DNA from: Planctomycetia bacterium
GTDB taxonomy: Bacteria > Planctomycetota > Phycisphaerae > Phycisphaerales > SM1A02
Length of the DNA stretch: 40,566 bases
Direction: 5' to 3'
Assembly (NCBI GenBank): GCA_005790565.1
Contig: SXUJ01000023.1
Coordinates: forward strand, 1-40,566
Shown piece by piece: positions 1 to 40,566 of the stretch. Both the position numbers and the translations under genes were made by a program. The notes under the pieces are model-generated. The model was not told the DNA's origin, made no database searches, and saw only the letters and a program-made list of their open reading frames with translations. Position 1 is the stretch's first letter; every line of letters begins with the position of its first letter.

Positions 1-371
1 GCGGCGGCGGTCTCATCGGAGACCCCGGCGAAGCACCCGAGCAGAAGACGAAGGAAGAACTCGCCACGCAAATCATGACCCTCATCAAGGAACTCGTAGA
101 GAGCGAGGGTTGGATCGACAACGGCGGAAGTTGGTCGACGATGCAACTCTATGAAGGCGTGCTCATCATTCGCGCTCCGGACTTCGTCCATCGACAGATT
201 GACGGATACCCCTTTGCGCCCACCGGCGGTGCAGCGGTTTCAGTGCGTACCGCGGAAAGTCGCTACGTCACCTTCACGCCGAGCATCTCATTCGCGGAGA
301 ACTTGAAGTTCCGCGATGTTCCGGTGCAAGGCGCGGCCGGGGGCAGTGGAAACACTCCACCCAATCCGTGA
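1..371 (+). CDS. C-terminal end of an unknown protein (5' truncated)
   Basis: The reading frame is open from the left edge (first full codon at base 3) and stops at 369-371, so only about 122 C-terminal residues are present. A block reading IKELVESEGWIDNGG is followed by a strand-rich segment (LYEGVLIIRAP). This resembles a short repeat-like module I recall from planctomycete secretin-associated or uncharacterised surface proteins, where a similar sentence (WxxNGGxxxxxxxxxGxLIV) recurs near the C-terminus. The tail is Gly/Asn/Pro-rich. No catalytic motif is visible. A strong hairpin terminator follows directly, so this gene ends its transcription unit. The assignment to a module is from memory and the function is unknown. 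Confidence 0.7.
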   Translation, partial: GGGLIGDPGEAPEQKTKEELATQIMTLIKELVESEGWIDNGGSWSTMQLYEGVLIIRAPDFVHRQIDGYPFAPTGGAAVSVRTAESRYVTFTPSISFAENLKFRDVPVQGAAGGSGNTPPNP

Positions 372-398
372 ACGGGTGAGGGTATCTTTTTGACCTTG

Positions 399-427
399 AA
401 GCGCCCATGATTCTCTGGGCGCTTTTT
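399..427 (+). terminator. Rho-independent terminator after the first gene
   Basis: A 9-bp perfect stem (AAGCGCCCA at 399-407 paired with TGGGCGCTT at 416-424) has an 8-base loop and runs into a T tract at 423-427. It lies 27 bases after the stop codon of the truncated gene and isolates it from the MFS transporter gene. Confidence 0.85.
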
Positions 428-501
428 TCATACCAGAGCAAGCTCCTCCCGCTCGCAGCTCACGAAGCGGCTCAGGCGAGATTACCCTTCGCGCTTCTCG
501 C

Positions 502-1875
502 ATGACGCCAAAGACCGCATCGCGACCTTCAACTCTGCCTCGCGTCAACACACGCCTGCGAACAGATCTGCACGCGTGCACTGGCGATGGCCTGACCTAC
601 TCCCTTATGTTCGGAACAGGCGAAACATTCTTCGCCGCGTTCGCACTCGCGCTCGGTTTCTCAGACACCGTGAGCGGGCTGATTGTCGCTCTCCCCCCTC
701 TTGCAGGCGCAATCCTCCAACTGGGTTCTCCATGGGCCGTACGAAAGCTCCAGAGTCCGCAGCGCTGGATCATTCTGTGCGCGACAGTGCAGGCGCTCTC
801 GTTTGTTCCGCTCATCATCGGCGCGCTACTTGGCACGCTCAGCGTCACACTCCTCTTCGTCGTCGCCGCGCTCTATTGGACGGTCAACCTCGGAGCCGCA
901 GCGCCTTGGAACACTTGGGTAGGGCTCATCTTTCCGGCGCGCATTCGCCCGCGATACTTCGCATGGCGAAATCGCTGGTGCCAACTCGTCATTCTCGCGG
1001 GACTCACGGGCGCAGGCGCGATCCTCGCGCCGCTTGAGGCGCGCGGTCATGCTCTCCTCGCATTCGCGATCATCTTTACGATCGCTGCCGCGGCTCGCGC
1101 ATCGAGCATCCTCTACCTCCGCAAGCAAGCCGACCCGCCGAACTTCCCCACCGCGACGCAGCCGATCAAACTGCATCATGTGGCAACAAAGTTCGGGCGG
1201 CGCAGCGATGCCACACTCATCGCCTTTCTCATCGTCATGCAACTCGCCGTGCAGGTGGGACAGCCCTACTTCAATCCGTACATGCTCTCGAAACTCGAAC
1301 TCGGATCGAGTTGGTACCTCATTCTCATCGCTGCGAGTTTTGCCGCGAAGAGCGCGGCATTTCCGCTTTGGGGATGGCTCACGGAAAGGCTCGGCACACG
1401 AAGAGTGTTCGCGGGGAGTTCCATCGGCATTGCTCTCCTCGCGCTGCCATGGCTCTTCCTCACCGATCCGTGGCTTCTCCTCGTCAATCAGATTTTCGCG
1501 GGCGCACTGTGGAGTGGCTACGAACTCTGTACATTCTTACTTCTCCTCGAAACCATCCCCGCCCAACGGCGCACCGCCGCGATGAGTGGGTTCTATCTCC
1601 TGAACTCCGTTGCGATGGTTGGCGGCGGACTCCTCGGCGCGCACTATCTCTCGCGTGGCGACGCGGAGGATGGGTACGCGACGATCTTTACGCTCTCCAC
1701 GGCGCTGCGCATGGGTGCCCTCCTGCTCCTGCCCTTCATTCACGCGGAAGTGCTGCATCCATTTCGGATCATCCTCGCTCCGTTTGGCGCGCGCTTGAGT
1801 GCGGGCGGGGTCATGGGTCCAGTCCTTTCCGCGATGCCGCGCGATGCGGCCGAAGATGAGGCATCAGGACGATGA
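502..1875 (+). CDS. MFS transporter
   Basis: This 457-residue polytopic membrane protein has the hydrophobic segment spacing of a 12-helix major facilitator. It has a cytoplasmic loop between helices 2 and 3 (AVRKLQSPQRW) and a second half opening with a basic central loop (residues about 200-240) and an internal repeat (LWGWLTERLGTRRVFAGSS). The substrate cannot be read from sequence. Its stop codon overlaps the start of the downstream glycosyltransferase-like gene (ATGA, 1872-1875), so the two are translationally coupled and may act together, for example moving a lipid- or sugar-linked compound across the inner membrane; that role is an inference. A TACCCT box at 483-488 would give a very short leader. 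Start chosen as the first ATG after the terminator. Confidence 0.85.
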   Translation: MTPKTASRPSTLPRVNTRLRTDLHACTGDGLTYSLMFGTGETFFAAFALALGFSDTVSGLIVALPPLAGAILQLGSPWAVRKLQSPQRWIILCATVQALSFVPLIIGALLGTLSVTLLFVVAALYWTVNLGAAAPWNTWVGLIFPARIRPRYFAWRNRWCQLVILAGLTGAGAILAPLEARGHALLAFAIIFTIAAAARASSILYLRKQADPPNFPTATQPIKLHHVATKFGRRSDATLIAFLIVMQLAVQVGQPYFNPYMLSKLELGSSWYLILIAASFAAKSAAFPLWGWLTERLGTRRVFAGSSIGIALLALPWLFLTDPWLLLVNQIFAGALWSGYELCTFLLLLETIPAQRRTAAMSGFYLLNSVAMVGGGLLGAHYLSRGDAEDGYATIFTLSTALRMGALLLLPFIHAEVLHPFRIILAPFGARLSAGGVMGPVLSAMPRDAAEDEASGR

Positions 1876-3698
1876 ATGCCGCGCCTCTCGTTGCAGCACG
1901 GTGGCGCGCAGCGCTGCTCCCCGCACTGATCGCGGCGGCGTTCCTCCTCCTTGCGTTGACTCCGACAGCGACACTTGCCGCCTTCTTCGCGCAGCCCGCT
2001 CGCGTCCAAGCCATTGGCGAAACTCCGGCCGCAACCACGATCGGTGCAGCAAACCTGCGCGTCGCCGCTGCGGTCGGCGTCATCGCATGGCTTGGCATTC
2101 CTTTGCTCATGCGAAAGTGCCTCCGACAGGTTGCGCGCCCCGCGATGCCGGAACATCCTCTCGCTTTCGATCGAGCGCAACTCCTTTGCGTCGCGCTCGC
2201 GCTCACGCTTGGCGCGCTCCTCCGCGCGCTTCATGCGCGAGAGAGCCTGTGGTACGACGAGATTTCCTCGACGGTGTCTTTCATGCAAGACGGCATCGGG
2301 CCGATCTTGGGCAATTGGTTCGTGCCGACGAATCATGTTCCTCAGACCGTGCTCTCGTGGGCGAGTGTGCAAACGCTCGGTCAGTTCTCCGAACTTTCAC
2401 TTCGACTTCCGCTGATCGTCATCGGCACCATCGGTGTTTGGTTTGCCGCGAAACTTGGGCGCGAAGTGGCCTCCCCGCGCGCAGGTGTTTTGACCGCATT
2501 TGCGATGGCAATCTGTCCAATCGCAGTTCTTGAAGGAGCAGAGGCTCGCGGTTACGCACTCGTCATCACCCTGAGCACGGCTGCGTTGTACTACGCAGCG
2601 CGACTGAGGAGATTCCCGACTCTCGAGGCGACGATGGGCATCGCGATCTGCTCCGCGCTCAGCGCGTGGGCGCACCCCGTGAGTGGATTTCTCGCGATCG
2701 GTCTCGCGCTCGTTGCGATCGTTTCCCTGCTGCGACGCCGGGACCTCCTCTCCTCGCAACTCACTTTGCTTGCGTGCATCCTTGGCGGGGTGACTGCGTG
2801 CGTCTTGCTCTCTCCGCTCTCCGGCGATTTTCTCGCGACGCGCGCGACCTATCTCCAAACGACCGCCGATCAACCGACACTCGCCTCCCGCGAGGGAAGC
2901 GCGATGCTCCTCGCCATCGGCGGTGATTGGGGGAACGAAACTCCGATTCCCGTCCGTACCTTGTTCGTCCTGCTTGTGACGATCTTCGTGTGGCGACGAG
3001 TTCGTTTCGTCCTCAATGCGAGCATCATCGGCGTCCTCCTCGCGTTGCTTGCATCGACCCTGACTGGCACTTGGATTTACGCGAGATTTCTCGTGTTTTT
3101 CGTTCCGGCAACAGTCCTCTGTGTTGGAGTCGCGGCCGACCGCGCACTCGCCTACGACCGCCCGAGCGTCCGGCGAGGCGCGTTCCTAGGACTTCTCATT
3201 CCGCTCGGATTGGTCTGGATCGGACAACCGTTCACACTTCCCCAAAAGCAACCCATTCGCGAAGCCGTCGAACTCGTCGCCGCCTCACCAGCGAATCCGT
3301 CGCGACCCCATTCGATCATTTCGATCGGGTTACCCGATGATGCCGTGGGCTTCTACGCGCTCATCCACGCCATTCCCTGCCGCAGTTCCGGAGTCCTCGG
3401 AAGCAATCTTCGATCGATGCTCGCATCGACTCCGCCTGAGCAGTGGCCGACGCACTTCGTCGTGCTCTACCCCAATCGCATCTCACCGAGCGTGCGGGAA
3501 GAACTCCGCCGACATGCGACGCACGTGCAGACACTCGAAGGCTGGGCCGATTGGGGAGAAGGCGCAGTCGAAGTGTGGCGGTGCAAGAGCTCACTCGATT
3601 CGATCTCGTTGAGTCTGGGGCGAGTCACCCAAGACGCGCGGAGGTTCGCGACGCGCCTCGGTGAGCGCGCCGTCGAAGTTTGCCCGCTGCGCGTCTGA
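1872..3698 (+). CDS. GT39/ArnT-like membrane glycosyltransferase
   Basis: This 608-residue integral membrane protein has about ten to twelve hydrophobic helices. Residues 125-131 read SLWYDEI, the acidic first-loop motif of the PMT/ArnT (GT-C, glycosyltransferase family 39) superfamily, where the Asp/Glu binds metal and activates the acceptor. The following segments (HVPQTVLSW, LSLRLPLIVIG, GVLTAFAMAICPIAVLEGAEARGYAL) match the usual family order. Such enzymes transfer a sugar from a polyprenyl-phosphate donor to a protein or lipid on the outer face of the inner membrane. The last 150 residues form a less hydrophobic periplasmic domain. The start overlaps the MFS stop by four bases (ATGA). 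Donor and acceptor are unknown. Confidence 0.8.
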   Translation: MNAAPLVAARWRAALLPALIAAAFLLLALTPTATLAAFFAQPARVQAIGETPAATTIGAANLRVAAAVGVIAWLGIPLLMRKCLRQVARPAMPEHPLAFDRAQLLCVALALTLGALLRALHARESLWYDEISSTVSFMQDGIGPILGNWFVPTNHVPQTVLSWASVQTLGQFSELSLRLPLIVIGTIGVWFAAKLGREVASPRAGVLTAFAMAICPIAVLEGAEARGYALVITLSTAALYYAARLRRFPTLEATMGIAICSALSAWAHPVSGFLAIGLALVAIVSLLRRRDLLSSQLTLLACILGGVTACVLLSPLSGDFLATRATYLQTTADQPTLASREGSAMLLAIGGDWGNETPIPVRTLFVLLVTIFVWRRVRFVLNASIIGVLLALLASTLTGTWIYARFLVFFVPATVLCVGVAADRALAYDRPSVRRGAFLGLLIPLGLVWIGQPFTLPQKQPIREAVELVAASPANPSRPHSIISIGLPDDAVGFYALIHAIPCRSSGVLGSNLRSMLASTPPEQWPTHFVVLYPNRISPSVREELRRHATHVQTLEGWADWGEGAVEVWRCKSSLDSISLSLGRVTQDARRFATRLGERAVEVCPLRV

Positions 3699-4022
3699 GA
3701 GGAGTGACCGCGGTTCCCCAATGGCCACTTCGTGCGGAAGTCAAAGCGCACGCTTGCTTGCCTTGTGAATCCGAACCGCTGCGTGCTCGTCTCCCGCTTC
3801 ATCTATAAGGACCTCCCTGATCGCCATGGCCTTACTCGCGAACTCCGCCCGACTGCGTCGCGCGATGCTCTCAAACGCTCGGTCGAAGCACCCCTTCGAT
3901 CGGAACCGTTTGAGCTCACCGCGCATCATCGAGCAGCGAGAAGAGTTCGCGGAGGAATTGGGGCCGGGATTGACGATCCACACTCGGCAATGAAAGACCG
4001 CCAAGTTTTCTTCGCCGCCCTC

Positions 4023-4050
4023 TTGACACGAGCGCATACATAGATACGCT
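4023..4050 (+). promoter_or_regulatory. Sigma-70-type promoter of the Cys-rich protein gene
   Basis: A perfect -35 TTGACA (4023-4028) and a TACGCT -10 (4045-4050) are separated by 16 bases. This predicts a transcript start near 4057 and a leader of about 60 bases that contains AAGGAG seven bases before the ATG at 4118. It is the best -35 element in the window. Confidence 0.6.
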
Positions 4051-4054
4051 ATGC
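4034..4054. promoter_or_regulatory. Inverted repeat over the -10 box, possible PadR operator
   Basis: GCATA (4034-4038) and TATGC (4050-4054) form an inverted repeat. An inner one, CATAG-ATACG-CTATG (4039-4053), covers the -10 box. The outer arms match those of the repeat at the padR start (5773-5795), with an 11-base rather than 13-base spacer. Binding of a repressor here would block the promoter. This is an inference from pattern similarity. Confidence 0.45.
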
Positions 4055-4117
4055 AATGTCGTAAAACCCATCGTAGGGCTAGACAAATGCCTCGGATTCC
4101 GTGTAAGGAGACTCGCT

Positions 4118-4684
4118 ATGTCTGACTTCGGATCTGCACTGCGCCCCTCTTGTCTCGTTCTCTATGGATCACTCGCGCTCGGCGCGTGTTTCGCGCCGAG
4201 CCACTCGGCGTCCGCGCAACACGCCCCACCGCCACCAACCTCTCGCCCCCTCCCCGACTGCGCGAACCATCTTGAGGAGTCGGGTGCTCTCTTTCTGACG
4301 GGTCATTGCCTTTCGACCTCCACTGCGTCGCTCATTGATGGCGCGTGGCGAAGCGCGGGAACCGCGGTCGGTTCACTCGAAGCCGTGCAAGACGGAGTCG
4401 TGATCAACAATGGCGTCACGACTGCACTGCTGATTTCGCTCGATGGACTCAGTTCGTACGCCCTGGAGCCGGGAGAGAGCATTGTCGTCGGAAGCGAAGC
4501 GACGCCGGGGTACACAAAAGGCTGCGTCTCCAAGTGTGGCCAAGGCTGGATCTTCATCTCCGCGGCAACCTGCGGTGGGAGCAACTGCCAGTGCCAGCAA
4601 GTCACAGGTCCTTGCATCGACCCATCCAACAATCAACTCGTGGAAACTGGAGTCCCCGGGTGCAAGCCGGGTTGGGGACGCTAG
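4118..4684 (+). CDS. Secreted Cys-rich protein of unknown function
   Basis: This 188-residue protein has an N-terminal export signal. A hydrophobic stretch (residues about 10-24) ends in LGAC, which could be a lipobox with lipidation at Cys24, or the signal may be cut after SASAQ (about residue 34). A Pro-rich linker follows, then a small beta-rich domain (residues about 55-130), then a C-terminal Cys cluster with seven cysteines between residue 133 and the end (GC, KC, TC, NC, QC, PC, GC). Nine cysteines lie downstream of the predicted cleavage point, suggesting disulfides or a metal site outside the cytoplasm. I do not recognise the family. It has its own strong promoter and SD site, and it converges on the PadR/permease-prefix unit, whose operator-like repeat it shares. 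Confidence 0.7.
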   Translation: MSDFGSALRPSCLVLYGSLALGACFAPSHSASAQHAPPPPTSRPLPDCANHLEESGALFLTGHCLSTSTASLIDGAWRSAGTAVGSLEAVQDGVVINNGVTTALLISLDGLSSYALEPGESIVVGSEATPGYTKGCVSKCGQGWIFISAATCGGSNCQCQQVTGPCIDPSNNQLVETGVPGCKPGWGR

Positions 4685-4729
4685 TCCATAGGCCGCTCAA
4701 ACGAGATCGCGCCACTCCTCTCAGGGACC

Positions 4730-4765
4730 GTGAGATCGCCGTCGCTGACCACTCGGCGATCTCAC
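4730..4765. terminator. Perfect 12-bp hairpin between convergent genes
   Basis: GTGAGATCGCCG (4730-4741) pairs perfectly with CGGCGATCTCAC (4754-4765) around a 12-base loop. It sits 45 bases after the Cys-rich gene and overlaps the stop codon of the minus-strand permease-prefix gene (stop at 4762-4764). There is no T tract on either strand, so it is a possible bidirectional terminator or 3'-end stabiliser rather than a textbook intrinsic terminator. Confidence 0.5.
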
Positions 4766-5433
4766 CGCTCGCAACCAGCAAACTGGAGCGAAGGATCGAT
4801 AGCGCGCAGCCAATCGCTGTGGTTCACCGGTGGAGTGCCATTCGACCAATCAAGATCTATCTGCGCGGCGAGCTTACAACTCATCTTGGTGCCAACCGGA
4901 ATCCCCTCGAAGAACCCACGCGCCTCCTCGGTGACGAAAAACTCAAACCGGGGGCGCTCGCCCTCGGCGCACTCCATCGGAAATCTCGCGGTGGAGGACT
5001 CCCAATCGGTCAACAGCATGGGAAGCTGTTGTCGCACGACTCCATGTGGACTCATCCACGCTGTTTCGACGAGTGCCCCGCTGTAGCGCACGACACCGAA
5101 CCCAAGCTCGCTCTGCTTCGCGCGCGCCGACCAGCCATCAAGCGTTGCGCGCAGGTCACCCAGCAAACGAACATTGATGACAATTCCGGCCGCCGAAACC
5201 ACGAGTGCCGCAATGGTGATACCGATCAGCCCATTGCGCACCGTTCGTTGACGCCGAGTCCATTCATCGAGTGCCTCCCGAAAGTGATCCGCCGCGTTCC
5301 CAAACTTCGCTTCCGCCCGCCGCGTGGCTTCGCTCGGCGACGCACCACCCCTACTCGCGTCGTCCTCCAATTGTGCGAGATGTGACTCCATCTCGCGGCG
5401 AAGGTCTTCATCATCGTCATGCAAGCTTGACAC
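4762..5433 (-). CDS. Permease-prefix-domain membrane protein
   Basis: This 223-residue protein opens with an acidic/amphipathic N-terminus (DDEDLRREMESHLAQLEDD) and an SPSEATRRAEAKFGN-type segment (residues about 8-58). That is the signature of the short 'permease prefix' domain that is habitually encoded next to PadR regulators and FtsX-like permeases. One transmembrane helix spans residues 69-88, leaving a roughly 135-residue extracytoplasmic domain of unknown fold. It begins inside the end of the padR gene (17-base overlap), so the two are coupled, and transport- or stress-linked membrane regulation is the usual context. Unlike the large ADOP proteins it has no FtsX domain of its own; one lies in the gene just upstream of padR. 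Confidence 0.7.
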   Translation of the reverse strand: MSSLHDDDEDLRREMESHLAQLEDDASRGGASPSEATRRAEAKFGNAADHFREALDEWTRRQRTVRNGLIGITIAALVVSAAGIVINVRLLGDLRATLDGWSARAKQSELGFGVVRYSGALVETAWMSPHGVVRQQLPMLLTDWESSTARFPMECAEGERPRFEFFVTEEARGFFEGIPVGTKMSCKLAAQIDLDWSNGTPPVNHSDWLRAIDPSLQFAGCER

Positions 5434-5776
5434 GACGATCTCCCTTGATGTCTTGAATTATCTTCTGTATGGCTGAACTCACCATGCGCCAACGAATTGC
5501 CGACTCAACGAGTTCTGCGCGACCCTCGCGCGTGATTGAATACACACGCACTTCGCGACCATTTTCTTGCGTGCTCCATTCATCCGTCACGGCTTTGCGC
5601 TTCCGAAGGCGCTGCAGGGCCGGATAGAGCGAGCCCTCCTCGATCCCGAGGACCCCACCACTCCGCTCCTCGATCCTGCGTGCAATGAGATATCCGTGAA
5701 GGGGCTCCTCTGCTAGCAATGAGAGAATCATCATGTCCAGTGTGCCCGGCGGAGCGTTCTGTGGTTCGTGTGGCAT
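5417..5776 (-). CDS. PadR-family transcriptional regulator
   Basis: This 119-residue winged-helix repressor has the complete N-terminal PadR domain: GTLDMMILSLLAEEPLHGYLIARRI (helices 1-2), the EGSLYPALQRLRKR recognition-helix block (residues 47-60), and the wing strands VRVYSITREGRAEL. A short C-terminal dimerisation helix follows, making it a compact PadR-s2-type protein. It lies 71 bases after an FtsX-type permease gene and overlaps the permease-prefix gene, the classic PadR neighbourhood. The start codon (5774-5776) lies inside an inverted repeat, which predicts autoregulation. Its TAAACT -10 box (5783-5788) ends 6 bases before the ATG, predicting a leaderless mRNA. Confidence 0.9.
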   Translation of the reverse strand: MPHEPQNAPPGTLDMMILSLLAEEPLHGYLIARRIEERSGGVLGIEEGSLYPALQRLRKRKAVTDEWSTQENGREVRVYSITREGRAELVESAIRWRMVSSAIQKIIQDIKGDRRVKLA

Positions 5777-5795
5777 AGACCTAGTTTATCTATGC
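5773..5795 (-). promoter_or_regulatory. padR promoter with overlapping operator-like inverted repeat
   Basis: GCATAGA (5773-5779) and TCTATGC (5789-5795) form a perfect 7-bp inverted repeat with a 9-base spacer. It covers the minus-strand -10 box TAAACT (5783-5788) and the ATG. A TCGACT sequence 17 bases upstream of the -10 (5806-5811, minus) is a plausible -35. Repressor binding would exclude RNA polymerase, as in known PadR autoregulation. The placement is seen in sequence; PadR as the binder is inferred. Confidence 0.55.
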
Positions 5796-5847
5796 AGTGA
5801 CCAACAGTCGAGATGATTTCCAGGAACGCGCGCAATCTCTTGCCACG

Positions 5848-7188
5848 CTAGTCGTGACGAAGTGCTTCGATCGGGTCCTTGCGACTCGCGACGACGGCCG
5901 GATAGATACCGAAGATCAGTCCGACGCCCGCGGCGACAAAGAAGCTCACCATCACCGACCAGAGCGTGACCTGCGGCTCAAGCGCGACTTTCCCCGCAAT
6001 CGCGCCCTCAAAGAGGGGCAGGCTCGCGAGAAGCTCAGTGAGCCATGGAAGGCTGAGGGAAAACGAAACGCCAAGCACGATGCCCAACACGCCGCCAAGT
6101 GTGGAGATGGAGCCTGTCTCAACCAGAAACTGCAACACAATGTGCTTGCGAGTCGCACCGAGCGCGCGCCGAATGCCGATTTCTCGCGTGCGCTCCGTGA
6201 CCGACGCAAGCCTGATGTTCATGATGCCGATGCCGCCGACGAGCAAACTAATAGCCGCGATGACGACCAGCATCACATTCCAGACGAGGAGCGCCTTCTT
6301 CGCATTCTCCAAGAGCTCCCAAGGCACGATGACTTGCACATCAGTCATCCCAGCGTGCCCCGTGTCGAGGATTCTCTTCACGCGAAGCGAAAGCGGAACC
6401 ACCGAATCAGTGTTTGGCGCGACGACATAGACCTCAGAAATCTCAACTTGCTCTCCGCTGAATGTCCCGGATCCGCGGCGCATGACGGTGTCGCCAAACT
6501 GCGTTTGCGCGGTGGTGATCGGAATGTGAATGTCTTTGTTGAGATCGCGCCCCACAAGCGCGCTCCCCGCGCCGCCTGCAAACCCAACGGGTTGCAACAC
6601 TCCCACGACACGAAACGCCTGCGTGTCAATCTTGAGAAGTTGCCCGATCGGATCTTGCAGGGGGAAGAACTGTTTGGCGACTTCACTGGCAATCACGCAG
6701 ACTGGCGCCCGCGTTTCAAGATCGTGCGAGGTGAGATAGCGACTCCTGGGAGCGAGGCGAAGATTCGCGACCACCAAGAGTTCAGGAGTAGTTCCAAACA
6801 CTTGACTCGTGGCACGAGCGCCTTCGAAGGTCACTTCCGATCCGACCGCCTTGAGCGGAACCACATGCAATGCGTCAGCGACCGCTTCGGAACCTTCGAG
6901 TCTTCGAAGATCCTGCCGCAGGAGTCCGTACGCGACGAACATCGTGCGCGCCTGACTCGTGGAGTTGGATTCGGGCGGCTTCGAACTGCGCACGATGATG
7001 TTGGTCGCGCCCAGGGCGGCAATGTCGCGGAGCGCAGCGCGTTTGTTTCCTTCGCCTACTGCAACGACCACGATCACCGCTGCGACGCCAAGGATGATGC
7101 CCAAACTCGTGAGCGTCGAGCGCATCTTGTGGAGCCTGAGGTTGTTCAGGCCGAGTTTGACGATTTCGAAGAAGAATCCTGATTGCAT
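5848..7188 (-). CDS. FtsX/MacB-type ABC transporter permease
   Basis: This 446-residue protein follows the four-helix MacB/FtsX plan. A cytoplasmic start (IVKLGLNNLRLHKMRSTLTSLG) leads into TM1 (ILGVAAVIVVVAVGEG). A large periplasmic MacB_PCD domain follows (residues about 45-300), then TM2 (VIAAISLLVGGIGIMNI), the coupling segment SVTERTREIGIRRALGA, and TM3-4 ending in SRKDPIEALRHD. Such permeases work with a separate ATPase in mechanotransmission or lipoprotein and peptide export. No ATPase or membrane-fusion partner is encoded in this window, which is unusual. Start chosen at 7188, where MQSGFFF follows a GGTGAG site, rather than at upstream in-frame codons. padR follows 71 bases downstream on the same strand. 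Confidence 0.85.
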   Translation of the reverse strand: MQSGFFFEIVKLGLNNLRLHKMRSTLTSLGIILGVAAVIVVVAVGEGNKRAALRDIAALGATNIIVRSSKPPESNSTSQARTMFVAYGLLRQDLRRLEGSEAVADALHVVPLKAVGSEVTFEGARATSQVFGTTPELLVVANLRLAPRSRYLTSHDLETRAPVCVIASEVAKQFFPLQDPIGQLLKIDTQAFRVVGVLQPVGFAGGAGSALVGRDLNKDIHIPITTAQTQFGDTVMRRGSGTFSGEQVEISEVYVVAPNTDSVVPLSLRVKRILDTGHAGMTDVQVIVPWELLENAKKALLVWNVMLVVIAAISLLVGGIGIMNIRLASVTERTREIGIRRALGATRKHIVLQFLVETGSISTLGGVLGIVLGVSFSLSLPWLTELLASLPLFEGAIAGKVALEPQVTLWSVMVSFFVAAGVGLIFGIYPAVVASRKDPIEALRHD

Positions 7189-7228
7189 GATCCACTCACC
7201 AACACGCGTCACCCGCAATGAGCGATGG

Positions 7229-7234
7229 TACTCT
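7229..7234 (+). promoter_or_regulatory. TACTCT -10 box, leaderless start predicted
   Basis: TACTCT ends 7 bases before the ATG at 7242, so transcription would begin at or next to the start codon. It supports 7242 over the upstream in-frame ATG at 7218. Confidence 0.45.
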
Positions 7235-7241
7235 TTGCTCG

Positions 7242-7547
7242 ATGGAACCAACGGTGCGCATTGCCAAGGAACGCGAGCAATCAGATGGTTGGTTGTTCGA
7301 TGCTGGAATCACCCGCGCCGATGGGCAGTCGCACCACGAACTCTTCCTCAACTTCGCCGACTACAACTACTACTGCCCCGACGGCACGCTCCCGCCTGCG
7401 CGCGTGGCCGAGGCGGTGCTTGCGTTCTTCGCGCGACATGCCGAACTCACGCAGTTACACGAACGACTCGACGCGAGCGTTCCGCGCCGTCGCCTGCTGC
7501 ACGCCGATCGCGACATTCGCGAGATACTTGGCCAACTAGCGCAGTGA
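7242..7547 (+). CDS. Small conserved-looking hypothetical protein
   Basis: This soluble protein of about 101 residues begins MEPTVRIAKEREQ. It contains an acidic and aromatic central segment (HHELFLNFADYNYYCPDG, residues about 30-47) and ends in basic helices (LDASVPRRRLLHADRDIREIL). There is no signal peptide or transmembrane helix. The codon pattern and the -10 box at the correct distance argue that it is real. It is divergent from the FtsX permease and converges on the histidine kinase, overlapping its 3' end by 12 bases. I do not recognise the family. Confidence 0.6.
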   Translation: MEPTVRIAKEREQSDGWLFDAGITRADGQSHHELFLNFADYNYYCPDGTLPPARVAEAVLAFFARHAELTQLHERLDASVPRRRLLHADRDIREILGQLAQ

Positions 7548-9131
7548 CGCGCCCGATTTCTTTGTTGGATCGGGCATAAGCGCCTCAAGCGCGCGCTCTC
7601 GGAAAACCAGAGGCAACTCGACGAAGAACCGAGCGCCACTTCCGCGCGCAGATTGCAATCCGACGCTTCCGCCCAAGCGATCCGCGAGTTCCTTGCAAAT
7701 GGCGAGGCCGAGCCCCGTTCCGGAATGCTCCCGCGTGTGGCTCGCGTCAACTTGGCGGAACTTCTCGAAGACGGTGTCTTGCATGTCTTCGGGAATTCCG
7801 GGGCCTTCATCGATGACCCAGACGCGCACACCCACCGAGCGTTCCTGACGCACCATTCGCTCAGCCGTAACCCGAACACGCGTGCCGGCGGGAGAGAACT
7901 TGATCGCGTTGGAGAGGAAGTTGTAGAGAATCTGCTGCAACTTTCCAGGATCCGTTTCCACGCTTGGAAGACCATCCTCGACCGAAGCCTCGATCGCGAT
8001 CTCCTTACGCTGCGCCTGCGGCCGCATGATCGCCTGCAATCCTTCGAGCAGCTCCGGCACATCGGTGGGACCGATGGAAAGTTCCACGCGGCCCGCTTCG
8101 ATCTTCGCCATCTGCAGGAGTTCGTTGATCATCTCCAGCAAACTGCGACCGCTCGTGAGAATGTTTCCGATGTATCGAAGGCGCTTCGGATCCGCGTTCG
8201 CGTCGTTCTGTGCAAGTTCCTCAAGAAGTTCCGCGAACCCAACGATCGAGTTGAGTGGCGTTCGCAATTCGTGTGAGACATTCGCCAGAAACTCGCTCTT
8301 CAAACGAATTGACTCAAACATCCCGACATTCGCCTCGGCGAGTTCGCCAAGTTTGAGATCGAGACCCTCGTTCACCGCGCGAAGCTGACGCTGGCCATCC
8401 TCAAGTCGCGCGAGCATGCCGTCGAACGCCTTCGACAACCGCTCGAAGTCATCGCCCGTCTGCAAACTACTCCGAAGCTGGAGATTTCCCTGCTCCACCT
8501 TTTCCGCAACGGAAGTGAGCGCTCGCACCGGACGAAACACGACGCGCTTGAGAATGATGGTGAAGACGGCAATCGCAAGCACCCCGGCGCAGAGTCCGCC
8601 AATGAGGATCGCGACGCGATTCTGCAGGATCTGTGCTTCCGCAAACTCGCTTGTGCGATCAATGAGCAGAATCGCGACAAGGTCATCCGGCCGACTCACG
8701 GCCGCGATGCGGGGCGACCAGTCCATAAACCGGCCATCCGTGATCCGTTGCGCATCGACTGCGCGAATCGCTCGCGCGTAGCGGTAGAAAATCCCGTCGC
8801 GCGCAGGTGCGTTCCCGAACAACTCGACGGTCTTCGGATTCGCTTCAAACTGCACGACCGCGTCGCGCGCAAACTGATCGGGCTCGTCCTCAAACACGAT
8901 TGCATCGAGGCGAATGAATCGGATTGGAATCGACGCGCCTTCGCTGCGTCCAATCGCAATGCCATCCTCAAACCAAGTGTCGGCAAGCTGACGGCTGACT
9001 TCGAGTTGGTTTTCACGCACCATTGTCGCGGTGCGCATCCACGGCACGCTCAGCGCGCCTGCGATGATCGTGAAGACCGCGGCTCCAAAGAGCATCTGGC
9101 ACTTCGTCGCGAGTGAGATCCCTTGCGCCAT
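7536..9131 (-). CDS. Membrane sensor histidine kinase (orphan)
   Basis: This 531-residue sensor has TM1 at residues about 10-33, a periplasmic sensor domain of about 135 residues, TM2 at about 171-195 and a HAMP linker at about 196-249. A short coiled coil leads to the HisKA dimerisation domain with the phospho-accepting His287 in VSHELRTP. The HATPase_c domain has the N box (NFLSNAIKF, Asn408), G1 (DEGPGIP, 441-447) and G2 (GTGLGLAI, 471-478), so all catalytic motifs are intact. It should autophosphorylate and pass phosphate to a response regulator, but none is encoded nearby. The start MAQGIS (9129-9131) was chosen because it directly precedes TM1 and lies 10 bases after a TACAAT box. Confidence 0.9.
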   Translation of the reverse strand: MAQGISLATKCQMLFGAAVFTIIAGALSVPWMRTATMVRENQLEVSRQLADTWFEDGIAIGRSEGASIPIRFIRLDAIVFEDEPDQFARDAVVQFEANPKTVELFGNAPARDGIFYRYARAIRAVDAQRITDGRFMDWSPRIAAVSRPDDLVAILLIDRTSEFAEAQILQNRVAILIGGLCAGVLAIAVFTIILKRVVFRPVRALTSVAEKVEQGNLQLRSSLQTGDDFERLSKAFDGMLARLEDGQRQLRAVNEGLDLKLGELAEANVGMFESIRLKSEFLANVSHELRTPLNSIVGFAELLEELAQNDANADPKRLRYIGNILTSGRSLLEMINELLQMAKIEAGRVELSIGPTDVPELLEGLQAIMRPQAQRKEIAIEASVEDGLPSVETDPGKLQQILYNFLSNAIKFSPAGTRVRVTAERMVRQERSVGVRVWVIDEGPGIPEDMQDTVFEKFRQVDASHTREHSGTGLGLAICKELADRLGGSVGLQSARGSGARFFVELPLVFRERALEALMPDPTKKSGASLR

Positions 9132-9141
9132 GTCGGCGAAG

Positions 9142-9147
9142 ATTGTA
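9142..9147 (-). promoter_or_regulatory. TACAAT -10 box of the histidine kinase gene
   Basis: On the minus strand TACAAT ends 10 bases before the ATG at 9131, predicting a leader of only about three bases. No convincing -35 is visible. Confidence 0.4.
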
Positions 9148-9204
9148 GGAAATGAGACGAGGTGCGTTTGTCGCGGCTCCCCCGCAACGCATCCGATCGC
9201 GCAG

Positions 9205-9210
9205 TATCCT
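9205..9210 (+). promoter_or_regulatory. TATCCT -10 box, leaderless start predicted
   Basis: TATCCT ends 6 bases before the ATG at 9217 of the zinc-ribbon gene. This supports that start over the ATG at 9253. Confidence 0.45.
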
Positions 9211-9216
9211 GCTTGG

Positions 9217-9564
9217 ATGTTTCGAGCAGGTACGGATACCAACGATGTCAAGATGGAAGATGTGCTTTGCGACTTCTGCCTCAAGGCGTGGACGGCGGAC
9301 CTCGCGTTCATGGAGGGGCATCACGGCAGCCACATTTGCGGCGGTTGTCTGGCCGATGCCTTCCGATCGGCCGTGCTTTACGCGGGCGATCCCCCCTTCG
9401 TTGACATGTCGACCTGCTCTTGCACGATGTGCCTCGAATCACGCACCGAACCCAGCTACGAGAGCCCCAAGCGTGATGCGCATATCTGCCGCCGGTGCGT
9501 CAAGATGGCTGCAGTGACCCTTGAACGCGATGCCGAGCTCGGTTGGAAACGACCCGATCGCTAG
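9217..9564 (+). CDS. Small double zinc-ribbon protein
   Basis: This 115-residue protein carries four CxxC pairs: CDFC (residues about 17-20), CGGC, CTMC and CRRC. Together they form two treble-clef/zinc-ribbon sites of the ClpX zf-C4 type (LCDFC...GSHICGGCL and CSCTMCLESR...AHICRRCVKMA). It has no ATPase domain, so it is a free-standing zinc finger. I recall similar short proteins in planctomycetes but know of no function; adaptor or nucleic-acid binding is speculation. It is divergent from the histidine kinase gene with 85 bases between starts. Confidence 0.7.
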   Translation: MFRAGTDTNDVKMEDVLCDFCLKAWTADLAFMEGHHGSHICGGCLADAFRSAVLYAGDPPFVDMSTCSCTMCLESRTEPSYESPKRDAHICRRCVKMAAVTLERDAELGWKRPDR

Positions 9565-9595
9565 TGAGTCCACGCGAGAATCTGCGGCAGTCCCC

Positions 9596-10252
9596 TCAGT
9601 CGATGCGCCGAAGCGTCATCGCGTGGAAGGGTCGCCCCTCACGGCGAAACTTGCGCTCAAAGTTGGTCCCCACCAACTCGCCCGCGCCCGCACTCTGCGG
9701 CGGAGCAAACGCACCCCGTGAAAACAGGTGCGGCGCCCTCTCGATGTGCTCGATGTCCCATTGCCACAGCGCGTCGTGATCCGTGACGATGCGAAGTTCG
9801 CCGCCTTTGGTGAGCACGCGATGAAAATCGGCAAGCGTCTGATCTTGCACCACTCGCCGCTTGTGATGTCGAGTCTTCGGCCACGGGTCACTGAAATAGA
9901 GATGGAGTACTTGCGCGACGCCATCGTCGACCCAATGTCGAATGAACTGCGTCGCATCCCCTCGGAGAATTCGCACATTCGTCAAGCCGCTTCGGCGCAC
10001 CCGATCCGCTGCGTACTTCCAAAACTCTCCTGTCCATTCGATGCCGAGGAAGTTGGTTTCCGGCTCCAAGCTCGCCTGCTGCAGCAGAAAAGTTCCCTTT
10101 CCTGACCCGATCTCGATCTCGACTCGCGCGGACGCACGCGGGAAAAAAATGTTGGGATGCAATCGACCAGCATCGGCGCGCGGCAACACCGAGATATCGA
10201 AGCCCGCATCGCCAGCGTCAAGGGAACGACCTTTACCGAGTCCGAATGACAT
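9596..10252 (-). CDS. trmB: tRNA (guanine-N7-)-methyltransferase
   Basis: This 218-residue SAM-dependent methyltransferase makes m7G46 in the tRNA variable loop. Motif I is VEIEIGSGKGTFLL (residues about 44-57). The family signature FSDPWPKTRHHKRR lies at about 120-133, and the C-terminal GTNFERKF block is the usual tRNA-binding TxxE/F element. Length is normal for the family. It starts 20 bases after the hydrolase gene with a perfect AGGAGG site (about 10262-10267, minus strand), as expected for an internal operon gene. Together with RsfS and bS21 upstream it makes a loosely translation-related minus-strand group. Confidence 0.93.
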   Translation of the reverse strand: MSFGLGKGRSLDAGDAGFDISVLPRADAGRLHPNIFFPRASARVEIEIGSGKGTFLLQQASLEPETNFLGIEWTGEFWKYAADRVRRSGLTNVRILRGDATQFIRHWVDDGVAQVLHLYFSDPWPKTRHHKRRVVQDQTLADFHRVLTKGGELRIVTDHDALWQWDIEHIERAPHLFSRGAFAPPQSAGAGELVGTNFERKFRREGRPFHAMTLRRID

Positions 10253-10272
10253 CGCGTGACAACCTCCTGAGC

Positions 10273-12288
10273 TCAGAGACTTGCCGGCTTCGGGAGCGTT
10301 GGCTCCAACGGGCGCGACGCCGGTTGCAGACCTTCTGGCACAGAAGCTGGCGCGGTCGACGCCGGAACACCTTCACTCACCTCAGGCAACACCGGTGGCG
10401 TCCGAGCCGAACGCGGGGGCAATTCGCCGCATGTCTTGACGACCCACCCAACCATCTCGTTGAGCGCCGCTGCGTCGAAGGTCGTGTCAATCTCGCCGTA
10501 TTCGCTGGCGCTTCCTGTCGTGCATGGCTGGAAGAGATGATTGAGTCCCGCCCAGAGACGAGTTTGCGCGGGAATTCCGCCCTTCTTCGTTGCCGCTGCT
10601 ATCAACTCAAGATTACGGATCGGATCGACTTGAAGGTCTTTCTCGCCGGCCATCGCGTACACAGGAACGCGGCAACGCTCAAGCGCGCCGATTGGGTCGT
10701 AGGCGACGAAAGTCGACATCCACTTGTCTTGCATGCTCGCCACAGCGTCATCTAACACGCCCTGCAATGCTGGCGCATCGAGCGTCGCGCCGGATGCCGC
10801 GACCTGCGCGCGGAGGAGCACCTCCACCGCCGTGCGAAGTTCTTCAGGACTCAACTTGTCGAGAATGGCATTCATCACTTGCACATGCGCGAGCACGACG
10901 GCCTGCACTGCTGCTTCACTGATCCCTTCCGCGCGCATGATCTCGGCTGTCTGCCAAGAGAGCACTTCCGCACCTCGCTGACCCGGCGCTGCGAGCAGCA
11001 CGATGAAGGAAAGAGCGGCCATCTCAGGATCCGTCGCGCCGCTGCCTTGGTTCTGCCACATCGAAACCAGCGGTGCGATCATGTCGCCTTCGCTGTGACC
11101 AAGCATGCCGATGCGATCACGATCAATCTCTGGAGCGGTCTTGAGAAACTCGCTCGCCGCATCCGCGTCGGTGGCGAAGTCCAGTGAGTCACTGCCCTCG
11201 AATCTCCCCTTCGAGCGACCAGTGCCGCGATCGTCGTACCGAAGGACCGCAACACCCTGCCGTGCAAGCGCATCCGCGATCACCGCAAACGGACGATGCC
11301 CGAGCAACTCTTCATCGCGATTTTGCGCGCCCGAACCACTCACGAGGACGACGGCGGGAAACTTCCCGTCGCGAACGAGCGATGTGTTGGTTGGAATCGT
11401 GAGCGTTCCCGCGAGGGAATGGCCGAACGGATGTGCGATCGCCGCTTCTCGCTCGGTATACGGGAACGGTGGTTGCGGATCCTGCGGGCGACTTCGTCCA
11501 AGGACCTTGTAGCCTGGCGCTGGCTTCAGCGTGAGGGGTGCGGTGAACGGCCCCTGCGTCATACTTCCCACAAGTGATCCATCCGCAGTTCGTTCGAACT
11601 CATAAATCGCGTCGATGCCACCGGGAAGTGTCATTCGGTATCCCTTCGGTGTCTCCACGACAATGAGTGGAATGCCGCGCGCACCTTGCACCGGAATGTC
11701 AATCGCGCCGACCGGACCGAGGTCAGTCTTGCCAATCGCAATCGCCATCGCGATCTGCTGCCCACCCACATGCAGATCTCCCCGCCACGCCTCGTATCCG
11801 ATCAGTTCGCGCAAATCGTAGGTTCGATGCACACTCCACTCCTGCTGCTCACCTTCGACCTTTCCGCTCGGCCCGACAAATCCCCACTTCCCCTGCAGCG
11901 CAGAGTTCGCGGCATCAAGCGTCCCGTCAAAGCGAAGAGACGCGCCGCGAACATCGACGGTGAAGGCGATGTTTGCGCCAATCCATCGCACATCGCGCGC
12001 GGGTGCGTCGAACGCAAGGAGTTGCGGCGCGATGACGCGCACCGTCGTGCGAGCGTCAATCCCACGAGCAATTCGGATGAAGGTGAACAACTTCTGATCT
12101 GGAGCGTTCGCCACCTCTCCACTTCCGACCCACGCACCATCAAGCGTTGGCGAAGCGGCGACTGGTGCCGCCTGTGCGGGCGGGTTCGCAAACGCATCTT
12201 GCGCGCTGGCCCGCGTTAGGCTGGGTGCGAAGCCGAAGAGACCCAAGCACGCGATCCGGAGAGAAATGCAGAGGGTTCGTCGGCTCAT
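10273..12288 (-). CDS. Secreted alpha/beta hydrolase (dienelactone hydrolase-like)
   Basis: This 671-residue protein has a Sec signal peptide (residues 1-30, ending TRASAQ). The N-terminal half (about 45-270) is beta-rich and unassigned. The C-terminal half is an alpha/beta hydrolase: VVLVSGSGAQNRDE (oxyanion region, about 313-326), YDDRGTGRSKG (351-361), the nucleophile elbow GHSEG with Ser399, an acid around AGEKDLQVDP, and a His in AGLNHLFQP. The peptidase-S9/BAAT-like Xaa-Ser-Gly arrangement suggests a periplasmic esterase or peptidase, with the substrate unknown. In close relatives the residue after GHSEG is usually Gly; here it is Asp. The last 60 residues are Pro/Ala/Ser-rich. A TAAACT box (12295-12300) ends 6 bases before the start. 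Confidence 0.85.
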   Translation of the reverse strand: MSRRTLCISLRIACLGLFGFAPSLTRASAQDAFANPPAQAAPVAASPTLDGAWVGSGEVANAPDQKLFTFIRIARGIDARTTVRVIAPQLLAFDAPARDVRWIGANIAFTVDVRGASLRFDGTLDAANSALQGKWGFVGPSGKVEGEQQEWSVHRTYDLRELIGYEAWRGDLHVGGQQIAMAIAIGKTDLGPVGAIDIPVQGARGIPLIVVETPKGYRMTLPGGIDAIYEFERTADGSLVGSMTQGPFTAPLTLKPAPGYKVLGRSRPQDPQPPFPYTEREAAIAHPFGHSLAGTLTIPTNTSLVRDGKFPAVVLVSGSGAQNRDEELLGHRPFAVIADALARQGVAVLRYDDRGTGRSKGRFEGSDSLDFATDADAASEFLKTAPEIDRDRIGMLGHSEGDMIAPLVSMWQNQGSGATDPEMAALSFIVLLAAPGQRGAEVLSWQTAEIMRAEGISEAAVQAVVLAHVQVMNAILDKLSPEELRTAVEVLLRAQVAASGATLDAPALQGVLDDAVASMQDKWMSTFVAYDPIGALERCRVPVYAMAGEKDLQVDPIRNLELIAAATKKGGIPAQTRLWAGLNHLFQPCTTGSASEYGEIDTTFDAAALNEMVGWVVKTCGELPPRSARTPPVLPEVSEGVPASTAPASVPEGLQPASRPLEPTLPKPASL

Positions 12289-12294
12289 AGTTGG

Positions 12295-12300
12295 AGTTTA
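12295..12300 (-). promoter_or_regulatory. TAAACT -10 box, leaderless start predicted
   Basis: On the minus strand TAAACT ends 6 bases before the hydrolase ATG at 12288, predicting an internal leaderless promoter separate from that of rsfS. Confidence 0.45.
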
Positions 12301-12334
12301 CCGAACCGCCTACCTGCGGACGCAGCGACGAGGA

Positions 12335-12784
12335 TCACGCCGAAGCATCTTGCGATTCAGCCTGCTCGCCACTTCTGCCAACCGTCGGTGAACCCCGCGT
12401 CTCAGCATCATTCACCCGTTGCCATCGGATCCGCTTGCTTCCGGTGTAGAGCAACTCGAGGTCGTAGTACATGCGCTGCTCTGGCTCAAACAGGTGCACA
12501 ACCACCTCCACGAAATCAACGACCACCCAAGTCGTCCCAGTATCTGCAGAGTTTCGATAGGGGGCGTTGCCCTGCGCCTTGCCGAGATCTTCACAACCCT
12601 GCGCGGTGGAGCGCATCTGCCGCTGACTCGTGCCCGACGCGATGAGAATAAAGTCCGTTTCCGGTCGACGACCGCGAACATCCAACAACGTGACGTCTGT
12701 GCACTTCGAGTCATGGACAGTTCTCGCGAGTTCAATGGCGAACGCGAGGACTTGTTCGGGGTCGGAAGATGATCTTGAGCGCAT
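12335..12784 (-). CDS. rsfS: Ribosomal silencing factor RsfS
   Basis: This 149-residue protein carries the full RsfS/Iojap domain: VTLLDVRGRRPETDFILIASGTSQRQMRSTA (residues about 32-62), then TGTTWVVVDFVEVVVHLFEPEQRMYYDLELLY (about 88-119). RsfS binds uL14 on the 50S subunit and blocks joining to the 30S in slow growth. The 30 C-terminal residues are a charged, non-conserved tail. The start at 12784 is chosen over 12802 because a TAGGTT box (12792-12797, minus) ends 7 bases upstream and the shorter N-terminus fits the family. It lies downstream of rpsU but behind that gene's terminator. Confidence 0.92.
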   Translation of the reverse strand: MRSRSSSDPEQVLAFAIELARTVHDSKCTDVTLLDVRGRRPETDFILIASGTSQRQMRSTAQGCEDLGKAQGNAPYRNSADTGTTWVVVDFVEVVVHLFEPEQRMYYDLELLYTGSKRIRWQRVNDAETRGSPTVGRSGEQAESQDASA

Positions 12785-12791
12785 GGGAAGG

Positions 12792-12797
12792 AACCTA
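12792..12797 (-). promoter_or_regulatory. TAGGTT -10 box, leaderless start predicted
   Basis: On the minus strand TAGGTT ends 7 bases before the rsfS ATG at 12784, placing the predicted transcript start at the start codon. Confidence 0.45.
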
Positions 12798-12844
12798 ACC
12801 AAGAGGTGCGAAAGAGTCGCGCACCATCGTGCAAATCATTCGGG

Positions 12845-12885
12845 AAGAAAACGCGCGCCGCTCCAGAATCCGGGCGCGGCGCGCG
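12845..12885 (-). terminator. Rho-independent terminator of rpsU
   Basis: On the minus strand a 10-bp all-GC stem (12876-12885 with 12852-12861) around a 14-base loop is followed directly by TTTTCTT (12845-12851). It lies 39 bases after the bS21 stop codon and separates rpsU from rsfS. Confidence 0.85.
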
Positions 12886-12924
12886 ATGACATCAATGCTG
12901 CGCAGACTCGTTCGAGCGCGAGGA

Positions 12925-13236
12925 TTATCGCGACGAACTGGAACTGCGAGACGAATCTGATCGGCCTGGTCCGCGGCGACCGCCACGACCACCAGCCTTG
13001 GGGCCACTCGCAGGAGCAGCCGGTGCGCCACCACGAGCAGCCCGCAGGGCCGCGCCGGGGTTCACAGGTCGCGGCTCAAATCGGCGAGCCTCGCGGCGAT
13101 TGCGCTCCGAGGGCTTCTCGTAATGCGCGCGGCGCTTGAGTTCCTTCGTCAAACCTTCCTTCTCGCAGAGCTTCTTGAATCGACGGAGCATTTGCTCGAC
13201 GGACTCGCCACCACGAGACTTCACACGAATAGCCAT
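12925..13236 (-). CDS. rpsU: 30S ribosomal protein bS21 with long C-terminal tail
   Basis: This 103-residue protein has residues 1-52 that are canonical bS21 (MAIRVKSRGGESVEQMLRRFKKLCEKEG, then KRRAHYEKPSERNRREARR). bS21 sits near the anti-Shine-Dalgarno end of 16S rRNA and assists initiation. About 45 further residues follow, rich in Gly, Ala, Arg and Ser (GGRGGRRGPGRSDSSRSS), while the usual family length is 60-75. The start ATG at 13236 has AAGGA eight bases upstream, and a longer leader is likely (promoter near 13330-13361). It ends with its own terminator, so it is monocistronic. Confidence 0.93.
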   Translation of the reverse strand: MAIRVKSRGGESVEQMLRRFKKLCEKEGLTKELKRRAHYEKPSERNRREARRFEPRPVNPGAALRAARGGAPAAPASGPKAGGRGGRRGPGRSDSSRSSSSSR

Positions 13237-13329
13237 GAGAAAAATCCTTGAACGACAAACAGTGCCGCGCGCAACGCGGTCTTCAAGCGCCTCAGTTCCG
13301 TCCCGACGCGGGAGCGGAATGCCGAGTCG

Positions 13330-13361
13330 CCTATAAGAATGGCAAGTGCCGTTCGAGTCAA
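13330..13361 (-). promoter_or_regulatory. Possible rpsU promoter
   Basis: On the minus strand TTGACT (13356-13361) is followed by TTATAG/TATAGG (13330-13336) with 19-20 bases between, longer than the optimum. It would give a leader of nearly 90 bases for bS21. Confidence 0.3.
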
Positions 13362-13476
13362 GCGACGGATCGGCAAATATGCCCCGCTTCAGCCAATCGC
13401 GCTGACCGGATAACATCTCGAAGGCGGCACCGCGCAGCTCCCAGGGGCCGAAACTGCACCAGGAAAGACCGATCGC

Positions 13477-14205
13477 ATGCCCCTCCTCGTCGATGCGTCC
13501 AATGTCCTGCTCGCGCAAGGCGCCCTTTCGCCGGAATTCGCCGGACCAAGCGTTGATGACCTCACCCGCTTCATCGCTCTCAGCCGATTTGGCCGCGATC
13601 TTGCGTGGATCGTTTGCGACCACCATGTTTCAACGCTCCGAAGCGGCGGGATCATCATCGAGGGTCCGGGCGCGTGTGCAAGCGCCGACGATCGGCTGAT
13701 GGAGGTACTCGCCGAGTCGAGTGCGGCCCGTCGATTCACTGTCGTGACGAGCGATCGTGCACTCGCGACACGCGCGCGAAGATTCGGCGCGAGCATTTGC
13801 GCGAGTGATGAGTTTCTTCGAATGCTCGAGCACGATGTCCGCGCCGCGGGAACTCGCGCACGGTCGCCGATCACGCCGTCGCCGCGCGCGCTCGTGCCGC
13901 TCTCACGCCCACAAGTCTCCCGCTGGATGAAGGCATTTGATCTCTCCGACGAACTCCTTGCGCTGCAGAGTGCCGCGGCGTTGCCTCGGATCGACAGCAA
14001 ACCGCTCCCGAAACCGATCACAGCGATGTTGGAGGCGACTCCGAGAGAGGCGGATCTCTTCGCGTTCCTCGACGCACCGAGCGGCGACGCGATCCTCGAC
14101 GCCCTCGCAAGTCTCGACAGCAAATCCATTGAGGCGCTCATGGAACGATTTCAGCCTCCGATGCCCAGAGAAACAAAGCCCACGCCTCACAAGCGGAAAC
14201 AATAG
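13477..14205 (+). CDS. NYN/PIN-like (YacP-type) nuclease-domain protein
   Basis: This 242-residue cytoplasmic protein has an N-terminal 120 residues that follow the NYN/YacP fold. It opens LLVDASNVLL with the first metal-binding Asp at residue 6. SADDRLMEVLAES (about 71-83) supplies the central acidic pair, and VVTSDRALATRARRFGA (about 89-105) carries the last Asp. YacP/Rae1-like proteins are ribosome-associated or RNA-cleaving endonucleases. The remaining 120 residues are helical and not recognised, ending in a basic tail. It is divergent from rpsU, and AGGAAAG lies upstream of the ATG. Nuclease activity is inferred from the fold only. Confidence 0.8.
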   Translation: MPLLVDASNVLLAQGALSPEFAGPSVDDLTRFIALSRFGRDLAWIVCDHHVSTLRSGGIIIEGPGACASADDRLMEVLAESSAARRFTVVTSDRALATRARRFGASICASDEFLRMLEHDVRAAGTRARSPITPSPRALVPLSRPQVSRWMKAFDLSDELLALQSAAALPRIDSKPLPKPITAMLEATPREADLFAFLDAPSGDAILDALASLDSKSIEALMERFQPPMPRETKPTPHKRKQ

Positions 14206-14217
14206 TCACTCACCGAT

Positions 14218-14223
14218 TATGAT
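14218..14223 (+). promoter_or_regulatory. TATGAT -10 box, leaderless start predicted
   Basis: TATGAT ends 8 bases before the pdxH ATG at 14232. It is the closest to consensus of the leaderless-type boxes here. Confidence 0.5.
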
Positions 14224-14231
14224 CGCGCGCA

Positions 14232-14879
14232 ATGATTGACGCGCAATCACCCACCGCCCCTGCATTCGACTTCGACCATCCACCGAGCGAACCTGTCGCA
14301 GCGTGCGTCGCGTGGTTTGAAGAAGCGAAGCAGCCATCCATTCCAAACCCCAATGCGATGACGCTCGCGACGGTCGACGCGAATGGGCAACCCAGTGCGC
14401 GCATCATGTTGATGCGCGGCTTCGATGCTCGAGGCGCGGTCTACTTCACCAACTTCGAATCGCGCAAGGGCTGCGCGATGCATGTGCATCCGCGCGTGTC
14501 GCTGCTGTTCTTCTGGGACACGATGAATCGGCAGATTCGAATTGAAGGCGCGATCTCACGCATCAGGGACGAAGAGAGCGATGCGTACTTCGCACAGCGC
14601 CCACGCGAAAGTCAGATCAATGCGTGGGCGAGTTCGCAATCGCGACCGATCGCGTCGCGAGAAGCACTCGAAGCGAAGCAAGCGGAGTGGACGGCGAAGT
14701 TTGACGGCGTGGCAGTGCCCCGACCACCCCATTGGGGCGGCACCCGAGTCGCACTCGAACGAGTGGAACTCTGGCAAGGGCATCCGTTCCGACTTCACGA
14801 TCGTGTCCTTTACACGCAACTCCCTCCAAGCCCGCAAGACGAGATCCAGCGATGGCGCGTGGAACGACTCTGTCCGTGA
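14232..14879 (+). CDS. pdxH: Pyridoxamine/pyridoxine 5'-phosphate oxidase
   Basis: This 215-residue FMN enzyme makes pyridoxal 5'-phosphate in the last step of vitamin B6 synthesis and salvage. It shows NAMTLATVDANGQPSARIMLMRGFDARGAVYFTN (FMN-binding strands, residues about 37-70), FESRKG, then RPRESQINAWASSQS (about 117-131), and the C-terminal RPPHWGG...E.WQGHPFRLHDR...W.VERLCP block that closes the active site. Length and all motifs are normal. It starts 26 bases after the NYN gene but has its own -10 box 8 bases from the ATG. It converges on an unknown minus-strand gene with 14 bases between stops. Confidence 0.95.
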   Translation: MIDAQSPTAPAFDFDHPPSEPVAACVAWFEEAKQPSIPNPNAMTLATVDANGQPSARIMLMRGFDARGAVYFTNFESRKGCAMHVHPRVSLLFFWDTMNRQIRIEGAISRIRDEESDAYFAQRPRESQINAWASSQSRPIASREALEAKQAEWTAKFDGVAVPRPPHWGGTRVALERVELWQGHPFRLHDRVLYTQLPPSPQDEIQRWRVERLCP

Positions 14880-14893
14880 TCCTGCGAACGGAA

Positions 14894-15415
14894 CTACTCG
14901 TGACTGTTCTCGAGAAACGCCGGCAATGCACGAACAATGAACCAGTCGAGCGCGCTTCGCGTGGCATTCGCGTCGACACCCCACATGGCCACGCTCGGGT
15001 CGAGAAATTGCATGTCGGCGAGGACTTGCAATTGTCCGTCGACGACATACGCCTTCGGAAGTTTTGTCGCGTAATACGCGGTTGCAGCGTTGGAACTCGG
15101 GTCACCAATCGAAATCGTCGGCTGCAACAGAAGCGCTTTGTCGTTGAGATACCAGAGGTCGGTGAGGATGATCGGTCGCAATCGAGTGCTCGCGTCAGGC
15201 AGGTTTTCGCGCTGCCAATGACGGATCAGTTGGAGCAATCGCATCGCGAGCGGTCGATCACGCATTTCGCTGCGAGGGTGCGCTCCCACAACGACCGGTA
15301 GCAAGCCCGACGAATCGACATCGGAGTCGGGCGGGCACACTGCCCACGCTGCATCGATGGCAACCTCAGACATGCTGTGCGTATGAGAGAGAGGAGGGAA
15401 CTTTTCTTCGCTCAC
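14894..15415 (-). CDS. Conserved-looking protein of unknown function
   Basis: This 173-residue soluble protein has the central segment RPIILTDLWYLNDKALLLQPTISIGDPSSNAATAYYATKLPKAY and a C-terminal WGVDANATRSALDWFIV. I have seen this sentence pattern (LTDLWYLND, PTISIG.P..NA, then an aliphatic 'VDGQL' strand and a tryptophan-Gly motif) in uncharacterised bacterial proteins, but no activity is known to me. The GTG at 15415 with a GGGG-containing site is used as the start; an in-frame ATG at 15373 (MSEVAIDAAW) is the alternative. It lies 42 bases after the membrane-protein gene and is probably co-transcribed with glyA. Confidence 0.65.
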   Translation of the reverse strand: MSEEKFPPLSHTHSMSEVAIDAAWAVCPPDSDVDSSGLLPVVVGAHPRSEMRDRPLAMRLLQLIRHWQRENLPDASTRLRPIILTDLWYLNDKALLLQPTISIGDPSSNAATAYYATKLPKAYVVDGQLQVLADMQFLDPSVAMWGVDANATRSALDWFIVRALPAFLENSHE

Positions 15416-15457
15416 GGAACATCCCCTATCGGCGAAATGGCGGATTCCATTCGCGTT

Positions 15458-16558
15458 TCAATCCAACTTGGTTGGGGCGAGGTCGACTCTGGGCTCGGGA
15501 TAGGTCCAACTCGAAAGAAGAAGGCGAAACGGATCTGCGTCCGTCGGCATCTCTGGCCGTACCGAAGCATCTGCCCCGCCCATCGCGGCCTTGAAGTCCT
15601 CCTTCGCGCCCCGCAGCGCGCGACCTAGCTTCGACGGCGGTTTCAAGGCCGCGAAGGTCTTCCGCTTTGAGCGATACAGAATCGGAAGGAAGAAAGAGTC
15701 GACCTTGTCCGGGCGAATGCAACGCACCTCCACGCATGAACCCTCTAGCGTGAGGAGCACGATGGAATCCTGTGCCCTGAAGAGTTCCCCGTTCACCGTG
15801 CGGATCCAGCCTGCGCCGATTTCGGCATCGACCGAGAAAAGTTTGGGAAGACCGAGCTTTCGACGCGCCCACGGATCTGAGAAAATGATGAGAATCGCGG
15901 TTGCGAGCATGAGAAGCCCGACGCCGCCTTGCCAAGAGAGTCCAGCACCGCTGAAGAGACTCGTTATCCCTTCGACGAAAAACCGAACGCCTTGGAGCGC
16001 GAGAACCGCCGCGCCAAGCGCTCCGCCGGGACGGACGCTGCTCGACGCCAACGCTTCAGGCTCGGGGAGGTGACCGCGTGGAGCGAGCGAACCCACCATT
16101 TCGTCGGCACCTGCGGCGTGCACAAACGCCTCGTCGAACAGCATAACTGGGCGCGGGGAGAGCGCGAAGAGTTCCTTGTACCGATCACACTGAAGAATCT
16201 GATTGCGGCGCAGGCCTCGATGTGGCAAGAGGCGCGTAATCGGATCTGCCATCGCGCGTTCGTAGCGCCTCTTCTGATCTGCACGAGCGAGTCGGACCGC
16301 GCTGAAGATTCCCCACGCGAAGATGAGCGCCACCCACGCAAAAATGCAGAACACCATGAAACCAATCCACCAACGCCCGGAAGCGCTCCAGAGTGCGTAG
16401 CCCGCACCGATCGCGATCGCCATCCCGATCACCACCGCCAGGATGCGCAGATAGAGCCGCGACGACACCGTCCCTGGGTTGGAGATGGGCGGCGGAAGCG
16501 GCGCGATCAGAACGCCTCGGCCTTCAAAGAGAGCTTGCCACGAAGCGAGATGAATCAT
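15458..16558 (-). CDS. Membrane protein of unknown function, coupled to glyA
   Basis: This 366-residue protein has two transmembrane helices at about 34-57 and 63-88, a cytoplasmic stretch of about 90 residues with a basic start ([19 protein letters not shown]), and two more helices at about 178-200 and 207-225. The last 140 residues form a soluble domain beginning [24 protein letters not shown], with strand-rich content ([29 protein letters not shown]) resembling a PH-like or YcxB-type membrane-anchored domain; that comparison is a guess. The start overlaps the glyA stop by four bases (ATGA, 16555-16558), so it is translated by coupling. No known role with serine or glycine metabolism. Confidence 0.7.
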
Positions 16559-17883
16559 GCGTGAAAGAGCGGGAAGCCACGACAGAAGTCGCGCACTTCT
16601 TCGCGCACCGTCGCTTGGACCGCCTCGTCGCCCGCCCCGCCGAGCACACGATCAATCCATTGCGCGAGCCGATCCATCTCGGTCACCTTCAGGCCGCGCG
16701 TCGTGACTGCAGGCGTGCCCAAGCGCAAACCGCTGGTGACGACCGGAGAGCGCGGGTCGTAAGGAATCCCGTTCTTGTTCACGATGATGCCGGCTCGTTC
16801 AAGCCACTTCTCCGCGTCCGCGCCCGTGAGGTCCGCCGATCGTGTGCGAAGGTCAACGAGCATGAGATGATTGTCGGTGCCGCCCGAACAAATGCGATAT
16901 CCCCGCCTCTGCAGTGCGCTCGCGAGTGCCTGCGCATTCTCCACGACCTGTGCGCAATACGCCTTGAACGCCGGCTGCAACGCTTCTTGAAACGCGACGG
17001 CCTTTGCGCCGATCACATGCATGAGCGGACCGCCTTGGGAGCCTGGAAAAACCTTTCGATCGACCTTCTTCGCGATCTCTTCGTCATTGGTCAGAATCAA
17101 TCCACCGCGGGGACCTCGCAGCGTCTTGTGGGTCGTGGTCGTCACAATGTGCGCATGGGGAAACGGCGACGGATGAACACCCGTGGCCACGAGCCCCGCA
17201 ATGTGCGCGATGTCCGCCATGACGAACGCACCAACCTCATCCGCGATGGCGCGAAAACGCGCAAAGTCGATCACGCGAGAATACGCGGAGTACCCACAGA
17301 TGATCATCTTGGGCTTGGTTTCCCGAGCAATGCGCGCAATCTCGTCGAAGTTGAGCCGCTCCGTGGTTGGATCGAGGTCGTACTCCGCGATCTTGAAGTA
17401 GGTTCCGCTGAAGTTGACCTTGAGGCCGTGCGAAAGATGCCCGCCCGACTTGATGGGAAGTGAAAGAATCGTGTCCCCCGGATCGCACATCGCCATGAAT
17501 GCCGCGAGGTTTGCATTCGCGCCGCAATGTGGTTGCACATTCGCGAATCGGCATCCGAAGAGTTGCTTGGCTCGATCGCGCGCGAGGTCTTCCACGCGAT
17601 CATGAAACTCGCATCCGCCGTAGTAGCGCTTGCCGGGATACCCCTCGGCATACTTGTTCGTCAACCACGAGCCCACCGCATGCATCACCGTGGTCGAAAC
17701 ATGATTCTCGCTCGCGATGAGTTCGAGAGTGCTCGATTGCCGCACCGCCTCGAGCGCGTAGCACTCCGCAATCTGCGGATCCGAGCGGCCGAGGAGCGCC
17801 AGCAACTGCACCGACATTGGGTCAAGCGGTGTTTCGCTTGCGCTAGAGGCGGCCGTGGCGCAGGAGGATGCAGCGGAGTTCAT
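16555..17883 (-). CDS. glyA: Serine hydroxymethyltransferase
   Basis: This 442-residue PLP enzyme interconverts serine plus tetrahydrofolate with glycine plus 5,10-methylene-tetrahydrofolate, the main one-carbon entry. It shows [12 protein letters not shown] (residues about 50-61), [17 protein letters not shown], the PLP-contact [11 protein letters not shown] (about 222-232) and the Schiff-base lysine Lys253 in [14 protein letters not shown]. The C-terminal [13 protein letters not shown] substrate-binding arginine block is intact. The start MNSAASSC (17883) is preferred over an upstream in-frame codon because a TATCAT box ends 7 bases before it. The N-terminus is about 20 residues longer than in E. 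coli GlyA. The downstream membrane-protein gene is coupled to it. Confidence 0.96.
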
Positions 17884-17890
17884 GACAGCG

Positions 17891-17896
17891 ATGATA
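17891..17896 (-). promoter_or_regulatory. TATCAT -10 box, leaderless start predicted
   Basis: On the minus strand TATCAT ends 7 bases before the glyA ATG at 17883. It lies back to back with the ogt -10 box at 17915-17920. Confidence 0.5.
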
Positions 17897-17914
17897 ATGC
17901 ACACGCGATCCGGT

Positions 17915-17920
17915 TACGCT
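17915..17920 (+). promoter_or_regulatory. TACGCT -10 box, leaderless start predicted
   Basis: TACGCT ends 6 bases before the ATG at 17927 of the alkyltransferase gene and supports that start over upstream in-frame Met codons. Confidence 0.45.
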
Positions 17921-17926
17921 TTCGAT

Positions 17927-18460
17927 ATGTCCGCCGCCCGCAAACGCTCGCGAGTTCCCGCGCCCGCTGCCCCAGTTCGAACGCCGTGGGGGCCACTGGT
18001 TGTGTTCAGGCGCGCAGACGGTTCGCTCAGTCTTGAATGGAGCCTCCGAGGAGTTACGCTCAATCAAACTTGGACGCGCGCTGGAGGGAGCGAAGCGGAG
18101 AGACTTCTCGCCGCCGCAACCGCGCACTTGCGCGGCAAGGAAAGTGCTGCTGCAAAGATCCCAACCCCAGCGGGGACGCCGTTTCAAGTCGCGGTTTGGA
18201 ATGCATGCCGGAGCATTCCTCGAGGAGAGACCCGCACCTATGGTTGGATCGCAAAGCAACTGGGTCGATCGCCTATGGCATGCCGCGCGGTGGGACAGGC
18301 GATGAAGCGAAACCCGTTGCCAGTGATCGTCCCCTGCCATCGCGTCGTTGCTGCCGATGGGCTCGGCGGATTCGCGGGCGCAACCGAAGGCGCCCTCTGC
18401 AGGCTCAAACGCGGGCTGCTTGAACTCGAATCCGCAGCAAACGCTCGTCAGAAGCGGTGA
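17927..18460 (+). CDS. ogt: Methylated-DNA--protein-cysteine methyltransferase
   Basis: This 177-residue suicide repair protein moves the alkyl group from O6-methylguanine to its own cysteine. The C-terminal domain is complete: GTPFQVAVWNACRSIPRGETRTYGWIA (residues about 83-109), the helix-turn-helix RAVGQAMKRNPLPVIVPCHRVV with acceptor Cys137, and the closing GGFAGATEGALCRLKRGLL. The N-terminal domain is short and basic. The start is set at 17927 because the -10 box TACGCT ends 6 bases before it and the upstream sequence is not conserved-looking. It is divergent from glyA with 43 bases between the start codons. The gene could equally be named for the Ada C-terminal class; Ogt is the safer name. 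Confidence 0.92.
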   Translation: MSAARKRSRVPAPAAPVRTPWGPLVVFRRADGSLSLEWSLRGVTLNQTWTRAGGSEAERLLAAATAHLRGKESAAAKIPTPAGTPFQVAVWNACRSIPRGETRTYGWIAKQLGRSPMACRAVGQAMKRNPLPVIVPCHRVVAADGLGGFAGATEGALCRLKRGLLELESAANARQKR

Positions 18461-18632
18461 AGTCCACGCTTGGGATTGCCGATCTTGTCCATCCCGTCGC
18501 CTGCCCGCCAAGGCGTGGTGCACGATGGCGAGACGCGCTGCGTGCACCCGACTGGCGACAAGTTTGGATACAGTCCCACGCCCCACTTCGCACGCCACTC
18601 GAACTCAATCCGCTTGCTTGGAGATCTCTCGC
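18461..18632 (+). other. Short intergenic region before ugd
   Basis: These 172 bases hold no gene, clear hairpin or strong promoter. GGAG (about 18620-18623) serves as the ribosome binding site of the downstream dehydrogenase. Confidence 0.5.
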
Positions 18633-19964
18633 ATGAAGCTCACGATGGTTGGAACCGGATATGTTGGACTTGTCACCGGCGCATGCTTCGCGGAGACGGG
18701 CAATCATGTGCTGTGCCTCGATGTCGACGCGCGAAAGGTCGCGATGCTCAAACGAGGCGAGAGCCCAATCTATGAGCCCGGGCTCTCGGAGATGATCCAA
18801 CGCAACGCGACCGCTGGACGATTGCATTTCACGACCGACAAACTCGAAGCGTATCGGCACGCGGATGTGATCTTCATCTGCGTCGGAACCCCAAGCGACG
18901 AGGACGGAAGTGCTGATCTTCAGTATGTGCTCGCGGTCGCGAGCGACATTGCCGACGCGCTCGAGACGCTCGGGGAGGCTGCGGCACCACGAACAATTGT
19001 CGTGAAGAGCACGGTTCCGGTTGGAACGAGTCACAAAGTTCGTGACCTTATCCGCTCCAAGACCAAGGTATCGTTTTCCATCGCCGACAACCCCGAGTTC
19101 CTGAAGGAAGGCGATGCGATCAATGACTTCATGAAGCCCGATCGCGTGGTGTGTGGCGTGGAGAGCGAGCACGCGAGCGAGACCATGCGCGCTCTCTACG
19201 AGCCATTCGTGCGCCAAGGCAACCCGATTTTCCTCATGGATGTGCGGAGCGCGGAGATGGTGAAGTACTCCTCCAACGCGATGCTTGCGTGCAAGATTTC
19301 CTTTATCAATGAGATGGCGAATCTCTGCGAGAGATACGGCGCCGATGTCAACAGCGTTCGCGAAGGCATGTGCGCCGACAAGCGCATCGGAAATCAATTC
19401 CTTTATCCAGGCCTTGGTTACGGCGGCTCTTGCTTTCCCAAAGACACGCTCGCGGTCGTTTCAATGGGGCGTGAAGTCGGGTTTGATTGTGAACTCAACG
19501 CTTCTGTCCATCGAGTGAACCAAGCGCAGCGCGGTCACTTTTGGTCCAAGATTGAAGGCGCGTTTGGGGGCAAGTTGGCTGGCAAGCGACTCGCGTTCTG
19601 GGGGGTCGCCTTCAAGCCTCGGACCGATGACATTCGCGAGGCGCCCGCCATCGCCCTGATGCAAAGGGCGTTGAAGGCTGGGGCGACAGTGACCGCGTTC
19701 GACCCCGTCGCGCTCGAAAACCTCGGCAAGGAGATGCCTCAGATTCAGCAGGCCGCCGACATGTACGCCGCCCTTGAAGGCGCCGACGCATTGGTCATCG
19801 CCACAGAGTGGGCGGAGTTCCGTTCACCGGATTGGGAGTGGGTTTCCAAACTCCTGCCATCCAAGCTGATCTTCGACGGTCGAAATCTTTACCGAAGCAG
19901 TGCCATGGAACAGTTAGGATTCTCGTACTACTCGGTGGGCCGCGCGCCTGTTCGACCCCGCTAA
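18633..19964 (+). CDS. ugd: UDP-glucose 6-dehydrogenase
   Basis: This 443-residue enzyme oxidises UDP-glucose to UDP-glucuronate with two NAD+, feeding capsule, exopolysaccharide or lipid glycan synthesis. The N-terminal Rossmann motif is GTGYVGLVTGACFAE (residues 7-21), followed by VGTPSDEDGSADL, STVPVGTS and NPEFLKEGDAINDFMKPDRVV. The catalytic Cys267 sits in GLGYGGSCFPKD. The C-terminal UDP-binding domain contains WGVAFKPRTDDIREAPA. All are canonical and length is normal. The start at 18633 has GGAG upstream. The FHA gene follows after 33 bases on the same strand. The neighbouring genes do not form a polysaccharide cluster. Confidence 0.96.
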   Translation: MKLTMVGTGYVGLVTGACFAETGNHVLCLDVDARKVAMLKRGESPIYEPGLSEMIQRNATAGRLHFTTDKLEAYRHADVIFICVGTPSDEDGSADLQYVLAVASDIADALETLGEAAAPRTIVVKSTVPVGTSHKVRDLIRSKTKVSFSIADNPEFLKEGDAINDFMKPDRVVCGVESEHASETMRALYEPFVRQGNPIFLMDVRSAEMVKYSSNAMLACKISFINEMANLCERYGADVNSVREGMCADKRIGNQFLYPGLGYGGSCFPKDTLAVVSMGREVGFDCELNASVHRVNQAQRGHFWSKIEGAFGGKLAGKRLAFWGVAFKPRTDDIREAPAIALMQRALKAGATVTAFDPVALENLGKEMPQIQQAADMYAALEGADALVIATEWAEFRSPDWEWVSKLLPSKLIFDGRNLYRSSAMEQLGFSYYSVGRAPVRPR

Positions 19965-19997
19965 CTCAGTCAACGCCTCCGACTTGAAGGGCGTGCC

Positions 19998-20816
19998 GTG
20001 GCAGACTTACTGATCAGTACTCCCGACGGAACTCTCCTGCACCAGTGCCGGATTGACCCTGCACGGACCTATTGGATTGGACGAAGCCCCAAGTGCGACA
20101 TCGTGCTGAACGCCCCATCGATCAGCCGTCGACACCTCGTGCTCTGTTGCCACCTCGGCGTGTGGCGAGCACTCGATGCCGGGTCCCAGGATGGCTTGCA
20201 CACTGGAAACGGCGACTGCCGAGTCGCTCAACTCTCTGTCGAATCATGGGTTAGGATCGGTGGCGCCGTACTCTGGCTTCGACAGCCAGAACCAGAAATC
20301 GGGCAACTCATTCGCGCCGTCGCGCCCAAGTCGCGACCGATTCAACTGTTCAGCGATGAACTGTGTGGGCTTTCGTCTTCGCCCGACTCCCTCAGCACCG
20401 AACCGATCGAAGAACCGCCAGCGCGCCCGATGCTCATCATCACGAACGCTTCGGGTGGCGTGGAACTGGTTGCTGACCTGAGTGCGACGGCCGGTCGACT
20501 CGTCATTGGTAGCGCGTCGACTTGTGACATTGTCGTCGCCGATGACTCGGTCGCCCTGATCCACGCCGTGCTCGTTCGTGGGAGCAGAAGTTGGTCGCTC
20601 CTTGATGCCGGAGGCGGCGTGTTTGCGTCGGGAAAGAAGTGGCCACGCAAGCGCCTCGACGATGAGGCCTCTGCCTCGATTGGAGTTTTCTCCATCGCCA
20701 TCCGAACCCCGAAGACGCCGTGTTCGACCGTGCCGTTCGTCCCGCCCGCGACCGTCCCCACGCAGCCGAGTGCGTTTCTTGAAGATACCCACGACGAAGA
20801 TGACGAGCGCGACTAA
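19998..20816 (+). CDS. Double FHA-domain protein
   Basis: This 272-residue cytoplasmic protein has two forkhead-associated (phosphothreonine-binding) domains. The first (residues about 20-90) has WIGRSPKCDIVL, the core SISRRH (Arg/Ser/His phosphate contacts) and DAGSQDG in place of the usual NGT turn. The second (about 160-235) has VIGSASTCDIVVADDSVALIHA and is weaker: it lacks the Arg of GR and the SxxH spacing is altered. The start is GTG at 19998 with AAGGG seven bases upstream. The C-terminus is Pro/Ser-rich and then acidic (EDTHDEDDERD). No Ser/Thr kinase is encoded nearby. It may be a scaffold reading phosphorylation, partner unknown. Confidence 0.85.
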   Translation: MADLLISTPDGTLLHQCRIDPARTYWIGRSPKCDIVLNAPSISRRHLVLCCHLGVWRALDAGSQDGLHTGNGDCRVAQLSVESWVRIGGAVLWLRQPEPEIGQLIRAVAPKSRPIQLFSDELCGLSSSPDSLSTEPIEEPPARPMLIITNASGGVELVADLSATAGRLVIGSASTCDIVVADDSVALIHAVLVRGSRSWSLLDAGGGVFASGKKWPRKRLDDEASASIGVFSIAIRTPKTPCSTVPFVPPATVPTQPSAFLEDTHDEDDERD

Positions 20817-20927
20817 AGGACCGCCGAAGTCTCAATCTGTCTCGCGCGACTCCAAAACTCCTCAATTTGAGTGGTTTTTGGCAGGCGGAAGAAAACATCA
20901 AAAAACTGCGTGTTTCTCTGCATTCTC

Positions 20928-20956
20928 TTGCGCGAGTGTGTAGATATCGCTATTTT
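20928..20956 (+). promoter_or_regulatory. Possible promoter of the HU gene
   Basis: TTGCGC (20928-20933) and TATTTT (20951-20956) are spaced 17 bases within an AT-rich stretch (20868-20980) that stands out from its GC-rich surroundings. It predicts a leader of about 50 bases. Confidence 0.35.
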
Positions 20957-21015
20957 TCCCGTGTATTCGACAGGTATGGATCCTGTCACTTCGCCACTTG
21001 AAAGGACTCCCCAGT

Positions 21016-21348
21016 ATGGCCACGAAACTGAAAGTTACCCCCGCCACCAAGACTCGCACCAAGGGCTCCATCTATTCGGAGATCGCCGCTCACACCGGAC
21101 TCACTCGCAAGCAAGTTGTTGCAGCGTTTGACATCCTCACCACGATGATCACCTCGGATCTCGGCAAGAAGGGCTGCGGCACCTTCAACCTCTTCGGTCT
21201 CGCAAAGATGCGTACCGTTGCGAAGCCAGCGACCAAGGCACGCAAGGGCATCAACCCATTCACCGGTCAAGAGCAAACCTTCAAGGCGAAGCCAGCGAGC
21301 CGCAAGGTTCGCATTCGCGCGATGAAGGGTCTCAACGAAGCCGTCTGA
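21016..21348 (+). CDS. HU-family nucleoid protein
   Basis: This 110-residue basic protein of the HU/IHF (bacterial histone-like) family would bend and compact DNA as a dimer. It shows the N-terminal helices (KGSIYSEIAAHTGLTRKQVVAAFDIL, residues about 16-41), the GCGTFNLFGLAKMRTVAKPATKARKGINPFTGQ arm (about 55-88) with the conserved NPxTG turn as NPFTG that intercalates DNA, and the closing RKVRIRAMKGLNEAV. A Lys/Thr-rich extension precedes the fold, making it about 20 residues longer than E. coli HU. The start is the ATG at 21016 with GAAAGGA upstream. A strong bidirectional-looking hairpin follows. Confidence 0.92.
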   Translation: MATKLKVTPATKTRTKGSIYSEIAAHTGLTRKQVVAAFDILTTMITSDLGKKGCGTFNLFGLAKMRTVAKPATKARKGINPFTGQEQTFKAKPASRKVRIRAMKGLNEAV

Positions 21349-21384
21349 TCGCACACGCGATCTCGACTGAATCTTGAAACATTC

Positions 21385-21426
21385 AACGAGCCCTGCACGA
21401 TGATTCGTGCTGGGCTCGTTGCGTTT
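21385..21426 (+). terminator. Terminator hairpin after the HU gene
   Basis: AACGAGCCC (21385-21393) pairs with GGGCTCGTT (21412-21420). After a T-T mismatch, GCACGA (21395-21400) pairs with TCGTGC (21405-21410) around a TGAT loop, followed by GCGTTTT. It lies between convergent HU and murQ genes and may serve both. Confidence 0.8.
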
Positions 21427-21438
21427 TGCTCCACTTCC

Positions 21439-22347
21439 TCAACTCTCCAAGCACGCGCGCAACTGCCCATGCGCCGCGAGTAATCGCGCATCCGCTGCTT
21501 CACGCGTACACGCATGCGTTCGCATGACGACCGCGTGCTTGAGCGAACCTTCTGCATCGCGAAGTGCCTCACGTGCCGCGAGCGGAGAGTCGGTCGGAAA
21601 AAACTCCCGATAGATTCGCATCGCGCGATCGATGAGTTTGTCGTTCGTCGCCGCAAGATCCACCATGAGATTGCCAAAGACTTTTCCGCGCTGCACAAAG
21701 AGAGCAGTGCTGATTGCGTTGAGCGCGATCTTCGTCGCCGTACCTGCTTTGAGTCGCGTCGATCCTGTCAACACTTCGGCGCCGGTCGAAAGGACAAGCC
21801 AATGGTCACAGTATTCCGGTTGCGCGTGGCCGGAACAGGTGAGAAACGCCGTCGTCGCGCCTCGGAGTTTCGCCAAGCGAAGCGCGCCGAGCACATAGGG
21901 CGTTGTTCCACCCGCGGCGATACCGACGAACGCGTCCTTCTTACACACCGCAAGTCGTTCGAATTCGATGGCGATGCCATTGGGATCATCCTCCATCCCC
22001 TCACTCGACTTTCGAAGAGCACCATCTCCGCCCGCCATGATGCCAACCACCTGCGAGGGATCGCTCCGAAAGGTGGGTGGGCATTCACTTGCATCAAGCA
22101 CGCCTAGCCGCCCTGAAGTTCCGGCGCCTGCGTAGAGCAATCGCCCGCCCATCGCAAGCTTCGCCGTCGCCGCATCGACAAACCGCGCAATCGACTCCGC
22201 GCACGCTTCCACTGCTTCAACTGCGGCATGCTGATCGTGCGCAAGAAGGGTGACGAGTTCGAGCGAACTCATCGCGTCAAGTGCCCCAGACTGTGCATGT
22301 CGTGCTTCGGTCGCGATATGCGCGCGATTGGGAGGCAGCGAACTCAT
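21439..22347 (-). CDS. murQ: N-acetylmuramic acid 6-phosphate etherase
   Basis: This 302-residue SIS-domain enzyme cleaves the lactyl ether of MurNAc-6-phosphate to give GlcNAc-6-phosphate and D-lactate in peptidoglycan recycling. It shows GRLLYAGAGTSGRLGVLDASECPPTF (sugar-phosphate binding, residues about 70-95), GIMAGGDGALRKSSEGMEDDP with the catalytic acidic residues, VGIAAGGTTPYVLGAL and the STRLKAGTATKIALNAIST helix. Length is normal. Its start codon overlaps the stop of the DPP-IV-like peptidase gene (ATGA, 22344-22347), so it is the last gene of a four-gene minus-strand unit. No MurNAc kinase (AnmK, AmgK or MurK) or MurP transporter is seen here. Confidence 0.94.
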   Translation of the reverse strand: MSSLPPNRAHIATEARHAQSGALDAMSSLELVTLLAHDQHAAVEAVEACAESIARFVDAATAKLAMGGRLLYAGAGTSGRLGVLDASECPPTFRSDPSQVVGIMAGGDGALRKSSEGMEDDPNGIAIEFERLAVCKKDAFVGIAAGGTTPYVLGALRLAKLRGATTAFLTCSGHAQPEYCDHWLVLSTGAEVLTGSTRLKAGTATKIALNAISTALFVQRGKVFGNLMVDLAATNDKLIDRAMRIYREFFPTDSPLAAREALRDAEGSLKHAVVMRTHACTREAADARLLAAHGQLRACLES

Positions 22348-24614
22348 GCGCCGCCTGCCGCTCTGTCTGCCGACGCCGGCGCACTCTCTTGGGTTGGTGG
22401 GTCCAGATGCGTCCAACCGGTTGGCTCTGGTTTCAGTGCATCCACGAGAAAGCTCCACTTCACACTCTCGACTGCGGGCGACCAAATGCCATGCTCGGAA
22501 TTCGCGAAGCACATCATCGCGAAGGGGCGGTTGATCGATTGCAGCGCATTGGCGAGCTCGAAGGTGTTCGCGGGATGCACATTGTCGTCCACCATCCCGT
22601 GCAGCAGCAGCAACTTGCCCTTCAGGTTGTTGGCGTGCTTCACACAACTGCCAAGGTCGTATCCACTCTCGTTCTCATGTGGCTGCCGCATGTATCGCTC
22701 GGTATAAATCGAGTCGTAATTGCGCCAATCCGTCACCGGCGCACCCGCGACGGCTGCGACAAAGACTTCCGGATGTCGGATGAGGCAAATCGCCGACATG
22801 TACCCGCCGTAACTGTGGCCAGTGATCCCGATGCGCTTGCCGTCCACATACGAGCGGTCAGCGGCGAGGAAGGATGCGGCAGCCGCTTGATCGTCCGCAT
22901 CGGGACCACCCAGCGCGAGATAGGTCGCCGTTTCGAAGGCCTTGCCACGACCGGGCGTGCCGCGGTTGTCCACGCGAGCAATCAGAAAACCAAGCGCTGT
23001 GTGCGGATTGCATGGCCGCCACTCGTCCTTCACCAACTGAATCGTCGGCCCTCCGTAGGTGTCGATGACAAGTGGATAGGACTTCGCTTCATCAAAGTTC
23101 GGCGGAAAGAACAACTCTCCGTAGAGATCCGTTACTCCATCAGCGGCCTTACAGGTGAAGAGTTCGCTCGGGCGAATACCCTCAGCGGCAAGGACGGAGT
23201 CCACGCCCACCGCGAGTGTCGCGACGAGGCCCGCACGCTCCCCGCTGCGCAGATAGACGAGCGTTCTTGGCGGAACCGAGTGCGACTCCGCCGTCGCGAC
23301 AACCGACTCGCCATTCGGCGCGATCCGAAAATCGGAATGGCTCAGTGCCTCGGTCGTTACTCTCGTGCCACCACCGCCGCTGAGTTTCGCAACATGCAGT
23401 TGCGGCTGCACCGGATTCGCGCCGCTCGCTGCGGTGTACCAAAGATCGCCATGCTTCTCGTCGAGAAGCACAACTTCAAGCGCCGGGAACTCATTGCGCG
23501 TCACTTCGATAATCGAGTTGTCCTTGAGTGAGCGGATCTCGAAATTCTTGAAGCCATTCGCTTCCGTCTCAAAGAGAAAGTGCACGCCGTCGTCGAGGAA
23601 TCGCACGAGCGGACTGTTTTCCTGCCACGCCTCCTGCGATGCACGAACAACCACGCGCGTCGCGCCAGTCTTGGGATTCGCCGCGAGAATCTCGACCCAA
23701 TCTTGTCGTCGAGGCGCACGATTGAAAAGCAACTCACTCCCATCGGGCGACCAGCGCACATTGAAGATGTACGCCGGCGCGCCATCCGAAAGCGTGGTGT
23801 CGACCGTCGTCGTCGTCTCGCTCGCAAGGTCGTAGATCAGAATCTGCGCCGTGGGATTCGGCTCTCCCGGCTTAGGGTAGGCCTCGGAGAGCAGGCTCGA
23901 ACGAGTGCTCGACAATCCGCCGAGCAACCAGTAGTCCTTCACCTGCGATTCATCGAACCGATAGAACGCGAGCTTGCTCGAATCGGGAGACCACCACATC
24001 GCTGTCGTCTGATCGAGTTCCTCGCCGTACACCCAACTCGCAGTGCCGTACTTGATGCGCGCGCTGCCGCCATCCTGCGTGATGCGCTTCGCCTTTGGTT
24101 CCTCACCTGAAACCGGCGCGCGTTCCGTTTGCGAGGCCGCGCGCGGGCGATCTCCCTTCGCACGATCGCGCTTGGGCTTCGCAGGCGCGGAGCCGGAGGG
24201 CCGCAACACAACATTGCCGTCGACGCTTGCCGCGACCATCGTCCCATCTGGCGACAACTCCTCTGCAACCTGTCGGCCGCGTGCGGCGCGTTTACTTCCC
24301 GCCGGCGGATGGTCGACGAGTGGACCGTAGCCGTCTTTCGGATGCCCTGAAGGCGAAATCTCTCCACTCGTGAGATCCACGCGGTACCAAGCACCGTCTT
24401 TCTCGAAGAAAATGGACGGTCCCGCGATTGGGTAGAGGACGCTCCCAATGCTGCCGCCAGTCCCTGCACCGCTCGCGATTTGTGAGAGCCGACGCATGTC
24501 CTTTGCGCCCGCGAGATGCTGCATGGGCGTGTAGGTTTGCGCCGACACGTGCGATGAAGCGGTCCATGCGAACACGAGAGCGACCGCGCTGCGGAGCAAG
24601 GAAGAGCGACTCAT
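22344..24614 (-). CDS. Secreted DPP-IV-like prolyl peptidase (S9B)
   Basis: This 756-residue exported serine peptidase has a signal peptide at residues 1-25 (ending SHVSA). The beta-propeller domain (about 60-480) contains SWVYGEELDQTTAMWWSPD. Its Glu198-Glu199 pair corresponds to the double Glu that anchors the substrate N-terminus in dipeptidyl peptidase IV. The C-terminal hydrolase domain has TYGGPTIQ (oxyanion region), GHSYGGYM with nucleophile Ser601, HGMVDDNVHP with the acid at Asp676/677, and His708 in SEHGIW. It should remove dipeptides after Pro or Ala outside the cytoplasm. A lysine/arginine-rich insert lies at about 145-175. A TACGCT box ends 7 bases before the start. murQ is coupled to its stop codon. 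Confidence 0.93.
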   Translation of the reverse strand: MSRSSLLRSAVALVFAWTASSHVSAQTYTPMQHLAGAKDMRRLSQIASGAGTGGSIGSVLYPIAGPSIFFEKDGAWYRVDLTSGEISPSGHPKDGYGPLVDHPPAGSKRAARGRQVAEELSPDGTMVAASVDGNVVLRPSGSAPAKPKRDRAKGDRPRAASQTERAPVSGEEPKAKRITQDGGSARIKYGTASWVYGEELDQTTAMWWSPDSSKLAFYRFDESQVKDYWLLGGLSSTRSSLLSEAYPKPGEPNPTAQILIYDLASETTTTVDTTLSDGAPAYIFNVRWSPDGSELLFNRAPRRQDWVEILAANPKTGATRVVVRASQEAWQENSPLVRFLDDGVHFLFETEANGFKNFEIRSLKDNSIIEVTRNEFPALEVVLLDEKHGDLWYTAASGANPVQPQLHVAKLSGGGGTRVTTEALSHSDFRIAPNGESVVATAESHSVPPRTLVYLRSGERAGLVATLAVGVDSVLAAEGIRPSELFTCKAADGVTDLYGELFFPPNFDEAKSYPLVIDTYGGPTIQLVKDEWRPCNPHTALGFLIARVDNRGTPGRGKAFETATYLALGGPDADDQAAAASFLAADRSYVDGKRIGITGHSYGGYMSAICLIRHPEVFVAAVAGAPVTDWRNYDSIYTERYMRQPHENESGYDLGSCVKHANNLKGKLLLLHGMVDDNVHPANTFELANALQSINRPFAMMCFANSEHGIWSPAVESVKWSFLVDALKPEPTGWTHLDPPTQESAPASADRAAGGA

Positions 24615-24621
24615 GCGCACA

Positions 24622-24627
24622 AGCGTA
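24622..24627 (-). promoter_or_regulatory. TACGCT -10 box inside the murQ operon
   Basis: On the minus strand TACGCT ends 7 bases before the peptidase ATG at 24614, so the peptidase and murQ could also be expressed as a leaderless sub-unit of the operon. Confidence 0.4.
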
Positions 24628-24636
24628 CCGCAGTAC

Positions 24637-25563
24637 TCACGCAATTCGCGCGGCTGCGCGAAACGATGCATGGCGCTTTGCGATTGCATCCGGCGATGCC
24701 TCGCGTAAGCCTTCAAGGCTAAACCCACCGATCGTGAAACTGGCCATGACCGTTCCCCAGGTGAGCGCGTCCTGAAGCGTCTGAAACTCACTCGATCCGG
24801 TTCCAACGCCCATGCGCGCGAGGTGGCCCATCATGCCTCCTGCGAAACTATCGCCTGCACCCGTCGGATCGATGACCATCTCTTCTGTTGCCGGATAGGC
24901 AGGCACCGCCGCGACCCCATCTCGGTGGACAAGCACCGCACCATGCTCGCCCTTCTTGACGACGACGAACCTCGGTCCGTAGCCAAGGATCCGCTGTCCC
25001 GCCGTCACCGCGTTCCGAACGCCGGTCAGGAGTGACGCCTCGCTGTCATTGAGGACAATGCCGTCCACTTCGCACAGCAGCTTCATCAATTCGTCGTGCG
25101 CGATGTTGATCCAAAGATCCATCGTGTCAGCGATCGCAACTTTGCGCTTGGGAAGTTGCGTCAACAGACCGCGTTGCACGCTCGGGTGCGTGTTTCCAAG
25201 AAACACAAACTCACTGTCAGCGAACACGCCTGGCACTGTCGGTGCCGCTTCGCCAACCACTCCGAGGTCGGTGAACAGCGTCTCCCGCACATTCATGTTC
25301 TCGAGATATCTCCCGCCCCATGCAAAGGTCTTGCCCTGCGGGCGAGTTTCAAGACCGCGCAAATCTACACCGCGTAACCCTTCAAGCAGCGCCCGATGTT
25401 CGCTCGGCCAATCGCCGCCGACGACTCCAACCAATCGCACTGGGGTGAATGGGCAGGCCGCCGCGGCGAAGAACGCCGCGCTGCCGCCGAGCACGCGTTC
25501 TCTGCGCGCGCTGGGAGTTTCAACCGTGTCAATTCCGATAGTGCCTGTGACGATGAGCGACAT
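24637..25563 (-). CDS. PfkB-family sugar/nucleoside kinase
   Basis: This 308-residue ribokinase-fold kinase begins SLIVTGTIGIDTVETP, with the substrate-contact segment RERVLGGSAAFFAAAA (residues about 22-37, the 'GG' hinge). KTFAWGGRY and VLNDSEASLLTG follow, and the anion-hole/catalytic block is IDPTGAGDSFAGGMMG with base Asp238. Substrate cannot be fixed from sequence: relatives are called sugar kinase or adenosine kinase. A kinase acting just upstream of murQ in the same unit would fit sugar salvage, but MurNAc kinases are usually of the AnmK or AmgK families, so this is speculative. It lies 24 bases after the membrane-protein gene and 22 before the peptidase gene, with CAGGAAA as ribosome site. 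Confidence 0.87.
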   Translation of the reverse strand: MSLIVTGTIGIDTVETPSARRERVLGGSAAFFAAAACPFTPVRLVGVVGGDWPSEHRALLEGLRGVDLRGLETRPQGKTFAWGGRYLENMNVRETLFTDLGVVGEAAPTVPGVFADSEFVFLGNTHPSVQRGLLTQLPKRKVAIADTMDLWINIAHDELMKLLCEVDGIVLNDSEASLLTGVRNAVTAGQRILGYGPRFVVVKKGEHGAVLVHRDGVAAVPAYPATEEMVIDPTGAGDSFAGGMMGHLARMGVGTGSSEFQTLQDALTWGTVMASFTIGGFSLEGLREASPDAIAKRHASFRAAARIA

Positions 25564-25587
25564 AAGTTTCCTGAAAAGGCGCGGGGA

Positions 25588-26424
25588 CTAGTGCTCTTGT
25601 CGCACGAATGATCGCGCCCACGCAAATCCCATAGGAACTCCGACGAGCGAACCGACCGCCCAGTCGAGTGGCATCACAAAGAGCAGGCTCGGAAGTTTGT
25701 TCGACACGAAGAGATCAGCGGGAGCGTTGAGGCCATTGAAGACGAAGAAGGCTTGACCAACCGCCGCTGCCAACAATGGCGCAGCCACAAGCACGACGGG
25801 TTGGGTGTGCGGGGCGAGTACCCTCCCCACCACGCCCACGAGGAGGCTCGCCACGGCTGCCGCACCGATGGACTGACCCTTCATCGCACTCACCACGAGG
25901 AAGGACGCGAGAATCGGAGCGAGGATGCCCGCGAACCAACTCTTCCGCGCTGCTCTTCCAAATGTCGCATCGAGTTCCACTTCGTGCGTCACTGGGAAAT
26001 CAGGCAGCCTCCCAGAGAATCGAAAAATCAGGATCGATGCGAGTGCGAGTAAGAGCGCCCAGACTGCAGTCTCGAGTGGCATGAGACGCATCACGCTCGT
26101 GCCGAAAACGAGATCCTCCACGGTTCCCGTGCGCATGGAGAGAACACCAAGGCCGGCACCGACGACGAAGAGTCCGACGAGCGCGTTGACGAGTCGTCCA
26201 ACGACTGCGCCAATTGCGACCATCGCCGCGAAGCAAATCAGAAGCACCGTGATCGCAAGGAACGGGCGGAGGCTGTCACTCGCGAGCGGCCCTGGCACGC
26301 CGCGATCGCCGAGTAACGGAGTCACTGCAAGGATGCTGATGAGGCTCGCCACGGCGATACCGAAGACAAGCACCGCCACGCGGCGAGGTGCGGATTCTGT
26401 CTTGGGTTGTGCCGCTTGTTGCAT
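25588..26424 (-). CDS. Polytopic membrane protein of unknown function
   Basis: This 278-residue protein has about seven hydrophobic helices, a short basic/polar N-terminus (MQQAAQPKTESAPRR) and one larger cytoplasmic loop (RFSGRLPDFPVTHEVELDATFGRAARKSW, about 140-168). It has the small-residue-rich helix composition of a transporter-like or cell-division-type membrane protein, but I recognise no family. It is the first gene of a run that continues with the PfkB kinase, the secreted peptidase and MurQ. A TACACT box (26434-26439, minus) ends 9 bases before the ATG. It is divergent from hutH. Confidence 0.7.
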   Translation of the reverse strand: MQQAAQPKTESAPRRVAVLVFGIAVASLISILAVTPLLGDRGVPGPLASDSLRPFLAITVLLICFAAMVAIGAVVGRLVNALVGLFVVGAGLGVLSMRTGTVEDLVFGTSVMRLMPLETAVWALLLALASILIFRFSGRLPDFPVTHEVELDATFGRAARKSWFAGILAPILASFLVVSAMKGQSIGAAAVASLLVGVVGRVLAPHTQPVVLVAAPLLAAAVGQAFFVFNGLNAPADLFVSNKLPSLLFVMPLDWAVGSLVGVPMGFAWARSFVRQEH

Positions 26425-26433
26425 GAGTCGCGA

Positions 26434-26439
26434 AGTGTA
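26434..26439 (-). promoter_or_regulatory. TACACT -10 box at the head of the murQ operon
   Basis: On the minus strand TACACT ends 9 bases before the ATG at 26424, predicting a leader of about two bases for the four-gene unit. Confidence 0.4.
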
Positions 26440-26503
26440 GCAATCGCAAGCGCGCCGATGCGCGAACGGGACTCGCTCACAACGACTGCGCATGCGAATG
26501 TGT

Positions 26504-26509
26504 TAGGCT
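26504..26509 (+). promoter_or_regulatory. TAGGCT -10 box of the hut operon
   Basis: TAGGCT ends 6 bases before the ATG (26516) of a seven-codon mini-ORF that precedes hutH. The spacing is the same as at other predicted leaderless starts in this window. No -35 is obvious. Confidence 0.35.
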
Positions 26510-26515
26510 CCGCCC

Positions 26516-26539
26516 ATGAGCGGACGGATGCAACCATGA
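26516..26539 (+). CDS. Seven-codon leader mini-ORF coupled to hutH
   Basis: ATG AGC GGA CGG ATG CAA CCA TGA encodes MSGRMQP. The stop TGA (26537-26539) overlaps the hutH ATG (26536-26538) in the classic ATGA arrangement, and hutH itself has no good Shine-Dalgarno site. The mini-ORF would begin at the predicted transcript start, so ribosomes could load on the leaderless ATG, terminate and re-initiate at hutH. Whether it is translated is unknown. The geometry is seen directly; the mechanism is inferred. Confidence 0.35.
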   Translation: MSGRMQP

Positions 26540-28068
26540 TTGACGGGTCATCGAGAGCACTCCTGCTTGGAGGAGCCCCACTCACGATTGCGGAGGTCGT
26601 CGCCGTGGCGCGAACTGGCCGCGCTGTTGAACTCGGATCTCACGCGCGCGAAGCGGTCGCTCGGGCACGAGGCGTGATTGAGAGAAAGATCTCGACAGGC
26701 AGCGCGATCTACGGATTGAACACGGGGTTTGGCTCGCTGAGTCATGTCCGTATTGAGAAAGACCAGATCAAGGCTCTGCAATCGAACATCGTGCGCTCGC
26801 ACGCCGCTGGGGTTGGCGAACCGCTCCCGATCGAAACAGTGCGCGCGATGCTCTTATGCCTTGCGGCGAGTCTCGCGCGAGGCGCGTCGGGCGTGCGCGT
26901 CTGCGTCGTCGAACGACTCATCGCGATGCTCAACACTGGAATCGTTCCAGTCATTCCCAGTCGCGGGTCGGTGGGCGCATCGGGCGATCTCGCCCCGCTC
27001 GCGCATGCGGCGCTCACACTCTTTGCCGAAGGCGAAGTGTTCTTCAAGGGCACGCGCGTACCGACCACCGAGGCGTTCGCGGCGCTTGGACTCGCGCCGA
27101 TGGAGCTTGAGGAGAAAGAAGGACTCGCGCTGCTCAATGGGACGCATCTGATGGCGGGTATGGGCGCGCTCCTTGTGGCGGATGTTCGCCGTCTTTTCGA
27201 CGCTGCGGTCATCGCGGGCGCACTGGCGTTTGATGCCGCGAAAGCGAGCGATTCGTTCCTCCATCCTGCGCTCCATGCATTGCGCAAGCAACCTGGACAG
27301 ATCGCCGTTGCCGAAAAACTTCGCGCCCTGACGAAGGGAAGCGCGATTCTGCAGAGTCATCAGAACCCGGAAGATTTCCGAGTGCAGGACCCGTACTGCC
27401 TGCGTTGCATGCCGCAGGTGTTGGGCGCGGCGAAAGACGCGATTGACTACGCGTCGACGGCGATCGAACGAGAACTCGGCGCGGTGACGGACAATCCCCT
27501 CGTGGTCGGCGATGATCTAGTCTCGGGCGGAAACTTCCACGGAATGCCGTTGGCGATTCCGCTTGACCTCCTTGCGATCGCGATTGCGCACATCGCTGGG
27601 ATCAGCGAACGCCGCACCTATTGGGTGCTCTCAGCGCAGGATCGCTATGTCGCACATACGCCGTATCTCGCGCCCATGGCAGGATTGCACTCTGGACTCA
27701 TGATTGCGCAGTACACCGCGGCGGCCTGCGTGAATGAAATCGTGACGCTCTGTAATCCATCAAGTGTGGCCAATGTGGTGACAAGCGCGGGCATCGAGGA
27801 CTACAACAGTTTCGGGCCGGCGTCGGCATTCAAACTCAAGCAATGCATTGCTCGCGCAACAAGTGTGGTCGCCATTGAAGTGCTCACAATGTGCGAAGGC
27901 ATCGAGGCGCATCGACCACTGCGATCGTCGGCAGCGCTTGAATCCGTACACGCGAAAGTGCGCGCGGTCGTGCCACGACTGACAGAAGACCGCAGCCCCG
28001 CACCCGACATTGCAGCCATCGAAGCGATGATCGAACGCGGTGATTGCGCGGCAATCTCGCAGGACTGA
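26536..28068 (+). CDS. hutH: Histidine ammonia-lyase
   Basis: This 510-residue enzyme deaminates histidine to trans-urocanate, the first step of histidine degradation. The electrophilic MIO cofactor forms from Ala148-Ser149-Gly150 in [19 protein letters not shown]. Tyr59 in IYGLNTGFG is the expected catalytic base. [21 protein letters not shown] and [11 protein letters not shown] complete the active site. Length matches the family. The start ATG at 26536 overlaps the stop of an upstream mini-ORF. hutU follows 28 bases later with its own -10 box. hutI, hutG/hutF and a regulator are absent here. Confidence 0.96.
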
Positions 28069-28084
28069 ACACGATCCAAGCGTT

Positions 28085-28090
28085 TACAAT
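28085..28090 (+). promoter_or_regulatory. TACAAT -10 box before hutU
   Basis: TACAAT ends 6 bases before the hutU ATG at 28097, predicting an internal leaderless promoter. The GGAG at 28092-28095 is too close to the ATG to be a useful ribosome site. Confidence 0.5.
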
Positions 28091-28096
28091 CGGAGA

Positions 28097-29764
28097 ATGA
28101 CGACAGCCACTCCAACGGCACGCGAGATTCGCGCTCCTCGAGGTAATGACCGCGTGTGCTCTTCGTGGGCGGCCGAAGCGGCCATGCGCATGCTGATGAA
28201 CAACCTCGACGCGGAAGTCGCGGAGCGGCCAAACGACTTAGTCGTCTATGGAGGCCGTGGTCAGGCGGCGCGAAGTTGGGAAGCGTTCGATGCAATCGTG
28301 CAATCATTGCGCGGACTGAAACCCGACGAGACCCTACTTGTGCAGAGCGGAAAACCCGTTGGCATCGCGCGTACGACCACGGACTGTCCGCGCGCGCTGA
28401 TTGCGAATTCCAATCTCGTTCCATTTTGGGCGACGCAGAAGCACTTCGACGAGCTCGCCCTGAAGGGGCTCATCATGTTCGGTCAAATGACTGCGGGAAG
28501 CTGGATCTACATCGGCACGCAAGGCATCGTGCAAGGGACATACGAAACCTATGCCGAATGCGCCCGGCAACACTTCGACGGCTCCCTCGCGGGCACACTC
28601 AATGTGACGGGTGGCTGTGGAGGCATGGGCGGCGCCCAGCCACTCGCAATCACCATGAATCAAGGCGTTTGCCTCATCGCCGATGTCGCACGCGAGCGAC
28701 TCGAAAAGCGCGTCCACGATCGATACCTTGACGAGGTCGTCTTCGATCTCGATGGCGCGATTGATCGCGCGCTGGAGTTGAAAGCGAAACGACAGAGTGT
28801 GTCGGTCGGCTGGCTCGGAAACGTGATCGATCTCCTGCGAAGGCTCACGGAACGCGGCGTTACGCCGGACACGCTGACCGATCAAACGAGTGCACATGAT
28901 CCATTGCACGGTTACTACCCACAAGCGATGACGCGCGAGGCAGCGGACGCATTGCGGGCGAGTGACCCTACGGAGTACACCGCGCGCTCGATGCAATCGA
29001 TGGCCGAGCATGTGCGACTCATGGTCGCACTCATGCGCAAAGGCGCGAAGACTTTCGATTACGGCAACAACATTCGCCAGCGCGCCTTCGACGCGGGCTA
29101 CGCCGAGGCGTTCGAGTTTCCTGGATTCGTGCCTGCCTACATTCGCCCGCAGTTCTGCGTTGGCCGGGGCCCATTTCGCTGGGTCGCGCTCAGCGGCGAT
29201 GCACAAGACATCAAGACGACCGACGATGCGCTACTTCAGCTCTTTCCAGAGAACAAGTCGCTGCACCAGTGGATCACGATGGCGCAGGAACGCATTGCCT
29301 TCCAAGGACTGCCCGCACGCATCTGTTGGCTCGGATATGGCGAGAGGCACAAGGCAGGACTCCTCTTCAATGAACTCGTACGCACCAAGAAGGTGAAGGC
29401 GCCCATCGTGATCGGACGCGATCACTTGGATTGCGGCTCCGTCGCCAGTCCCAATCGCGAAACGGAAGGCATGCGCGACGGAAGCGATGCCATCAGCGAT
29501 TGGGCGATTCTCAACTTCGCACTTGCGACCGCATCGGGCGCAAGTTGGACGAGCTTTCATCACGGCGGTGGCGTCGGGATCGGATACTCGCAGCATGCTG
29601 GGCAAGTGATCGTCGCCGATGGGACGGACGAAGCGGCAAAGAGACTTGAGCGCGTGCTGACCAATGATCCGCTGATGGGCGTCCTACGCCATACCGATGC
29701 GGGGTATGACCTCGCGCGCGCGTGCGCGAAGAAGCACGGCATCACGATCCCCTGCTCTGCGTAA
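28097..29764 (+). CDS. hutU: Urocanate hydratase
   Basis: This 555-residue urocanase uses a tightly bound NAD+ as electrophile to hydrate urocanate to 4-imidazolone-5-propionate. It shows [11 protein letters not shown] (residues 51-61, active-site Tyr), the Gly-rich NAD site [13 protein letters not shown] (172-184), and Cys410 in [13 protein letters not shown], at the same position as the essential Cys410 of the Pseudomonas putida enzyme. [19 protein letters not shown] and [16 protein letters not shown] follow. Length is standard. It is co-directional with hutH, and the rest of the pathway lies elsewhere. Confidence 0.97.
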
Positions 29765-29774
29765 GATTCGCTGT

Positions 29775-30740
29775 TCACGCACCCGCGCGACGAATACGAT
29801 CGTGTAGCGCGACCCAAAGTCCGTCGCGCTCTTCCGGCGCAACGATAAAGACGGCACTCGCGCCTGATTGCTCCGCCTCGCGCAGTGCTGCGTAGAACCT
29901 CTGCGCATAGGCGTGTGCATCGCGAGGCATTTCCATCTTGATGTGTGGCGCGGGAACCTCATCGCTCGAAAACGCGAGGACCGCCGTTCGCACCGTCTGG
30001 TTGAAGAGCCGCTGCACGAGCGCGTTGGGCTTCACGCTTTCGCAGGGAACGCTCGGGGCGTAATGCTTCGCCATCGTTCCGGGACTCGCGTCTTGCTTGG
30101 TGAGGTGCGGCATGCTCACCGCGCCGATGATCGGCGTGAGATCGCTTTCGCCGATTGCCCCGGGGCGGAGCACCATCGGGCGCGCTCGACTCAAGTCAAG
30201 CACCGTCGACTCAATCCCAAAGTTGCAAGCACCACCATCGAGGATGAGGAGGTCTTCGATGTTTCGGAACTCGTCCGCAACATGCTGTGGAGTGGTGGGA
30301 GATATGTGACCAGAGCGATTGGCGCTGGGCGCACTCAATGCCGAGCCGACCCTTTCAAGCACCGCGAGGGCGACAGGGTGCGCAGGAGCGCGAACCGCGA
30401 CCGTCCCCCGTCCACCGACGCCCACCGCCGCAATCTCCGGCCGCCGAGGCAACACGATCGCGAGCGGTCCTGGCCAATACTTCGCGGCAAGCTTTTCCGC
30501 CCGCGCGTCGAAGCCAAATGTCGTCCGCTTCGCCATCGCGATATCAAGCACATGCGCGATGAGTGGATTCGAAGGTGGCCTCCCCTTCAGCGCGTACACG
30601 GCGGCGAGTGCGCTTTCGTTGGAAGAATCGCAGAAGAGTCCGTACACCGTTTCGGTCGGCATGGCCACACAGAGCCCCGACTTCAATCGGCGCGCGGCTT
30701 CCGCGATCACGGCAGGTGTTGGCGACTCAATTCGTGGCAA
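29775..30740 (-). CDS. Threonylcarbamoyl-AMP synthase, two-domain Sua5 type
   Basis: This 321-residue enzyme makes threonylcarbamoyl-AMP for the t6A37 modification of ANN-decoding tRNAs. The YrdC domain (residues about 8-205) has the PTETVYGL substrate loop, KGRPPSNPLIAH, WPGPLAIVL and SAPSANRSG. The linker ASPGTMAKHYAP caps the active site, and the C-terminal Sua5 domain (about 235-321) completes the long form. The start is an unusual TTG at 30738-30740, directly abutting the TolC-like gene's TAA with no gap; the next Met lies inside the catalytic motif, so TTG is the only sensible start. It converges on hutU with ten bases between stops. Confidence 0.92.
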   Translation of the reverse strand: MPRIESPTPAVIAEAARRLKSGLCVAMPTETVYGLFCDSSNESALAAVYALKGRPPSNPLIAHVLDIAMAKRTTFGFDARAEKLAAKYWPGPLAIVLPRRPEIAAVGVGGRGTVAVRAPAHPVALAVLERVGSALSAPSANRSGHISPTTPQHVADEFRNIEDLLILDGGACNFGIESTVLDLSRARPMVLRPGAIGESDLTPIIGAVSMPHLTKQDASPGTMAKHYAPSVPCESVKPNALVQRLFNQTVRTAVLAFSSDEVPAPHIKMEMPRDAHAYAQRFYAALREAEQSGASAVFIVAPEERDGLWVALHDRIRRAGA

Positions 30741-32609
30741 TTATGGATTGCTCGATTGCAAGGTTGAAGCGGCGGTATGCGCGAAGCTTGACGAGGTTCG
30801 CGTTGCATGCTCGGGCAATTCCACGACTTCGATGCGATGCATCTCAAGTCCATCCCCCATCGCCTCGTGAAGCCGCGCCACCGCGATCTGATATGCCGCA
30901 AGCGCGCCGACGAAAACATTCTGACTCTGCGCCAACGCGTTCTGCGTTTGAAACTTCAACTGCAAGAACTCCGGTGTCAGCGCGGCAAGCGTGCTTTCAT
31001 CAACGAGCAGCGCGCGCAAGTTCTCTGCTTGCGCAAGCCGCGTTTGGCGATTCTGTTCCACCAGTTGTCGGTAACTCACGCAGTCAATGAGTGCGTTCCG
31101 CACCGCAAGCGCTGCATTCTGCACAGCAGTGCGATACTGAATGACGGCTTGCGATCGTTGCAATCGAGCCTGCCGATACGCGCTGTCGGCGGCGCGATTT
31201 CCGATCGCTTGGCTGAACTGCAGTCCTGCCGCGTAGTCGACAAAGTCGCCACCTGCAACCTGATTGGCCGAGCTTCCAAACCCTCCCGCGAGGCCAAACC
31301 ACTGCACCTGCGTGGCGAGATTGAGCTGCGGCAATCGACCGTTGTCCGTCACATCGACATTGACCGAGGCAGTGTCGACGCCAATCAAGGCCGACTCGAT
31401 CGACGGGGAATACTCCATCGCGGTCGTAATCGAAGCATGCAAATCTGCTTGAAACGGAGTCGCGAGTGGAAAGTCACTGGGCACGATCAGGACATCGCCG
31501 CCGACCGGAAGTTCGGGCGAGTGCATGAGCGCCTTGAGCGTGTTGGACGCGATCTGCACCGCACGCTTCGCATCGAGCACCGCGGCCTTGCGTTGCTCCA
31601 CCGTCGCAACCGCGTTCGCGTACTCTGAAAGAGTCGCGTCGAACGCACGACGCTTGGCGAGGACTTCGCGAACTTCCGTGCCCACTTCGACGAGCCATTG
31701 CGCGGTGACCAACTGGTTCCGTGCTTGAACGAGCGCCCAGTAGGTACTCTCGGTTTCGAATGCGACTTTGAGCAGCGACGCCCGCAGTCCTTGGTAGGCC
31801 GCGCGATCCTGATTCTTCGCCACATGGACCTGCGCGAGATTGACTTCACTTCCAAATCCTCGCAACAGCGGTTGCGTGAAACCCAGCGAGAGCGCCGACT
31901 GGTATGCAGGGTCGGGGGTGTAGTACTCCGTGTCGAGATTATCAACGAAGTTCTCTGAAGCGCCGACGGAGAAGGTGCCGCCACCCTCAAGTTGCCTCTG
32001 GAGGTTGGTCGAGAGCTGCCAAACATTCTGATTCGTCACCGACGGCAGCACCGTCCCTGACAGGCCCGGAAAAATGATCCCGACGGAAGGCTGTTCGACC
32101 CGCTGATACCCCGTCGCAGCGCCGAGCACCCAGTCGAATGCCGCCTCCGCCTGCACGATCTGCGCATCCGTGACGGACTTTTGGAGCTGCGCGTTCTGCA
32201 CCGAGAGATTGAAGGCCACCGCGGTCTGAATCGCCTCGGCAAGGGAGAGCATGACCTGCCGGCCTGCATCCGCAGGGAGTCCATGCAGCGGAATCGCGGC
32301 GTCGAGGCTCGGGCCGATCTCGCGCATCTTTGGACCGATGGCATCAAGCTCGGCTCGCCGGGATGCAAGCATCGACTCGACCTCCCCTTCCGCCCCCACG
32401 ACGGCCGGTGCCGGCCCAAGCGGAATCAACGCCAACTGCGCGTCGGCGGAGCGATGGATGGCGAGTTTTAGCTGCTCGGTCGCAAGGTCAGGATCGTCCC
32501 CGTCGAGCGGGGATTGGCACGCCACGAGGAAGGTGCCCGCGAGGATCGCAGCGACAGCCCAGCGAAGGGGGGCATGGCTGAAACGAGGGACTTCGGAGGA
32601 AGGTTGCAT
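30741..32609 (-). CDS. TolC-like outer-membrane efflux lipoprotein
   Basis: This 622-residue protein of the outer membrane efflux (OEP) family forms the exit duct of tripartite pumps or type I secretion. The N-terminal signal ends in the lipobox LVAC (Cys about residue 31). A roughly 90-residue extra segment follows before the first coiled-coil OEP repeat (LSLAEAIQTAVAFNLSVQNAQLQKSVTDAQIVQAEAAFDWVLG). The second repeat starts near residue 350 with the usual helices and the SLGFTQPLLRGFGSEVNLAQV segment. It is longer than typical TolC (450-500 residues). No inner-membrane pump or fusion protein is encoded beside it; the FtsX/MacB permease is 25 kb away. Sua5 follows with zero spacing, so they share a transcript. 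Confidence 0.88.
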   Translation of the reverse strand: MQPSSEVPRFSHAPLRWAVAAILAGTFLVACQSPLDGDDPDLATEQLKLAIHRSADAQLALIPLGPAPAVVGAEGEVESMLASRRAELDAIGPKMREIGPSLDAAIPLHGLPADAGRQVMLSLAEAIQTAVAFNLSVQNAQLQKSVTDAQIVQAEAAFDWVLGAATGYQRVEQPSVGIIFPGLSGTVLPSVTNQNVWQLSTNLQRQLEGGGTFSVGASENFVDNLDTEYYTPDPAYQSALSLGFTQPLLRGFGSEVNLAQVHVAKNQDRAAYQGLRASLLKVAFETESTYWALVQARNQLVTAQWLVEVGTEVREVLAKRRAFDATLSEYANAVATVEQRKAAVLDAKRAVQIASNTLKALMHSPELPVGGDVLIVPSDFPLATPFQADLHASITTAMEYSPSIESALIGVDTASVNVDVTDNGRLPQLNLATQVQWFGLAGGFGSSANQVAGGDFVDYAAGLQFSQAIGNRAADSAYRQARLQRSQAVIQYRTAVQNAALAVRNALIDCVSYRQLVEQNRQTRLAQAENLRALLVDESTLAALTPEFLQLKFQTQNALAQSQNVFVGALAAYQIAVARLHEAMGDGLEMHRIEVVELPEHATRTSSSFAHTAASTLQSSNP

Positions 32610-32693
32610 GAGGAGGAAGTCCGGACGATATCACCTTGGAAGTTGGAACGACTCGCGCTCCAATTCTGCCTTCCGCCGGGATCAAGCCGCGAC

Positions 32694-32699
32694 TACACT
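32694..32699 (+). promoter_or_regulatory. TACACT -10 box, leaderless start predicted
   Basis: TACACT ends 7 bases before the ATG at 32707 of the SH3-domain protein gene. Confidence 0.45.
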
Positions 32700-32706
32700 G
32701 CAGCCT

Positions 32707-34146
32707 ATGAAGATCAGGACGATCCTCTCGGCAATTCTTGCGCTGTCAAGCGCTTCGCCTTTGTTCGTCGTCTGCACGGATGCACACGCACTCCCGCAGT
32801 CTCCGAGCGCAACAACCACCAAGGCGCCCTACACCGCCATCGTGACGCAGAGCGACACACTCGTGCGTTCCGGTCCGAGCGTCGAGAGCGCGTATCCATT
32901 TGGAAAGCTTCCTCAAGGATCGGTGGTCTATGTGAGCGAAGAGAGCCTCGGATGGGCGCGCGTTGCACTCACTGGAGAAACCTTCGTTGGCTGGTTTGGC
33001 TATGTGCCCGCCTCGGCAGCAGCAGTCGCCAACGACGATGGGTCCATGCTCTCGATCACGGGTCGCAGCGAACTGCGCGCGCCCAATTTTGAAGCCAATG
33101 GTGATCCGGAGAAGAGTTTCAAAATGATCGCTCCGCTTGCAGATGGCGACGTGCTTGAGATTCTCGAAGTCGTCAAGGGTGAGCGCGGCAACTTCTACGC
33201 AGTGAAACTTCCAACGAAGGCAACCGGCTGGATCAACGCGAGCGCGCTTCGCCCCGCGACGGCCGCCGAAGGCGCGGCAGCCACTCCGGTCGCTCCATCG
33301 CCACGACCTATTCCAACTCCACCCGCATCCGTGCCGGATGCAACGACTCCGGCCATTACGGATGAGAGCGGGCCTCGACCCATTGATGCCCCATCGACGA
33401 CCGTCGTGCCGCAACCTGTGCAGAGCATCACCCTCACGCCGGATTCGAACCCAGCCGACGCGGCACCGCCCACCGCGCCCGCGATGAATGCAACGAGCGC
33501 GCGCAATCGCGCGGCAGCGAAAGCACGCGCCGCAACCTACGAGGATCTCGAAAAACTCTGGGGCAATTTGCGAAAGGCCCCTGTCGAAACCGCGGAACTC
33601 ACGCAGTTGCGCGATCGTTACCTAGCGTTCGCTGAAGATGCTGCAACGACTCCGATTCGTGCAAATCTCGCGCAAACTCGCGCCGCGCAGATCGCATTGC
33701 GCATGGAGGTGCAGGATTCCATTCTCGATCTTGCGAAACTGAAGGCAAAGTCCAATGCGAGCGTCGACGGCATCGCGAATCTGGAGCTTGCGCTCCTCAA
33801 TCGCAAGGGATACGACGCTGTCGGTCGCCTGAACGCGTCGATGGTGTATGACGGCGAACGCCTCCCATTGCTCTATCGATTGATGGACAACAGCACGGGG
33901 CAAACGATTGCCTACATCGTTCCCGCGCCGACATTTGACCTCTCTTCGATGCTCGGTTTGCTCGTCGGAATCAAGGGGCCTATCGACTACGATGGCTCGC
34001 TTCGCCTCAACACGCTCTCGCCGAGCGCGATTGACGTCCTTGCGAGCACCCAAACGCCACCCCAGACGACCAGCACGCCATCGACTCCTGCTGTGACCAC
34101 AGCGGACGAATCTTCGACGGCGACCGACGCAGATGAGAGCAAGTAA
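32707..34146 (+). CDS. Exported double SH3-domain protein
   Basis: This 479-residue protein has a signal peptide (residues 1-28). Two bacterial SH3-like domains follow: residues about 44-104 (TLVRSGPSVESAYPFGKLPQGS...GWFGYVPA) and 115-183 (ELRAPNFEANG...GWINASAL). A roughly 75-residue Pro/Ala/Thr-rich linker (184-260), helices at about 268-345, and a C-terminal beta-rich domain (about 385-447, LLVGIKGPIDYDGSLRLNTLSPSAIDVL) come next, ending in a Thr/Ser/Asp-rich tail. SH3b domains often bind peptidoglycan, so a cell-envelope role is likely, but no hydrolase motif is present. The start follows a -10 box by 7 bases. It is divergent from the TolC-like lipoprotein. Confidence 0.8.
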   Translation: MKIRTILSAILALSSASPLFVVCTDAHALPQSPSATTTKAPYTAIVTQSDTLVRSGPSVESAYPFGKLPQGSVVYVSEESLGWARVALTGETFVGWFGYVPASAAAVANDDGSMLSITGRSELRAPNFEANGDPEKSFKMIAPLADGDVLEILEVVKGERGNFYAVKLPTKATGWINASALRPATAAEGAAATPVAPSPRPIPTPPASVPDATTPAITDESGPRPIDAPSTTVVPQPVQSITLTPDSNPADAAPPTAPAMNATSARNRAAAKARAATYEDLEKLWGNLRKAPVETAELTQLRDRYLAFAEDAATTPIRANLAQTRAAQIALRMEVQDSILDLAKLKAKSNASVDGIANLELALLNRKGYDAVGRLNASMVYDGERLPLLYRLMDNSTGQTIAYIVPAPTFDLSSMLGLLVGIKGPIDYDGSLRLNTLSPSAIDVLASTQTPPQTTSTPSTPAVTTADESSTATDADESK

Positions 34147-34187
34147 GCCAGTGCCTCACTCCATGCGCCAAAGACGCGCGAGGGCGC

Positions 34188-34193
34188 TATGAT
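34188..34193 (+). promoter_or_regulatory. TATGAT -10 box of the tRNA-Ala gene
   Basis: TATGAT lies 15 bases before the tRNA 5' end at 34209, giving a plausible short 5' precursor. The -35 region is not recognisable. Confidence 0.5.
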
Positions 34194-34208
34194 CCGCGCC
34201 CGTTGTTC

Positions 34209-34281
34209 GGGGCGTTAGCTCAATTGGCAGAGCGATGCCTTTGCAAGGCATAGGTTAGCGGTTCGACTCCGCTACGCTCCA
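34209..34281 (+). tRNA. tRNA-Ala (anticodon TGC)
   Basis: The 73-base cloverleaf is complete: 7-bp acceptor (GGGGCGT with ACGCTCC), D arm GCTC/GAGC, anticodon arm ATGCC-TTTGCAA-GGCAT with anticodon TGC, 5-base variable loop and T arm AGCGG-TTCGACT-CCGCT. The acceptor carries the G3-U70 wobble that is the identity element of alanine tRNA. Discriminator A at 34281. CCA is not encoded. Confidence 0.98.
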
Positions 34282-34291
34282 CTCCGAACCA

Positions 34292-34327
34292 CCGACCCCG
34301 CACGATTCGTGCGGGGTCGGCTCGTTT
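34292..34327 (+). terminator. 13-bp hairpin downstream of tRNA-Ala
   Basis: CCGACCCCGCACG (34292-34304) pairs perfectly with CGTGCGGGGTCGG (34308-34320) around a three-base ATT loop, followed by a weak T run (CTCGTTT). It is probably the tRNA terminator. Its apex (GCACGATTCGTGC) echoes the hairpin after the HU gene. Confidence 0.65.
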
Positions 34328-34376
34328 CATACTCGCCGCTTCCGCTTCGACGCACTCCGTGGTTGCTTGACCCGCG

Positions 34377-34997
34377 ATGACACGCCAGAAGAAAAACGGA
34401 TTCCTGAGCAAGGCGCAGGCCGATCGAGTCGCGGCACACCTCTTGGTGCGCGCGTCCCTCGGCGCGCAGGATTTCGACAGCGCGCGCGCGATTCTCTTCG
34501 TCGAAGGCGAAACGGAACGCGGAGTGCTTCGTGCGCATACGACGCTTGAACAGGAACGAATTTGCGTGCTCGACTTCGGCACGGTTGGGATCGAGCCGCT
34601 CCTTCGCGCGGCGGACGCACGGCTGCTCGACTGGCATGTGCTTGTCGATCGCGACGAGGCTGGCTCGCATTACGCCCAATCAGCGCGCTTGCAACTTCGT
34701 CGCCGCGCGCCATTGTCACACATCACGATGTCAGAGCACCCGAGTTTCGAACAAGCCCTTTGGGAAAGCGGGTATCGCGCAGACCTCGTCGCAGTCGCGC
34801 AAGAACACGGTGTCGAGCCCGTCGATGATTCACTCGATTCACTTCTCAGGCTCGCACGATTGAAACTGCCAAAACCACTTCTCGTCGAACGAGCAGTCCA
34901 CCGTGCACGCGAACGCGAAGGGGCGACCGAATTGCCGGCATCGATGCGCACCGCGATCGACGCGGTCCGCGCTCTCGCCGCGCAATCACGCCGCTAA
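34377..34997 (+). CDS. Stand-alone OLD-family TOPRIM protein (YbjD-like C-terminus)
   Basis: This 206-residue protein has an OLD-type TOPRIM domain at residues 35-135. ARAILFVEGETERGVL carries the first metal-binding Glu43 and Glu47. WHVLVDRDEAGSHYAQSARL has Asp91 and Asp93, and HPSFEQALWESGYRADLVAVAQ follows. From memory this resembles the C-terminal half of E. coli YbjD (VEGKTE, VLVDGDEAGKKYAATVRSLL, MEHFMYRQGF). OLD proteins are ATPase-nuclease fusions, but here there is no Walker A/B ATPase domain and none is encoded next door. It lies just after tRNA-Ala and its terminator. It could be a decayed remnant or a stripped-down nuclease that uses a separate ATPase. Its stop overlaps that of rsmE. 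Confidence 0.75.
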   Translation: MTRQKKNGFLSKAQADRVAAHLLVRASLGAQDFDSARAILFVEGETERGVLRAHTTLEQERICVLDFGTVGIEPLLRAADARLLDWHVLVDRDEAGSHYAQSARLQLRRRAPLSHITMSEHPSFEQALWESGYRADLVAVAQEHGVEPVDDSLDSLLRLARLKLPKPLLVERAVHRAREREGATELPASMRTAIDAVRALAAQSRR

Positions 34998-35737
34998 CCG
35001 CGCAGATCGGCGTAGATGCACGCCGTCGCGAGGACTGCGGTTTCGATGCGCAGAATATGTGGCCCGAGACTGGCGACTTCGGCACCGAGTGCGTGCAAGA
35101 TGCCCACTTCATCCAAGGTGAGCCCCCCTTCGGGCCCAATCCAGACGGTGATACCTGCGTCACTCGCACGCGCACGCGCCGCCGCGAGGGCATCGCCCAT
35201 CGACCGTGCGTTCCGCTCCACATGCGCAAGGAGACTGACGGCGCCGCGCAATTGTTCTCGCAGCGCGATCTCGTCGAGCGGACCTCCCGCGACAAGCTCG
35301 GGCGCCCACGCGCGACGCGACTGCTTGCACGCCTCCAACAGAATTCGCTGCCATCGTTCGGTGCGCGAGAGTTTTTCTTCTTCGACCACGCTTCGCACGC
35401 AGTCCATGGGGAGGAATCGATCCACGCCTGCTTGCGTTCCCATGTCGAGCAGCGTTGCGAGCCGATCTCCCTTCGGGACGGCAAAGGCGAGCGTGAGTGG
35501 GAGCGATGGTCGCGGCGTGAACGCGATCGAGATAACGCGCGCGCAGCGCTCGCCGTGTCGCGATCGACCATCGAGAATTTCAGCGATTGCCGTCGACCCA
35601 ACGCCGTCGAAAAAGGTGACGCTGTCACCGGCGCGAAGCCGTCGCGCACCAAACGCATGCTTCGCCTCGCTCGCAGAAATGTCAACTGTGCTTCCAACCG
35701 CGCCGAGGACCGGCGCATAGACCCACACATCAGCCAT
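34994..35737 (-). CDS. rsmE: 16S rRNA (uracil1498-N3)-methyltransferase
   Basis: This 247-residue SPOUT-fold methyltransferase modifies U1498 in the 30S decoding site. It has the N-terminal PUA-like domain (SEAKHAFGARRLRAGDSVTFFDG) and the SPOUT knot with IGPEGGLTLDEV and LGPHILRIETAVLATA near the C-terminus. LEACKQSRRAWAPEL is the usual RNA-contact helix. The start MADVWVYAP at 35737 has AAGGAG about 7 bases upstream. It overlaps the rsmJ stop by 8 bases, so both rRNA methyltransferases are coupled. The stop shares bases with the TOPRIM gene on the other strand (34994-34997). Confidence 0.93.
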   Translation of the reverse strand: MADVWVYAPVLGAVGSTVDISASEAKHAFGARRLRAGDSVTFFDGVGSTAIAEILDGRSRHGERCARVISIAFTPRPSLPLTLAFAVPKGDRLATLLDMGTQAGVDRFLPMDCVRSVVEEEKLSRTERWQRILLEACKQSRRAWAPELVAGGPLDEIALREQLRGAVSLLAHVERNARSMGDALAAARARASDAGITVWIGPEGGLTLDEVGILHALGAEVASLGPHILRIETAVLATACIYADLRG

Positions 35738-36500
35738 GGGAGGCTCCTTCTGGGTGTCGAGCATACACATCAAATCGAACAAGTCGACCATGCAGCGACC
35801 ACGACGGACGCACTCCCGCGAAGTCTCCCGCGTACTCGGGGCGTTTTACGACCACGCGAATCGCGTCGCATGCCTGCGCAAAACGGAGGAGTGTGCGCTC
35901 GGACTCCAAACGCGACTCGTCTGATTGCTCTCCGAGGAGCTCCTTCAAAATCTGCATTTCCTTGGGAGGCAGCGCGCTCTTCTTGCGCTTGGGCGGAAAC
36001 ATCGGGTCGAGCAGGATCGCGGTAGGCACTGCGCAAAGTGCACGCGCGTCTTTCGCGGCGAGCATGTCGACCGCGTCCGCCGCATGAAGTTCGATGCGCG
36101 CAGCAATCGCTTCAAGGCTCGCGTCACGAGCGGCGCGTATCAAGCCATCGAGCGCGAGTGCATGCACGATCGGATCGCGTTCAACGGCGACCACACGGCG
36201 ACCACTCGCCGCGATCAGCCATGCATCGGCGAGGAGGCCGGCCGTTGCATCCACCACTTGCACCGCGTCGCCGATGGCGCGTAGGAGCGGCTGCCGCCGC
36301 AGTGCATTCGCTGAGCCCACGCCAATCGCCGCGAGGTCCACTCGAATCCCTCTTCCGATCGGGTCCTCGACCCGCCGGAGTTCGAGCCGATGGATCGCGT
36401 CCCGCCCGAGCACATGCGTGGCGTGTTCGTGGGAAACCGGCGACAGCCTCGCGAAGAGCGCGTCTGAGGAGGGAATCTCGATAGAAACCAGCGGTGTCAT
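35730..36500 (-). CDS. RsmJ-like 16S rRNA (guanine1516-N2)-methyltransferase
   Basis: This 256-residue Rossmann methyltransferase resembles RsmJ (YhiQ), as I recall it from E. coli. It shows VDATAGLLADAWLIAASGRRVVAVERDPIVHALALDGL (motif I to II, residues about 111-149; E. coli has ATAGLGRDAF), LLDPMFPPKRKKSALPPKEMQILKELLG (motif IV, NPPY-class position) and VVVKRPEYAGDFAG. The upstream segment RVDLAAIGVGSANALRRQPLLRAIGD corresponds to the substrate loop. It would methylate G1516 of 16S rRNA. The start MTPLVSIEIP (36500) is chosen over 36587. The RsmJ pair with RsmE is coupled by an 8-base overlap. Confidence 0.85.
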   Translation of the reverse strand: MTPLVSIEIPSSDALFARLSPVSHEHATHVLGRDAIHRLELRRVEDPIGRGIRVDLAAIGVGSANALRRQPLLRAIGDAVQVVDATAGLLADAWLIAASGRRVVAVERDPIVHALALDGLIRAARDASLEAIAARIELHAADAVDMLAAKDARALCAVPTAILLDPMFPPKRKKSALPPKEMQILKELLGEQSDESRLESERTLLRFAQACDAIRVVVKRPEYAGDFAGVRPSWSLHGRLVRFDVYARHPEGASHG

Positions 36501-36552
36501 GGCGTCACAAGTGAGGAGGTTCGTCGGGAAAGTAGTCGACGAACGCACTTTG

Positions 36553-36558
36553 TACACT
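36553..36558 (+). promoter_or_regulatory. TACACT -10 box, leaderless start predicted
   Basis: TACACT, preceded by TG, ends 7 bases before the ATG at 36566 of the CBS gene. Confidence 0.5.
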
Positions 36559-36565
36559 CGCACAC

Positions 36566-37954
36566 ATGCCCGTGACCGTTTCGCCATCGCCCGTCTACAG
36601 CAACATCCTTGAGATGATCGGGAACACCCCGATGCTTGAGTTGAAGCGCTTCGACATCGGCCCCTGCCGATTGTTTGTCAAGATGGAGTGCCTCAATCCC
36701 GGCAACTCCATCAAGGACCGCATTGCGGTGACGATGATCGATGCGGCCGAAAGATCTGGCAAACTTCGACCTGGCGGCCGCATTGTGGAAGCGACCGCAG
36801 GGAACACCGGCCTCGCCCTCGCCCTCGTGTCGAGTCAGAAGGGCTACCGGCTGACGGTGGTCATGCCTGACAAGATGAGCGACGAGAAGATTTCGCACCT
36901 GCGCGCGATGGGTGCTGAGGTCATCCTCACGCGATCGGATGTCGCAAAGGGTCACCCGGAGTACTACCAAGACATTGCCGAGCGAATCGCGCGCGAAGAC
37001 CCCGATGCGTTCTTCGTCAATCAGTTTGCGAACCCCGCGAATACGCAAGCGCATTACGAGTCCACCGCGCCAGAGATTTGGGCGCAGATGGACGGACGGG
37101 TTGACGCATTCGTCGCCGGCGTCGGTTCGGGCGGAACCGTCAGCGGGATGGGACGCTACTTCAAGGAACGAAATCCCGCTTGCGACATCGTGCTTGCGGA
37201 TCCGGTCGGTTCGATCCTCGCGCCGCTCGTGAGCGAGCACAAGACCGTGCCGCCCGGATCGTGGCTCGTGGAGGGGATCGGCGAAGATTTCATTCCTTCG
37301 ATTCTCGATATGCAGGTGATCGACAAGGCCTACGCAATCTCCGATGCGGAGTCCTTTCAAGTCGCGCGGGACCTGCTTCGACTCGAAGGTGTCCTCGCGG
37401 GTTCAAGCGTCGGCACGCTTCTTGCCGCGGCACTCCGCTACTGCCGCGAGCAGAAGACCCCCAAGAGCGTGGTCACCCTGATCTGCGACAACGGCGCCAA
37501 GTACCTCTCCAAGATGTTCAACGACTTCTGGATGGTTGACAACGGGTTCATTGAGCGGCCGACCTACGGCGACATCCGCGACCTCATCGCTCGCCGCCAC
37601 ATGAACCACGAAGACTTCTGCCTCACACCCGAAGTCCCAATCGCACAAGCGATCAAGCGCATGCGCATGTATTCCGTGTCGCAAATGGCTGTGCTCGATG
37701 CGCAGGATCGCGTCGTGGGCATTCTCGATGAGAGTGATGTGCTGCTCGCGCTCGTACGAGATCGGAATTGTGCCGCGAGTCCCGTGCGCGATTTCATGTC
37801 GAGTCGCGTCGAGACAATCAAGCCGACCGCGAGTGTGCATGATCTGATTCCCGTCTTCCGCGCGGATCGCGTGGCGGTCGTGGTTGATTCGAAGCATTTT
37901 TACGGACTGATCACCAAGATCGATCTCATCAATTATCTCCGCAAGCAACTCTGA
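36566..37954 (+). CDS. Cystathionine beta-synthase with C-terminal CBS domains
   Basis: This 462-residue PLP enzyme condenses serine and homocysteine into cystathionine, the first step of reverse trans-sulfuration. It has MIGNTPMLELKRF, the Schiff-base lysine Lys50 in NPGNSIKDRIA, EATAGNTGLALA (residues about 74-85), GVGSGGTVSGMGRYFK and the C-terminal catalytic GSSVGT block. Residues about 345-462 contain two CBS motifs (QMAVLDAQDRVVGILDESDVL and VVDSKHFYGLITKIDLINYL), a Bateman module that binds regulatory ligands such as S-adenosylmethionine in other CBS enzymes. Cysteine synthase (CysK) lacks this module, which favours the CBS call. The CGL gene follows after 9 bases. Confidence 0.9.
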   Translation: MPVTVSPSPVYSNILEMIGNTPMLELKRFDIGPCRLFVKMECLNPGNSIKDRIAVTMIDAAERSGKLRPGGRIVEATAGNTGLALALVSSQKGYRLTVVMPDKMSDEKISHLRAMGAEVILTRSDVAKGHPEYYQDIAERIAREDPDAFFVNQFANPANTQAHYESTAPEIWAQMDGRVDAFVAGVGSGGTVSGMGRYFKERNPACDIVLADPVGSILAPLVSEHKTVPPGSWLVEGIGEDFIPSILDMQVIDKAYAISDAESFQVARDLLRLEGVLAGSSVGTLLAAALRYCREQKTPKSVVTLICDNGAKYLSKMFNDFWMVDNGFIERPTYGDIRDLIARRHMNHEDFCLTPEVPIAQAIKRMRMYSVSQMAVLDAQDRVVGILDESDVLLALVRDRNCAASPVRDFMSSRVETIKPTASVHDLIPVFRADRVAVVVDSKHFYGLITKIDLINYLRKQL

Positions 37955-37963
37955 GTTCTCTTT

Positions 37964-39169
37964 ATGGCAACCGGCTCCAATCATCTCGCGACCGACTGCA
38001 TTCACGGCGGGCAGCATCCCGATGCCTCCACCGGCGCTGTGATGCCCCCCATCTTCACCAGTTCGACCTTCATCCAAGAATCGCCTGGCGTGCACAAGGG
38101 CTTCGAGTATTCCCGAAGTCACAATGTCACGCGCTTTGCTTTCGAACGATGCCTCGCGTCGCTCGAAGGGACGGGCCTGACCGAGGCGGACGAACGCACG
38201 ATGGGTGGATTCGCATTCGCGTCGGGACTCGCGGCGATCGCAACGGCACTTGAACTCGTGGATGCGGGAAGCACGATTGTCTGCATGGACGATGTCTACG
38301 GTGGCACCAACCGACTCCTCAATCGCGTCCGCGCTCGGAGCGCTGGATACAAAGTTGTCCATGCGGATCTCAGCGATGCGGACAGTGCAACCGAGCTCCT
38401 GCAGCAACATCGCCCCAAGATGGTCTGGCTCGAAACACCGACCAATCCAACGCTCAAACTCGTCGACCTCCGAAAAATCTGCGGTGCGGCTAAGGCTGTG
38501 GGCGCGATCTCCGTCGTCGACAATACATTTGCAACGCCGATCCTGACGAGGCCACTCCACCTCGGCGCGGACATCGTGATGCACTCCACCACGAAGTATG
38601 TTGGTGGCCACTCCGACACGGTCGGTGGCGCGCTCGCGACATCGTCCAAAGCCCTCGCGGAACAACTTCGCTTCCTGCAGAACGCCATCGGCAGTGTGAT
38701 GGGGCCCTTCGATGCCTACCTCTCCCTGCGAGGACTGAAGACACTTCACCTTCGCATGGAACGCCACTGCGCAAGCGCACTGATGCTGGCGCAACGACTC
38801 GAAGCGCATCCCAAGGTGGCAAAGGTCGTCTATCCGGGACTCGCGAGTCATCCGCAGCACGCACTCGCGTCGTCGCAAATGCGTCTCGGTGGCGTACCGG
38901 CGTTTGGCGGCATGATCACGATCTTCCTGAAGGGCGGACTCGCCGAGAGTCGCCGGTTCCTGGAAACCGTGCACCTCTTCGCACTCGCGGAGAGCCTTGG
39001 CGGTGTCGAGAGTTTGATCGAGCACCCAGCGATCATGACGCACGCAAGCGTTCCCGAAGCGATGCGCGCCCAACTTGGAATCAGTGATTCGCTCGTGCGG
39101 TTGAGCGTGGGCATTGAACATGTGGAAGATCTTTGGACGGATCTTGATCACGCGCTTGCAAAAGTGTGA
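37964..39169 (+). CDS. Cystathionine gamma-lyase (trans-sulfuration PLP enzyme)
   Basis: This 401-residue Cys/Met-metabolism PLP enzyme shows YSRSHNVTRFAFERCLASLEG (cofactor phosphate-binding Tyr/Arg of the neighbouring subunit, residues about 49-69), WLETPTNP, DNTFATP and the Schiff-base Lys211 in HSTTKYVGGHSD, then ESLGGVESLIEHPAIMTHAS and the C-terminal RLSVGIEHVEDL. Cystathionine gamma-lyase and gamma-synthase are nearly indistinguishable by sequence. Its tight pairing with cystathionine beta-synthase favours the lyase, completing homocysteine-to-cysteine conversion. It starts 9 bases after the CBS stop with no clear Shine-Dalgarno site. Confidence 0.88.
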   Translation: MATGSNHLATDCIHGGQHPDASTGAVMPPIFTSSTFIQESPGVHKGFEYSRSHNVTRFAFERCLASLEGTGLTEADERTMGGFAFASGLAAIATALELVDAGSTIVCMDDVYGGTNRLLNRVRARSAGYKVVHADLSDADSATELLQQHRPKMVWLETPTNPTLKLVDLRKICGAAKAVGAISVVDNTFATPILTRPLHLGADIVMHSTTKYVGGHSDTVGGALATSSKALAEQLRFLQNAIGSVMGPFDAYLSLRGLKTLHLRMERHCASALMLAQRLEAHPKVAKVVYPGLASHPQHALASSQMRLGGVPAFGGMITIFLKGGLAESRRFLETVHLFALAESLGGVESLIEHPAIMTHASVPEAMRAQLGISDSLVRLSVGIEHVEDLWTDLDHALAKV

Positions 39170-39177
39170 CCTCGCGA

Positions 39178-39183
39178 TAACTT
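39178..39183 (+). promoter_or_regulatory. TAACTT -10 box, leaderless start predicted
   Basis: TAACTT ends 7 bases before the ATG at 39191, a weak match to consensus but at the same distance as the other boxes. It supports 39191 over the TTG at 39182. Confidence 0.35.
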
Positions 39184-39190
39184 GGATTCC

Positions 39191-40078
39191 ATGCGTTCCA
39201 AGCGCTCCGTGAGCTCCATCACCCTCGGCACATTCGCGCTCACGCTGCAGAGTGCATTCGCCTCGGAACCGCCTCAGGAAGTGCCCGAGCGCTTACTCGC
39301 CGGACCCGACGCGTCGGCAGTGACACAGACAGCCCCGACCCTGCTCGATCTCGACTTCGACGGTCGCCTCGAGCACATCGTGGGAGAAGCGGGCATCGAA
39401 GCGATGCGGCGACTTGGAGTCTCCGATGCGCAGCGCGCGGTGATTGACGAGATCACCCAACAGCGAACTGCCGAGTTCAATGAAGTCACCACTCGCGCTT
39501 TTCCGAAGCTACTCGCGCTTGAGGGACTCGACGCGCGACTCCAAGGATCGCTGCGGACTCGGAGCGGGGCTTACCTTGACTTGTTGCGCGCCTACCTGTC
39601 GACGCGCCTCGTGCTCCATCGCGAGACGGCGATCGACGCGATGGAGCGATCGGGCGCGTTTGAGCCATGGAAACTCGCGAGCGCTCGCAGCATGGTCGCG
39701 GCGTATGAGAAGGCCATTCGTGATGAACTTGCTGCCGCAACACCCAACCTCGCCGACGCGGAACTTGATCGCCGCACACACATCGCGCTGCTCCTCGAGC
39801 TACTCAAGGACGCCATCGAAATGAAAGCGAAGACCGGCGAGGAGGAGTTCGCCCACTTCAGCGAAGCGGTCGGACTCACGCCCGCACAGGCGGAGCGAGT
39901 AAAGTCGATCTTCGCGCCGATCGCGGTGCAGGAGTACCTCGGGAATCGAGTGGGACTGCTCGATCGAACGCGCGCACTGCTCGAGGTCAGTCGTGAACTC
40001 ACGGCCGCGCAACGCGAACGGGCGTGGAGATACATCAAAGAACAAGACCGTGCCGCGCGCACCTCAATGAGCGATTGA
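39191..40078 (+). CDS. Exported helical protein of unknown function
   Basis: This 295-residue protein has a signal peptide (residues 1-24, ending SAFAS). The mature part is almost entirely predicted helix, with heptad-like stretches (DEITQQRTAEFNEVTTRAF, ALLLELLKDAIEMKAKTGEEEFAHFSEAVGL) and a closing charged helix. A TPAQAERVKSIFAP segment resembles helical periplasmic Spy/CpxP-type folds, but this is only a shape impression. It follows the CGL gene after 21 bases. The 3' end overlaps the final minus-strand gene by 15 bases. No known family. Confidence 0.7.
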   Translation: MRSKRSVSSITLGTFALTLQSAFASEPPQEVPERLLAGPDASAVTQTAPTLLDLDFDGRLEHIVGEAGIEAMRRLGVSDAQRAVIDEITQQRTAEFNEVTTRAFPKLLALEGLDARLQGSLRTRSGAYLDLLRAYLSTRLVLHRETAIDAMERSGAFEPWKLASARSMVAAYEKAIRDELAAATPNLADAELDRRTHIALLLELLKDAIEMKAKTGEEEFAHFSEAVGLTPAQAERVKSIFAPIAVQEYLGNRVGLLDRTRALLEVSRELTAAQRERAWRYIKEQDRAARTSMSD

Positions 40079-40566
40079 CGCGTTCCATCGCCCATCCCGC
40101 CACGACGCAAGCGATGGATCGACGCGGAAAAGCGCACCGAGATCAGACACATCGATTTCAAGCAACGGCGCGCCTTGCGTGATGGCGACATCAATCGAGA
40201 CCGCGCGGGGCGAAGGCGTGATGAGCGCCGCCTCGAGAAGCAACATCCGTCGCAGCGTCGCGTTGTCGAGCGTCGGCCTCACACCTCCACGAAGCGTGCG
40301 GCACTCGCGCAGAAATCCCTCGCTGCCGCCGGGGATCATCGCGTCGTATTCCTCAAGCAGTCCTTCGGCATCCGCCGAGCGGAGCGTCGCGAGCGCGCTT
40401 GGTCCCTTCCCGACCCGATAGAGCGAGAGTGCCCGCACGAGCGCGAGGGACTTCACTGCTTCCTCCGCGCTCGAGGCGCGCTCGTAGCGCAGGCCGCCCA
40501 GCAACGCTGCCGCGGCTTGCATGCGCCGTGCTTCGAGCGGCGTAGAGGCAATCGCCGCACGCGCGA
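40064..40566 (-). CDS. C-terminal part of an unknown protein (runs off right edge)
   Basis: The minus-strand frame is open to the window edge (about 166 residues, reading from ...ARAAIASTPLEARRM), so the start lies outside. It begins with a helical TPR-like stretch (AAAALLGGLRYER, LVRALSLYRVGKGPSALATLRSADAEGLLEEYD) and ends in a strand-rich segment (ITPSPRAVSIDVAITQGAPLLEIDVSDLGALFRV). It may be a tetratricopeptide-like protein, but there is not enough sequence to judge. It converges with the helical exported protein, overlapping it by 15 bases. Confidence 0.6.
   Translation of the reverse strand, partial: ARAAIASTPLEARRMQAAAALLGGLRYERASSAEEAVKSLALVRALSLYRVGKGPSALATLRSADAEGLLEEYDAMIPGGSEGFLRECRTLRGGVRPTLDNATLRRMLLLEAALITPSPRAVSIDVAITQGAPLLEIDVSDLGALFRVDPSLASWRDGRWNASIAH

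Follow-up and report, generated by a model that had tools for sequence, protein, structure and literature searches.

The window analysed here, a 40,566-nucleotide stretch from a planctomycete of the order Phycisphaerales, carries a gene for histidine ammonia-lyase, hutH, whose product scores 572 bits against TIGR01225 (cut-off 539), and the next open reading frame after it encodes urocanate hydratase, hutU. Directly ahead of hutH lies a mini-ORF, ATGAGCGGACGGATGCAACCATGA, which reads as the seven codons of MSGRMQP followed by TGA. In 5′ to 3′ order the region consists of TGTTAGGCT, the six bases CCGCCC that separate the hexamer TAGGCT from the mini-ORF ATG, and ATGAGCGGACGGATGCAACC ATGATTGAC, with hutH continuing from there. 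The mini-ORF stop (26537-26539) shares two bases with the hutH ATG (26536-26538), and the resulting ATGA is an overlap of the RTGA type, in which the TGA of a small ORF falls on the RTG of a gene. The initial annotation had described a seven-codon frame that follows TAGGCT, ends on the hutH ATG and contains no His codon; the sequence is exactly as described, and translation confirms the lack of His. Slippage of ribosomes out of the mini-ORF and into the hutH frame was considered and dropped, a slippery heptamer being absent at CAACCATG. The features are collected in Table 1.

Table 1. Features at and around the start of hutH (positions in the window)
Feature	Position	Strand	Basis
Putative extended -10 element of the hutH promoter, hexamer TAGGCT at 26504-26509	26501..26509	+	conserved in the genus; genome-wide TANNNT peak
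Predicted RNA 5′ end, on the A of the mini-ORF start codon, 7th base past the hexamer	26516..26516	+	inferred from box geometry and modal gap of 6
Mini-ORF MSGRMQP, second in-frame ATG at 26528	26516..26539	+	sequence; absent from three congeners
ATGA, hutH start codon over mini-ORF stop	26536..26539	+	sequence; ATG aligned with G001 and G003 starts
hutH, histidine ammonia-lyase, 510 aa	26536..28068	+	TIGR01225 above cut-off
hutU leaderless-type start, TACAAT-N6-ATG (ATG 28097)	28085..28099	+	sequence; same geometry in G001 and G002

The hexamer, noted earlier simply as a box, is very likely the -10 element of hutH, as judged from comparison with three other genomes of the genus (G001, G002 and G003), the closest sequenced relatives, whose HutH proteins are 80-83% identical to the one encoded here (~17-20% different). 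The motif TGYTAGKCT lies 16-26 nt ahead of the hutH start in all four sequenced species of the genus, as TGTTAGGCT in the window, TGCTAGGCT in G003 and G002, and TGCTAGTCT in G001; the distance from box to start is 26 nt in the window, 24 in G003 and G001, and 16 in G002. By itself TAGGCT is no rarer in the window than chance would have it (3 seen versus 2.98 expected), so that the case for the box rests on its position and conservation, rarity playing no part. The genome holds just two instances of TTAGGCT-N4-9-ATG, and a scan for sigma-70 promoters found no full promoter here, the -10 part alone being recognisable. Since the mini-ORF ATG sits six bases past this conserved box, which is the commonest leaderless distance in this genome, the RNA 5′ end is predicted to fall on its A, at 26516.

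That distance was obtained from 789 kb of sampled stretches (~30% of the 2.66-Mb genome), on which 560 genes were called with a simple home-made gene caller; its starts are imperfect, and hutH itself was placed at an upstream ATG. When the spacing between TANNNT and the start codon of first-in-transcript genes is counted, 29 genes have a gap of 6 and 21 a gap of 7, where the background is 1.6 per position. Gaps of 8, 9 and 10 add 8, 7 and 6 genes, and gaps 6-10 together hold 71 of the 333 first-in-transcript genes (~21%). Starts of this class show no Shine-Dalgarno (SD) enrichment, with a mean anti-SD value of -3.67 versus -3.78 for the control. Because a TANNNT peak 6-7 nt before starts is combined with the lack of SD enrichment, leaderless messages are likely to be common in this genome. 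As for the frame of the ATG, TANNNT-N6-8-ATG is in frame with a gene in 54 cases and out of frame in one, which is the mini-ORF, while control hexamers followed by N6-8-ATG are in frame 9-18 times and out of frame 5-14 times. A sequence survey lists Planctomycetes among the phyla whose non-SD genes carry a leaderless and/or S1 signal (PMC5397173), and our literature search for mapped transcript starts with leaderless mRNAs in planctomycetes returned nothing direct. Many leaderless starts in the lineage would bear on start-codon annotation in Phycisphaerales, and this matters more than the mini-ORF itself.

About 35 of ~59 distinct hutH genes from the wider Phycisphaerales have TANNNT-N5-11-start, all in the hutH frame, so hutH looks often leaderless in the order, whereas in the present genus it appears to have a short leader. 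In another family of the order (L006, L009, L011 and L024) hutH has a strongly conserved leaderless-type start, TATGCT-N7-ATG, with ASC-CAGCCG-like codons behind it.

For the window, the choice of ATG 26536 as the hutH start is supported by N-terminal length and by alignment with the starts of the congeners. From this codon to the 'LTI' motif there are 18 residues, as in G001 and G003 (17 in G002), the codon aligns with the hutH start codons of G001 and G003, and from the TAGGCT box as far as the conserved part of the N-terminus the hutH frame holds no other ATG, GTG or TTG. The earlier remark that hutH lacks a clear SD site was right, in that the anti-SD duplex before this ATG reaches -6.3 kcal/mol, a value equalled or beaten by 18% of control sites. 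Such a lack is ordinary here, because first-in-transcript genes in this genome show no SD enrichment.

One could suppose that the gene once began at the leaderless position itself. A one-base deletion between 26519 and 26535, whether real or an assembly error, would have broken an in-frame leaderless hutH start, and with one base added ATG 26516 would read into HutH. The many in-frame leaderless-type hutH genes of the order fit this idea, as do the ratio of 54 to 1 in its own genome and the presence of ATGCAACC in the window at the place of ATGCAAACC at the G003 start. Yet none of the three congeners starts hutH at the leaderless position, ATG 26536 aligns with their starts at equal N-terminal length, and the site holds no homopolymer; we consider a lost base improbable.

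The initial annotation would have counted a short frame and an ATGA conserved in related Phycisphaerae as support, and their loss in close relatives as refutation; the comparison of upstream regions came out as the latter. In the three congeners no ATG or GTG follows a box at a distance of 5-11 nt and hutH has no ATGA overlap, and G003 has TCATCCTCACGAGTGG at the position of CCGCCCATGAGCGG in the window. Short ATGA mini-ORFs also lie ahead of 13 of 280 genes versus 11.0 expected from shuffles, which is no enrichment, and no second leaderless mini-ORF handing over to a gene was found in the 789-kb sample. As the mini-ORF is absent from three congeners and overlaps of this kind occur no more often than by chance, it shows no sign of selected regulation; rather than a conserved switch, it is most likely a leader that arose accidentally and may be translated. 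In random 26-nt leaders of the same composition, an ATGA-ending mini-ORF from any start arises with p ~0.07, and one that starts exactly 6 nt past the box with p ~0.0085. Some such coincidences are expected across a 2.66-Mb genome, and the present one came to notice through inspection by eye; the latter value still leaves some room for selection in the lineage.

A selected regulatory uORF, in which the leaderless mini-ORF gates hutH by termination-reinitiation according to the state of ribosomes or initiation factors, would make use of the modal leaderless gap seen here, and in mycobacteria such coupled architecture is conserved even where the peptide is not (PMC4633059). Against it stand the absence of the architecture in three of three congeners, the lack of genome-wide enrichment or of a second case in the sample, and a leader with neither a fold that would hide the hutH start nor a His codon, which makes this reading unlikely. 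For the possible regulation of histidine degradation by the mini-ORF we saw no sign: besides the missing enrichment and the missing second leaderless case, the leader has no stable fold (z +0.9 to +1.4, no better than shuffles) and matches no Rfam family, and both a structured leader and an Rfam element were dropped as candidates. A histidine attenuation leader was rejected as well, as MSGRMQP has no His run, no terminator-like site was found on the plus strand, the two ORFs overlap and the z values just given show no stable fold. Like the his leader and the proposed cysteine-rich uORFs of mycobacteria, the mini-ORF is a short ORF ahead of an amino-acid metabolism gene; unlike attenuation leaders, it has no His codon, no plus-strand terminator-like structure and no conservation.

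The reading we prefer, at roughly an even chance, is that of a leaderless mini-ORF which arose by chance, which is probably translated, with coupling to hutH, and which is tolerated without having been selected as a regulator. The sequence, the conserved box, the leaderless signature across the genome and the absence of conservation are observed; its accidental origin, its transcript start, its translation and its coupling are what we infer. Under this reading the extended -10 box TGTTAGGCT, conserved in the genus, would drive hutH transcription, and the RNA would begin at A26516 or next to it; HutH, like its counterparts in the congeners, would be translated from ATG 26536, behind a leader of ~20 nt. 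That leader would open with AUG in this species alone, giving a leaderless frame of seven codons that ends in ATGA. Some 70S ribosomes would start at 26516, read MSGRMQP, come to the TGA at 26537-26539 and reinitiate at ATG 26536, while direct initiation at 26536 would contribute alongside. Ribosome loading at the mini-ORF AUG is probable because many genes of this genome appear to start on 5′-terminal AUGs. ATGA is by far the commonest overlap between co-directional neighbouring genes (43 pairs), and as both this overlap and a box at gap 6 are routine here, a route of leaderless entry and then reinitiation is mechanistically reasonable. With the ATGA overlap maintaining hutH expression, the chance mini-ORF would be tolerated. 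The earlier idea of reinitiation from a leaderless mini-ORF is partly supported, by the box, the modal gap of 6 and the overlap, and finds no support in the congeners or in any sign of regulation.

It may also be that the mini-ORF is purely incidental, which we hold to be possible though doubtful. The RNA would then start a few bases off 26516, or its 5′ AUG would go unused, and the 30S subunit would initiate hutH directly on a short non-SD leader, presumably as in the congeners. These use the same promoter with leaders of ~10-18 nt that lack a mini-ORF; there is a weak SD-like match ahead of 26536 (the -6.3 kcal/mol duplex), and leaderless gaps range from 6 to 10, which makes the exact start uncertain. 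The position of the mini-ORF ATG speaks to the contrary, as it lies at the modal gap and ATGs at that distance are nearly all gene starts (54 to 1).

Such an initiation had been called unusual, but leaderless small ORFs coupled to genes by an RTGA tetramer have already been described in Mycobacterium (PMC4633059). The likeness lies in a short ORF at the RNA 5′ end (here predicted) whose TGA falls over the start codon of the gene, and in a peptide sequence that need not matter. In the mycobacterial work, however, the starts had been mapped, coupled small ORFs were over-represented and one example was conserved between two species (PMC4633059), whereas the hutH mini-ORF has a predicted start, no enrichment (13 versus 11.0) and no counterpart in the three congeners. 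In E. coli, 5′-terminal uAUGs are translated and their loss moved downstream expression up or down, with ptrB cut to <8% (PMC4965119). These cases resemble the present one in that 70S ribosomes can bind an AUG at the 5′ end ahead of a leadered gene, and downstream expression can change as a result (PMC4965119); the difference is that the E. coli uAUG genes have SD sites, while hutH has no clear one and its uORF ends exactly in ATGA.

Should the mini-ORF be translated, hutH would provide a natural test of how a leaderless-rich bacterium copes with an accidental AUG at an RNA 5′ end, with the ATGA overlap expected to rescue hutH. To our knowledge, the planctomycete lineage lies outside the groups in which such leaderless coupling has been described. 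The strongest form of the proposal, in which hutH is fed by obligatory termination-reinitiation from the leaderless mini-ORF so that histidine breakdown in this lineage is regulated, we regard as very unlikely.

The neighbouring genes carry similar start signals. The TACAAT-N6-ATG of hutU begins 16 bases past the hutH stop, and TANNNT-N6-ATG at hutU is kept in G001 and G002; hutH and hutU may thus be transcribed separately. The window, G001 and G002 share this hutU start, but the sequence that directly follows hutH in G003 (L003) lacks it, and the pair may be split there. On the other side of hutH, the divergent gene at 25588-26424 (minus strand, start 26424) has a leaderless-like TACACT-N9-ATG, a pattern that is kept in G003.
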